Of a DNA stretch of 40,868 bases, positions 1 to 40,868 are shown one piece after another. The translations under genes and the position numbers were made by a program. Source of the stretch: a virus; the IMG/VR virus record IMGVR_UViG_3300041411_000220, positions 1-40,868 of that record, one strand, 5' to 3'. Each line of letters begins with the position of its first letter. Positions within the stretch are counted from its first letter, which is position 1. The notes beneath the pieces were generated by a model. It was given only the letters and a program-made list of their open reading frames with translations. It did no database searches and was not told where the DNA came from.

Positions 1-1639
1 CGCGAAGATGGCCGAAGCCCAAGCCAAGATCAGCAAGGAGACGGATCCGGAGAAAGCCAAGGCGGCGCTCGATGCGCTGGAGAAATCCTTGCGCACAGGC
101 GACCTGTTCGCTGACATGCAGGTCAAGGCCGCGCTGACAGCCTATTCGCAAAACAAGGCGCTTTATGAGCAGCTGAAAGCGGATTCGCAATCCTCCGGAG
201 GGATCCTCGACAAGAACCTGGCCGAGCGGCGCGAGACATCTAAACAGATGTGGGACGAGCTGGGCCAGGCGGTCAGCGATGGCATGCGCAGCGTGGGCGA
301 CGCCATACGCCCCGTGACGGACGCGGTGGCGCAGGGGCTGACTTCGGTTGTCCGTGGGCTCACCAACCTATCGGACGGTGCGCAACCGGTGGTATTGGGC
401 ATTGCCGGTATCACTGCAGGCTTGATGGCTCTCAGAGCAACCGCCAACGCGGTCAAGCTCGGTAAAGGGCTTTACAACATCTCGCGTGGCCGCGCGATGG
501 AGCGAGGCGCCGGCGCCCTCGGTGACGCCGTCAGCAAGGCCCCGAAAACCGGCATCAAAACGGTGGATAAGGGGCTTGGGGTTCTCGGCAAGCTTATGGG
601 GGGTGGCAGTGATGCCGCCGCAGGGCCCGGCAGCGAGCCGCAACGCGTCTTTGTGGTCAATGCTGATGCTATCGGGCGTGCGGGCTCTACGGGCCCTGGT
701 GCGGATCCTGGCGGCGCTGAAGGGCGGCGTCAGCGTAACCGCCGTGGTCGGCGTGTTGGTGCGGGTGTCTCCCGTCGTCAGCGGCCTGCAGTGCGGGCTA
801 TCAGTGTTCCTGCAGTACCAGCGCCTGCAGTGCGGGCTATCAGCGTTCCTGCAGTGCCAACACCTGCAGCACCCTCCCTGCCAAAAATGGCAATGGCTGC
901 GGGCGTTCCGTTGGCTGCAATGGCAGAAGGTGCGGGTAGTGGGTCGTTCGGCAGTGCGGTTAGGGCGGTAAGGGGGGTTACCCGTGCTACCAAGCGCATA
1001 CCGGGCGGGTCGGTGCTCGATGCTGGCGTGGGCGCTCTAGACACCGCGCTCAATGCTACTACCCAGGACGAAAAGGCCGAGGGTTACGGCGGTGCCGCTG
1101 GTGGCCTGGCGGGTGCGCTGGCGGGCGGGGCTGCTGGTGCTGCTATTGGCTCTGTAGTGCCGGTAATCGGTACGTTTATCGGTGGTGCGATCGGCGCCGC
1201 CCTGGGCGGCCTAGGGGGCGAAAGCATCGGGGGGCTGTTGGGCAAAAGTTGGTTTGGCAGTGACGACAAGGCCGAAGAGGCGCCGGCCGGGAAGCCTGCC
1301 GCTCCAGGCGATGCGTTACGCGTAACGCCGCCACCGGCCGACCCAAGTAAGCCCGCTGCGCCTTCGGCGCCTGGTGATGTAGTGCGCGCCATGGAGGTAT
1401 CGCCAAAACCGCCGGAGATTGCCAAGCCGGTAGAGAGTGCGCCGCCAGTGCCGCCAAAGGTGGAGCAGGCCTTTACCTTTTCCCTGAGCATGCCGGTAAC
1501 CGTCCAGGGCGACGTAAAAGACCCCGCGCAATTGGCCCGTGAGCTGGAGCCCCACTTTCAGCGCCAATTGGAGGCCTTTAGCCGGGATCTGGCGGCACGC
1601 CAGTCATCCGCCCAGTTGTTCGATGCTCCCCACGTTTAA
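1..1639 (+). CDS. Tail tape-measure protein, C-terminal part (5' truncated by window edge)
   Basis: This is the C-terminal part of the tail-length ruler, a protein that fills the tail tube during assembly. The frame is open from base 2 with no start needed; the first ATG, at 8, is internal. The first ~100 residues are helical and charged. Next come Gly/Ala-rich hydrophobic stretches (about residues 125-165 and 360-410, glycine-zipper-like) and a Pro-rich linker. The gene ends in a mixed tail typical of P2-like and Mu-like tape measures. Two tandem 39-bp units at 785-862 encode PAVRAISVPAVPA-like repeats. Residues ~235-260 are unusually Arg-rich, which could reflect a local frame swap. gpU follows 9 bp downstream. 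The N-terminal part lies at the other end of the window. Confidence 0.85.
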   Translation, partial: AKMAEAQAKISKETDPEKAKAALDALEKSLRTGDLFADMQVKAALTAYSQNKALYEQLKADSQSSGGILDKNLAERRETSKQMWDELGQAVSDGMRSVGDAIRPVTDAVAQGLTSVVRGLTNLSDGAQPVVLGIAGITAGLMALRATANAVKLGKGLYNISRGRAMERGAGALGDAVSKAPKTGIKTVDKGLGVLGKLMGGGSDAAAGPGSEPQRVFVVNADAIGRAGSTGPGADPGGAEGRRQRNRRGRRVGAGVSRRQRPAVRAISVPAVPAPAVRAISVPAVPTPAAPSLPKMAMAAGVPLAAMAEGAGSGSFGSAVRAVRGVTRATKRIPGGSVLDAGVGALDTALNATTQDEKAEGYGGAAGGLAGALAGGAAGAAIGSVVPVIGTFIGGAIGAALGGLGGESIGGLLGKSWFGSDDKAEEAPAGKPAAPGDALRVTPPPADPSKPAAPSAPGDVVRAMEVSPKPPEIAKPVESAPPVPPKVEQAFTFSLSMPVTVQGDVKDPAQLARELEPHFQRQLEAFSRDLAARQSSAQLFDAPHV

Positions 1640-1648
1640 GGAGGTGCC

Positions 1649-2494
1649 ATGGCTTACATGGAGCAAATGCAATCAGTGCTGAAATCGTTGCTTGCGGCGG
1701 GAGAGTCTGGCCGTACCAGCCTTGACGGGATGTTGGGCCCGCTTAGCGGCGCAGTCAGTGACATGACGAGCGCGGCGGCCGATCTGGAGGGGGTGCCCTT
1801 TATTGGTCCAGCGATCGGCGCCAAGGTGCAGCGAACCATGCGGGCAATCAATGCGGCGCAGTCAGTCGTGGGGCAGGTGGCGGCCAAGTACAATCAGGGT
1901 GTTGCCGCTGCTGGCCAGGTCCAAGAGCGCCTGGGTTCTCTCAAGGAGCAGGCGGGCAAGGCGGGTGCGGCGATCAATCGTATCGCCGGCCAGGTCAGCC
2001 CGTCGTTGAGCAACATCATCCCAACGGGGTCGTTTGCGCCGCAGATGACCCCGGCGGCCGAGGCGGTAAAACCGTTCCCGCATCTGCTGATCATGCAGCC
2101 GCTGGAGCCAAACGCGCAGCCGTATTACTTCAACCTCGACACGGCGGCCTTTGAAGAGCTGCGCCGGCAAACAGCGTTCCGCTGGGCTGGTCAGGAGCGA
2201 CTGACGCGCAGCATTGCGCAGCAAGCGGTGGGTCAGGGAGAGGACAAGATCAGCCTCAAAGGCGCGATCTTCCCGGGCTTCAAAGGCGGGCTTAAGCAGA
2301 TGGATACGCTACGAAAGATCGGCGGCCGATTGCGGCCGTTGAACTTGACCACCGGTTACGGTGAAGTCCTGGGCACCTGGTGCCTGGTCAACATCGAGGA
2401 GGAGCAAAGCCACCTGCTCGCCGGCGGCATTCCGCGTAAGCAATCCTTTTCGTTGGAGTTTGTCAGCTATGGCGACGACCTGCAGAACGTCTGA
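1649..2494 (+). CDS. Tail protein gpU (P2 family) with long N-terminal extension
   Basis: The C-terminal ~145 residues match the P2 gpU family of contractile-tail assembly proteins. Features include PHLLIMQPLEP, a WAGQERL segment, GGLKQMDTLR, a GYGEVLGTW segment and the SFSLEFVSYGDD ending. The start ATG follows GGAGG at 1640-1644. At 281 aa it is much longer than P2 gpU (about 160 aa). The extra N-terminal ~125 residues are Ala/Gly-rich and predicted helical, and resemble a tape-measure tail. It overlaps gpX by 26 bp and sits in the conserved T-U-X-D gene order. The family call is firm; the role of the extension is unknown. Confidence 0.88.
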   Translation: MAYMEQMQSVLKSLLAAGESGRTSLDGMLGPLSGAVSDMTSAAADLEGVPFIGPAIGAKVQRTMRAINAAQSVVGQVAAKYNQGVAAAGQVQERLGSLKEQAGKAGAAINRIAGQVSPSLSNIIPTGSFAPQMTPAAEAVKPFPHLLIMQPLEPNAQPYYFNLDTAAFEELRRQTAFRWAGQERLTRSIAQQAVGQGEDKISLKGAIFPGFKGGLKQMDTLRKIGGRLRPLNLTTGYGEVLGTWCLVNIEEEQSHLLAGGIPRKQSFSLEFVSYGDDLQNV

Positions 2495-2675
2495 TGGGGA
2501 CTTGTTAGACACCGTGTGTCACCACTACTACGGCCATCTAAACGGCACGGTGGAGGCGGTGTTGGCGGCCAATCAGGGCTTGGCCGATGAGCCCCAGCCT
2601 TTTCGTTCGGGTGTGATCATCTTCTTGCCGGATCTGCCAGCGCAAACGCTGGAGAGTATTCAGCTTTGGGATTGA
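2469..2675 (+). CDS. Tail protein gpX (LysM-like)
   Basis: At 68 aa it is close to P2 gpX. The family has a LysM-like fold and is needed for tail assembly at the baseplate or hub. Visible features are DLLDTVCHHYYG near residue 11, VLAANQGLAD in the middle, and the IIFLPDLP strand near the end. The ATG at 2469 lies inside the end of gpU, as expected for translational coupling. A 14-bp palindrome, CGTTACGCGTAACG, and a terminator-like hairpin follow the stop. Confidence rests on size, motif and position between gpU and gpD. Confidence 0.88.
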   Translation: MATTCRTSDGDLLDTVCHHYYGHLNGTVEAVLAANQGLADEPQPFRSGVIIFLPDLPAQTLESIQLWD

Positions 2676-2683
2676 TTCGAGCC

Positions 2684-2720
2684 CGTTACGCGTAACGAAG
2701 CCCCGCCTTGAGCGGGGTTT
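2684..2720 (+). terminator. GTTAC palindrome followed by intercistronic hairpin with T-rich tail
   Basis: CGTTACGCGTAACG at 2684-2697 is one copy of the palindrome dispersed through the window. Directly after it, CCCCGC (2701-2706) pairs with GCGGGG (2712-2717) over a 5-nt loop, followed by TTTCTTATTT. The shape is that of a weak intrinsic terminator or RNA processing and stability hairpin between gpX and gpD. The gpD ribosome-binding site CTGGAG begins about 11 bases after the stem, so the operon probably reads through. Confidence 0.6.
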
Positions 2721-2740
2721 CTTATTTCTGGAGCAGCACC

Positions 2741-3787
2741 ATGAAACCGACTTATCGCATCGTTGCGGATGGCAAGGACATCACGACCTTGATAAGTGAC
2801 CGACTGCTGAGCCTGCGCACCTCAGATAAGCCCGGCATGGAGTCGGACGACTTCGAGCTGCGCATTGATGACCGCGATCAGGCAGTAGCGCTGCCCTCGC
2901 GTGGCGGGGGCGTCGAGATTTATCTGGGCTATGTTGGCCAGGCCCTGACCCGTTTGGGTCGTTATACCGTCGATGAAATCGAGGTGTCCGGGCCGCCCGA
3001 TACAATAGTGATCCGTGGAAAGGCCAGCGACATGCGCGGCAGCGGCAAAACCGTGCGCAGCGGCTCGTGGGAAAACGTGCCCCTGCAACAAATTGTGCGT
3101 GACGTGGCTGCGCGCAATGGCTGGCAGCCGGTATGCCCAGTGCAGACGAAGGTGCCCCGCGTCGACCAGCTCAACGAATCTGACTTTAACTTCATTACGC
3201 GCCTGGCCAAGCAGTACGACTGCACGGCCAAGCTAGCCGACGGCAAACTATTGGTCATGCCTCGCCAGGGTGGGCAGACCGCAAGCGGCAAGAGCCTGGT
3301 CCCGTTGGTTTTGAATCGGTCCGATCTGAGTCGGTACCAGTTCCGCCTCGGCGATCGCAACACGCAAAAGGCTGTGCAAGCCAAGCATCAGGACAAAAAG
3401 ACGGGGGCCCTAAAGGTGGTCCAGTTGGACAACGACGAATTGCCCGACGGATTGCCGGCGGTGCATACCGACCGCCATATCTACCCGAACAAATCTGCCG
3501 CCGAGCAGGCCGCCAAGGCGCGGTTGGCCGCGTTCAACCGCAGCTCTGCAGGTGTGCGCCTGGAAATGGCCGGCCGTACTGATGTATTTGCCGAGCGCTC
3601 AATCATCGTCCAGGGCATCAAGCCTGGGCTCGATGGGGAGTATCTGGCGGATGCTGTGGAGCAGATGTTTACCGCCGATGGCTGGACGACCACCGTTGAA
3701 TGCAACGGCGGCAAAAAGGGCAAGGCCGGCGCCAAGGGCAAGAAAAAGAAGAAAGAAGCGAAGCCGCTCAAGGTGGAGCAGCTGTAA
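2741..3787 (+). CDS. Late control / tail hub protein gpD (P2 family)
   Basis: This belongs to the gpD / T4 gp27-like hub family that links tail tube, baseplate and spike. In P2-like phages the protein is also called 'late control protein D'. Family features include the N-terminal YRIVADGKDITTLI strand, DDFELRIDDRD, GGGVEIYLGY, RGKASDMR and the NFITRLAKQYD segment. The length, 348 aa, suits the family. The C-terminus carries a run of Lys (about residues 325-342). The start follows CTGGAG with suitable spacing. It is the last recognisable tail gene before the lysis cassette. Confidence 0.9.
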   Translation: MKPTYRIVADGKDITTLISDRLLSLRTSDKPGMESDDFELRIDDRDQAVALPSRGGGVEIYLGYVGQALTRLGRYTVDEIEVSGPPDTIVIRGKASDMRGSGKTVRSGSWENVPLQQIVRDVAARNGWQPVCPVQTKVPRVDQLNESDFNFITRLAKQYDCTAKLADGKLLVMPRQGGQTASGKSLVPLVLNRSDLSRYQFRLGDRNTQKAVQAKHQDKKTGALKVVQLDNDELPDGLPAVHTDRHIYPNKSAAEQAAKARLAAFNRSSAGVRLEMAGRTDVFAERSIIVQGIKPGLDGEYLADAVEQMFTADGWTTTVECNGGKKGKAGAKGKKKKKEAKPLKVEQL

Positions 3788-3811
3788 GAGCGCTCTCGCG
3801 CAACAACCGAC

Positions 3812-3834
3812 AAGCCGCCGTGAGCGGTTTTTTT
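3812..3834 (+). terminator. Intercistronic hairpin with T7 tail before endolysin
   Basis: CCGC (3815-3818) and GCGG (3824-3827) form a short stem with a 5-nt loop, followed by seven T. The downstream gene's CTGGAG ribosome-binding site lies right after the T tract. The stem is weak, so partial termination is likely at most. It belongs to the recurrent hairpin-T-run-CTGGA modules described in the findings. Confidence 0.55.
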
Positions 3835-3850
3835 ACGCCTGGAGTTTGAT

Positions 3851-4408
3851 ATGCCGATTACCAAGGAACAGTTACTGCTGATTCTCCCCAATGCCCGCTC
3901 TACAGCGGGCATTTTTGTGCCTGCGCTCAATCGATCCATGGCCCGTTACGACATTGGTTCGCCTGTTCGGCAGGCGGCGTTCCTTGCCCAGGTCGGGCAT
4001 GAGTCCGGCAGCCTGCATTACGTGCGCGAGCTGGGCGGCGATGCTTACCTGTCCAAATACGATACCGGCAAGTTGGCCCAGCGCCTGGGCAACACGCCCG
4101 AGGCTGACGGCGATGGCCAAAAGTATCGCGGCCGTGGCTTGATTCAGATTACCGGCCGCCACAATTACAAGTTGTGCGGCCAGGCGCTGGGCTTGCCCCT
4201 GCTGGAGAACCCCGAGCTGCTGGAGCAGCCCGAGTTCGCGGCGTTGTCGGCTGCCTGGTTCTGGTGGGATCGGGGCTTGAATGAGCTGGCCGACGCGGGC
4301 CTGTTCGATCGCATTACGCGGGTGATCAATGGCGGCACCAACGGCCAGGACGAGCGCCGCGCGCTGTGGGCGAAGGCCAAGGAGGTGCTATGTCCGTCCT
4401 CGACCTGA
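3851..4408 (+). CDS. GH19-type endolysin (chitinase-like lysozyme)
   Basis: At 185 aa it resembles glycoside hydrolase family 19 phage endolysins, which cleave the glycan strands of peptidoglycan. The first catalytic Glu is expected in VGHESG (Glu51) and the second candidate is Glu60 in YVRELGG. The family motif GRGLIQITGRHNY lies near residues 97-109, and INGGTNG near the end lines the active site. No signal peptide is evident, so release should depend on the holin. The start follows CTGGAG. Rz begins inside its 3' end, forming an endolysin-Rz-Rz1 cassette. Confidence 0.9.
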   Translation: MPITKEQLLLILPNARSTAGIFVPALNRSMARYDIGSPVRQAAFLAQVGHESGSLHYVRELGGDAYLSKYDTGKLAQRLGNTPEADGDGQKYRGRGLIQITGRHNYKLCGQALGLPLLENPELLEQPEFAALSAAWFWWDRGLNELADAGLFDRITRVINGGTNGQDERRALWAKAKEVLCPSST

Positions 4409-4953
4409 TTCCTGCGCCCCTTCGCGCCTGGGCGATCGCCCTGGCGCTGCTGTCGATCGCGGTCGTCGCCGCTGGCAGCGCCTGGAAGGTTCAAGACTGG
4501 CGCTATGGGAAGACGCTCGCCGAGCAGGCCCGCTATGCCGCCAGTCAGGCGCAACAGCGCGCCGAAGCCGCCACCTTGGCGCTCAGTCAGGAACAGGCCA
4601 AGCGGGTCGCCCTGGAGGCGCGGTTGGTGGCCAGTGATCAAACCCACTCCCGAGAATTAACCAATGCTCATAAAAACCAGCAACGCCTTTCTGATCGCCT
4701 TGCTACTGCTGATGTGCGGCTGTCAGTCCTACTTGCCGCCACCGACGCCGCTGCAGGTCGTAACGACCTGCCAGCCCCTGCCGGCGCCGTCGGCGTGGTT
4801 CATGGAGGCACAAGAGCCGAACTTGACCCAGCGCATGCTCGAAGAATTGTCAGCATCACCGGGGACGGCGATCGCGGATTGATTGCGCTGAAGGCGTGCC
4901 AGGGCTATGCCCGGGGCGTTTGGGAGGCCAGCCAGCGGCCGGCGGCTCCGTAG
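4390..4953 (+). CDS. Rz-like spanin, inner-membrane subunit
   Basis: This protein has one N-terminal membrane segment (about residues 11-31, AIALALLSIAVVAAGSAW). A long helical, coiled-coil-prone periplasmic domain rich in Ala, Gln and Glu follows. That is the layout of Rz, which joins Rz1 to disrupt the outer membrane at the last step of lysis. The start ATG follows GGAGG at 4381-4385 inside the endolysin end. A second gene, Rz1, is nested in another frame. Rz proteins diverge fast, so the call rests on topology and on the nested lipoprotein. Confidence 0.88.
   Translation: MSVLDLIPAPLRAWAIALALLSIAVVAAGSAWKVQDWRYGKTLAEQARYAASQAQQRAEAATLALSQEQAKRVALEARLVASDQTHSRELTNAHKNQQRLSDRLATADVRLSVLLAATDAAAGRNDLPAPAGAVGVVHGGTRAELDPAHARRIVSITGDGDRGLIALKACQGYARGVWEASQRPAAP
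4664..4882 (+). CDS. Rz1-like spanin, outer-membrane lipoprotein (nested in Rz)
   Basis: The gene encodes 72 aa, entirely inside the Rz gene in another frame. It has a short charged start, a hydrophobic signal segment (ALLLLMCGC) with a lipobox ending at Cys, and then a Pro-rich mature part (LPPPTPL). This is the classic Rz1 arrangement: the lipoprotein is anchored in the outer membrane and pairs with the C-terminus of Rz. It is longer than minimal Rz1 proteins but within the range of embedded versions. Confidence 0.87.
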   Translation: MLIKTSNAFLIALLLLMCGCQSYLPPPTPLQVVTTCQPLPAPSAWFMEAQEPNLTQRMLEELSASPGTAIAD

Positions 4954-5199
4954 CTGACCGGCTGTCGGCTGGTCATAACGTTGAAACCTTTGATCCGGGG
5001 CGGCAATGGGGGCTACTATCGGGCGTCTTTGCTGGCGTCTTACTGGCAGTCGAGCGCAGCGAATTGCCACCGGTGGACCCGGGGGCGAAAAAAATTAAAC
5101 AGTTTAGATGTTAAAACGGAGGCGCCTTTGCTATTCTTTTGGCGTCCGGCGTTAGCCGATAGACAAGAATTTTAAGATTTACAAGGGCTTAGAAAAAAG
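4954..5199. other. Gene-poor spacer between lysis genes and replication leader
   Basis: No convincing gene is present; open frames here lack good starts and family features. The first part is G+C-rich. From about 5086 it becomes A+T-rich with T and A runs (AAAAAAATTAAACAG, TTAAAACGG), which could hold promoters for the downstream leader. No clear -35/-10 pair can be fixed by eye. Confidence 0.5.
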
Positions 5200-5229
5200 A
5201 AAACCCCAGGCCTGCAAGCCTAGGGTTTT
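5200..5229. terminator. Bidirectional terminator-like hairpin upstream of rep
   Basis: The left arm (5200-5211, AAAACCCCAGGC) pairs with GCCTAGGGTTTT (5218-5229) with one mismatch and a 6-nt loop. It is followed by T on the plus strand and, read leftwards, by a T-rich run (the complement of AGAAAAAAGA). It could end the late tail/lysis operon. It could also end an antisense transcript running leftwards from the rep leader (inference). Confidence 0.65.
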
Positions 5230-5246
5230 CGGTGATCGTTCCGAAC

Positions 5247-5319
5247 AAACTCTGGAAGACCGCGACAAGGTCAGAGTTTAGTGGACGGTCCCCTTCGAAG
5301 CAAGCCCATTGCTTAGGGG
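5247..5319 (+). promoter_or_regulatory. Structured rep leader: two hairpins, second one sequesters the ribosome-binding site
   Basis: Hairpin A: AAACTCT (5247-5253) plus GACC (5258-5261) pair with GGTC (5269-5272) plus AGAGTTT (5273-5279), around the loop GCGACAA. Hairpin B: CCCCT (5290-5294) plus AAGCAA (5298-5303) pair with TTGCTT (5309-5314) plus AGGGG (5315-5319), around the loop GCCCA. AGGGGA at 5315-5320 is the Shine-Dalgarno of the Rep gene (ATG 5328), so hairpin B buries it. Such leaders in plasmids such as IncFII and IncI are copy-number control points, often with an antisense RNA. That comparison is by design, not by sequence. Confidence 0.6.
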
Positions 5320-5327
5320 AAAGCAGC

Positions 5328-6356
5328 ATGTCCGCCATGATGGCCGAGGACAGCCCGCAGGCTTTAGTCTGGGGCCGTTCAACTTACCCGTACCCGGGGC
5401 TCTACCTGGGGACGGGGAACCGCTGTGGGCACGACCCACTGACGCTGGCCGTCGACCGGCTGAACCTGCACGAGCCGAGCGGTGGTAACTGGCCGAAGTT
5501 GATTCAGGTCGGTATCGACCGTATTCAGGCCTATTTCAAGCAGGCTGACGCCTTGCCACCCCTGGCGCATCTTTCCAAGAAGCAGAATCAAGACGGCTCC
5601 ATGCGACAAAACCGCAGCGAGGCTCGCGAGGGGCACGCCCTGGTACTGTCGGTGATCTTTACTTACCTCGACTTGAAGTCGTTGCGGGTGGGCTACTACA
5701 CCAGCACCGGCGCCTTCGTCAGTATTTCCTTTTTGGAAATTGCCCGGCGTTGCGACATGACCTGCCAGGTCAAGGTGCGCGACGATGCTGGCCAAGTCGT
5801 TGCCGGTAAGTTCAAAGAGGTGCCGACCTCGCGGTTCTGGCGCACGGTGCGCGACCTCAAGAAAGCCGGGGCCATTAGCGTTTTCGAACAGTACGAGGAA
5901 AAGGACGCCGGCAAACGCGCCCTGACCGCGATCAAAGCCTTTAGCGCGAAATTCCTGCAGCTTATCGCCGGTTGGACCGCCAAGCGGGTCGAGAGCGCGC
6001 GCAAGCGGGCGCACCAGCGAGTCGGCGGCTTCCTGCTGGGCGCGATTGACGCGGGTATTGAGAACGTCAACCAGCGCAAACAGTTGGTCAAAGAGATTCA
6101 GTCAGCCAACGTCAAGCGCGAGCTGTTCGGCGCCCCGATCGCCAAGAATCGCGCCCCCAGCATTGGCAGCGCGCGGGAGTCCGTCGAGGCGGCGCTGAAG
6201 CAGGAATACGCCGAGCACGAAGCCAAGGTGCTGGCCAGCATCAAGGCCGCCCTGGGCCGTCCGCCGCGCGGAATGGAGCAACTGAAGTTGCAAGCCCAGC
6301 ACGGCTGGATCAAGTACGACGACTTTGTGCGTCGACGACTCGACGGCGGCAGCTAG
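5328..6356 (+). CDS. Putative plasmid-type replication initiator (Rep)
   Basis: I read this 342-aa protein as a plasmid-style Rep. Its central part (about residues 115-225) looks like the paired winged-helix region of theta-replication initiators: RSEAREGHALVLSVIFTYLD, VSISFLEIARRCDM and SRFWRTVRDLKKAGAIS. A basic helical region follows (TAKRVESARKRAHQRVGG). The start at 5328 is preceded by AGGGGA with 7-nt spacing; an earlier in-frame start at 5232 would put the hairpins inside the gene. Context supports Rep: structured leader upstream, regularly spaced direct repeats downstream, and par and hic genes on the same molecule. No specific Rep family is claimed, and a phage replication protein is the alternative. 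Confidence 0.55.
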   Translation: MSAMMAEDSPQALVWGRSTYPYPGLYLGTGNRCGHDPLTLAVDRLNLHEPSGGNWPKLIQVGIDRIQAYFKQADALPPLAHLSKKQNQDGSMRQNRSEAREGHALVLSVIFTYLDLKSLRVGYYTSTGAFVSISFLEIARRCDMTCQVKVRDDAGQVVAGKFKEVPTSRFWRTVRDLKKAGAISVFEQYEEKDAGKRALTAIKAFSAKFLQLIAGWTAKRVESARKRAHQRVGGFLLGAIDAGIENVNQRKQLVKEIQSANVKRELFGAPIAKNRAPSIGSARESVEAALKQEYAEHEAKVLASIKAALGRPPRGMEQLKLQAQHGWIKYDDFVRRRLDGGS

Positions 6357-6563
6357 CCCGCCACCCTCCCCAGCATTAACCCCTTTCCCCTGATCGCCAG
6401 GGCGCCCCGCTATGGGCGCTTGCTGGCGATTCTGCGTTATTCCCGTCCCTCCCCTCGGCCTTGGCCGGCCAAGTCGCCCAAATCGGGCCAGGCTCGGCCC
6501 CATGAGCTTCTTTCGCCCCCACCAACACCTACCCGAGCCGGCCGCGACGCCGCGCGGTAAAAA
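6357..6563. other. Non-coding stretch after rep
   Basis: No gene is seen. It contains a hairpin-forming segment (CGCCAGGGCGCCCC…GGGCGCTTGCTGGCG, about 6399-6429) that could act as a rep terminator, though without a clear T run. C-rich tracts follow. It leads into the A-rich start of the direct-repeat array. Confidence 0.4.
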
Positions 6564-6626
6564 ATTAAGTCACACCTCCCAAATATTAAGTCCCCCATTA
6601 GTTGGATTAAGTCGGTGTTGGTCTTT
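6564..6626 (+). repeat. Three 8-bp direct repeats at exact 21-bp spacing (candidate iterons / oriV)
   Basis: ATTAAGTC occurs at 6564-6571, 6585-6592 and 6606-6613, each start exactly 21 bp from the last, i.e. two helical turns, so the copies lie on one DNA face. The first is preceded by an A run. Array, phase and position just downstream of the putative rep gene fit initiator-binding iterons of a plasmid origin. Only 8 of 21 bases are conserved and there are only three copies. No clear DnaA box (TTATCCACA) was seen nearby. Confidence 0.55.
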
Positions 6627-6639
6627 CCCCTTGTACAAC

Positions 6640-6905
6640 TAGAGAAGCCTGGCCCGCCTACGGCAGGCCTATAAGGCCTCGGCTATGCCGAGAACGGTTT
6701 ACCTGCGCCTGAGCTTCGCCCAGGCAGTTCGGCCGCCCGCAGTTCGTGCCTACGGCACGGCGGGACGTGGGTCGCTGAAGCGGCTGCCGCCGTTCCGTCA
6801 GCGAGGCGCCTTCCAGTCGCTGTGCGCCGCACACAGAACAAATACAACCCATAGACCGCGTGGCGGCCCTTCGCTCCTTCACGCGCCGCCTACGGCTGGC
6901 CGGTC
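6640..6905. other. G+C-rich hairpin cluster downstream of the iteron-like repeats
   Basis: No gene is supported. Several perfect inverted repeats occur: CTCGGC/GCCGAG (6678-6692), CGTGCC/GGCACG (6745-6759) and TCGCTGA/TCAGCGA (6772-6804), with shorter ones around. It could be a single-strand initiation or primosome-assembly site, a structured RNA, or simply a decayed sequence. No start codon with a ribosome-binding site and family-like product could be found in either direction. Confidence 0.4.
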
Positions 6906-7060
6906 GCGCAAGCGCTCCGGCGAACAGTGAGGGGGGGTGGGTCACGATCGGGGCGGCCGGTGGCCACGTCGGCGCCTAGCCGATCGTGGGCGGATTTTTT
7001 CCGGCCTGCCCAGGTGCAGTACCGCCGATCGGCCGGCCGCGATCGATTCAAAACGGGTGT

Positions 7061-7104
7061 CATTGCTAATTCGCTATTGTGCGAATTAGCTAATTGGTTA
7101 GAAT
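7061..7104 (+). promoter_or_regulatory. Promoter-operator cassette 1 (TTAGCTAA type)
   Basis: The inverted repeat GCTAATTCGC (7065-7074), six bases, GCGAATTAGC (7081-7090) is followed by TAATT. It makes the perfect dyad AATTAGCTAATT (7084-7095). The -35 TTGTGC (7077-7082) and -10 TAGAAT (7099-7104) are 16 bp apart, so the dyad fills the spacer and a bound protein would block RNA polymerase. The same design occurs at 7561 and 8018. The core TTAGCTAA equals the core of the KorA operator of plasmid RK2 (GTTTAGCTAAAC). Confidence 0.78.
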
Positions 7105-7179
7105 GCCGGCATGGCCAGGCACTCCCGCCCGGGCCAGCCGTTGCCGGTCGCGGCCGGCAGCATGTTTTGGAGGCGCCCC

Positions 7180-7560
7180 ATGTTTGTATTGGTCCGTGAC
7201 GGGTCACAGCTTGACTGTGCAACGCAGGAATTAGCCGAGGCTTGCCGGTTGGCGCTGCGCGGTGCTGCGGATCTGCTGGAGGATGGCCGGCCGGTGGATT
7301 GCCTGGCAGTGCTGGGGCTGGATCGACCGCAATTGTTTGATGCGCCTCGGGTCGACCAGTTGCGCCCGACCCCGGCGGAAGTGCGCGCCCTGGTCGGCGT
7401 GCTGGGTATGTCCGGTGCCGAAGTGGCGCGCCTGACCGGCACGACGCCGCGCAAGGTGCGTGCCTGGTTTGGCGGCGAAGATGGTGCGCCCTGGGCGGCC
7501 TGGCATGTAATGGCCGTTTACGTCGGTCTATCGCGTCCCATGCGCATCGATAGCTATTGA
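7180..7560 (+). CDS. Small putative HTH protein of the TTAGCTAA regulon
   Basis: The product is 126 aa. The start at 7180 follows TGGAGG (7168-7173). The N-terminal half is unknown. The C-terminal part (about residues 67-115) looks like a helix-turn-helix: RPTPAEVRALVGVLGMSG, AEVARLTGTTPRKVRAWFGG and WHVMAVYVGL. Families with such an ending include small plasmid and phage regulators that recognise DNA through the second helix. It is the first gene behind a cassette promoter, so it could be the regulator of the cassette set (inference). No family name is claimed. Confidence 0.6.
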   Translation: MFVLVRDGSQLDCATQELAEACRLALRGAADLLEDGRPVDCLAVLGLDRPQLFDAPRVDQLRPTPAEVRALVGVLGMSGAEVARLTGTTPRKVRAWFGGEDGAPWAAWHVMAVYVGLSRPMRIDSY

Positions 7561-7600
7561 GCTAATTAGCGATTGTGCGAATTAGCTAATTGTGTAGAAT
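7561..7600 (+). promoter_or_regulatory. Promoter-operator cassette 2 (TTAGCTAA type)
   Basis: GCTAATTAGC (7561-7570), GATTGT, then GCGAATTAGC (7577-7586) and TAATT. The -35 TTGTGC (7573-7578) and -10 TAGAAT (7595-7600) have a 16-bp spacer, as in cassette 1. It begins directly after the stop of the previous gene. The downstream leader (…AGGCCAAACCGGAG) also resembles those of cassettes 1 and 3, which points to duplication of the whole promoter-leader unit. Confidence 0.8.
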
Positions 7601-7649
7601 GCAAGGCACGACCGGGCGCTATCGCCCAGGCCAAACCGGAGTACTACCG

Positions 7650-7970
7650 ATGACCTACGCCACGACGATCGTTTTCAACCCTTCCCGGATGCCTGCCAAT
7701 GCAGGTCAATTCAAAGCCCCGGCGCCTCTCAAGATCGGCGAGTTTCGCCGGCTCATGGACCGCCTCAGTCATGTGCGCAACTGGCTGACCGGCGGCACGG
7801 CCGAAGAATTCAAGCGTCAATCCGTTGCGGCGCAACTGGAGCCGATTGTGGCTGAGCTGGTCGCCGCGTTGGCTGTGTTGCCGGCCCGCTTTGCCAGTGA
7901 TGCCGAAAGTGCGCGCCAGGCAATCGAGTATGCCCGCCGGGTGATCCAGCGGTGGCATGCGGCGCAGTGA
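7650..7970 (+). CDS. Hypothetical protein behind cassette 2
   Basis: The product is 106 aa and I do not recognise it. The start at 7650 follows CCGGAG. It is predicted mostly helical with several Arg and Ala (VAAQLEPIVAELVAALAVLP; ARQAIEYARRVIQRWHAAQ), and has no cysteine or membrane segment. It stands alone between cassette promoter 2 and a terminator-like hairpin at 7973-8009. It is therefore a single-gene unit under the shared operator. Role unknown; establishment or anti-defence functions are common for such genes on mobile elements, but nothing here proves it. Confidence 0.6.
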   Translation: MTYATTIVFNPSRMPANAGQFKAPAPLKIGEFRRLMDRLSHVRNWLTGGTAEEFKRQSVAAQLEPIVAELVAALAVLPARFASDAESARQAIEYARRVIQRWHAAQ

Positions 7971-7972
7971 TT

Positions 7973-8009
7973 GCGCCGGTTACATGGGGTCGCTCCGGCG
8001 GCCTTTTTT
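7973..8009 (+). terminator. Terminator-like hairpin
   Basis: GCGCCGG (7973-7979) can pair with CCGGCG (7995-8000). The stem is followed by GGCC and a run of six T (8004-8009). The loop is long (about 15 nt). It would isolate the 7650-7970 gene from the next cassette. Confidence 0.5.
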
Positions 8010-8017
8010 ATTGTCTT

Positions 8018-8065
8018 GCGAATTAGCTAATTAGCTATTGTGCGAATTAGCTAACGGTGTAGAAT
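8018..8065 (+). promoter_or_regulatory. Promoter-operator cassette 3 (TTAGCTAA type, extended)
   Basis: GCGAATTAGCTAATTAGC (8018-8035), TATTGT, then GCGAATTAGC (8042-8051) followed by TAA. The -35 TTGTGC (8038-8043) and -10 TAGAAT (8060-8065) have a 16-bp spacer, identical in design to cassettes 1 and 2. This copy carries an extra upstream AATTAGCTAATT dyad (8020-8031), so it holds two operators. Confidence 0.8.
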
Positions 8066-8112
8066 GGCGTCACGGCCAAGCAATACCGCCAGGCCAGCCC
8101 GGAGCTATCCCG

Positions 8113-8439
8113 ATGACTCAAGCGAAACCCCTGACCCATGCCCAGCAAGTCGCCGCCGCGATCTTTGATCAGCTCGGCGCCCGTAAATTTCTGGTGATGA
8201 CCGGCGCCCGTGATTTGGTGGCCACCGCCCAAGGCCTGCAATTCAAGCTGCCGGCCAACCTCGCCAAAGGCGGCGTGAACATGATTCGCGTCGAGCTGAA
8301 CGCCCTGGACACCTACGATGTGATTGCCGGCCGTTGGGCTCGCCTGGAGTTCAAAGAGAAGGCCCGCGAAGACATGATTTATGGCGAGGATCTGCAATGC
8401 GCCTTCACTCGCCTGACCGGCCTCGATACCCACCTGTAA
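8113..8439 (+). CDS. Hypothetical protein behind cassette 3
   Basis: The product is 108 aa with a start at 8113 after CCCGGAG. I do not recognise the family by name. It looks like a small globular protein: an N-terminal helix (THAQQVAAAIFDQLG), then strands (RKFLVMTGARDLVATAQGLQFKLP; VNMIRVELNALDTYDVIAG) and a helical end. Proteins of this general look occur on plasmids and phages near replication genes. It lies between the cassette-3 promoter and a perfect 9-bp hairpin, upstream of the 495-aa gene it may be cotranscribed with. Confidence 0.6.
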   Translation: MTQAKPLTHAQQVAAAIFDQLGARKFLVMTGARDLVATAQGLQFKLPANLAKGGVNMIRVELNALDTYDVIAGRWARLEFKEKAREDMIYGEDLQCAFTRLTGLDTHL

Positions 8440-8446
8440 GGAAGCC

Positions 8447-8468
8447 GCCCCGGCCTCGCGGCCGGGGC
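8447..8468 (+). other. Perfect 9-bp hairpin between two genes
   Basis: GCCCCGGCC (8447-8455), loop TCGC, GGCCGGGGC (8460-8468). There is no T run, so it is more likely an mRNA stability or processing hairpin, or a Rho-type pause, than an intrinsic terminator. The next gene's ribosome-binding site follows directly. Confidence 0.6.
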
Positions 8469-8487
8469 ACTTGATGGAGTGCCCGCG

Positions 8488-9975
8488 ATGGCCCGCAAAA
8501 CCAAGTCGATCCAATACGTGCCTTTGGAAGAGCGTCCCGAGGTCATAGACGCCATGGCGTCCTTGTCTGCTGATCCGGCCGAGTTAGAGGTGCGCGCCGA
8601 AAGCGCCTTACAGGTTTACCATGACGCTATGTTGGTCGCTGATGTGCAGGCGCTGGACGATGCCCATTTAGTCTTTGAGGCTTGTGTGGTGAAACTCAAC
8701 GGCGGTACATCCTTTGGCTGCGCCGAGGTTCAAGACGCCTTGGCGGCCAAGTTTGCCGCGCCGGCCGGGCAGGTGCCGAAGTGGGGGCAGGCGGGCGAGT
8801 TTTTGCTGGAGGTCGACGGCATGCGCATTGTGGTCAAAATGTGCGTGGGCAGTCTGGCCGACCATTGCGGTGCAGAGTTGCACGCGGTGGACTTCGATAA
8901 GCCTTTTATCAGTCGTACCGGCTTCCGGCACCAGTACATGCGCCCGGCCCAGCACCTGGGGCGTACCGTCGATCAGGCGGTGCGGGCCGAGGTGCTGGAG
9001 GGGATGGCCCGAGAGGGATGGGCTGAGGCGATTAATCAAGAGTATGGCCAGCCAAAGGGCCGCAAGGTATGGCCGTGGTTGGCCGACGCGCTCGCCGGCG
9101 TGCGTGCCGATGGCCAATTGTCGATGTTCGGTGATGTGCCCAAGAGGCCGGCCGCCAAGGCGCCATTGAGCAACGCCGAGCGTCAACGGCTGTTCCGGCA
9201 ACGGCGCAACGAGCAAAAAGCAGCCTTGACGGCCGAAGGTGTGCAGTCCATCGCGTTGACGCATACCGAGCGCTGTGTGCTGAGCCTGGGCCTGTTGGCC
9301 CATGAGGATCTTGATCACCGCCCGAAAGACTGGGAGACCAGCAAGAAACCTGGGTTTGACACTTTGCTGCAAAAGCTTTGGCCGGAGGGGGACGACGGTC
9401 GTTATCTAGCTGAGCCCAAGCGCAGCACCTACCGCCCGACCGCATACTTACGCGACGAGCTGGAGCGGCAGCGCGCCATGGTGCAGCGCCTGGAGGCGAT
9501 CCAGCGCCAGGGCGGTGAGCTGTCGGCAAATGATCTGACCAATGCGCGGAAAGTGCCTGCCTGGGAAAAGTTGCCGAGCGACTTTGCACGCGCTGCCTTG
9601 GCCATGGGCTTGTTGCGCCTGCGCAACAACCAGCATGCCGAGCTGGCTTGCGCCGTTGAGGTCCTGCAGGCGCGGCTACGCGAGGCTGGGTTAGATGGTC
9701 GAGTGTCGACGGATAAAAAGCAATGGTACTGGAATGAGGCAACGCCGGCGGACTACCGGGCGACCAGCGCGCCGGAGTACATGGAGCGCATTCCGGCGGA
9801 GGCTGGCAAGGTCGACGAGGTCGCCGAGCTGCGCCGTCGGGTGGCCAGCTTGGAGCGGGAAAACGCACTATTAGAAGGCGAGCGCAACAAGGCGCACAAG
9901 GCCATCCACACCTGGGAAACTCGCCTGCGCGATGCAGGCCTGTCAACTGATTACCGGGCGCAACCTGGCGAATAG
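8488..9975 (+). CDS. Large hypothetical protein with C-terminal coiled coil
   Basis: This 495-aa protein is unknown to me. The ATG at 8488 follows TGATGGAG; an in-frame GTG at 8479 is possible but poorly spaced. Parts: residues 1-210, a mixed-fold domain; ~225-260, a very basic segment (NAERQRLFRQRRNEQKAAL); ~330-400, charged helices; and ~435-480, a leucine-heptad coiled coil (VAELRRRVASLERENALLEG). The basic segment and coiled coil suggest a DNA-binding, self-associating protein, loosely like the KfrA-type plasmid proteins. That is inference. It follows the cassette-3 gene and precedes hicAB. Confidence 0.6.
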   Translation: MARKTKSIQYVPLEERPEVIDAMASLSADPAELEVRAESALQVYHDAMLVADVQALDDAHLVFEACVVKLNGGTSFGCAEVQDALAAKFAAPAGQVPKWGQAGEFLLEVDGMRIVVKMCVGSLADHCGAELHAVDFDKPFISRTGFRHQYMRPAQHLGRTVDQAVRAEVLEGMAREGWAEAINQEYGQPKGRKVWPWLADALAGVRADGQLSMFGDVPKRPAAKAPLSNAERQRLFRQRRNEQKAALTAEGVQSIALTHTERCVLSLGLLAHEDLDHRPKDWETSKKPGFDTLLQKLWPEGDDGRYLAEPKRSTYRPTAYLRDELERQRAMVQRLEAIQRQGGELSANDLTNARKVPAWEKLPSDFARAALAMGLLRLRNNQHAELACAVEVLQARLREAGLDGRVSTDKKQWYWNEATPADYRATSAPEYMERIPAEAGKVDEVAELRRRVASLERENALLEGERNKAHKAIHTWETRLRDAGLSTDYRAQPGE

Positions 9976-9980
9976 CGAGC

Positions 9981-10036
9981 GCAACACATGTGTTGCCATG
10001 GCAACATAAGTGTTGCGGATGCAACATAAGTGTTGC
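9981..10036 (+). promoter_or_regulatory. Triple-dyad operator of the HicAB operon
   Basis: Three 16-bp dyads stand exactly 20 bp apart: GCAACACATGTGTTGC (9981-9996), then GCAACATAAGTGTTGC at 10001-10016 and again at 10021-10036. They lie 36-91 bp before the HicA start. HicB antitoxins carry a DNA-binding domain and repress their own promoter at palindromes of this kind, so these are the likely HicB sites. TTGCGG (10013) and CACAAT (10036) form a weak promoter pair overlapping the last two dyads. Confidence 0.75.
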
Positions 10037-10071
10037 ACAATGGCTTCACCGAAACGGACAGGACGACAGCA

Positions 10072-10254
10072 ATGAAGTGCAGCGAGTTTCGGCGGTGGTT
10101 GTTGGCCCAAGGCGTGGAGTTCAAGAGCGCCAAGGGCAGCCACTTCAAGGTTTACTTGGATGGCAAGTCAACCGTCTTTGCGGACCACGGCAGCAAGGAA
10201 ATGCACGAAGGGTTACGCAAAACCATCATCAAACAGCTGGGCCTCAAGGATTGA
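10072..10254 (+). CDS. hicA: HicA-type mRNA interferase toxin
   Basis: At 60 aa it is the usual HicA length. It has the double-stranded-RNA-binding-like fold pattern, with the catalytic His in KGSHFKVY (His24), a following strand, and the C-terminal helix GLRKTIIKQLGL. HicA toxins cleave mRNA when the antitoxin is lost, which stabilises plasmids and prophages. The ATG follows ACAGGACGACAGCA, a moderate ribosome-binding site. hicB follows 29 bp downstream. Confidence 0.92.
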   Translation: MKCSEFRRWLLAQGVEFKSAKGSHFKVYLDGKSTVFADHGSKEMHEGLRKTIIKQLGLKD

Positions 10255-10283
10255 GGCTTGGCTGTACCCTTGAGAGGTGAGCC

Positions 10284-10706
10284 ATGTACCAATACCCGCT
10301 CGAACTGCACACCGAATCGACCGGCGTCTGGTTGTCGTGCCCGGACATCCCCGAAATGAACGCCTCCGGCGACACCCTGGCCGAAGCCTTTGCCGAAGCC
10401 CTAAACGGTTTTGATTCGGCCCTGTCGCTGTACGTCGAGCAGCGCCGCAAGATTCCGGCCGCCTCGGCGGCGCGTGATCCGTCGATGGTCCTGCACTTGC
10501 CGGCGTTGACCGTGGCCAAGGTCATGTTGTGGAACGCCATGTGCGACGAAGGCGTGGGCCGCTCCGAACTGGCACGCCGCCTGGGCTGTTCGCGCCAAGC
10601 GGTAGACCGCCTGGTCGACTTCCTACACAGCTCGAAAATCGAGCAGGTCGAGCGCGCCTTGGGCTTGTTGGGCCGTCGGTTGTCCTTGGTGCTGGAAGCG
10701 GCCTGA
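10284..10706 (+). CDS. hicB: HicB-type antitoxin with C-terminal HTH
   Basis: The 140-aa product has an N-terminal partial RNase H-like HicB domain (YPLELHTESTGVWLSCPDIPEMNASGDT, shown here only to mark the motif region, residues 4-31), followed by LAEAFAEALNGFDSAL. A C-terminal helix-turn-helix (GRSELARRLGCSRQAVDRLV, about residues 94-113) follows. HicB binds and neutralises HicA and represses the operon. It sits directly after hicA under the triple-dyad operator. The typical two-domain length supports an intact antitoxin. Confidence 0.92.
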   Translation: MYQYPLELHTESTGVWLSCPDIPEMNASGDTLAEAFAEALNGFDSALSLYVEQRRKIPAASAARDPSMVLHLPALTVAKVMLWNAMCDEGVGRSELARRLGCSRQAVDRLVDFLHSSKIEQVERALGLLGRRLSLVLEAA

Positions 10707-10742
10707 GCCGTGCCGTTACCCGTCACGAAAGGAGGCTTTGCC

Positions 10743-10994
10743 ATGACCGACGTAGACGAAAAATCCCGCCGCCTGGCGGACTGGCAGACCCTGTACAACG
10801 ACCGCGCGGCCACCGGGCGTGACCCCGAGGGTCAGCGTGCGACGCTGGTGGTGCTAGCTGAAACCCTGCACGCCCTGGGCGTGATTGAGGTCGACGATCT
10901 GGCCGAGCTGCTGGAGCAGGCCGACGCCGCATATGCCTGGGGCGTTGAGGCGCAGTTGACCGATGAACTCAACCGCCCCGAGATTGATGTATGA
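10743..10994 (+). CDS. Small acidic hypothetical protein
   Basis: The product is 83 aa, helical and acidic, with no recognised domain. The start at 10743 follows a strong AAAGGAGG. A hybrid palindrome, GTTACCCGTCAC (10715-10726), lies just before the ribosome-binding site. It overlaps the next gene by the 4-bp ATGA type of junction (10991-10994), so the two are coupled. Acidic small proteins in this position of mobile elements are sometimes DNA mimics, but nothing in the sequence fixes that. Confidence 0.6.
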   Translation: MTDVDEKSRRLADWQTLYNDRAATGRDPEGQRATLVVLAETLHALGVIEVDDLAELLEQADAAYAWGVEAQLTDELNRPEIDV

Positions 10995-11203
10995 CCCCGG
11001 AGCAGTTGGCCGTTTACGCTGAAGTCAGCGAGGCCCTGGACGAAGAGGGTTACGGCGATCTGTTGACCGGCCAGGCGATCGACGTGCGCGACGCTGTGGC
11101 GCAAATGGAGCTGGATGCGGTGCAGATGCTCGCCCGGGCGCTGCGCCTGCAAAGCCTGCTGGCCGAGGTTGATCGCGCGGCCGCGAAGGCGCTCGACGAC
11201 TAG
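10991..11203 (+). CDS. Small hypothetical protein coupled to the preceding gene
   Basis: The product is 70 aa, helical and acidic (AVYAEVSEALDEEGYGDLL; LDAVQMLARALRLQSLLAEV). It starts within the stop of the previous gene (ATGA overlap), so translation is coupled and the two products may work together. It converges on the reverse-strand SOS-box gene, with the stop codons overlapping by 4 bp (11200-11203). Function unknown. Confidence 0.58.
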   Translation: MTPEQLAVYAEVSEALDEEGYGDLLTGQAIDVRDAVAQMELDAVQMLARALRLQSLLAEVDRAAAKALDD

Positions 11204-11451
11204 AAAGCCAGCCGCTCGCGCTCGGTGTCGAGCAGTTTCTGGAGCAGGTGCAGGGCCGTCAAATTGCCGCCCACGGTGCCGCGCCAGGCCTGATGGATCG
11301 TTTTATATAGGTGGTCGACTTCCGCGATCACTTCGCGCGAGCGCACAACCTCAAGCACCAAGCGCTGTATGGCGGGATCGGGGTGTTTTCTCCAGAGGGT
11401 GCGCAATTCGTCCAGCGTCGCCGGCCGGAATGGCGGTAAGTCGCGGGCCAT
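11200..11451 (-). CDS. Putative SOS-controlled small protein (candidate antirepressor or induction factor)
   Basis: The product is 83 aa, mostly helical with many charged residues (LDELRTLWRKHPDPAIQRLV; HLLQKLLDTERERLAF), and has no known domain that I recognise. It is the only clear reverse-strand gene between 5 and 15 kb. A near-perfect LexA box (CTGT-ATATATAC-ACAG, 11468-11483) lies 17-32 bp before its ATG, so it should be induced by DNA damage. Because the element's repressor lacks the catalytic Lys, an SOS-made antirepressor, as phage 186 makes with Tum, is an attractive role. That is inference. The ribosome-binding site is weak. Confidence 0.62.
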   Translation of the reverse strand: MARDLPPFRPATLDELRTLWRKHPDPAIQRLVLEVVRSREVIAEVDHLYKTIHQAWRGTVGGNLTALHLLQKLLDTERERLAF

Positions 11452-11467
11452 GATTCATGCTCGATAG

Positions 11468-11483
11468 CTGTATATATACACAG
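11468..11483 (-). promoter_or_regulatory. LexA-type SOS box
   Basis: CTGT, eight A/T-rich bases (ATATATAC), ACAG, flanked by TA on the right, fits the gammaproteobacterial LexA consensus CTGT-N8-ACAG with an alternating TA core. It sits directly upstream of the reverse-strand gene ending at 11451. A good -35/-10 pair could not be fixed; TATATA inside the box may serve as the -10. Confidence 0.75.
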
Positions 11484-11543
11484 TATGAGGGCGGGCGCTT
11501 TTGATGGCTACAGCCGTTCATGCCCTCGGAGATTATCCGCCGC

Positions 11544-11595
11544 TTGACCTGATAGGCACATGTGCCTATCCTCCTGCATTAGGCACATGTGCCTA
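11544..11595 (+). promoter_or_regulatory. Promoter with two 16-18 bp dyad operators
   Basis: ATAGGCACATGTGCCTAT (11552-11569) and TAGGCACATGTGCCTA (11580-11595) are perfect palindromes, 28 bp apart start to start. TTGACC (11544-11549) and TATCCT (11567-11572) form a promoter with a 17-bp spacer that the first dyad fills. The second dyad lies over the start of transcription. This predicts tight repression, probably by the product of the next gene (11622). Confidence 0.78.
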
Positions 11596-11621
11596 TCTGT
11601 TTTTACCGTACCGAGTAAGTC

Positions 11622-11858
11622 ATGGACAACCGCACCCGATACCTTGAGCTGTTGAAAACCCACGATATCACTCAGGCCTACAGCGCCGTATTAATCACTG
11701 CGGTCACCCTGCGCCCTTGTTCTGCGCGCACCGTGCGGTCGTGGTTGAATGATCCGGATAAGCCCAGTACCCGGCCGTGTCCGGCGTGGGCCGTCGAGGC
11801 GCTGGAGAAGGGCATAGGTTATATGCAACGGGCCGTGGCCCGTCGGCAGGAGGGATAA
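11622..11858 (+). CDS. Small putative DNA-binding protein, probably autoregulated
   Basis: The product is 78 aa. The middle holds a helix-turn-helix-like stretch (TAVTLRPCSARTVRSWLNDPD, about residues 26-46, in which ARTVRSWL would be the recognition helix), similar to small Cro-like or transposase-type regulators. It lies behind a promoter bearing two perfect dyads, the usual setting for autoregulation. It precedes the 11863 gene by 4 bp and probably heads the operon to 12945. Confidence 0.62.
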   Translation: MDNRTRYLELLKTHDITQAYSAVLITAVTLRPCSARTVRSWLNDPDKPSTRPCPAWAVEALEKGIGYMQRAVARRQEG

Positions 11859-11862
11859 GCCT

Positions 11863-12135
11863 GTGGCGAGCTCTCTTTATTGCGCGGTGGCCCCGGCCGA
11901 CCTGGGTCGCTATTGCTCGGGCTGTTATGGCCGGGTGTTCCATGAAGATGGTTCGCCTTTGGTGCTGGGCGATCCCGACGACCCCTGGCGAGAATTCAAC
12001 GCCGAGGCTGATAGGGCCATGGCCGACGCCAAGGTGCATGCGGTCTTGGCGCCGCGTATGGCGGCCCGCTGGTATTTTCCGGTCAAGGTCGCCGCGCGCA
12101 AGCTCCGTCCAAAGCGACAAAACAACACCAACTAA
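11863..12135 (+). CDS. Hypothetical Cys-containing protein (GTG start)
   Basis: The product is 90 aa from a GTG at 11863, chosen because CAGGAGGGA lies at the right distance (11848-11855). The N-terminus has three Cys close together (SLYCAVAP…RYCSGC) that could bind a metal, and the end is very basic (KVAARKLRPKRQ). Function unknown. It is part of a tightly packed run of small genes from 11622 to 12945. Confidence 0.58.
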   Translation: MASSLYCAVAPADLGRYCSGCYGRVFHEDGSPLVLGDPDDPWREFNAEADRAMADAKVHAVLAPRMAARWYFPVKVAARKLRPKRQNNTN

Positions 12136-12148
12136 AAGGAATCCCGCC

Positions 12149-12706
12149 ATGCCCCAGCAAGTACCGCCATACCCGCAAAACCCTGCGCACGGCAACGGCA
12201 CCTGCGAGCAATGCGGCGAGCCCTGTGCTGTCTTCGGGCCCCGCTGGTGCCCGGCCTGCTACGACGACGCTAGTGCGGAACTGCGCGCTGCGCATCGCGC
12301 GCCCAAGACGCAAACCCCGGCCGAATGGGTCAACTCGCTGTTGAGGCCGAGCTATCCATCGTTTTCGAGTGAGCAGCCATGCCCATGGCAACGGGCCGCC
12401 TTGCAAGGTTTGGGCTTGACGTCGCCTGCCGCATCGGCGGCGCTGGCGGGGTTGCCTGGGGTGAAAGTGCAGGCTTTCGCCGTGGCGGCTGAGCAGATAT
12501 TGCGCAGCATTCGCCAGGTTCGCCCGGAGCTGGATTTGGAGCCGATCAAGGCTTGGGCCGACGCGCAGGCGCTGACCAGTCCTGAGCATGACGCGCTGCA
12601 TTATCTGGAGGTGGCGTATCAGGCTGTGGTGCGCGGTGAGCCGCTGCCGTGGTTGCCGACGCCGTCCGGACTGGCCCCGACCGTTACCCGTAACGAATCC
12701 CCCTGA
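12149..12706 (+). CDS. Hypothetical protein with N-terminal zinc ribbon
   Basis: The product is 185 aa. Residues 19-37 hold two CxxC pairs (CEQCGEPC … CPAC), a typical zinc-ribbon layout for nucleic-acid or protein binding. The rest is helical (about residues 105-175), with no family recognised. The start at 12149 follows AAAAGGAA. A copy of the CGTTA-TAACG palindrome (12682-12695) lies within its last codons, encoding Val-Thr-Arg-Asn. Confidence 0.6.
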   Translation: MPQQVPPYPQNPAHGNGTCEQCGEPCAVFGPRWCPACYDDASAELRAAHRAPKTQTPAEWVNSLLRPSYPSFSSEQPCPWQRAALQGLGLTSPAASAALAGLPGVKVQAFAVAAEQILRSIRQVRPELDLEPIKAWADAQALTSPEHDALHYLEVAYQAVVRGEPLPWLPTPSGLAPTVTRNESP

Positions 12707-12720
12707 AAGGAACCCCCGCC

Positions 12721-12945
12721 ATGAGTCAGACCCTATTCACCGCCAAAGTCGGCCAGGACGAATTGCGCATTGAGGTGGCCAACCGGATGGATAGGGCGTT
12801 TACCCTCGACTGCAACTGGACCCGGTCCGGGAGCAAGGCGTTTCTAGAGCTGCCCCGGCACTATCAATCGGCGCGCGGGGCCAAGTTGGCAGCGGCCCGG
12901 CTGATGGGTGAGCCGCTGGGGTGGGTCGCCGCTGCGCGGGAGTGA
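12721..12945 (+). CDS. Small hypothetical protein
   Basis: The product is 74 aa with start ATG at 12721 after GAAAGGAA. It is predicted to be a small alpha/beta protein (TLFTAKVGQDELRIEVANR; strand-rich first half, helical ARGAKLAAARLM). Not recognised. It is the last gene before a palindrome copy (12951-12964) and a strong terminator, so it ends the 11622-12945 operon. Confidence 0.58.
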   Translation: MSQTLFTAKVGQDELRIEVANRMDRAFTLDCNWTRSGSKAFLELPRHYQSARGAKLAAARLMGEPLGWVAAARE

Positions 12946-12979
12946 CGCTGCGTTACGAATAACGCCGTTTATGTTCAAT

Positions 12980-13018
12980 GACCCCCGTCACTTGAGAGAG
13001 TGCCGGGGGTCTTTTTTT
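12980..13018 (+). terminator. Strong intrinsic terminator
   Basis: GACCCCCG (12980-12987) pairs with CGGGGGTC (13004-13011), with an inner ACT/AGT pair, and is followed by seven T. It ends the operon of small genes. A dispersed palindrome copy, CGTTACGAATAACG, stands just before it at 12951-12964. Confidence 0.85.
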
Positions 13019-13041
13019 ATGTCCGAGAGAATCACTTTTAG

Positions 13042-13079
13042 GTAAAATGATGCATCACTTTATGCAGAATTGATTTTAC
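13042..13079 (+). promoter_or_regulatory. Nested dyads in promoter region of the 13118 gene
   Basis: GTAAAAT (13042-13048) and ATTTTAC (13073-13079) form an outer inverted repeat. TGATGCATCA (13048-13057) is a perfect inner palindrome. The stretch is A+T-rich between G+C-rich neighbours, as promoters here are. No unambiguous -35/-10 pair was fixed. Confidence 0.45.
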
Positions 13080-13117
13080 GCACTGCCGGCCACTCACTCG
13101 CAAAGGAGCATCACCGC

Positions 13118-13453
13118 ATGAGCATCGAGCATCGCGACACACCAAGCGTTGAATTCCGTTTTTTTGTCTACTGCCCGAACGACGGTGATTTCACCTACTA
13201 CCGCACGGCCGAGGATCGCGACAAGGGGGCGGACTCGGTGATTCAGAGCTATTTGGACGACGGGTGGGATGAAATGGTCGAGCACGTGGTGGCCGGAGAA
13301 ATGACCCACTATTGCGGCCAGGTCGGCCGCGAGGATCGTCCTGCCGAGACCGAGCTGGATGCCGGGCAGTGCGACCGTGACGGCAAGTATTGGGGGGAGT
13401 GGGATTACACCTGCAATTACGACCTGTTGCCGCTGGTGGGGGGTAAGCAGTGA
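13118..13453 (+). CDS. Acidic hypothetical protein
   Basis: The product is 111 aa with many Asp and Glu. The start at 13118 follows AAAGGAG. Sequence features: FRFFVYCPNDGDFTYYRTAEDRDKG near residues 12-36 (strand-rich), then an acidic helix (SYLDDGWDEMVEHVV) and a C-terminal part with Trp, Tyr and Cys. It resembles small phage proteins of unknown function that accompany replication regions. The acidic charge would fit a DNA mimic, which is speculation. It overlaps the next gene by 4 bp. Confidence 0.6.
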   Translation: MSIEHRDTPSVEFRFFVYCPNDGDFTYYRTAEDRDKGADSVIQSYLDDGWDEMVEHVVAGEMTHYCGQVGREDRPAETELDAGQCDRDGKYWGEWDYTCNYDLLPLVGGKQ

Positions 13454-13776
13454 GCGGGCCGGGTGACTTTGCGGCGTTTGCCCAAGCCATTTTTGATGCT
13501 AATCCGATGACGGCGGTGGGCCAGTTTCCGCCATGGTGTCCGCAGCCCATGGGCCATGACGACCCCTTGTTGCCAGCAGTGACGCGCTTTGTCGCGGCGC
13601 GTCCAGGGCTCATTGGGACGGGGGCTCTGGCTCGCCGCTTTGGCATCGGTCGTCGGCGCGCGGCGCGGCTGCTGGTCGTGTTGCATGTGACGCGTGTGTG
13701 CTTGGGGTATCGACCGCGCGGACTGTGGCGGGTGGAACATTCGGTGTGGCGGGCTTTGCATGGGGTGGCGTTATGA
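13450..13776 (+). CDS. Small basic protein with HTH-like region (GTG start)
   Basis: The product is 108 aa from a GTG that overlaps the preceding stop (GTGA). The second half holds a winged-helix or helix-turn-helix-like stretch (IGTGALARRFGIGRRRAARLLV, about residues 55-76, shown in part) followed by a strand (YRPRGLWRVEH). It is Arg-rich. A DNA-binding role is likely; the target is unknown. It overlaps the next gene by 4 bp. Confidence 0.58.
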   Translation: MSGPGDFAAFAQAIFDANPMTAVGQFPPWCPQPMGHDDPLLPAVTRFVAARPGLIGTGALARRFGIGRRRAARLLVVLHVTRVCLGYRPRGLWRVEHSVWRALHGVAL

Positions 13777-14057
13777 GTAACGCGATTGCAGGAATCAGCC
13801 TGCCGGCCAATGTCGTGGGCTTGTTCCGTGGGGGCTTGAACAGTTTGTCTTTCGCTAAAACCGCGCGGCAGATTGAGCTATGTATGGTTCACCTGGAAGG
13901 GGTTTTGTCAGCTCTGGAACATATGCAGCGCCTTAATCGCGATGGTGCCCAGCGGCTCTATCAGCATGCGCAGTGCCTGGCGGATGAGCGCGGTCGGGCT
14001 CTGGCTGAGCAGAGAGCCGCGCAGTTCGGGGGGAGTGATGCCTGCGAAGAAGCCTAA
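13773..14057 (+). CDS. Small helical hypothetical protein
   Basis: The product is 94 aa, predicted helical (FAKTARQIELCMVHLEGVL; LYQHAQCLADERGRALAEQRA), perhaps a helical hairpin or coiled coil. It begins within the stop of the previous gene. It ends 20 bp inside the next one, so the run 13118-14714 is one translationally coupled operon. Function unknown. Confidence 0.58.
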   Translation: MSNAIAGISLPANVVGLFRGGLNSLSFAKTARQIELCMVHLEGVLSALEHMQRLNRDGAQRLYQHAQCLADERGRALAEQRAAQFGGSDACEEA

Positions 14058-14466
14058 AGCGTTGACCCTCGATCGCCTCCAGGCGCTGGAAGCGCGGGCC
14101 TTGAAACTGGTGGCGGCGATCGATGAGGTCGACACGGCCGACGATCTTGAAGAGGCCGGTCATTACGTGAAGTGGTTCACCGATATGATGATCGGCGAGG
14201 GCTATCACCCGATCGCTGCCGAAGGCTTTGCCGCGCACGGCCGCAAGGCAGTGGCGGCCGCCCAGGTGCGCCTCGGGGTGCAACGTGATGCCCCGGGCTT
14301 GCCGAAAACCGAGGCCGGCGCGCTGGATGCCGGCTATTTCAAGACCCGGCTCAAGGCCATGATCGCCGTGTTGTCGAACTACAGCCCGGCCGAGCTGGCC
14401 CGCGAATGCGCGCGCCTGGCGCGCCGTGCCGACCCTCGGGTGTTGCAGGAGGATGAATTTCAATGA
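14038..14466 (+). CDS. Hypothetical helical protein
   Basis: The product is 142 aa, chosen from the ATG at 14038, which has GGGGGGAG just upstream. It is charged and helical (LDRLQALEARALKLVAAIDEV; AELARECARLARRADPRVL), with no cysteine cluster or membrane part. Not recognised. It lies in the overlapping gene chain, and the next gene starts in its stop codon (ATGA at 14463). Confidence 0.58.
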   Translation: MPAKKPKALTLDRLQALEARALKLVAAIDEVDTADDLEEAGHYVKWFTDMMIGEGYHPIAAEGFAAHGRKAVAAAQVRLGVQRDAPGLPKTEAGALDAGYFKTRLKAMIAVLSNYSPAELARECARLARRADPRVLQEDEFQ

Positions 14467-14714
14467 CGCCGCATGGGCCGCGTTATGTGCTGTGTCCGGG
14501 GTATGTGATCAGTCGGACTGATGGCCAGCGCCATTTTGTCGGGGCCGAGCAGTTGCGCCGCTTGTATGGCGTGCCGGCGCGCGAGTGCGTGACCTATCCC
14601 CAGGGCGACGGCGACGAGGCGGACATCCGTCGACGGATCTGGCGCGACCCGCCCGGGGCGATCCAGCTGATGCCGCGTCACAATGGTGATTATCGGTTGC
14701 CGGCGTTACCGTAA
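14463..14714 (+). CDS. Small hypothetical protein
   Basis: The product is 83 aa, starting in the stop codon of the previous gene. The first half looks strand-rich (RYVLCPGYVISRTDGQRHFV), followed by a helix (GAEQLRRLYGV). Its last codons overlap a dispersed palindrome, CGTTACCGTAACG (14704-14716), which includes the stop codon. Function unknown. Confidence 0.57.
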   Translation: MTPHGPRYVLCPGYVISRTDGQRHFVGAEQLRRLYGVPARECVTYPQGDGDEADIRRRIWRDPPGAIQLMPRHNGDYRLPALP

Positions 14715-14752
14715 CGGCGGTTTACTGCGCGGCATTGAATAAGGGGGATAGG

Positions 14753-14788
14753 GTGACGTTTTCTTATGCTGGGCCGGCGGCCCGATGA
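14753..14788 (+). CDS. Possible 11-residue leader peptide coupled to the 14785 gene
   Basis: GTG at 14753 with a strong upstream AAGGGGGAT opens an 11-codon frame ending in TGA. That TGA overlaps the ATG of the next gene (ATGA at 14785-14788). The next gene has no good ribosome-binding site of its own (GGCGGCCCG), so translation may enter through this leader. The evidence is spacing and overlap only. Confidence 0.35.
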   Translation: MTFSYAGPAAR

Positions 14789-15027
14789 AGCGCAAAGGGT
14801 TCGACGAAGGGCAGTTGCTGGAGCTGATCGCCGGCGGGTCGGTGCGCGAGTGCAAGGTGGCGCGCCATGGCGATCGCTGGGCGGTGTATGTGCGCCTGGG
14901 TGGCCCTGGGGCGAACTGGCTGGCCGTGCGTTCCCAGCGCGAAGCGGTGCGCACCTGGGCCAGTCTCGACACCGTCGAGCGGTTCACCTCGGGGGCGGGC
15001 ATTCGTTCGTTTGCTGTCGAGTCGTGA
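14785..15027 (+). CDS. Possible ParC-like partition-associated protein
   Basis: The product is 80 aa. The pattern of a short helical start, a stranded middle (ARHGDRWAVYVRLGGPGANW), an Arg-rich helix and the ending GAGIRSFAVES resembles small proteins annotated on plasmids as ParC-like partition-associated proteins. Those end in a GIxxFxVD-type motif. I recall the resemblance only from family appearance. Convergent parA-side genes lie just beyond a bidirectional terminator, which fits. The palindrome GTGACCGGTCAC (15024-15035) overlaps its stop codon. Confidence 0.45.
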   Translation: MKRKGFDEGQLLELIAGGSVRECKVARHGDRWAVYVRLGGPGANWLAVRSQREAVRTWASLDTVERFTSGAGIRSFAVES

Positions 15028-15045
15028 CCGGTCACACGGCCAATA

Positions 15046-15074
15046 AAAAGCCCCGATCAAGTCGGGGCTTTTTT
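15046..15074. terminator. Bidirectional terminator between convergent operons
   Basis: AAAAGCCCCGA (15046-15056) and TCGGGGCTTTT form a perfect stem with a 5-nt loop. It is flanked by A runs on the left and T runs on the right. It separates the forward small-gene operon from the reverse partition operon. Confidence 0.85.
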
Positions 15075-15087
15075 CTGCGCGGGTAGT

Positions 15088-15231
15088 TCATCGGCCCCAG
15101 CGGGCTCGCTCGATCGCCTGGCGCACGCCTGGGGTGCAGCGCTGCAGGAACTGAGCAATCTGCCCGGGGCGGATCTTGCCCAAATCGTTAACGGGAGTGG
15201 TGCGCAGGGTGGTATATTCTTGATCTGACAT
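15088..15231 (-). CDS. Small conserved-looking protein, last gene of the partition operon
   Basis: The product is 47 aa. The reverse-strand ATG at 15231 is preceded by AAAGGTAAACCGAT. It reads from MSDQEYTTLRTTPVND to ARWGR, with a middle LGKIRPGQIAQFLQRCTPGV, a compact helical protein. It follows parA and the ribbon-helix-helix gene in the same direction and is closed by the bidirectional terminator. Role unknown. A reverse-strand frame over the same region (15057-15275) was rejected because it lacks a ribosome-binding site and family-like composition. Confidence 0.55.
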   Translation of the reverse strand: MSDQEYTTLRTTPVNDLGKIRPGQIAQFLQRCTPGVRQAIERARWGR

Positions 15232-15265
15232 ATCGGTTTACCTTTTGCGGGGTTTCGGTGTGTTA

Positions 15266-15299
15266 TGAGCGCCAAGGTGGTCGAAGACCTTGGCGCTCA
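15266..15299. other. Perfect 12-bp stem-loop between partition-operon genes
   Basis: TGAGCGCCAAGG (15266-15277), 10-nt loop, CCTTGGCGCTCA (15288-15299). It lies just after the stop of the ribbon-helix-helix gene (reverse strand) and before the 47-aa gene. No T run follows on either strand, so it may be an RNA processing or differential-expression hairpin, or a protein-binding dyad. Confidence 0.6.
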
Positions 15300-15307
15300 A
15301 TCCTTTC

Positions 15308-15601
15308 TCAATTGCTGGGTTCCCAGCCTTTTTTCTTCATGTAATCCGCCATCGCCTCTCTGAATGCGTCCACTTGGGCAATGTCATTGCTTGCGCAAAA
15401 CAGCCGAAAGTTTCGGCGGTATGCCTGTGGGAGCTTAAAGCCCACGTCCACTAACTTATCGTCGGCGGCCACTTTCGTGTTGTTCCCTACAGAAGCCGTA
15501 TCAGCTGCAGATTGCGGCGGCTCGCCCAGGGTGTTGCGGCGGGGTGGCTTCGGTACTTTTACTGCAGGTGCTGCGGCCGGGGGAGTGGTTTTGCTTGGCA
15601 T
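15308..15601 (-). CDS. Small partition partner, ribbon-helix-helix-like centromere-binding protein
   Basis: The product is 97 aa. The N-terminal ~50 residues are Pro/Ala/Lys-rich and flexible, like the tails of such proteins that stimulate ParA. The C-terminal half has a strand (DKLVDVGFKLP) followed by two helices (AYRRNFRLFCASNDI; QVDAFREAMADYMKKKG), the ribbon-helix-helix layout. It lies downstream of parA, as small ParB-type proteins do. The A+T-rich tandem elements around parA are its likely sites. The role is inferred from fold and context. Confidence 0.6.
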   Translation of the reverse strand: MPSKTTPPAAAPAVKVPKPPRRNTLGEPPQSAADTASVGNNTKVAADDKLVDVGFKLPQAYRRNFRLFCASNDIAQVDAFREAMADYMKKKGWEPSN

Positions 15602-15637
15602 GGTATAGGTCCTGGGTAAGCGGTAATTTATCCTAAC

Positions 15638-15670
15638 AGCTAAATAGCGATTTAGCTAATTAGCTATTAA
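15638..15670. repeat. TTAGCTAA-type repeat array between parA and its partner gene
   Basis: A run of overlapping half-sites (AGCTAAAT, GCGATTTAGC, TAATTAGC, TATT) fills most of the space between the two genes and runs to the parA stop. It shares the 8-bp TTAGCTAA core with the cassette operators at 7-8 kb. It could be a centromere (parS) segment, an operator for the downstream gene, or both. Confidence 0.6.
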
Positions 15671-16317
15671 GCGGTCAAGCGCTCGAAATGGTCAACGGCC
15701 GACTGAATCACCTGCATGGCATCTATGCGGGGGCCCTTGAAAGGGGTTTCGGTGATTGAGCGGCCTTCGTTCATCGCGGAGGCGTAACAGTCCTGATTTC
15801 TGATGGAGCCGTCGAGAACAGAAAACCGGGTTTTCCCCAGGTAAACGCGAGCTGCATCTGCTGGGGCGTCTCTTTTACTGGACTTGCACAGTGCAAACAC
15901 AATGCGTTCGACCGGCACCCCGTGAGAGTCGGCCAGGCTATTGGCAAGTGCGACCTGAGGTTCTAGATCGTCCAGGGTGAGCCCAGTCGGCAAAATCAGC
16001 AGGTTGCTTGCCTTCGCGATCTTTACGGTTTCCTCGGTCGCGTTCGCGGGGCCGTCGAAGATGAACAGGTCTGCATCACCGGCGCGGCTCAGTGCGGTGG
16101 CGACGTTGCCATACAGTTGCACGGGCACGGCGGGCATGATGCCGGCGCGTAACCGGCGCTGCTGCCAATTTGTGGCGGTGGCCTGCTTGATGTCGAGGTC
16201 GATGATTTTGGTTTCCCAGCCGGCCAGGGTGAAGGTGGTGCCTAGCGCGCGGGCGATGGTGGATTTCCAGGCGCCGCCTTTTTGGGAGATGCAGCCGATA
16301 GCGAGGGGGGTTTGCAT
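15667..16317 (-). CDS. parA: ParA-type partition ATPase with unusual Walker A
   Basis: The product is 216 aa, a short Walker-type ParA lacking an N-terminal DNA-binding domain. Motifs: deviant Walker A at residues 13-20 (KGGAWKST, where KGGxGK[ST] is expected; Trp17 replaces Gly), the Walker A' DLD strand (IIDLDIKQATA, about 39-49), and Walker B-like LFIFDGPAN (about 84-92). ParA drives segregation of plasmid copies over the nucleoid. The start follows AAAGGAAA. Its promoter is flanked by TTAGCTAA-type elements. The Trp needs only one base change from Gly, so it may be a true variant or a sequence error. Confidence 0.82.
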   Translation of the reverse strand: MQTPLAIGCISQKGGAWKSTIARALGTTFTLAGWETKIIDLDIKQATATNWQQRRLRAGIMPAVPVQLYGNVATALSRAGDADLFIFDGPANATEETVKIAKASNLLILPTGLTLDDLEPQVALANSLADSHGVPVERIVFALCKSSKRDAPADAARVYLGKTRFSVLDGSIRNQDCYASAMNEGRSITETPFKGPRIDAMQVIQSAVDHFERLTA

Positions 16318-16333
16318 TTGCGGGGTTTCCTTT

Positions 16334-16422
16334 GCCGAATTAGCGAATTAGCTAAGAACATAGAAAGTATAACCCCAGGGGATGGAATGGCAAGCGAATT
16401 AGCAATTTAGCGAATTAGCTAA
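16334..16422 (-). promoter_or_regulatory. parA promoter flanked by TTAGCTAA-type repeats
   Basis: On the reverse strand, -35 TTGCCA (plus 16388-16393) and -10 TATACT (plus 16366-16371) are 16 bp apart. Repeat blocks flank the promoter: 16394-16422 upstream (four tandem ~8-bp units) and 16334-16355 between the -10 and the parA start (GAATTAGC, GAATTAGC, TAA). Tandem 7-8 bp repeats are how ribbon-helix-helix partition proteins usually bind, and they often serve as both centromere and operator. Confidence 0.72.
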
Positions 16423-16875
16423 CGCCAAGGGTGTGGCAGGTAGGTGGAAGCTCTGAGCCAAGAAAGCGTGTTCCTGTTGGCCGCGTGGGCCATTGGCTGT
16501 TTTGCTGATGGTGCTGCGGGCCAGTCTGGAAGAGGGTGTGGTGCGGCTGTTGCGCCGGGTTTGGTTGCGATTGGCATCGTCGGCGTGTTCGGTCGCGCAC
16601 AGAACGGAAAGGAGCAGGCACAGGGCCCGGGGTATGAGCACGCCCAGGGTGAAAGCGCGAGCAATCATATGGGGGTGCGTCTTGGCGCCGAGCTTGGCCT
16701 TAATGTTGCGCTCAAGCAGGCGAAAGCCGGTGGTGTCGACGCCAAGGAGCGAGCCGATGGTATTGGGGGTATCGCCATCGGCCAAGCCGACCAGCACGCG
16801 TAGCTCGGTGTTAGACAGCGCCTGTCCGGGCCGCCCAATCACGTCTTCGCCATGAATGTCCATTTCTGCGTACAT
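16399..16875 (-). CDS. LuxR-type helix-turn-helix regulator
   Basis: The product is 158 aa. Residues ~19-70 form a GerE/LuxR-type helix-turn-helix: LSNTELRVLVGLADGDTPNT, IGSLLGVDTTGF, and LLERNIKAKLGAKTHPHMIARAF. A hydrophobic segment follows (LGVLIPRALCLLLSVL), then a low-complexity polar tail that may be non-conserved. No sensor domain is present. Similar proteins are frequent in Pseudomonas prophages and plasmids. The start is preceded by AAGGAAA. The 3' end overlaps the repeat block upstream of parA. Targets unknown. Confidence 0.72.
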   Translation of the reverse strand: MYAEMDIHGEDVIGRPGQALSNTELRVLVGLADGDTPNTIGSLLGVDTTGFRLLERNIKAKLGAKTHPHMIARAFTLGVLIPRALCLLLSVLCATEHADDANRNQTRRNSRTTPSSRLARSTISKTANGPRGQQEHAFLAQSFHLPATPLALANSLNC

Positions 16876-16900
16876 CGTGTGTTTCCTTACCCCGGGCTGA

Positions 16901-17194
16901 TTAGGCGGCTTTGGCGGCTGTGAGTTGACCGGCGATATTGGCCATCTGTAACAGGCCTTCGCGAAGCTCTGCGGCCAAGCTGGCGATCAAGTCCAGGGCC
17001 TCGCCGTGATCGCCCGTATCAATTGCGCGCATTGCAAGCGCCTCAATTCCGCCGGCAGCGGCTGCCTTTCGGTTCATGGTGATGCAGATAAGCCGTTGGG
17101 TGTCTTCGGTGAATTCTGTGAAAAGCATAAAGCCGCTGCCCAGGGTGAGGGCGGTTGCGGTGGCATCGAGTGTGGTTAAGAGTCCTGGCGTCAT
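16901..17194 (-). CDS. Hypothetical protein cotranscribed with the LuxR-type gene
   Basis: The product is 97 aa. It begins with a hydrophobic, flexible part (LLTTLDATATALTLGSGFML), then FTEFTEDTQRLICITMNRK, and ends in helices rich in Ala and Leu (ALDLIASLAAELREGLLQM). Family not recognised. It lies 25 bp before the LuxR-type gene and downstream of a repressor-type operator (17223-17239), so it probably heads the early leftward operon. Confidence 0.58.
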   Translation of the reverse strand: MTPGLLTTLDATATALTLGSGFMLFTEFTEDTQRLICITMNRKAAAAGGIEALAMRAIDTGDHGEALDLIASLAAELREGLLQMANIAGQLTAAKAA

Positions 17195-17222
17195 ATCAAT
17201 TTACTACCTTGCAAACTGTTAA

Positions 17223-17239
17223 TTACACTTAAAGTGTAA
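17223..17239. promoter_or_regulatory. Repressor-type operator (left)
   Basis: TTACACTTAAAGTGTAA is a 17-bp dyad (8-bp arms, one central base) 28 bp upstream of the reverse-strand gene starting at 17194. A related site lies at 18212-18228 between the repressor and the forward early operon (14 of 17 bases match). This is the arrangement of OL and OR of lambdoid repressors, so the S24-type repressor is the likely binder. Confidence 0.68.
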
Positions 17240-17517
17240 AATCGTGATGATTCATGCCCCATAATGGGGCGATTAGCGCTTGATGGTCGGGTCTGCTGTG
17301 CTTGAGCCGGCCTATCTTGGATCCAGGCGTCACTATAGAGGCCGGCGGGCATGATGGCAAAAGGCAATTATTGCAAGGGTTTGAGGCGGCTGTCAGCGGT
17401 CATGAGAGAGTATCGCCAAGAATTCAGGCCGGCCAGCCCGATCGAACAGATATTATGTTATGAACAGTTTAACTGTAAATCGAAGGCGTAGCAAAGCCCC
17501 TGGGCGGGGCGCTGTTA
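17240..17517. other. Intergenic region between repressor 3' end and leftward operon
   Basis: No gene is seen. It contains a 13-bp palindrome, ACAGTTTAACTGT (17464-17476). It also holds a hairpin, GCCCC-5 nt-GGGGC (17496-17510), which read leftwards is followed by TTT and so may end the repressor transcript. The rest shows no clear signal. Confidence 0.45.
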
Positions 17518-18177
17518 TTAGCGTAAATGCGTGATCATGCGGACTCGGCCAAGAATGCGGAGTGCTGCCAGCTCTTCAGGGGTAAGAGGTTGGTTTGGGT
17601 AGCGCTCGGACTGCTGCGCCTGGATGACGAAGTCGCCTTGTAGGGTTTGGCGAATCCAGCGCAGCCAGAGCCGTCCGTTGACCATGATGGCAAACATGTC
17701 GTCACGGGTAACGGCGGTTTCGCTAAGGTCGATCAGGGCCAAGTCGTCCTCTTCGATGATGCCTGACATGCTGTCATCCGGAGCGGCGACGAGGAGAATC
17801 TTTTCCTTGTCGAGTTTGCAGGCCTCTAGAAAGCTCAGGTGAAAGGCGAGGGCGTTTTCCCCCAGGTCAACCAGTCCCTGAGTGGTAGCAATAGCCGAGG
17901 TCGCCGGTACCGCGTAATTACGCGTCTCAGGCGATGTGCCGTCGTCGTCGGTCAGGCCGGACAGATAAGCCGCCGGTTTGCCAAACAAGGCTCCCAAATT
18001 CACCAGCATGTCGAGCGGGGGAATATTAATCGCTAGTTCCCAGTTACCGTAACGGGACTGAACGAAGGGTTTGCCCGTGATTTTGGACAGCTCGGCGGCA
18101 GTTTGGGCAAAGGTCCAGCCTTTTTCCGTGCGGCAGGCCTTAAGGCGGCGGCCGATTTTGTCTTTAAGGTCAAGCAT
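17518..18177 (-). CDS. S24/LexA-fold phage repressor lacking the catalytic Lys
   Basis: The product is 219 aa. The N-terminus is an XRE-type helix-turn-helix (residues ~5-65; FAQTAAELSKITG and SRYGNWELAI). The C-terminal S24 domain has the Ser nucleophile in PDDSMSG (Ser136). The position 37 residues on, the Ser-to-Lys distance in LexA, is Arg173 (GRLWLRW). So the fold is kept but self-cleavage is doubtful. It is divergent from the forward early genes, with operators at 17223 and 18212. It should hold the lysogenic state. A dispersed palindrome copy (18043-18053) lies in the gene. Confidence 0.85.
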   Translation of the reverse strand: MLDLKDKIGRRLKACRTEKGWTFAQTAAELSKITGKPFVQSRYGNWELAINIPPLDMLVNLGALFGKPAAYLSGLTDDDGTSPETRNYAVPATSAIATTQGLVDLGENALAFHLSFLEACKLDKEKILLVAAPDDSMSGIIEEDDLALIDLSETAVTRDDMFAIMVNGRLWLRWIRQTLQGDFVIQAQQSERYPNQPLTPEELAALRILGRVRMITHLR

Positions 18178-18211
18178 TGGCGTCTCTGTAGGAATCTTCC
18201 AAGCTCCGAAT

Positions 18212-18236
18212 ATACATTCAAAGTGTAAAAAACACT
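18212..18236. promoter_or_regulatory. Repressor-type operator (right), between repressor and Cro-position gene
   Basis: ATACATTCAAAGTGTAA (18212-18228) matches the left operator at 14 of 17 bases. AGTGT (18222-18226) and ACACT (18232-18236) add an overlapping inverted repeat. It sits in the divergent promoter region, where a repressor would control both directions. Confidence 0.62.
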
Positions 18237-18272
18237 AAAAAGAACTTGTGTTTAGGTTTTCGCTTGTCCAAG

Positions 18273-18569
18273 ATGAACAGCAAATCTGTTAATAACGGAA
18301 TATCTGTGGAACTCAACGCTTGGATAGATAGCCTTTCGCCACTTGGCGCGTCTCAGGTTGCGGCGAATTTGCTCAACGAGAAGCGCCGGACGGTCGATTC
18401 GTGGCGGCGCTTTGAGAATCCGCCGTCCTTTCGGGCGGCTCTGAATATCGTGGTTGTCTCTCGCGGGGCAGTCGATTTTAACGGGATCTATAACCCGTTC
18501 TGGCGGGCGCTCGTTGAGGGTAACGCCAAGTTCACCATTCCTGGCCAAGACCTGAGTTTCAAAGAGTGA
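18273..18569 (+). CDS. Cro-position regulator candidate
   Basis: The product is 98 aa, divergent from the repressor and first in the forward early operon, which is the position of Cro. The middle reads like a weak helix-turn-helix (GASQVAANLLNEKRRTVDSW, residues ~24-43). The rest (ALNIVVVSRGAVDFNGIYNPF) is unlike classical Cro. The start at 18273 lacks a strong ribosome-binding site; an upstream TTG at 18246 is possible. The call rests mainly on position. Confidence 0.5.
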   Translation: MNSKSVNNGISVELNAWIDSLSPLGASQVAANLLNEKRRTVDSWRRFENPPSFRAALNIVVVSRGAVDFNGIYNPFWRALVEGNAKFTIPGQDLSFKE

Positions 18570-19159
18570 GCGCGAATAGCTTTCCCGTGGGCCTGTCAGA
18601 AATGGTAATCGGCCGCAAGGTTGAGCAGCGGTTTGGCTTGCTCGGCCTGGCTCGGTTGTTGAAGTTGATCGAGCTGGTGATGGAGCGTGCCGACGCGTCC
18701 GATCAGTCGCCTACGGCCGTGGTGGCCTGGGGCGATTTTTTAGCCGCGCTCCATTGCAGCCAGGACGACGCCGGCGAGTTCCTGAGTTATTGCGACCATG
18801 CGCGCGTGCTGGACCGGGGCAATGAGGACGGGCGCCTGCGCGTTACGCTTGTCGGTGAGCTGGCCGCCAGGCTGGTCAAGCCCGACGCCCCGCCAGTCAC
18901 CTCGGGGGAGCGGCAATTATTCGATACGGATAAGCAATGGGCCGAGTGGTTCAAGGTTGACCTCAACTGTCCGCCGTATCTGGTCAATGACCCGTCGACC
19001 CGCCAATTGTTTCGCCGCTGGGTGGCCACCAATGTCACCACCGATGAGGTGGAGGCCGCTACCGATCGCGCCATTAAGGCCGGCGAGGCGCCGCACCCGG
19101 CCGTCTTGCACGACCATTTGAAAGCCCTACGTGTCGACAAACTTCGCGCGCTCACTTGA
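18566..19159 (+). CDS. Early-region protein, possibly replication-related (GTG start)
   Basis: The product is 197 aa from a GTG that overlaps the preceding stop (GTGA). The N-terminal half has a winged-helix-like pattern (FGLLGLARLLKLIELVMERA; WGDFLAALHCSQDDAGEFL; ARVLDRGNEDGRLRVTLV), reminiscent of small phage replication-region proteins that load or replace host factors. The C-terminal half is helical (RQLFRRWVATNVTTDEVEAA). Specific family not recognised. It lies between the Cro-position gene and the kinase-like gene, where lambdoid phages keep replication genes. Confidence 0.55.
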   Translation: MSANSFPVGLSEMVIGRKVEQRFGLLGLARLLKLIELVMERADASDQSPTAVVAWGDFLAALHCSQDDAGEFLSYCDHARVLDRGNEDGRLRVTLVGELAARLVKPDAPPVTSGERQLFDTDKQWAEWFKVDLNCPPYLVNDPSTRQLFRRWVATNVTTDEVEAATDRAIKAGEAPHPAVLHDHLKALRVDKLRALT

Positions 19160-19180
19160 GCGTGCAGCAAGGGGAATGCT

Positions 19181-19657
19181 GTGTTTTTGATTGCTTTATC
19201 TGGCGGTGAAATAGCCGACCGCGAACGCATCACCGATTGCCTTGTGGGGTCCGGCAAGGCCCGCTTGGCCGGCTTCGCCATGAATCCCCCTTCGCGTCGC
19301 GGGGCTCCGGCAAAGAAGTTGCCGGCCCTTGATGGCAAGGCCCGCGCAGCACGCCTAAGCCAGGCTATCGAGGGGTTGGAGTCTCGGCCGCCGGTGGCGG
19401 GTGGGTTGGTGATCGTGCATTGCCTAACGCCCGAAGAGGCGACCGTGGTGCGCGAAAGTGGCGGCGAGGTGTGGCATGTCTACGGTGGCAAGCCTTCGGC
19501 CCTGGTGCCGATTCGCCGCGCCGATCGTATGGTCACGCTGGGTGAGAACGGGTTTGCACATGTTCTGTCCCCGCTTGAGGCGCTATCGGAATACCTGCTT
19601 GCGTTGGGGTTGGCGGCTCGGGCGCGTTCCATGGCTCGCCGGCGGGCCCATGGCTGA
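19181..19657 (+). CDS. Degenerate deoxynucleoside monophosphate kinase-like protein
   Basis: The product is 158 aa from a GTG after AAGGGGAA. The outline matches phage P-loop dNMP kinases: an N-terminal strand (MFLIALSG), then where GxxGSGKD should be it reads GGEIADRER, with no Gly-Lys P-loop. Later, LVIVHCLTPEEATVVRESGG-EVW corresponds to the family's DVRFPNEAEAIRxxGGEVW stretch. This suggests a kinase fold that has lost catalysis and may have a new role. The alignment is by eye and could be wrong. It overlaps the next gene by 8 bp. Confidence 0.5.
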   Translation: MFLIALSGGEIADRERITDCLVGSGKARLAGFAMNPPSRRGAPAKKLPALDGKARAARLSQAIEGLESRPPVAGGLVIVHCLTPEEATVVRESGGEVWHVYGGKPSALVPIRRADRMVTLGENGFAHVLSPLEALSEYLLALGLAARARSMARRRAHG

Positions 19658-19862
19658 GCTTAGCCGGGCGCTCCCGGCCTACGCCTATGGTGATCCGGCG
19701 AGGATCATTGAGGCGCAACAGATTCGTCAGGGCGGCTGCTCGCTTTGCGTCAACTCTGAATCCGTGTTCGGGGTAATGGTGTGCCTCAATGGGTTGAAGT
19801 TCCCGTCCTGTCGCGGCGACAGCAAGAAAGGCCACAGGCTGACGCCTAAAGCCGGTGGCTAG
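19650..19862 (+). CDS. Small Cys-containing phage protein
   Basis: The product is 70 aa. Three Cys in the middle part (GGCSLCVNSE … VCLNG … PSCRGD) may bind a metal, and the tail is basic (SKKGHRLTPKAGG). Genes of this look often sit just before the antiterminator-type gene in Pseudomonas prophages. It overlaps the kinase-like gene and is followed 8 bp later by the Q-like gene. Function unknown. Confidence 0.6.
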   Translation: MAELSRALPAYAYGDPARIIEAQQIRQGGCSLCVNSESVFGVMVCLNGLKFPSCRGDSKKGHRLTPKAGG

Positions 19863-19870
19863 GAGGGCTG

Positions 19871-20290
19871 ATGGCTAGGCGTAGACGTAAGCAAGGAGCG
19901 GCAGCGTATGAGCTGTGGGCCCAGTGGTGCGATGCAGGCGGGGCTGTCAGCGCTGGTCGCTCAATGTTGGCCAAGCTGATCGACAACAAGGGCGAAATAT
20001 TCTTTGGGGGCTCGGGCGGTTCCAGTGAGCCCGCCGACAGCCTGGAAGCGGCTATAGAGTCGCTGGTAGTGGCTATGGCTGTTACTGCGCCGCTCTGCGC
20101 TGACGTACTGCGTCTGGAGTATGACGCGGGGTGGTGGCGGGTCGCCCAGCGCCGAGGCATCAAAAATTATGACCCTCGCTGTATTGGCCAGTATGAAAAG
20201 GCCGAAGCGCTAGGAATCAGTTTAGCCACCTATAAGCGCCGGCTTTCCGAGGCGCTCGACACTATCGAGACTCAGTTGGGGGCTCAATGA
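19871..20290 (+). CDS. Q-like late regulator candidate
   Basis: The product is 139 aa with a basic start (MARRRRKQG). The C-terminal half resembles the sigma-region-4 or helix-turn-helix end of phage Q-type antitermination proteins (APLCADVLRLEYDAGWW; QYEKAEALGISLATYKRRLS; ALDTIETQLG). Position supports this: last regulatory gene of the early operon, upstream of the late lysis and head genes. Such proteins switch on late transcription. It could also be an ordinary late transcription factor. The start follows GGAGGG. Confidence 0.6.
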   Translation: MARRRRKQGAAAYELWAQWCDAGGAVSAGRSMLAKLIDNKGEIFFGGSGGSSEPADSLEAAIESLVVAMAVTAPLCADVLRLEYDAGWWRVAQRRGIKNYDPRCIGQYEKAEALGISLATYKRRLSEALDTIETQLGAQ

Positions 20291-20640
20291 CTCTTCATCC
20301 TTTGTTCGCTGGCTTTAACGGGGTTTGCCCTTACGCGGTGGGTGCGGCCTTGGGCTTTGCCATTCATGTAGAGGCGATTCGCGGCGCTATGCCGGCTACC
20401 CTCGACCCGCTGCAACGGGCTCGACTGGATGAGGGCGGCGACCTGGCTGCCTTTCAATTTGCCGGCGGTTGGGAGGCGCCTGGCGTTCATTGCTTGATGT
20501 TCGCCAAGCCGCTGACCCACCTGGCCGCGACGTGGTGGCGGGCTGGGGCGACTGAGTCCGAAGGCGGTACCACCGCTGCGGCAGGGGCTCGCCATGCTCA
20601 CTTACACGCGGCGGCGTCGGCTGTCGATCACCTGATCTAG
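20287..20640 (+). CDS. Hypothetical protein coupled to the Q-like gene
   Basis: The product is 117 aa, starting within the stop of the Q-like gene (ATGA). It is Ala- and His-rich (HVEAIRGAM; GARHAHLHAAASAVDHLI) with a hydrophobic first half (GAALGFAIHVE). Not recognised. It ends just before a TTAGCTAA-type element and the integrase. Confidence 0.55.
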   Translation: MTLHPLFAGFNGVCPYAVGAALGFAIHVEAIRGAMPATLDPLQRARLDEGGDLAAFQFAGGWEAPGVHCLMFAKPLTHLAATWWRAGATESEGGTTAAAGARHAHLHAAASAVDHLI

Positions 20641-20642
20641 AC

Positions 20643-20667
20643 CTTAGCTAAATCGCTTATTCGCGAA
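20643..20667 (+). promoter_or_regulatory. TTAGCTAA-type element upstream of the recombinase
   Basis: TTAGCTAAATCGCTTATTCGC resembles the half-site runs at parA and the cassettes (TTAGCTAA core plus a degenerate ATCGC/ATTCGC pair; it is described here in two parts to mark positions 20644-20651 and 20653-20664). It lies 92 bp before the recombinase ATG and could bring that gene into the same regulon. No good promoter pair was fixed. Confidence 0.5.
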
Positions 20668-20681
20668 CCCGGCGCCATGCG

Positions 20682-20706
20682 CGTCAGGGCTTCGCTTTGC
20701 CTGACG
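20682..20706. other. Inverted repeat in the recombinase leader
   Basis: CGTCAGG (20682-20688), 11-nt loop, CCTGACG (20700-20706). There is no T run. It could be a leader hairpin or a recombinase arm site; no second copy was seen. Confidence 0.4.
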
Positions 20707-20758
20707 AAAGACAACGCCGCCCGCTGGCACGGCCGTGGGCACCATTGAGGCTCGCACC

Positions 20759-22024
20759 ATGGCAACACTCACGGTTCCTATCTCTGATGCGGTGATCAAG
20801 CGGCACGCCGAAGATCCGCACGTCAGGGAGTTGAACGACCCCCGGCATCCATTGCGCTTTCGTTACCGTAACGATCGAACCAAGGGCAGTTGGCACCTGG
20901 TGCGTTATGACAATGGTCCGAAGTGGCGAAAGGCCGCGAACTGGCCCGACGTACCGGCCCGGCTGATGATCGACAGCGTGCCCGAGGTGCTGGCCCGGCT
21001 GATGACCGATCCTGCAGCGGTGGCCACCGTGGATGGCTGGGAGCGCGTTGGCCAGGTGCTGGACTGGTACGTCGAGCGACTGAAGGCCGACCGGGCGTTA
21101 TCCAGTGAGCGCCGGGCGTCCTCGCTGTCGGCGATCACCCGCCAGTTGCTGCCGGCCCTGGGCGACTTGGCGCTTTGCAAACTCAACCCCGACACCCTCG
21201 ATCGCCATTTGATTTGGCATATGCAGGCCGAGTACAGCCTGGGCTACGTCAAATCGACCTTGGACGTGCTGAAAGTCGTATTCAGTCGCGCACTGACCCT
21301 TAAGAAAATCACCATCAACCCGATGGCGGGCATCACGTTTGGCAACTTCACCAAAGCGAAGATTCGGCCCAAGGGCGCGCGCTTGCGTCATGTGGCCGTT
21401 GTGGATCTGCTGGCCGACTGGGCTGAGTTCTTCGCCAAGGATCCGGCCGGCGTCGCGCTGATGGTGTTGATGCTGGCTCATGCCACGCGCATCACGGAAA
21501 CCCGTCTGGCCAAGTGGAAAAACATCCATCTGGACGCGGGGGAGTGGTTCATTCCCGGCGCTGACACCAAATCAAAGCGCGACCATGTGTTGCCGCTGAC
21601 CCCGCAAGTCGTGGCCTTTCTGCGTCGCTATAAAGAGGTTCAAGAGGCGAGGGGGTACACCGGGGCTTACCTGTTCCCGTCGACCAATCGCACCGGCCGG
21701 CCTATGTCGCGCAGTCAGGCCTTTGCCGTGTTCACCCGTTACGGTGCCGGCGAATGGACCAGCCACGACCTGCGCAAACTCGCGCCTTCTATATGGGCAA
21801 ACCTTGGCGTCGATCCGTTGATTGCCAAGCTGCTGCTCAACCATGCCACCAGCGAACTGGAGCGCACCTACTTCCAAGCCCTGGGCGAGCAGGTCAAGCG
21901 CAACGCCCTGGAGCGGTGGCATGCATGGCTCGACGCACAGGGCTTTGACGCGTTGCAGGACAAGACAGGAGCAAGACGCGCCGTGAAGCCGATCGCGCTG
22001 GACCCCTCGGGGTGGCTGGCCTGA
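20759..22024 (+). CDS. int: Tyrosine recombinase / phage integrase
   Basis: The product is 421 aa. The catalytic set is complete: Arg244 (HATRITE), a Lys near 275 (TKSKRDH), His336 and Arg339 (SHDLRKL), His362 (LLNHAT) and Tyr371 (ERTYFQ). A SAM-like core-binding domain precedes it (~100-200). The ATG at 20759 was chosen over a GTG at 20735. It could integrate the phage. On an element with Rep and Par, it could instead resolve multimers. No attachment site next to the gene could be identified. A dispersed palindrome copy (20861-20873) lies near its start. Confidence 0.92.
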   Translation: MATLTVPISDAVIKRHAEDPHVRELNDPRHPLRFRYRNDRTKGSWHLVRYDNGPKWRKAANWPDVPARLMIDSVPEVLARLMTDPAAVATVDGWERVGQVLDWYVERLKADRALSSERRASSLSAITRQLLPALGDLALCKLNPDTLDRHLIWHMQAEYSLGYVKSTLDVLKVVFSRALTLKKITINPMAGITFGNFTKAKIRPKGARLRHVAVVDLLADWAEFFAKDPAGVALMVLMLAHATRITETRLAKWKNIHLDAGEWFIPGADTKSKRDHVLPLTPQVVAFLRRYKEVQEARGYTGAYLFPSTNRTGRPMSRSQAFAVFTRYGAGEWTSHDLRKLAPSIWANLGVDPLIAKLLLNHATSELERTYFQALGEQVKRNALERWHAWLDAQGFDALQDKTGARRAVKPIALDPSGWLA

Positions 22025-22064
22025 GCCGTACAACCCAAATTAATCATACAAGAGGATTTAAAAG

Positions 22065-22511
22065 ATGACCGATGTGCCGACTTTGCCGTTCGTGGTGGGG
22101 GGGCTGGATGTGGCGACCGATCGCGTCGAAGGCCCATTGATTGATCTTGTGACGGGTCACAACGAAGAGGAAATCGAGCTGAGCCCCGAGGCGCAGCGCA
22201 AGCGGGACCAGCGCGAACGCGAAAAAGCGGCCGGGGTTGAGGTTTTCGAGCTGAAAATGGGCCCGACTGAGAGGGCTATGTTGGCTGAAGGCCAGGCGGC
22301 ACGGGGCTCTAAGGGGGTTCCATATACCGCAACCGAGTACCTTTTGACGCTGATCAGAAACGACAACCGGTTGTTGAGGAACCAGCTTGGCAAGCTGACT
22401 GGTCGGATCTGCAAAAACTGTCAAAAACCCTTGCCCCGTGGCTGTGGAGGGACGTGGGCAAGTGAGTCGCGTTGCCTGCTGGCTCGATCCGAGATCGCCC
22501 TGGAGCTTTGA
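22065..22511 (+). CDS. Hypothetical protein with C-terminal Cys cluster
   Basis: The product is 148 aa with start at 22065 after AAGAGGA. An acidic N-terminus leads to a charged helix (SPEAQRKRDQREREKAAGVE, ~40-60), then a helical middle that looks like a ribbon-helix-helix-type or ParB-like segment (FELKMGPTERAMLAEGQAAR). It ends with CKNCQKPLPRGCGG, a partial zinc-ribbon pattern. Such proteins occur on plasmids next to recombinase genes. Function not known. The palindrome GTGACGGGTCAC (22149-22160) lies inside. Confidence 0.58.
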   Translation: MTDVPTLPFVVGGLDVATDRVEGPLIDLVTGHNEEEIELSPEAQRKRDQREREKAAGVEVFELKMGPTERAMLAEGQAARGSKGVPYTATEYLLTLIRNDNRLLRNQLGKLTGRICKNCQKPLPRGCGGTWASESRCLLARSEIALEL

Positions 22512-22534
22512 GGGGGAATCAAAAAAAAGCAGGG

Positions 22535-22585
22535 TTGACAGTATTCGGGTTTAACACGATTAATGTTTTTTACAGGAATCGTGTT
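22535..22585 (+). promoter_or_regulatory. Candidate late promoter with inverted repeat
   Basis: TTGACA (22535-22540) is followed at 17 bp by GATTAA (22558-22563). AACACGATT (22553-22561) and AATCGTGTT (22577-22585) form a perfect 9-bp inverted repeat over the -10 and start region. It lies before the holin-to-tail block, so it may be the main late promoter with its regulator site. The block runs from here to the end of the tail genes. Confidence 0.5.
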
Positions 22586-22668
22586 TACAGGCGTGAGCTT
22601 TTGCCCTACTCTTTGCTTCATCGTGGTGTTTTTGCGGACGCGACGAGCCATCAGCGACACCCTTTCAG

Positions 22669-22699
22669 CCCCCGGCCCTCACAGGTCGGGGGTTTTTTT
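22669..22699 (+). terminator. Terminator-like hairpin before the holin gene
   Basis: CCCCCG and CGGGGG arms (22669-22692) with an inner GCC/GGT part are followed by seven T. Lying between a candidate late promoter and the first late gene, it is the place where a Q-type antiterminator would act (inference). Confidence 0.72.
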
Positions 22700-22730
22700 A
22701 TGCCTTTTCCCCGGTGTGGGAGTAATCGAG

Positions 22731-23057
22731 ATGCCAGCCATGCCCCCAGAAAAAGACCCGACTTTCTGGGTCATTGTTGCCGCTGCACTCAAGGACCACG
22801 GCTTGGCCGGTCTGCTTGCTTTCGTTCTGAGTTATTTGCGAAGCCTCTACGACGATAAAGAGCCGCGATGGGATCGCCAGTTGCTGGAGGCCGCGTTGGG
22901 TGGCGTTCTGGTGTTTATGGTCGGTATCGGCGCCGAGAAATTCGGTATGTCGGGCGGTTATTCCTACGCCGTCGCCGGCGCCGTTGGTGTCCTGGGCGTT
23001 GAGCAGGTTCGGCAGTACGCCCGCCGGATTGTTGAGCGGAAGGCGGATTCGCTTTGA
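22731..23057 (+). CDS. Holin (three-transmembrane type)
   Basis: The product is 108 aa. Predicted membrane segments lie near residues 11-36 (FWVIVAAALKDHGLAGLLAF), 50-66 (ALGGVLVFMVGIGAE) and 72-88 (YSYAVAGAVGVLGVEQV), followed by a basic tail (RRIVERK). This is the layout of putative three-TM phage holins of Pseudomonas phages, which open the inner membrane to free the endolysin. The start at 22731 has GGGAG upstream. It opens the late operon, while the endolysin and spanins lie at its far end. Confidence 0.82.
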   Translation: MPAMPPEKDPTFWVIVAAALKDHGLAGLLAFVLSYLRSLYDDKEPRWDRQLLEAALGGVLVFMVGIGAEKFGMSGGYSYAVAGAVGVLGVEQVRQYARRIVERKADSL

Positions 23058-23185
23058 GTCGCCGGCCGTTGGTGTCGTTGTTGGTTGTCCTGCTGGCTTG
23101 GGCCTTGTCGGGGCATGTCGAGTGTCTAGAGTCTGAGGCCTGCCAGGTCTCGGCCGTTACGCATAACGAGGTGATTTATGAGTGA
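23054..23185 (+). CDS. 43-residue small protein with hydrophobic segment (TTG start)
   Basis: TTG at 23054 overlaps the holin stop (TTGA), and its stop overlaps the ATG of the next gene (ATGAGTGA). These double overlaps support real translation despite the rare start. The product starts with a hydrophobic segment (SLLVVLLAWALSG), then has two Cys (VECLESEACQ). It could be a membrane or secreted peptide. A dispersed palindrome (23155-23168) lies inside the gene. Confidence 0.48.
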   Translation: MSRRPLVSLLVVLLAWALSGHVECLESEACQVSAVTHNEVIYE

Positions 23186-23501
23186 TACGCGTTTTCAAGT
23201 TTGCACGGTCGAAGAGGGCGTGATTCTGATCGAGGCTGACACGGTTCTGTTCCGAAATGGCGGGATTCAACTTCTGTCGAATGGTGCTTTCAGGGCGCAA
23301 TTCAAAAACTTTGTCTACTTCACTGCCTCAGGTGGTCAGCGCGTGCAGGTGCTTGAGGATCCGGCGATTTCGCCGCTTCCCACGGTTGAGCCGGCCCGTG
23401 TTCGGGCGTGCCACCCGCCGGCCGTCTTCTTGTTGATTTCTTTCGCGTTGGGCTCGGCCCTTGGGCTGATGCTTTCGGATCTGGTCAAGGCGTTTCAGTG
23501 A
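23178..23501 (+). CDS. Small protein with C-terminal membrane anchor
   Basis: The product is 107 aa. The first ~70 residues look like a soluble beta-rich domain (FQVCTVEEGVILIEADTVLF; LSNGAFRAQFKNFVYF). The end holds one membrane helix (AVFLLISFALGSALGLMLSD, ~78-98). It is coupled to both neighbours by overlapping stop/start codons. Function unknown; its place after the holin allows a lysis-timing or superinfection role, without direct evidence. Confidence 0.6.
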   Translation: MSDTRFQVCTVEEGVILIEADTVLFRNGGIQLLSNGAFRAQFKNFVYFTASGGQRVQVLEDPAISPLPTVEPARVRACHPPAVFLLISFALGSALGLMLSDLVKAFQ

Positions 23502-23641
23502 GTAGACCGCTGCCGCCGGCGCCACCTCCAATGCGAACGGTGCGGCACAAGCTGGATTGGCTAGGCGTTCTGCTTCAAGTGTTGGTGCCGATGCTGATCG
23601 GCGCCGTTTGCGCGCTGCGCATGGTTGGCTATTGGCGGTGA
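23498..23641 (+). CDS. 47-residue single-pass membrane protein (GTG start)
   Basis: GTG at 23498 overlaps the previous stop (GTGA). A Pro-rich, basic N-terminus (PLPPAPPPMRTVRHK) leads to one membrane helix (LGVLLQVLVPMLIGAVCALRM). It is the third of three tiny coupled genes after the holin. Too short for family recognition. Confidence 0.52.
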   Translation: MSRPLPPAPPPMRTVRHKLDWLGVLLQVLVPMLIGAVCALRMVGYWR

Positions 23642-23872
23642 GGGCTGTCGCTATGAAGTAAGCGCTAGGCCTTCTCGGCCGTACAGAGACGAACGAATCC
23701 CTTCGAAACAAACGGCGCCACGGCGCTGGGGATCGCGGCCGACGAGAGAATATCGTGCCCGGAGTGCGTCAGTAGCTGCTGACCCCGATAGCGGCCCTAT
23801 GTGCCAAATCTAGTGCGGCCCTACAGCACGGGCGCCGGAGACGTAACCGGCATCAACTCAATGGAGGGATGC

Positions 23873-24616
23873 ATGTTTGACATGAAGTTGGATGTAAACA
23901 GCATCCCTCTGTTTCGCGAAATCTCGGACATTCAGCGTAAGCAAATCCCGTTCGCCCTGGTGCTGGCCCAAACCCGCCTGGCCAAAGACAGGGTAAAGCC
24001 GGGCATCTTGAAAGTGATGCGGCAGCGCCTGGATAGGCCCACCCCAACGACGATGAATAGCCTTTTCGTCCAGCCCGCGACCAAGTCCCGGCCGGCCAAG
24101 GTGTACTTCAAGGACGCTTGGACCACGGGCATACCTGCAGACACTTACCTGCAGCAGGCGGTGCAGGGCGGGCAGCGACCCCATAAGCGATTCGAAAAGT
24201 CATTGATCGCCCAGGGGCTCATGGCGTCGGGGCAGTTCGCGCTACCGGCCAAGGATCTGCTCAACCAGTACGGCAACGTCTCGCGAGGCACCATGACCCG
24301 CATTCTGTCGGGCCTTGGGGCTGCTGAGTCCAGTCGGGGGCACCAGGCCAACGCCACGGGCAGCAAGCGCAGCCAACGCAAGGGCAATGCCAAGCGCTAC
24401 TTCGTTGGCTCTGTTGATGGTCAGCAAGGCGTATGGGAGCGCAAGGCGTCAGCCTTTGGCGATGCGGTGCGGCCAATCTTCTTGTACAGCAACGGCGCGC
24501 CAGGCTATCGGGTGATCTTTCCGTTCTACAAGATCGGGGAAAACATCATCACCGCACACGGCGCGGCCGAACTCACAGCGGCGCTTGGCCAGGCCATCGC
24601 CACCGCCAAGCCGTGA
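23873..24616 (+). CDS. Phage protein of unknown role upstream of terminase
   Basis: The product is 247 aa and basic. The ATG at 23873 was chosen for GGAGGG at 23863-23868; an in-frame ATG at 23861 lacks one. The N-terminus is helical (VNSIPLFREISDIQRKQIPF), the middle mixed, and the C-terminus ends in Ala-rich helices. I associate this kind of protein with Pseudomonas prophages just before terminase, where it is unnamed. A minor virion protein is possible. It is separated from the membrane-protein genes by ~230 bp without a gene. Confidence 0.6.
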   Translation: MFDMKLDVNSIPLFREISDIQRKQIPFALVLAQTRLAKDRVKPGILKVMRQRLDRPTPTTMNSLFVQPATKSRPAKVYFKDAWTTGIPADTYLQQAVQGGQRPHKRFEKSLIAQGLMASGQFALPAKDLLNQYGNVSRGTMTRILSGLGAAESSRGHQANATGSKRSQRKGNAKRYFVGSVDGQQGVWERKASAFGDAVRPIFLYSNGAPGYRVIFPFYKIGENIITAHGAAELTAALGQAIATAKP

Positions 24617-24641
24617 CGGTTTCGGCGGGCGTCGATGCTGT

Positions 24642-24751
24642 GAAGAGGCCGGCATGCCCCCGCCCGGCACCCCGGACCCCCCTCCGGCCTGAATCCTATG
24701 GGTCCTCCTGAGGGTACCGGGCCTAGGGGGTAATTCGGGCCCCGCCTCTTC
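24642..24751. other. Candidate cos (packaging) region
   Basis: The region just before the small terminase gene holds no gene. It is bracketed by an 8-bp inverted repeat, GAAGAGGC (24642-24649) and GCCTCTTC (24744-24751). Between them are C-rich then G-rich tracts and short dyads (GGGTCCTCCTGAGGGTACC near 24700; GGGCCTAGGGGG near 24718; CGGGCCCCG near 24736). Lambda-type phages with gpA/Nu1-like terminases carry cos at this place. The cut site itself cannot be fixed by eye. Confidence 0.45.
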
Positions 24752-24788
24752 GCTATGTATGACCCTTTTTCAGAGGTTGGTTGTTGTT

Positions 24789-25340
24789 ATGTCTTCCAAG
24801 ATCACCACGATCACGCGGCAGCCTGGCTGGCTGAACAAGAAGAACATGGCCGATAGCCTCGGAATTTCGGTGCAAGCCTTTGACAAATGGGACGTTCCGG
24901 CGATCGCGAAGATCGGCCGCGAGTCGTTTTATGACGTCCGTTCGGTGCTGGATAACCGCCTGCAACACCAGACCGGAAAGCAGCAACCCGGAGCTGTCGA
25001 GGTCGATCCGCAGATTGCTTACAAGATCGATTGCGAGCGCCTGCGCTTGCTGACAGAGCAGGCCGACGCCCAGGCCCGCAAAAACAAGATCGGCGACAAG
25101 GAGCTTGTCCCGGTCGGTTTCATGATTTTTGCGCTGTCCAGTTTGTCGGCACAGTTGGCCTCGACCCTGAACACCATTCCTAAAAGCGTGAAGCGCAAGC
25201 ACCCCGATATTGCCGTGCGTCACCTTGACGCCGTCGAAACCGAAATTGCCGTTACGCGTAACGCTGCTGTCGGGTTGGCTGACCGCATACCGGAGCTTCT
25301 AGATGAGTACATCGCCACCGTGGATGAGGCCACTGGTTGA
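24789..25340 (+). CDS. Terminase small subunit (Nu1-like)
   Basis: The product is 183 aa. It begins with a winged-helix or MerR-like DNA-binding motif (WLNKKNMADSLGISVQAFDK, ~11-30) as in lambda Nu1, which recognises cos. A long helical region (IDCERLRLLTEQADAQARKN) and a C-terminal helix for terminase assembly follow. The ATG at 24789 was preferred over one at 24759 because the product then starts like family members. It overlaps the large subunit by 38 bp. A copy of CGTTACGCGTAACG (25250-25263) lies near its end, encoding Val-Thr-Arg-Asn. Confidence 0.82.
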   Translation: MSSKITTITRQPGWLNKKNMADSLGISVQAFDKWDVPAIAKIGRESFYDVRSVLDNRLQHQTGKQQPGAVEVDPQIAYKIDCERLRLLTEQADAQARKNKIGDKELVPVGFMIFALSSLSAQLASTLNTIPKSVKRKHPDIAVRHLDAVETEIAVTRNAAVGLADRIPELLDEYIATVDEATG

Positions 25341-27378
25341 CGCTGTCCGGCGCGGGCTGAAAAGCCTTCAGAAAGATGCCCCCCTGACGGCCGTCGAGTG
25401 GGCAGACAAGTATTTCTATATGTCCTCGGAGTCGTCCTACGGGGAAGGAAAATGGACAACCGAGGCCTTCCAAGTGCCCTTGCTCAATGCAATGGGCAAT
25501 GACCTCATCGAAGAATTGAACCTGCTGAAGTCCGCGCGGGTTGGCTATACGAAAATGCTTGTGGCGAACATCGCCTACAAGATCGAACACAAGAAGCGCA
25601 GCGTCTGCATGTGGAGTCCGACCGACGACGACGCCAAAGACATCATGAAAAAGCACGTCGATCCGATGATTCGCGACGTGCCGGTGATCAAGGCGTTGGC
25701 GCCCTGGTGCGGAAAGAAGCACGGCGACAACACTCAAGAATCCAAGGTGTTCGAAAACCGCAAGGTGCTGTGGTGGCTGGGCGGTACTGCCGGCGGTAAC
25801 TACCGGGAGAAAAGCCCGGATGAAGTCGGCTATGACGAGCTGTCGAACTTTGACGAGGATATCGACGGTGAAGGCTCGCCGACCTTCCTGGGCGACAAGC
25901 GTCTGGAAGGGGCGACCTACCCGAAGTCGATTCGCGGTTCCACGCCGAAGCTTGCCGGCACCTGCCAAATTACCCGGGCGGCCGAAGAATCGGCCTACCT
26001 GATGCGCTTTCACATCCGTTGTCCGCATTGCCGCACTGAGCAGACGCTGAAGTGGGGCGGACCGGATGAACCGTTTGGCATCAAGTGGCTGAAGGACGAG
26101 CGCGGCGAAGTCGTCAAGGCCTGGTATCTGTGCGAGTCGGGTCACGGTTGCACGTTTGAACACCATGAAATGATCGAGGCGTCACGTTCTGGCCGCTACA
26201 TCTGCGAAAAAACCGGGATTTGGACGCGCGACAGCATGGAGTGGTTTGAGGCGGACGATACGCCGATGCGCACGCCGCGCCGCCTCACGTTTCATATCTG
26301 GACGGTGTACTCGACGTTTACCACATGGGTAAAGATCGCTGACGAGCGGGTCAAGGCCGGTAAGGATCGGGGCAAGCTCAAGACGTTTACCAACACCACG
26401 TTGGGCGAGACGTGGGAAGAAGATCAGACCGAAAAGGTTGATTGGGAGCTGTTGCACGCTCGGCGTGAGGTTTACGTCGCCCAGGTGCCGCCGCGTGTTG
26501 TCGTGCTGACTGGCTCGATCGACACTCAAGACGACCGTTACGAGCTGCGCGTATGGGGCTGGGGCGCCGGCGAAGAAGCGTGGTTGATCGATCGCAAAAT
26601 TCTGTATGGCGACCCGGACAGCGCGGTACTCAAGCGCAAAGTAGGGCGCGAGCTGCACCGCATGTACAAGCGGGCGGACGGCGCAATGATGCGGGTTGAA
26701 CGTTGGTGCTGGGACTCCGGCGGCCACCACTCGGACGCTGTCCGGGCTGAAAGCCGCAAGCATGGTGTGCATTGGGTGATCCCGATTTTCGGGGCCAGCA
26801 CCTACGGCAAACCGATTGCGAGCTTCCCGCGTCGCAAGGAAAAGAAGTCAAAAACCTACCTCACTGAAGTTGGCACCGACAACGCCAAAGAGGTGATCTA
26901 CAACCGCCTCAAGCTACAGCCGGACGGCAATCGTCCGGTGCCGGGTCTGGTGCATTTCCCTGCCGACGACCAGATATGCGACAGCGACGAGCTGAAGCAG
27001 CTAACCAGTGAAACCAAGAAATGGATCATGGCCCGAGGGCGACGCGTGCTTCGCTGGGATGCCAGCAAGAAGCGCAACGAGGCGCTCGATTGCTTCGTAT
27101 ACGCCTTGGCGGCGTTGCGGATCAGTCAGGAAAAGTTCGGCCTCGATCTGGAGTATCTGGCGCGACAGAACTCGGCAGCGAGTGATGGGTACGACCAGGA
27201 CGAGCCAGACGAGCCAGACGAGCAGGACGAGTCAGACGAATTGATCGACCTTGACGAGCCACAAGCCCCGGCCACCGAGCCGGAGCCTGAGCCAGCCCCG
27301 GCCCCGATCCAACCTCAACCAGACCACCAGCCTGCCGCCGGCGGCTGGATTGATACAGGAGCGAGCGCATGGCTGTGA
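25303..27378 (+). CDS. Terminase large subunit (lambda gpA family)
   Basis: The product is 691 aa, the usual gpA size. The ATPase part has a Walker A-like KSARVGYTK (residues 76-84) and Walker B VGYDELSNFD (175-184). A zinc-finger-like CPHC…C region follows near 235-285. The nuclease part starts at about 400 (VVLTGSIDTQDDRYELRVW, the metal-binding Asp strand). The last ~70 residues are acidic and Pro-rich (DEPDEPDEQDESDE). It cuts concatemers at cos and drives DNA packaging. The start follows GGAG. Confidence 0.95.
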   Translation: MSTSPPWMRPLVDAVRRGLKSLQKDAPLTAVEWADKYFYMSSESSYGEGKWTTEAFQVPLLNAMGNDLIEELNLLKSARVGYTKMLVANIAYKIEHKKRSVCMWSPTDDDAKDIMKKHVDPMIRDVPVIKALAPWCGKKHGDNTQESKVFENRKVLWWLGGTAGGNYREKSPDEVGYDELSNFDEDIDGEGSPTFLGDKRLEGATYPKSIRGSTPKLAGTCQITRAAEESAYLMRFHIRCPHCRTEQTLKWGGPDEPFGIKWLKDERGEVVKAWYLCESGHGCTFEHHEMIEASRSGRYICEKTGIWTRDSMEWFEADDTPMRTPRRLTFHIWTVYSTFTTWVKIADERVKAGKDRGKLKTFTNTTLGETWEEDQTEKVDWELLHARREVYVAQVPPRVVVLTGSIDTQDDRYELRVWGWGAGEEAWLIDRKILYGDPDSAVLKRKVGRELHRMYKRADGAMMRVERWCWDSGGHHSDAVRAESRKHGVHWVIPIFGASTYGKPIASFPRRKEKKSKTYLTEVGTDNAKEVIYNRLKLQPDGNRPVPGLVHFPADDQICDSDELKQLTSETKKWIMARGRRVLRWDASKKRNEALDCFVYALAALRISQEKFGLDLEYLARQNSAASDGYDQDEPDEPDEQDESDELIDLDEPQAPATEPEPEPAPAPIQPQPDHQPAAGGWIDTGASAWL

Positions 27379-27575
27379 CAGCGCAGGAAATGCTCGATAA
27401 ATACATGCAGGCCGAGGCGGACGTGCTGGCCGGCAAGGACGTGCAGTTCAACGGCCGGCGTGTCGTCATGGCGGATCTGCCGCAAATCAGGCAGGGCCGG
27501 GTGGAGTGGGAGCGGCGCGTGGCTCAGGCGCAGCGGGGAGGGCGCCCGGGTTATTCCCTGGCGTCGTTTGAATGA
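27369..27575 (+). CDS. Head-tail joining protein (lambda gpW family)
   Basis: The product is 68 aa, the size of gpW, which plugs the portal. The family pattern is visible: an N-terminal helix (TAQEMLDKYMQAEADVLAGK), a strand pair (VQFNGRRVVMADLPQI) and a C-terminal helix (GRVEWERRVAQAQR). It starts within the last codons of the large terminase gene and ends in the portal start (ATGA). Confidence 0.88.
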   Translation: MAVTAQEMLDKYMQAEADVLAGKDVQFNGRRVVMADLPQIRQGRVEWERRVAQAQRGGRPGYSLASFE

Positions 27576-29107
27576 ACCTGCTGGATAAGGCCCTTGCGCC
27601 GCTGTTCCCTGGAATGGTCGCCGAGCGCCTACGCGCGCGGAACGTGATTCTGGCCTTCGAGGCCGCCACGGTGACTCGCACGCACAAGGCCAAGAAGCAA
27701 ACCAAAAGCGCCGACGCTTCGCTGAACAAAACGCTGAAGTCGTTGCGTGAGCAGTGCCGCAAGCTGGACGAAGACCACGACATTGTCACGGGCCTGTTTG
27801 ATCGCCTGGAAGAGCGGGTTGTGGGCGGGCCGGGTATTTCTGTTGAGCCGATTCCGCTGGGTTACGACGGTGCAATTCACGCCGCTTTCGCGGCGGCGGT
27901 CAAATCGCTTTGGGCGGAATGGTCGCTTAAGCCGGAAACGTCCGGGGAGTTGACCCGTCCGCAAGTGGAGCGGCTGATGTGCCGTACCTGGCTGCGTGAT
28001 GGCGAGGGGTTGGCGCAGATGCTCATGGGCAAGGTGCCTGGTTACGACCATCTGCACGGCGTGCCGTTTGCGCTGGAGCTGCTGGAGCCGGATTACCTCC
28101 CCGTTGAGTACACCGATCTGTCCAAGGGCATCGTCCAGGGCGTCGAGCGTAATGCGTGGCGTCGCAAGCGTGCTTACCACCTGCTCAAGTCCCACCCGGG
28201 TGATCAGCGCGGCGTGTTCGCGCAGAACACCAAGCGCGTCCCTGCCGAGCAGATGATTCACATTGCGCACCGTAAACGCATTGGCCAGAACCGTGGCCAG
28301 CCGTTGCTACACGCGGTGTTGATCCGCTTGGCGGACATCAAGGACTACGAGGAAAGCGAGCGGGTCGCGGCGCGGATCAGTGCGGCGTTAGCCATGTACA
28401 TCAAGAAGGGACTTCCTGACGATTACATTCCGCCGGCCGAGGGGCAGGTGCGCGCAGAGCGAACCTTCCCGATCGCACCGGGCATCGTGATTGACACGCT
28501 GCTGCCTGGCGAAGACGTCGGGATGATCGAAAGCAATCGGCCGAACCCATTCCTTGAGGGGTTTCGCAATGGTCAGCTCAAAGCCGTAGCGGCGGGTACG
28601 CGCGGTACTTTTTCCAGTGTCGCGCGCAGCTATGACGGCACCTATTCGGCGCAACGTCAGGAGCTGGTCGAGGGGCAGTTGGGCTATGACCTGCTGCAAC
28701 ACGAATTTATCGACTACTGGTGTCGTCCGGTTTACCGCAAATGGCTGGAAATGGCGATTCTGAGCGGCCAATTGGTCGTGCCGGCCGATGTGGATCCGCG
28801 AACGATTTACGGCGCGGTTTATCAAGGGCCGGTAATGCCCTGGATCAATCCGGTGCATGAGGCTACGGCGTGGAAGCTTCTGGTTGAGGCAGGCTTTGCA
28901 GACGAGGCCGAGGTGGCCCGATCGCGGCAGCGCAACCCTTCAGAACTCAAGGCGTCGCGTCTGGCGGAAGTCGCCGCGAACCGCGAGAACGGGCTTGTTT
29001 ACAGCTCGGACTACTACCACCAAATCTACGGGAAGAATCAGCCCAATGATGACGAAAAACAGCGAGCCGCTGATGCGGCCACGGGCGTCGATAAGCCCGA
29101 CGAATAA
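27572..29107 (+). CDS. Portal protein (lambda gpB family)
   Basis: The product is 511 aa. Family features: GLFDRLEERVVGGPGISVEP (~70-90), MCRTWLRDGEGLAQMLMG, HIAHRKRIGQNRGQPLLHAV, and the C-terminal PWINPVHEATAW segment. The portal forms the dodecameric ring through which DNA enters and leaves the head and on which the tail docks. Translation is coupled to gpW; the protease-capsid gene begins inside its 3' end. Confidence 0.95.
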   Translation: MNLLDKALAPLFPGMVAERLRARNVILAFEAATVTRTHKAKKQTKSADASLNKTLKSLREQCRKLDEDHDIVTGLFDRLEERVVGGPGISVEPIPLGYDGAIHAAFAAAVKSLWAEWSLKPETSGELTRPQVERLMCRTWLRDGEGLAQMLMGKVPGYDHLHGVPFALELLEPDYLPVEYTDLSKGIVQGVERNAWRRKRAYHLLKSHPGDQRGVFAQNTKRVPAEQMIHIAHRKRIGQNRGQPLLHAVLIRLADIKDYEESERVAARISAALAMYIKKGLPDDYIPPAEGQVRAERTFPIAPGIVIDTLLPGEDVGMIESNRPNPFLEGFRNGQLKAVAAGTRGTFSSVARSYDGTYSAQRQELVEGQLGYDLLQHEFIDYWCRPVYRKWLEMAILSGQLVVPADVDPRTIYGAVYQGPVMPWINPVHEATAWKLLVEAGFADEAEVARSRQRNPSELKASRLAEVAANRENGLVYSSDYYHQIYGKNQPNDDEKQRAADAATGVDKPDE

Positions 29108-31118
29108 GCCTGAGGAAAGCTGGTACTCCATCCGTGCCGCGTCACGGGGTGTGGCAGAAGTCATGCTCTACGACGATATCGGTGCTTGGGGAATCTCGGC
29201 CCGCCAGTTCGCTCGCGATCTGGCCGCGCTCGGTGACGTGTCACAAATCAACCTTCGGATTCATTCCGGCGGTGGCGATGTGATGGACGGCACGGCGATG
29301 TACAACATTTTGCGCGGGCATTCGGCTCGCGTAGAGGTGTACATCGACGGTATGGCCGCTTCGATGGCCAGCGTGGTCGCGATGGCGGGTGATGTGATCT
29401 ACATGCCGGCCAACTCCATGATGATGGTCCACAAACCGTGGGGCGGTCAGATTGGGGATGCCGATGATCTGCGTGATTACGCCGATCTACTCGACAAGGT
29501 CGAGGGCACGCTGGTGCAAGCGTATGTGCGCAAGACGGGCAAGTCTGCCGACGAAATCGCGGCAATGCTCAAGGTCACGACGTGGATGGACGGAAACGAA
29601 GCGGTGGCGGCCGGCTTCGCGGATCAGGTTTTAGAGCCTATCAAGGCCGCCGCACAACTCAATTCGAAACGCCTGGAGGAATACACCAGCATGCCCGCAC
29701 AAATGAACGCTTTGATGAAACCACGCGGCTCTGTTCCGGCGCCTGCGCCTGCGCCGGCTCCAGCCCCAGCCCCAGCCCCAGCCCCAGCCCCAGCGCCGGC
29801 ACCTGTGAACTTGACGGCTGACCAAATCCGCGCCCAGGCGCTGGCTGATGATGTTGCCCGTCGTACCGGCATTCAAGCTGCCTTCGGACGGTTCGGCGAA
29901 GCCCATGCGCAATTGCTGCGCACCTGCCAGGACGACGTCAACTGCACGATTGCCCAAGCGCGCGAGCAGCTGCTGGCGGCTATGGGCGGGGAGACTACGC
30001 CGATCGCGTCTGTGCGACATCCTGGTCATGTCAGCAACGGCAACCTGGTGGGTGACTCGGTGCAGGCCTCGCTGCTGGGTCGCCTCGGCATCGAAGAGAA
30101 CCAAGCGGACAACGCTTATAATCACATGACCCTGCGCGAACTGGCCCGGGCGTCCCTGGCGGATCGCGGCATCGGTGTGGCCACCCTGCGCCCGATGGAC
30201 ATGGTGGGTCTGGCGTTTACCCACGATGCCAGCGACTTCGGCAACATCCTGCTTGATGCCTCGCACCGTTCGCTGTTGGCTGGCTGGGAAGAGGCCGAGG
30301 AAACCTATCATCTGTGGACCCGCCAAGGACGTTTGAGCGACTTCAAGGTCGCTAACCGCGTTGGCCTGGGCTCGTTCTCGACGCTTCGCGAAGTGCGTCC
30401 GGGTGCTGAATACAAGTACATCACCCTGGGTGACACCGGCGAAACGATCCGCCTGGCCACCTACGGCGAGATTTTCAGCATCAACCGCCAGGCGATCATC
30501 AACGACGACCTCGACGCCTTGAGCGCGATCCCGCGTCTGATGGGCGCCGCTGCTCGGGCCACCATCGGGGATCTGGTGTATGACACCCTGATCAACAACG
30601 GCAAGATGAAGGACGGTAAACCACTGTTCGACGCTTCCCGGAAAAACCTGTTCACCGGTGCCGCCTCGGCGCTGTCGATCGCGGCAATGAGCGCGGCCAA
30701 GACCGCCATGGCGCTGCAGAAGGGCAAGCCTGCCAAGGAAGGCGAAAAGACCCGCACGCTCAATGTGCGTCCGGCTTACCTGTTGTGTCCGGTTGCCCTG
30801 GAAGATCAAGCCAACCAGCTGATCCGCTCGACGTCGGTACCGACCGCGCAAGTCAACGCCGGTGTGGTCAACCCAATCCAGAACTTCGCCCAGGTAATCG
30901 GCGAGCCGCGTCTGGACGACAATTCGTCGACGTCCTGGTACCTGGCTGCGAAGCAAGGGAGCGACACCATCGAAGTCGCCTATCTGGACGGTGTCGATAC
31001 GCCGTATATCGACCAGATGGAGGGCTTCACCAGTGACGGTATCGCGACCAAGGTCCGTATCGACGCCGGTGTTTCGGCGCTCGATACGCGCGGCCTGAAC
31101 AAGTCCGTCGGCGCGTAA
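29046..31118 (+). CDS. Fused ClpP-type prohead protease and major capsid protein
   Basis: The product is 690 aa. Residues ~25-215 are a ClpP-like protease with catalytic Ser106 (GMAASMAS) and His129 (MMMVHKP), used to mature the prohead. A Pro-Ala linker (about 231-255) follows, then a scaffold-like helical part, and from ~350 a major capsid domain (TLRELARASLADRGIG; TYGEIFSINRQAIINDDL). In most phages protease and capsid are separate genes; fused forms are known. The start at 29046 (ATGATG) lies inside the portal gene. Cleavage between the parts would be needed to make the shell. Confidence 0.88.
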   Translation: MMTKNSEPLMRPRASISPTNKPEESWYSIRAASRGVAEVMLYDDIGAWGISARQFARDLAALGDVSQINLRIHSGGGDVMDGTAMYNILRGHSARVEVYIDGMAASMASVVAMAGDVIYMPANSMMMVHKPWGGQIGDADDLRDYADLLDKVEGTLVQAYVRKTGKSADEIAAMLKVTTWMDGNEAVAAGFADQVLEPIKAAAQLNSKRLEEYTSMPAQMNALMKPRGSVPAPAPAPAPAPAPAPAPAPAPAPVNLTADQIRAQALADDVARRTGIQAAFGRFGEAHAQLLRTCQDDVNCTIAQAREQLLAAMGGETTPIASVRHPGHVSNGNLVGDSVQASLLGRLGIEENQADNAYNHMTLRELARASLADRGIGVATLRPMDMVGLAFTHDASDFGNILLDASHRSLLAGWEEAEETYHLWTRQGRLSDFKVANRVGLGSFSTLREVRPGAEYKYITLGDTGETIRLATYGEIFSINRQAIINDDLDALSAIPRLMGAAARATIGDLVYDTLINNGKMKDGKPLFDASRKNLFTGAASALSIAAMSAAKTAMALQKGKPAKEGEKTRTLNVRPAYLLCPVALEDQANQLIRSTSVPTAQVNAGVVNPIQNFAQVIGEPRLDDNSSTSWYLAAKQGSDTIEVAYLDGVDTPYIDQMEGFTSDGIATKVRIDAGVSALDTRGLNKSVGA
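29736..29808 (+). repeat. Pro-Ala codon repeat in the protease-capsid linker
   Basis: A run of near-identical GCGCCT / CCAGCC units encodes alternating Pro and Ala. It marks the flexible joint between protease and capsid halves. Such repeats can vary in length by slippage. Confidence 0.85.
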
Positions 31119-31133
31119 CCCGCGCTCGATGCC

Positions 31134-31158
31134 AAACACCCCGCTTATGCGGGGTTTG
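31134..31158 (+). terminator. Intercistronic hairpin after the capsid gene
   Basis: CCCCGC (31139-31144) and GCGGGG (31149-31154) with a 4-nt loop are followed by TTTGTTGTTT and the CTGGA-type ribosome-binding region of the next gene. Partial termination or mRNA stabilisation is likely rather than a full stop. Confidence 0.6.
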
Positions 31159-31182
31159 TTGTTTCTGGATAGGAAGAAAACG

Positions 31183-31497
31183 ATGGCTACAAACTTTGTG
31201 ACCAGTGGCGATACCGTCACCTTGCCAGCCCCCACCGGTGGTTCGGTGGCGGGGGTTCCCCAAGTGATCAATAACCTGGCCGTAATGCCCATGCAGTCCG
31301 GTCCCAAGGGGACTTTGATTGTGTACCGCACAAATGGAAGCTGGAGCGTACCGGCCGACGCGGCCCTTAAAGCCGGCATGAAGGCCAGCGTCAAAGCGGG
31401 CGCCCTGGTGCCTGACGGTACTGCCGATTCTTTCCCTTATGGCAAGGTTCTCTCCGATTCCATCGGTGGCTTCGCCGAAGTGTTGATTGTGCAGTAA
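31183..31497 (+). CDS. Capsid decoration-like protein (DUF2190 type)
   Basis: The product is 104 aa. The pattern FVTSGDTVTLPAPTGGSVAG followed by GVPQVINNLAVMPMQSG-type strands and a C-terminal GKVLSDSIGGFAEVLIVQ strand fits the small beta-rich head proteins found right after the capsid gene. Those are thought to decorate or stabilise the shell. The ATG at 31183 was chosen for AGGAAGAAA upstream. It abuts the next gene. Confidence 0.78.
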   Translation: MATNFVTSGDTVTLPAPTGGSVAGVPQVINNLAVMPMQSGPKGTLIVYRTNGSWSVPADAALKAGMKASVKAGALVPDGTADSFPYGKVLSDSIGGFAEVLIVQ

Positions 31498-31877
31498 TGC
31501 CGGCCGCGACCTTTCGCGACCGCATGGCCCAGCTGGATCGCCGGATTCTGAGTCGCGTGGGTGACCCCGCGACTTTGGAGGACGGCACCCCATTGCTTGG
31601 CGCCTTCGACAATCCGTTTCTTGATCCTCAGTTTGGGGCCAAGGGCGGGGCCGGGCGCTTGGGTATGACGGTCAATGCCGATGCTGTGCGCGAACCCACC
31701 TTTACCTTGCCGGCCGCTGATGCGGTCGGCCTGGTTAAAGGGGTGGTCCTGATTGTGAACCTGCCGGCGGCCGAAGGTGGCGGGCGGTACAAGGTCGTCC
31801 GCCCTGAACCGGACGGTAGCGGCCTGGTGGCCCTGGTGCTGGAGGTAGAGCGTGAGCGAACCGCAGATATTACCTAG
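31497..31877 (+). CDS. Head-tail connector / stopper-type protein
   Basis: The product is 126 aa, starting within the previous stop. It has an N-terminal helix (TFRDRMAQLDRRILSRVGD) and a beta-rich remainder (GVVLIVNLP; YKVVRPEPDGSGLVALVLEV), as in head-completion proteins such as lambda FII or ATP-binding sugar-transport-like phage proteins. Position between decoration and tail-completion genes supports head closure. It overlaps the next gene by 26 bp. Confidence 0.65.
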   Translation: MPAATFRDRMAQLDRRILSRVGDPATLEDGTPLLGAFDNPFLDPQFGAKGGAGRLGMTVNADAVREPTFTLPAADAVGLVKGVVLIVNLPAAEGGGRYKVVRPEPDGSGLVALVLEVERERTADIT

Positions 31878-32394
31878 CGAACTGACCCGGCTGCACGACG
31901 CAATGACGCCGGCTATCGCCGCCGCGATGCCGCAGGTGGTGTACGTCAAGGACTACCCAGTCCTTGAAGAGGGCATGCCACTGCCGGCGCTGCTTTACGC
32001 GGTGACCAATCTGGTCCCGGGGGAAGATCCGGGCGACGGGCGTGTCTGCGTGTTGGCGACGTTCGAGGCCTGCATATTGGTCGAGTCGTCACGGGATAGG
32101 GCGCCTCTACAGGCGGCCGTTCTGGCGGGAAAATTGGTAAAGCTGTTGCACTACCAGTATTGGGGTCTCGACTTTGTCGACCATGTGCGGGACGTGCAGG
32201 CGATGCCTACGGATTCGATACCTGCGCTCGATCACTGTTCCGCCTGGTCGGTACAGTGGCGGCAACCGGTCTACCTGGGCGACACCGAGTGGTTATGGGC
32301 TGATGAGCCGCCGGGGACGCTGGTGTTTGCCTTTCATCCCGATACGGGTCCTGGTAGCGAGTCCGGCTATATCGGGCCTGGAGATATTGGATGA
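31852..32394 (+). CDS. Tail completion / terminator-type protein (GTG start)
   Basis: The product is 180 aa from a GTG at 31852 after a perfect GGAGGT. Helix-strand pattern: LPSELTRLHDAMTPAIAAAM, then VVYVKDYP, VCVLATFEACILVESS and WSVQWRQPVYLGD. It fits the small alpha/beta proteins that cap the tail tube and meet the head connector. P2 gpR/gpS are absent, so this gene may take their place. The next gene starts in its stop codon. Confidence 0.62.
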   Translation: MSEPQILPSELTRLHDAMTPAIAAAMPQVVYVKDYPVLEEGMPLPALLYAVTNLVPGEDPGDGRVCVLATFEACILVESSRDRAPLQAAVLAGKLVKLLHYQYWGLDFVDHVRDVQAMPTDSIPALDHCSAWSVQWRQPVYLGDTEWLWADEPPGTLVFAFHPDTGPGSESGYIGPGDIG

Positions 32395-32951
32395 GCTACG
32401 CCAGTGCGCAACATGACCGCATGTTGTCCGGCTTGATTATTCCTTGCCGCGTGGTTGGGGTGGATCTGGCGGCCGGCATGGTGCGCGTGTCTGACGGTGG
32501 CGACTGGACCAGCGCCTGGGTGCGCTGGCACAGCCTTGCTGCTGGTAAGGCGCGTCACTGGCGCTCGCCAAGCCTTGGTGAACAGGGGGCGCTTATAAGT
32601 CCGAGCGGTGACCCAGCTCAAGGCACGTTCGTGCCAGGCCTGTATGGAAATGCTGGTGGGCAGCCGGATAATCGCGACCATGTCGAGGTTTGGCGTTTTG
32701 ATGATGGCGGTTCGTTGGTTTACGACTGGCAGGCGAGTAGCTACAGCATCACCTTGCCAAGCGGCACCGTGACAACCAAGGTCGGAGCTACCGAGGTGGT
32801 CGTTACGGATAACGCCGTAGCTGTGGAAAGCGTAAACATCACCCTGACAGGGGCGGTGAAGATCGATGGAGCGTTACTCGTAACGGGCAACATCGGTGCC
32901 GCCGGAAACATTATGGCGGCAGGGAATAGCGACAACCACCACTCCCACTAA
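32391..32951 (+). CDS. Baseplate spike protein gpV
   Basis: The product is 186 aa. An OB-fold-like N-terminus (CRVVGVDLAAGMVRVSDGGD) is followed by a beta-helix of repeating strands (TVTTKVGATEVVVTDNAVAV; VNITLTGAVKIDGALLVTGN). It ends in NHHSH, the His cluster that binds iron at the needle tip of P2-type spikes. It pierces the outer membrane. Two dispersed palindromes (32801-32814, 32872-32885) lie in the beta-helix part. Confidence 0.92.
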   Translation: MSYASAQHDRMLSGLIIPCRVVGVDLAAGMVRVSDGGDWTSAWVRWHSLAAGKARHWRSPSLGEQGALISPSGDPAQGTFVPGLYGNAGGQPDNRDHVEVWRFDDGGSLVYDWQASSYSITLPSGTVTTKVGATEVVVTDNAVAVESVNITLTGAVKIDGALLVTGNIGAAGNIMAAGNSDNHHSH

Positions 32952-32961
32952 TCAACCTTAC

Positions 32962-32985
32962 AGCCCGCCGAGTGCGGGCTTTTTT
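32962..32985 (+). terminator. Intercistronic hairpin with T tail after gpV
   Basis: AGCCCGC and GCGGGCT form a 7-bp stem with a 5-nt loop and a T run. The following CTGGAG ribosome-binding site belongs to the 33001 gene. It is one of the recurring hairpin-CTGGA modules. Confidence 0.7.
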
Positions 32986-33000
32986 GTGCCTGGAGTAAAT

Positions 33001-33204
33001 ATGAGCGCCAAGAAAGCAACCGCCGCGCCTGGTGCGCTGGCGGCAGTTACCTATGCCGACAAGGTATTCACCTCGCGAACTCTCTTTCTGCCGGCGGGTC
33101 GTCCCCTGGTCGTCGTCCGTGGGGGTGTCAGTGTCCCGGGGGACGACGCCGAGGCGCTGGCGTATCTGGAGCAGCACCCGGAATTTGAAAAGCTGCAGGA
33201 GTAA
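33001..33204 (+). CDS. Small tail-region protein between gpV and gpW
   Basis: The product is 67 aa. The start follows CTGGAG. Sequence: Lys/Ala-rich start, then strands (VFTSRTLFLPAGRPLVVVRG) and an acidic end (LEQHPEFEKLQE). P2 has no gene here, but related Pseudomonas tails carry short unnamed proteins at this place. Function unknown; it may be a small baseplate part. Confidence 0.65.
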   Translation: MSAKKATAAPGALAAVTYADKVFTSRTLFLPAGRPLVVVRGGVSVPGDDAEALAYLEQHPEFEKLQE

Positions 33205-33210
33205 TCCCCC

Positions 33211-33537
33211 ATGATCGGAATGGACCGACGCACGGGGCAGCCGCTGTCCGGTCAGGGGCATTTGCGGCAGAGCATTGAGGACATCCTTAGCACGCCTGTG
33301 GGCGGCCGCCGGATGCGTCCGGAGTACGGAAGCAATTTGCGCCGCTATGTCGACCTACCGGTTAGCGATGGCTGGAAAAGCGCCGTACAGGCCGAGGTTG
33401 CCCGGGCGCTGGGCCGCTGGGAACCCCGTTTGAAGTTGGAGCGGGTCAGGGTCACCGCTGTGCAGGGCGGGCAAATCACCCTGCAGTTGACGGGCACTTA
33501 CACCGGTGACGGCGTAGTTCTGGAGGTAAGCGCATGA
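33211..33537 (+). CDS. Baseplate wedge protein gpW (gp25-like)
   Basis: The product is 108 aa. The family motif is clear: MIGMDRRTGQPLSGQGHLRQ, SIEDILSTPVGGRRMRPEYG and a C-terminal strand region. gp25-like proteins form the core of the baseplate wedge and start sheath assembly. It overlaps gpJ by 4 bp (ATGA). Order V-W-J-I is as in P2. Confidence 0.93.
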   Translation: MIGMDRRTGQPLSGQGHLRQSIEDILSTPVGGRRMRPEYGSNLRRYVDLPVSDGWKSAVQAEVARALGRWEPRLKLERVRVTAVQGGQITLQLTGTYTGDGVVLEVSA

Positions 33538-34415
33538 GCACAATCGACCTATCTGCGTTACCGGCGCCGCAAGTGTTGGAAAGCTTGGACTTTGAAGAGC
33601 TGTATCAAGGTGAACTGGCCGCTTTTCGCGAGTACATGGGTGACAACTGGACCGCCTTACTTGAAAGCGATCCGGTGACCAAGCTGTTGGAGCTTGGCGC
33701 CTATCGGCGCATGCAAAACCGGGCGCGGGTCAATGACGCGGCCAAGGCGCTTTTCCTCGCGTATGCCACCGGTGCTGATCTGGTGCAATTGGCTGCCAAC
33801 GTCAACCTTGAGCGTCTGGTAATTCAGCCCGAGGACTTAACCGCCGTACCGCCGGTGCCGGCCGTGCTGGAGAGTTACGACGCGCTGCGCGAGCGTGTCC
33901 AGCTCAGGTATGAGGGGTTGACCACGGCCGGTCCGCGCAATAGCTACATTTTGCATGCCCGTAACGCCTCGGGTCTGGTGGCAGACGCTACGGCCGAAAG
34001 TCCGGCGCCGGCGGAGGTTGTGGTGACAGTGCTGTCCTTGGAAGGTGACGGGACGGCCAGCCCCGGGCTGTTGGCCGAGGTAGACGCTTATCTCAACGAT
34101 GAAGATCGACGGCCGGTTGCCGATCGGCTGACGGTGCAGGGCGCTGAGATCCTGCCTTACCGGATCGATGCCGTGGTGTACATGGCCGGCACGGGCCCGG
34201 AGAACGAGGCAGCGCTTGCCGAGAGTCGGGCACGGTTGCAGGCCTGGATTAACCCCCGGCGTCGCTTGGGGGTTGAGGTGGCCCGGTCGGCGATCGATGC
34301 GCAGGTCCATGTCAGTGGGGTGGCCCGCGTAGAAATCCCCGGATGGCAGGACATCAAACCAACCAAGGCCCAAGCGGCATGGTGCTCGGGCTTCACCGTA
34401 ACGCGGGGTGGCTGA
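33534..34415 (+). CDS. Baseplate assembly protein gpJ
   Basis: The product is 293 aa with the gpJ family pattern: DLSALPAPQVLESLDFEELY, an RARVNDAAKALFLAYATGAD region, and the C-terminal PRRRLGVEVARSAIDAQVHV with GVARVEIPGW. It joins wedge to the fibre-bearing parts of the baseplate. Its stop overlaps the gpI start (TGATG). Confidence 0.93.
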   Translation: MSTIDLSALPAPQVLESLDFEELYQGELAAFREYMGDNWTALLESDPVTKLLELGAYRRMQNRARVNDAAKALFLAYATGADLVQLAANVNLERLVIQPEDLTAVPPVPAVLESYDALRERVQLRYEGLTTAGPRNSYILHARNASGLVADATAESPAPAEVVVTVLSLEGDGTASPGLLAEVDAYLNDEDRRPVADRLTVQGAEILPYRIDAVVYMAGTGPENEAALAESRARLQAWINPRRRLGVEVARSAIDAQVHVSGVARVEIPGWQDIKPTKAQAAWCSGFTVTRGG

Positions 34416-35020
34416 TGAAAAGCTTGCTTCCCCTCAACAGTACCCAGCTCGAACGAGCCATTGAGGCGGCTACTGATGAAGCGACCGAGGTGCCGCTTAA
34501 GACGCTGTACAACCCGGACACTTGCCCGGCGCACCTGCTTTACCAGCTGGCTTGGGCCTGGTCCGTGGATCGCTGGGACGAGGCCTGGTCCGAAGAGGTC
34601 AAGCGCTCGGTTATCCGTTCTTCGTTCTACGTCCATGCCCATAAGGGAACCATCGGCGCCTTGCGTCGTGTGGTAGAGCCGTTCGGCTACCTCATTGAGG
34701 TGGTCGAGTGGTTCGAAACCCAGCCCCTGGGAGTGCCGGGAACGTTTGCCTTGAAGATAGGCGTTTCTGATGAAGGCATCAGCGACGAAACCTATCAGGA
34801 GCTGACATGGCTGATTGATGACGCCAGGCCGGTCAGCCGCCACATGACGGGATTGGCAATCAGCCTTGAAACCCGAGGAAACCTAAACATTGGTGTTGCT
34901 CTTTATGAGGGCGACGAAATCGATGTGTACCCGCCTGCTATGCGTGACATTGAAGTTACGGGATCCATCGGCATTGCTGGCCGGGAGCACACCATAGATA
35001 CCCTGGATGTTTACCAATGA
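34415..35020 (+). CDS. Tail formation protein gpI
   Basis: The product is 201 aa. Family features: LLPLNSTQLERAIEAAT, TCPAHLLYQLAWAWSVDRWD, and HAHKGTIGALRRVVEPFGY. gpI acts in baseplate formation with gpJ and links the fibre. The start overlaps the gpJ stop. It overlaps the fibre gene by 4 bp. Confidence 0.92.
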   Translation: MKSLLPLNSTQLERAIEAATDEATEVPLKTLYNPDTCPAHLLYQLAWAWSVDRWDEAWSEEVKRSVIRSSFYVHAHKGTIGALRRVVEPFGYLIEVVEWFETQPLGVPGTFALKIGVSDEGISDETYQELTWLIDDARPVSRHMTGLAISLETRGNLNIGVALYEGDEIDVYPPAMRDIEVTGSIGIAGREHTIDTLDVYQ

Positions 35021-37344
35021 TTGATCAGACTTCGCAGTTTTTCGCCATTCTCACGACTGTGGGCGCGGCGAAACAGGCAAACGCCGATGCGCTTGGCGTT
35101 CCGTGGAAACTCACTGAAATGGGCGTAGGCGATGCCAATGGCACCGACCCAACCCCCAACGCGGCTCAAACAGCGCTCATAAACGAATGGCGCCGCCGGC
35201 CGTTGAATCAACTGTTCGTTGACCCCCTCAACCCTGCTGTGATCGTGGCCGAGCAAGTTATCCCGGCCGACGAGGGTGGCAAGTGGATTCGGGAAATGGG
35301 TTTGTACGACGCTGACGGGGATCTGGTCGCCGTCGCGAACTGCCCGCCAAGCTTCAAGCCCGTCATGACGCAAGGCTCCGGCCGGGTCCAAGTCGTGCGG
35401 ATGAACTTCATCGTTGGCAGTGCGGGCAACATCACACTAAAAATTGACCCGTCGGTGGTGCTGGCAACGCGGGAGTTCGTCGAGCGGCGGATTATTGAAG
35501 AGCTGTACAAGCTGGATAACAAGCAGTCAGTACGCGCAGCGACTACGGCCAATATCGCGTTGACCGGGCTTCAGGCCGTCGACGGCATTAGCTTGCAGGC
35601 GGGCGACCGAGTGTTGGTGAAAAACCAAGTGTCGGCGAAGGATAATGGCATTTACATTGTCGGCGTGGCGGCATGGCAGCGTGCGGCGGATGCTGACAGC
35701 AGTGCTGAAGTCACGTCGGCGATGATTCTGTCAGTCGAGCAGGGCGCCACTCTGGCCGACACTCGCTGGCAGTTGGTCACCGACGGAACAATCGTCTTGG
35801 GTACCACGGCCTTGGCGTTCCAGAACATCACGCAAGGCTTTGCGCCACTTAGTTCGCCTGCGCTGTTGGGTATCCCTACGGCCCCTACAGCTGCGCCTGC
35901 TGCGAATAACTCTCAGATTGCTAACACTGCTTTCGTCAGGGCAGCACTGAGTTCCGTTGGCCTTGGTGATGTTTCGCTGCTCGCAAATATCGCCGATATG
36001 AACGACGTAACGGTCCCGTCAGGAATTTACTACGTCAGCGGTGGCTCAACGCTCAATAATCCTGTACCTACGGCCAACGGTACGGTGATTCACAGGATTT
36101 ACGGGGGCGGTGGCCTGCAAATCTACCAAACCTATGCAAATAACGAACTTTACTGGCGTCGAAGAACCCCGACGCAATGGGAGCCTTGGAACTCCATAGC
36201 ATCGCTGGATAGCCCCGTGTTTGTTGGTAATCCAACTGCACCTACACCGGCGCAGTTCGATAAAGACAAATCGCTGGCAACTACCGAGTTTGTAAAGAGG
36301 ACGGGGCTCGAATACGGGGATTACACCAACTACGGGGCGACGGCGACGCTAACCGCCGCTGATATTGGCAAGGTGTCGGCGTTTGCTAGCGCGGGGCCGA
36401 TGACCGCCACGCTGCCAACTGGCCCAACGATTCCTCGGGGAGCGGTAGTCAAGATTCTGTGTGCTGGGGGGTCGGTGACGGTAACGGTCGCGGCGGGTGA
36501 CTCGATCGATGCGGTGAACATTATTGGTAACATCCCAATGGCCTTGGGTGATACCGCCGAGTTTATTCGTATCGGTTCGCTGTGGCGGTTGATCGGCGGC
36601 AGTGTCTTGCTGAAATACTCGGCCGTCATGTCTGGCCCTAACTGGATCACTCCGCCGCAGTTCGATAAAAGCAAATCGCTGGCGACCGCTGAGTTTGTAC
36701 AGCGAAGTGGGCTCCAATACTCTGGATTTCTGTCGTTCCAGGGCGCGTTAACTGGGCAACTAACGCATATTGGTGGGGTGGTTCATTTCCACGGATCCGG
36801 CTCCAACTCATACAGTTTGCCCGATAGCGCCGTGAATGGCCTGCCTGTGGGAGCCACCATCAGGCTGCAAAATTGGGGTATAGGCCCGATGGCTCTGGCG
36901 GTCCAGGGCACAGATAAAATGCAAGAAAATATAGACAACTCACCGACCGGCGCTAACCGATCTATCCCGCCGGACACTTACGTGGACTGTATATATATTG
37001 GCGCTCGCAATTGGCTTCTTGCTGGCACGGGTGTGGTTGCGAAAACGCGGCCGTGGGGATGCTCGCTTGGGCAATCTTGGCATCAGAAGTTGCCGTCGGG
37101 CTTGATCATTCAGTCCTTTACCGCGCAATTTTCGGCGGCAGCTAAATCCGCCGCTTTTAACCTGCCCATTGCTTTCCCCTCTGCGCACTTTGGATGCACC
37201 GTGACCCTGACTGATAGTGCGATCTATGACAGCAGCGGTAGTCCGTTCGCAGCAGGAATGCCAAACGGGCTCGGTCAAGTGCTCCTGCAGTCCAATTACA
37301 CGGCCAGTCAATCGGCATTGCGTGTACTGGCTTTTGGGATGTAA
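35017..37344 (+). CDS. Tail fibre protein (gpH-like)
   Basis: The product is 775 aa. The first ~160 residues match the N-terminal fibre domain of P2 gpH (IDQTSQFFAILTTVGAAKQA; PADEGGKWIREMGLYDADGD) that attaches to the baseplate. A middle part carries short repeats (TPAQFDKDKSLATTEFVKR and TPPQFDKSKSLATAEFVQR). The C-terminus (GQSWHQKLPSGLIIQSF to LRVLAFGM) resembles receptor-binding tips. It decides host range. The last ~1 kb is more A+T-rich than neighbours, suggesting exchange between phages. Confidence 0.92.
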   Translation: MIDQTSQFFAILTTVGAAKQANADALGVPWKLTEMGVGDANGTDPTPNAAQTALINEWRRRPLNQLFVDPLNPAVIVAEQVIPADEGGKWIREMGLYDADGDLVAVANCPPSFKPVMTQGSGRVQVVRMNFIVGSAGNITLKIDPSVVLATREFVERRIIEELYKLDNKQSVRAATTANIALTGLQAVDGISLQAGDRVLVKNQVSAKDNGIYIVGVAAWQRAADADSSAEVTSAMILSVEQGATLADTRWQLVTDGTIVLGTTALAFQNITQGFAPLSSPALLGIPTAPTAAPAANNSQIANTAFVRAALSSVGLGDVSLLANIADMNDVTVPSGIYYVSGGSTLNNPVPTANGTVIHRIYGGGGLQIYQTYANNELYWRRRTPTQWEPWNSIASLDSPVFVGNPTAPTPAQFDKDKSLATTEFVKRTGLEYGDYTNYGATATLTAADIGKVSAFASAGPMTATLPTGPTIPRGAVVKILCAGGSVTVTVAAGDSIDAVNIIGNIPMALGDTAEFIRIGSLWRLIGGSVLLKYSAVMSGPNWITPPQFDKSKSLATAEFVQRSGLQYSGFLSFQGALTGQLTHIGGVVHFHGSGSNSYSLPDSAVNGLPVGATIRLQNWGIGPMALAVQGTDKMQENIDNSPTGANRSIPPDTYVDCIYIGARNWLLAGTGVVAKTRPWGCSLGQSWHQKLPSGLIIQSFTAQFSAAAKSAAFNLPIAFPSAHFGCTVTLTDSAIYDSSGSPFAAGMPNGLGQVLLQSNYTASQSALRVLAFGM

Positions 37345-37356
37345 GGAGATAAACGC

Positions 37357-37782
37357 ATGATTTTTTCGAGCAAGACCACTGGTTTGTTTCATGACTCAGA
37401 CATTGGTGGCGAGCTTCCTGAGGACGCTATTGAGATATCGCCTGAGTTGCATGCAGAGCTTTTAAGCGGCCAGTCGGACCTTATCCGAATCAGCTTTGAT
37501 ACGGATCCTCCGTCGCTTGTCACACGGCCACCAATGAGCGCCGATCAGTTAGCCGAAATCGAACGCACTTGGCGAGACAGCCAATTGGCGAGCACTGACG
37601 GCATGGTTGCACGCCACCGCGACGAGTTGGAGGGTGGGGGCACACCTACGTTGACGCCGGAGCGATACACCGAGCTGCAGGCATATCGCCAAAAGTTGCG
37701 TAACTGGCCGGAGGCTGGCGAGTTTCCATTGTCGGAGCACCGGCCCAGTCCGCCGGAGTGGTTGGCTAACGATCCTCAATAA
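37357..37782 (+). CDS. Tail fibre assembly protein (gpG-like)
   Basis: The product is 141 aa. The family ending is visible: LTPERYTELQAYRQKLRNWP … FPLSEHRPSPPEWL, typical of phage fibre assembly chaperones that sit right after the fibre gene. The start follows AAGGAGATAAACGC. It is followed by two terminator hairpins in a row. Confidence 0.92.
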   Translation: MIFSSKTTGLFHDSDIGGELPEDAIEISPELHAELLSGQSDLIRISFDTDPPSLVTRPPMSADQLAEIERTWRDSQLASTDGMVARHRDELEGGGTPTLTPERYTELQAYRQKLRNWPEAGEFPLSEHRPSPPEWLANDPQ

Positions 37783-37852
37783 ACGCCCCGCATTGTCGGG
37801 GCGTTTTCTTTTCTGCTTCACCCAAACAGAGCCCCGCATTGCGGGGCTTTTT
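37781..37852 (+). terminator. Two tandem terminator hairpins between fibre and sheath genes
   Basis: AAACGCCCCG…CGGGGCGTTTT (37781-37807) and AGCCCCGC-ATT-GCGGGGCT (37830-37848) with a T tail. Two strong hairpins suggest that fibre and sheath genes are separated in transcription or that mRNA is cut here. The second again leads into a CTGGAG ribosome-binding site. Confidence 0.8.
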
Positions 37853-37868
37853 CGTATCTGGAGAATCT

Positions 37869-39035
37869 ATGAGCGGTTTCTTTCACGGCGTTACCGTAAC
37901 GAACGTCGACACCGGCGCGCGCGTCATTTCGTTGCCGTCGTCCTCGATCATTGGCTTGGTGGATACCTTCGTGCCGGCGCCGGCGAACAGCGCACAGCCC
38001 AATGACCTGGTGATGATCACCAACGAGCGCGAGGCGATCGCCGCGTTCGGTGCTGACTCCGAAATCACCAAAGCCTGTAAGGCGATCTACACCCGCGCCA
38101 AGGCGGTGATCGTTGCCTGTGGCGTGGCCAAGTTGGCCGATCCGGCTGAACAGACTTCGGCAATCATTGGCGGGGTGTTGGCCAATGGCAAACGTACCGG
38201 CCTGCAAGCGCTGCTGGACGGTAAAAGCCGTTTCAATGCACAGCCGCGGCTGTTGGTCGCTCCGAAGCACAGTTCAACGCTGGCCATCGGTACCGCCCTG
38301 GTCGCACTGGCTGACAAGCTGCGCGGCCTGGCCATCCTCGACGGCCCGAATACTACCGATGAGGCGGTGATGGCTTACGCCGAAAACTTCGGCGCCAAGC
38401 GGGCGTTTCTGGTCGACCCGGGGGTTCAATACTGGGACACCACGGCGAGCGCCACGGTCGATGCCCCGGGCTCTGCCTGGGTGGCAGGCTTGTTTGCTTG
38501 GACTGACAGCGAGTACGGCTTCTGGGCCTCGCCTTCGAACAAAGAGTTTGTCGGCATCACCGGTACCACGCGCCCGATCGAATTTTTGGACGGTGACGAA
38601 ACCTGCCGGGCCAACCTGCTCAATAACGCCAATATCACCACGATCATTCGCGATGACGGTTTCCGCCTGTGGGGTAACCGGACCTTGTCGAGCGATCCGA
38701 AATGGGCGTTTGTCACCCGTGTGCGGACGATGGATATCGTCATGGACGCGATCCTCTACGGCCACAAGTGGGCGGTCGACCGCTCCATTACCGCGACCTA
38801 CGTCAAGGACGTGACCGATGGCCTGCAGGCCTTCATGGGCGACCTGAAGAATCAGGGCGCAATTATCAACTTCGAGGTGTTTGCCGATCCGGTGCTGAAC
38901 ACGGCCAGCCAGTTGGAACAGGGCAAGGTGTTCTGGAACATTCGGTTTACCGATGTGCCGCCGGCAGAAAACCCCAATTTCCGCGTAGAGGTCACCAATC
39001 AATGGTTGACCGAAGTCCTCGATTCCGCCGCTTAA
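37869..39035 (+). CDS. Tail sheath protein (gpFI)
   Basis: The product is 388 aa, close to P2 FI. Family features: an N-terminal GFFHGVTVTNVDTG strand, a VIGLVDT-like segment, and the C-terminal FWNIRFTDVPPAENPNFRVE … NQWLTEVLD. It forms the contractile sheath that drives the tube through the envelope. The ATG at 37869 follows CTGGAGAA. A dispersed palindrome (37889-37901) lies in the first codons and encodes part of Val-Thr-Val-Thr-Asn. Confidence 0.94.
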   Translation: MSGFFHGVTVTNVDTGARVISLPSSSIIGLVDTFVPAPANSAQPNDLVMITNEREAIAAFGADSEITKACKAIYTRAKAVIVACGVAKLADPAEQTSAIIGGVLANGKRTGLQALLDGKSRFNAQPRLLVAPKHSSTLAIGTALVALADKLRGLAILDGPNTTDEAVMAYAENFGAKRAFLVDPGVQYWDTTASATVDAPGSAWVAGLFAWTDSEYGFWASPSNKEFVGITGTTRPIEFLDGDETCRANLLNNANITTIIRDDGFRLWGNRTLSSDPKWAFVTRVRTMDIVMDAILYGHKWAVDRSITATYVKDVTDGLQAFMGDLKNQGAIINFEVFADPVLNTASQLEQGKVFWNIRFTDVPPAENPNFRVEVTNQWLTEVLDSAA

Positions 39036-39047
39036 GGAGCGATTGCA

Positions 39048-39557
39048 ATGGGTATGATTCCCCAAACATTGGCCAACATGAACCTGTTTGTCGACGGCGT
39101 CAGCTTCCAGGGCGACGTGCCGAGCCTGACGCTGCCCAAGCTCACGCTCAAGATGGAAGAGTTTCGTCCCGGCGGCATGGATGCCCCGGTGGAGTTGGAC
39201 ATGGGTATGGAAAAGCAAGAGGCCAGCTTTACCACCACTGGCGTGCGCCGCGAGTCGTTGAAGTTCTTCGGCTTGCGCGATGGCACCGCCTTCAATGGTG
39301 TGTTTCGAGGGGCCTACAAGGGCCTCAAGGGCAAAATTACTCCGGTGATTGTCACGCTGCGCGGCAGCTTGAAAGAGGTCGACATGGGCGACTGGAAGCC
39401 GGGCGACAAGGCCGAGATTAAGCATGGCGTTGCGCTGACCTATTACAAGCTGGAAGTCGACGGTCGCACCGTCTACGAAATCGACCCAATCGGCATGCGC
39501 CGGGTAATCGATGGCGTCGACCAATTGACCGAACAGCGTTCCGCCCTGGGCCTCTGA
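39048..39557 (+). CDS. Tail tube protein (gpFII)
   Basis: The product is 169 aa, the standard size. Features: IPQTLANMNLFVDGVSFQGD, LPKLTLKMEEFRPGGMDAPV, and the DGRTVYEIDPIGMRRVIDGV segment. It builds the inner tube. The start follows AAGGAGCGATTGCA, 12 bp after the sheath stop, as in P2. Confidence 0.95.
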   Translation: MGMIPQTLANMNLFVDGVSFQGDVPSLTLPKLTLKMEEFRPGGMDAPVELDMGMEKQEASFTTTGVRRESLKFFGLRDGTAFNGVFRGAYKGLKGKITPVIVTLRGSLKEVDMGDWKPGDKAEIKHGVALTYYKLEVDGRTVYEIDPIGMRRVIDGVDQLTEQRSALGL

Positions 39558-39627
39558 AACATCCTCTTTTTTGCCGCTGCGCCTTTGCTGGGCGGCGGCT
39601 TACCCGTCTTCATAAGGATACCTTCCC

Positions 39628-39939
39628 ATGAGCAATACCAAGCCTGAAATCAAAATCCCGAGCTTCCTCACCATTACCGATACCGGTGTCCTCGTGAAGC
39701 TGAAAAAGCCCGTAGAGGCAAACGGTGTGATGGTCGATGTGCTGACCATGCGCGAACCAACGATTCGTCAACTGCGTTCGGCCAAAACTACCAGCGGTGG
39801 CGATAAGGAAGTGGAGGAAATGAATCTGTTTTCCTCTCTGACGGAGATCAGCGTGGCGGACCTCGACAACATGGGGTCGATCAATTACGGCCGCCTGCAG
39901 GAGGGTTATTTTTGCGTGGTCACGGATAGCGAGCTTTGA
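39628..39939 (+). CDS. Tail assembly protein gpE (chaperone-type)
   Basis: The product is 103 aa. Family features: PSFLTITDTGVLVKLKKPVE, VDVLTMREPTIRQLRSAK, and SLTEISVADLDNMGSINYGR. P2-type phages make E and a frameshifted E+E' as tape-measure chaperones. The start follows AAGGATACC. A run of five T (39909-39913) lies 9 codons before the stop. Confidence 0.9.
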   Translation: MSNTKPEIKIPSFLTITDTGVLVKLKKPVEANGVMVDVLTMREPTIRQLRSAKTTSGGDKEVEEMNLFSSLTEISVADLDNMGSINYGRLQEGYFCVVTDSEL

Positions 39940-39940
39940 C

Positions 39941-40051
39941 TTGAGCGTGCAAAAGCGGCTGGCCAAACGCTTGGCCGCTGAGCTGAATTTTTCCGCGCAT
40001 GAAATCCAGGCTATGCCGTTTTCCGAGATGGTTTGGTGGCTTTCGGATTGA
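39941..40051 (+). CDS. gpE' extension (probably made by recoding of gpE)
   Basis: This is 36 codons in a different frame from gpE, ending at 40051: QKRLAKRLAAELNFSAHEIQ … FSEMVWWLSD. The pattern matches the short GpE/E' family (helical with Trp near the end). Its frame is +1 (equal to -2) relative to gpE. The -1 frame used in P2 is closed by TAG at 39927. Frame +1 is open back to about 39824, so slippage at the T run (TTT-T) or elsewhere could join them. A free start at TTG 39941 is the alternative. Confidence 0.62.
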   Translation: MSVQKRLAKRLAAELNFSAHEIQAMPFSEMVWWLSD

Positions 40052-40066
40052 GCCAGGGGGTAGTCG

Positions 40067-40868
40067 ATGGCAAATAAGCGGGCGTTAGAGCTGGTGATTG
40101 GCGGCACCGTCAGTTCGACGGTTGGGTCTGCCTTCAACTCGGTTGAAAGCCGTATCAAAAAGCTCGAGGAAAAAGGCAACAAAGCCAAAGTCCTCAAAAA
40201 CACCATTGGCGAAACCATTCGGCTTCGCGATGAATGGAAGAAGGCGCACGAAACCGGCGCGGCCTCGGCTGACGGTCTGTTGCGCAAGCTCAACGGTAAC
40301 CTTGACGCGCTGCGTAAGCAGGGCGTTGAGGTGGGTAAGCTGGGGCAGGAGTACCAGCGCCTTGGTCGCACGGCCAAAGCGGCGGATCTACAGATAAAGG
40401 GGCAGCAGCAGCTCGACGCGGGAAAAAAGGGACTCAAGTCAGACATGGGTCACGCTGTCGTCGGCGCTGGCCTGGCCGCTGTGCCCACGAAGATCAGTGC
40501 GGACTATCAAGCGATTATCCGGGACATCGCCATCAAGGCGGATGTGGTCAACAAGCCACAAGAGGCCCAGTTGAGCCGTACCGTCATTCAGACGTCGCAA
40601 GATACCGGGATGGCCCGTAACGACGTCGCGGATCTGGTCAACCAGTTGGTTGGCGCCGGCATGGATCTTAAACAAGCCATGGCATACGCGCCGACGGCGG
40701 CGAAATTCGCCATCGGCCAGGGCGCGTCTGGTGTCGACACGGCCAGCATGATCATGGCGCTGCAGCAGAACGCCAAGATCACCGATCCGAAAGTGATGCA
40801 ACAGGCCCTTGAGGCCATCGCTTACCAAGGCCAGGCGGGCAGCTTTGAGGCCAGCGACATGGCCCGCT
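40067..40868 (+). CDS. Tail tape-measure protein, N-terminal part (3' truncated by window edge)
   Basis: The start ATG at 40067 follows GGGGGTAGTCG. The first 267 residues: LELVIGGTVSSTVGSAFNSV, a coiled-coil region (~25-110), then the conserved domain of TP901-type tape measures (TSQDTGMARNDVADLVNQLV; PTAAKFAIGQGASGVDTASM; GQAGSFEASDMAR). The frame runs off the window end. The C-terminal part is at the window start. Joined directly, the frames do not match (one more base, or 3n+1 bases, is needed), so a piece of the gene is missing. Confidence 0.9.
   Translation, partial: MANKRALELVIGGTVSSTVGSAFNSVESRIKKLEEKGNKAKVLKNTIGETIRLRDEWKKAHETGAASADGLLRKLNGNLDALRKQGVEVGKLGQEYQRLGRTAKAADLQIKGQQQLDAGKKGLKSDMGHAVVGAGLAAVPTKISADYQAIIRDIAIKADVVNKPQEAQLSRTVIQTSQDTGMARNDVADLVNQLVGAGMDLKQAMAYAPTAAKFAIGQGASGVDTASMIMALQQNAKITDPKVMQQALEAIAYQGQAGSFEASDMAR

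Follow-up and report, generated by a model that had tools for sequence, protein, structure and literature searches.

The 83-aa gene at positions 11200-11451 (reverse strand) and the LexA (SOS) box in front of it probably constitute a LexA-controlled mobile accessory cassette, with a product directed at a conserved target in the host. The window, i.e. the whole 40.9-kb stretch of DNA analyzed here, is a virus record that carries P2-like tail genes, an endolysin gene, a RepA-like gene, ParA, an integrase and a CI-like repressor, and it is probably a phage or phage-plasmid of Pseudomonas. Phages and plasmids alike carry members of the uncharacterised SOS-boxed family to which the gene belongs.

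The sequence at 11468-11483, CTGTATATATACACAG, was recognized by a site scan of the window as a LexA box with a single mismatch to the ideal palindrome CTGTATATATATACAG, and only 0.01 such sites are expected by chance according to shuffled windows. It is the sole CTGT-N8-ACAG and the only LexA-like box in the window, and the 83-aa gene lies directly behind it: counted back from the start of the ATG (11451), the box extends from 17 to 32 bp upstream. The coordinates and the spacing given for this near-perfect box in an earlier note on the same DNA were both confirmed. The position of the box and its palindromic character are conserved in front of the homologues: an exact CTG-N10-CAG is present in 37 of 42 core members of the family, about 9-21 nt from the start as drawn (several starts, and hence these distances, are uncertain by one to three codons), compared with 88 of 4924 control ORFs (1.8%). 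The enrichment corresponds to a Fisher p of about 1e-56, a value that overstates the independence of the members because they are related; nevertheless, the breadth of divergence among them makes chance untenable as an explanation of the link between box and gene. Across the homologues the inner bases of the box vary, while the outer triplets and the palindrome are retained. Even the two homologues on Burkholderiales plasmids, with about 44% identity, keep the box, which is near-perfect in Paraburkholderia (CTGTATATGCATACAG) and perfect in Caballeronia (CTGTATATATATACAG). Deviating copies also occur. At three loci (L024, L034 and L079) a single outer base is altered, leaving a near-box, the box is degenerate in L038, in the sister phage G412 and in some plasmid copies, and in L076 a transposon, the Tn3-like element ISPsy42, is inserted immediately upstream of the gene. 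The conservation of the operator thus bears out, at the level of sequence, the idea of a small phage gene behind a LexA switch, and strongly supports control of the 83-aa gene by LexA.

The gene itself, which stands alone on the reverse strand between the forward genes 10991-11203 and 11622-11858, is a real one. It has homologues of 40-82% identity in 89 plasmid records (85 of them from Pseudomonas), in 15 of 399 Pseudomonas genomes (about ten copies being full-length or nearly so) and in 25 IMG/VR contigs, although the annotated phage collection searched contained no member. Pairwise dN/dS values within the family range from 0.07 to 0.34, indicating purifying selection. A chance palindrome or an unused ORF, for which nothing but the small size of the gene speaks, is already refuted by the conserved box and by the purifying selection across phages and plasmids, and its probability is negligible.

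The members share the motif LPxFxPxTxxELRxIWxxHPDPxxRRLxLEVxRYR...HQAWR..GGxLxALhxL...ERxRL. The AlphaFold2 model of the 83-aa protein consists of three helices (residues 13-22, 26-58 and 62-81; mean pLDDT 83, pTM 0.58), so the family is predicted to be an unnamed, all-alpha one. Searches of Pfam, NCBIfam, the defence library PADLOC and PDB sequences gave no significant match, and the single weak PHROG match (E 4e-4, function not named) covers the first 40 residues. Foldseek searches of PDB and BFVD returned nothing at E below 1, an all-helical model being of limited use for this purpose. In the literature searched, no mention of the protein accessions of family members was found.

The family is easy to miss because its genes are often unannotated or misannotated. 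In CP048608 (L022:6082-6261) the gene is shortened and annotated as an ATP-binding protein, in NZ_CP070504 (L023:6013-6225) the opposite strand is annotated instead, and at this locus many plasmid records of P. aeruginosa show no annotated gene. A few copies are disturbed: L001 appears decayed, with a 7-nt deletion near the start, and L011 has an internal stop. In the metagenome contig L030 (6435-7589) the family frame continues in frame into a tyrosine integrase, a configuration that could reflect a genuine fusion or have arisen by deletion.

On one side, the 83-aa gene converges with a 70-aa gene (10991-11203, forward strand) that lies outside the cassette; the stop codons of the two genes overlap, and the 70-aa protein showed no family match. 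Further away, at 10075-10706, lies a pair of genes that are HicA-like (by eye) and HicB-like (weak Pfam match), and this pair is kept in G412, G424 and G429. On the other side is a 78-aa gene (11622-11858, forward strand), possibly encoding a small regulator, with 79-90% identity to its counterparts in G424, G428 and G430. It is preceded by twin perfect 16-bp palindromes, TAGGCACATGTGCCTA, at 11553-11568 and 11580-11595. The pair is conserved ahead of the 78-aa homologue in G428, with one base changed in G430 and in an altered form in G424. In G428 and G430 the 78-aa gene and the twin palindromes occur without the 83-aa gene, and thus mark an empty site. Since the palindromes accompany the 78-aa gene in the relatives, they are likely operators of this gene, to judge from their distribution, and were set aside as a second control site of the 83-aa gene.

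The carriers of the family include P2-like and other Pseudomonas prophages, phage-plasmids of about 80 kb, large plasmids and conjugative plasmids. In the P2-like prophages the gene adjoins the portal gene, and the carriers of about 80 kb, such as CP048608, possess tail and endolysin genes. Among the conjugative carriers, pNY3045-NR of P. aeruginosa has VirB genes, MobC and anti-CRISPRs, and its annotation lists no phage genes. Anti-CRISPR genes found alongside a family gene on a conjugative plasmid are acrF, acrF3 and acrE1 (L062:5753-6736). Four carrier plasmids scored above the cut-off for VirB4 and gave no match to the terminase marker phrog_2; this negative is weak on its own because phrog_2 also misses the terminase of the window itself. 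phrog_2 replaced the Pfam large-terminase model PF03354, which matched none of the carriers and proved unsuitable as a marker. S24 domains were detected in just 10 of 29 carrier records, two of the matches being UmuD-like, and the conjugative VirB4 plasmids gave no S24 repressor match. The repressors that are present are mutually unrelated, and several retain both the Ser and the Lys and are apparently cleavable. On the 89-kb phage contig L035 (9992-10585), a gene for a UmuD-like S24 protein is convergent with the family gene, one base apart. The family tree requires at least four switches between phages and plasmids, with modest branch support, and the copy in the window is closer to copies on phages of about 80 kb than to the copy at the same site in the sister phage G412. 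Taken together, the sequence comparisons strongly support the view that box and gene form a mobile cassette among Pseudomonas phages, phage-plasmids and conjugative plasmids.

The earlier note had proposed a different role, namely that the 83-aa protein is an induction switch, either Tum-like or a new antirepressor, for a phage whose own repressor can not cleave itself. The premise is right for the whole repressor clade. The 219-aa CI-like repressor of the S24 fold (17518-18177, reverse strand; Pfam PF00717, E 8e-8; PHROG transcriptional repressor, E 2e-18) retains the catalytic Ser but has Arg in place of the catalytic Lys (LWLRWI), and the same holds for all 13 clade members compared, i.e. 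the window and 12 relatives, suggesting that none of them self-cleaves. Such a repressor resides in the window and is lacking from many other carriers of the 83-aa family. A LexA-controlled antirepressor that inactivates the non-cleavable repressor in the manner of Tum in phage 186, and so makes the prophage SOS-inducible, would also fit the small size of the protein, its possession of the only LexA box in the window, and the portal-side position in P2-like prophages, near the cos end; tum of phage 186 likewise lies near the cos end. However, the gene does not co-occur with a cognate repressor. Both the 83-aa gene and a good LexA box are missing from G428-G432, the five phages whose repressors come closest to that of the window (57-72% identity); their best box scores are 7-13 versus 22.7 in the window, with G429 being a fragment and the scan covering the first 40 kb of G430 and of G432. 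The gene does occur on conjugative plasmids that lack a phage repressor, as well as on phages whose repressors are unrelated and apparently cleavable. No kinship to known antirepressors or DinI was detected in PHROG or Pfam, a weak test since antirepressors diverge. The proposed switch function is therefore unsupported, and we regard it as quite unlikely, although the 83-aa protein could possibly affect this repressor as well.

Moreover, a different LexA-boxed family accompanies this repressor clade. The family, here called s66, comprises distinct small proteins of 60-78 aa with the motif NPLI....TI..I..Y..WLC...D...HPG, and it occurs with more distant members of the non-cleavable repressor clade. 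In 12 of 12 cases a LexA box lies 8-72 nt upstream of its gene. The carriers are the phages G412, G424-G427, VPHZ6, H905, PhiPS02, K334, PARCL1pr and two Edwardsiella and Aeromonas plasmids; PARCL1pr was left out when the s66 profile was built and was then found by that profile. The loci include L067:4515-4715 (reverse), L099:1185-1385 (forward), L082:16553-16786 (reverse), L083:17261-17494 (forward) and L064:29433-29669 (reverse), among others. The s66 gene usually follows directly after tail protein D, and in some cases the tail fibre; in the sister phages G412 and G424 it lies with its box between D and RepA. In G424, s66 coexists with a homologue of the 83-aa gene, and a separate box precedes each of them. 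Lysogens of the s66 carrier PhiPS02 release phage after mitomycin C (PMC12724201). We infer that s66 is a strong antirepressor candidate, better than the 83-aa protein, and it offers a concrete candidate for the route by which phages with this non-cleavable repressor become SOS-inducible. The 83-aa family is thereby set apart from the repressor-linked, LexA-boxed s66.

No s66 was found in the window or in G428-G432. One could suppose that s66 was lost in the ancestor of the window and that the 83-aa gene was taken up in its place as an antirepressor, with a role different from that in the other carriers, which would suit a window whose one LexA box belongs to the 83-aa gene. Nevertheless, this is very improbable. 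The corresponding junction of the window (2708-6356, forward strand) consists of tail protein D, endolysin, a spanin-like gene and the RepA-like gene, and G428 and G430 keep the same arrangement with its endolysin and spanin genes, but have neither s66, the 83-aa gene nor a LexA box. Therefore, a LexA-controlled trigger seems to be dispensable in this branch. In addition, the motifs of the 83-aa protein are conserved between the copy in the window and those on plasmids. Between the repressor and ParA (16399-17194), the window encodes a 158-aa sigma/LuxR-like protein and a 97-aa orphan, both conserved in the nearest relatives without any LexA box; this region is possibly an SOS-independent input for induction.

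The distribution argues for an accessory gene, and probably not a wake-up switch of the phage, because the unit rides on unrelated phages as well as on conjugative plasmids free of repressors. In the favoured reading, box and 83-aa gene would move between elements as a one-gene SOS cassette, LexA would keep the gene off until DNA damage, and self-cleavage of LexA upon damage would then allow the small, basic, all-helical protein to be made. Elements that have no repressor, replication or packaging system in common carry very similar proteins of this family, and for this reason a conserved protein of the host is the most likely target, rather than the phage repressor. The most likely use would be to tune the host damage response to the benefit of the element, as DinI, PsiB and P1 Hot do; the processes concerned could be the activity of RecA or LexA, a polymerase, division, or damage-triggered lysis by other prophages or pyocins. 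On the other hand, sequence and fold searches name no target, the pattern in the window fits an antirepressor, and degenerate boxes occur. More tentatively, the proteins may represent a new family of SOS-induced host modulators that spreads as a cassette through Pseudomonas phages and conjugative plasmids and reshapes the damage response of the host. Binding to RecA, LexA or the division machinery would be one conceivable mechanism, and restraint of damage-triggered lysis by other prophages and pyocins another.

A damage-induced superinfection-exclusion or defence gene, guarding the carrier cell against other phages or against lysis by induced prophages or pyocins, would benefit plasmids and phages alike, and the copies in P2-like prophages do lie in a moron region together with other cargo, including a D12 DNA methylase and genes of unknown function. 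Such a role is unlikely, however, in view of the LexA control, which is unusual for a constitutive exclusion gene, and of the absence of a PADLOC match. DNA-damaging antibiotics turn on LexA-controlled genes, and the occurrence of one gene in prophages and in conjugative plasmids of P. aeruginosa suggests that different mobile elements share one answer to the host SOS response.

LexA-controlled antirepressors of prophages have been described, such as Tum of phage 186, AntC of N15, and GfoA and GftA of the Gifsy phages (PMC3121763). Like these, the 83-aa product is a small protein whose gene lies outside the immunity region and directly follows a LexA box, and the resident repressor lacks the self-cleavage lysine. 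Unlike them, the family is tied to no repressor, is found on conjugative plasmids and lacks a DinI-like part, and the repressor clade of the window is linked to the unrelated s66 instead. The TF-smORF lysis modules of polylysogens are SOS-independent and require an adjacent transcription factor (PMC10432266). The 83-aa protein resembles them as a small orphan protein encoded divergently from a possible small regulator gene, but its LexA box is conserved, and the 78-aa gene and palindromes of G428 and G430 are not accompanied by the 83-aa gene. In Pseudomonas putida, the LexA-controlled prophage gene PP3901 is reportedly needed to induce other prophage genes (PMC4595014). Despite this similarity in control, PP3901 is probably not a family member, because the published primer ending just before it has no CAG half-site at the position of the box. 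The only hit of a primer search, located in one genome, was to an unrelated gene that looks ppx/gppA-like by eye.

P1 Hot, a homologue of the theta subunit of Pol III, is a LexA-controlled small helical protein on a phage-plasmid that serves a host process. DinI and PsiB are small SOS-tuning proteins of phages and conjugative plasmids, and DinI is LexA-controlled. Kinship to Hot or theta was rejected, as there was no PDB-chain profile match at E up to 1 and no Foldseek match (model pTM 0.58), and so was kinship to DinI or PsiB, with no match in Pfam, PDB sequences or Foldseek folds. In its general features, the 83-aa family resembles Hot as a LexA-controlled small helical protein on phage-plasmids, and DinI and PsiB as a small protein carried by phages and conjugative plasmids.
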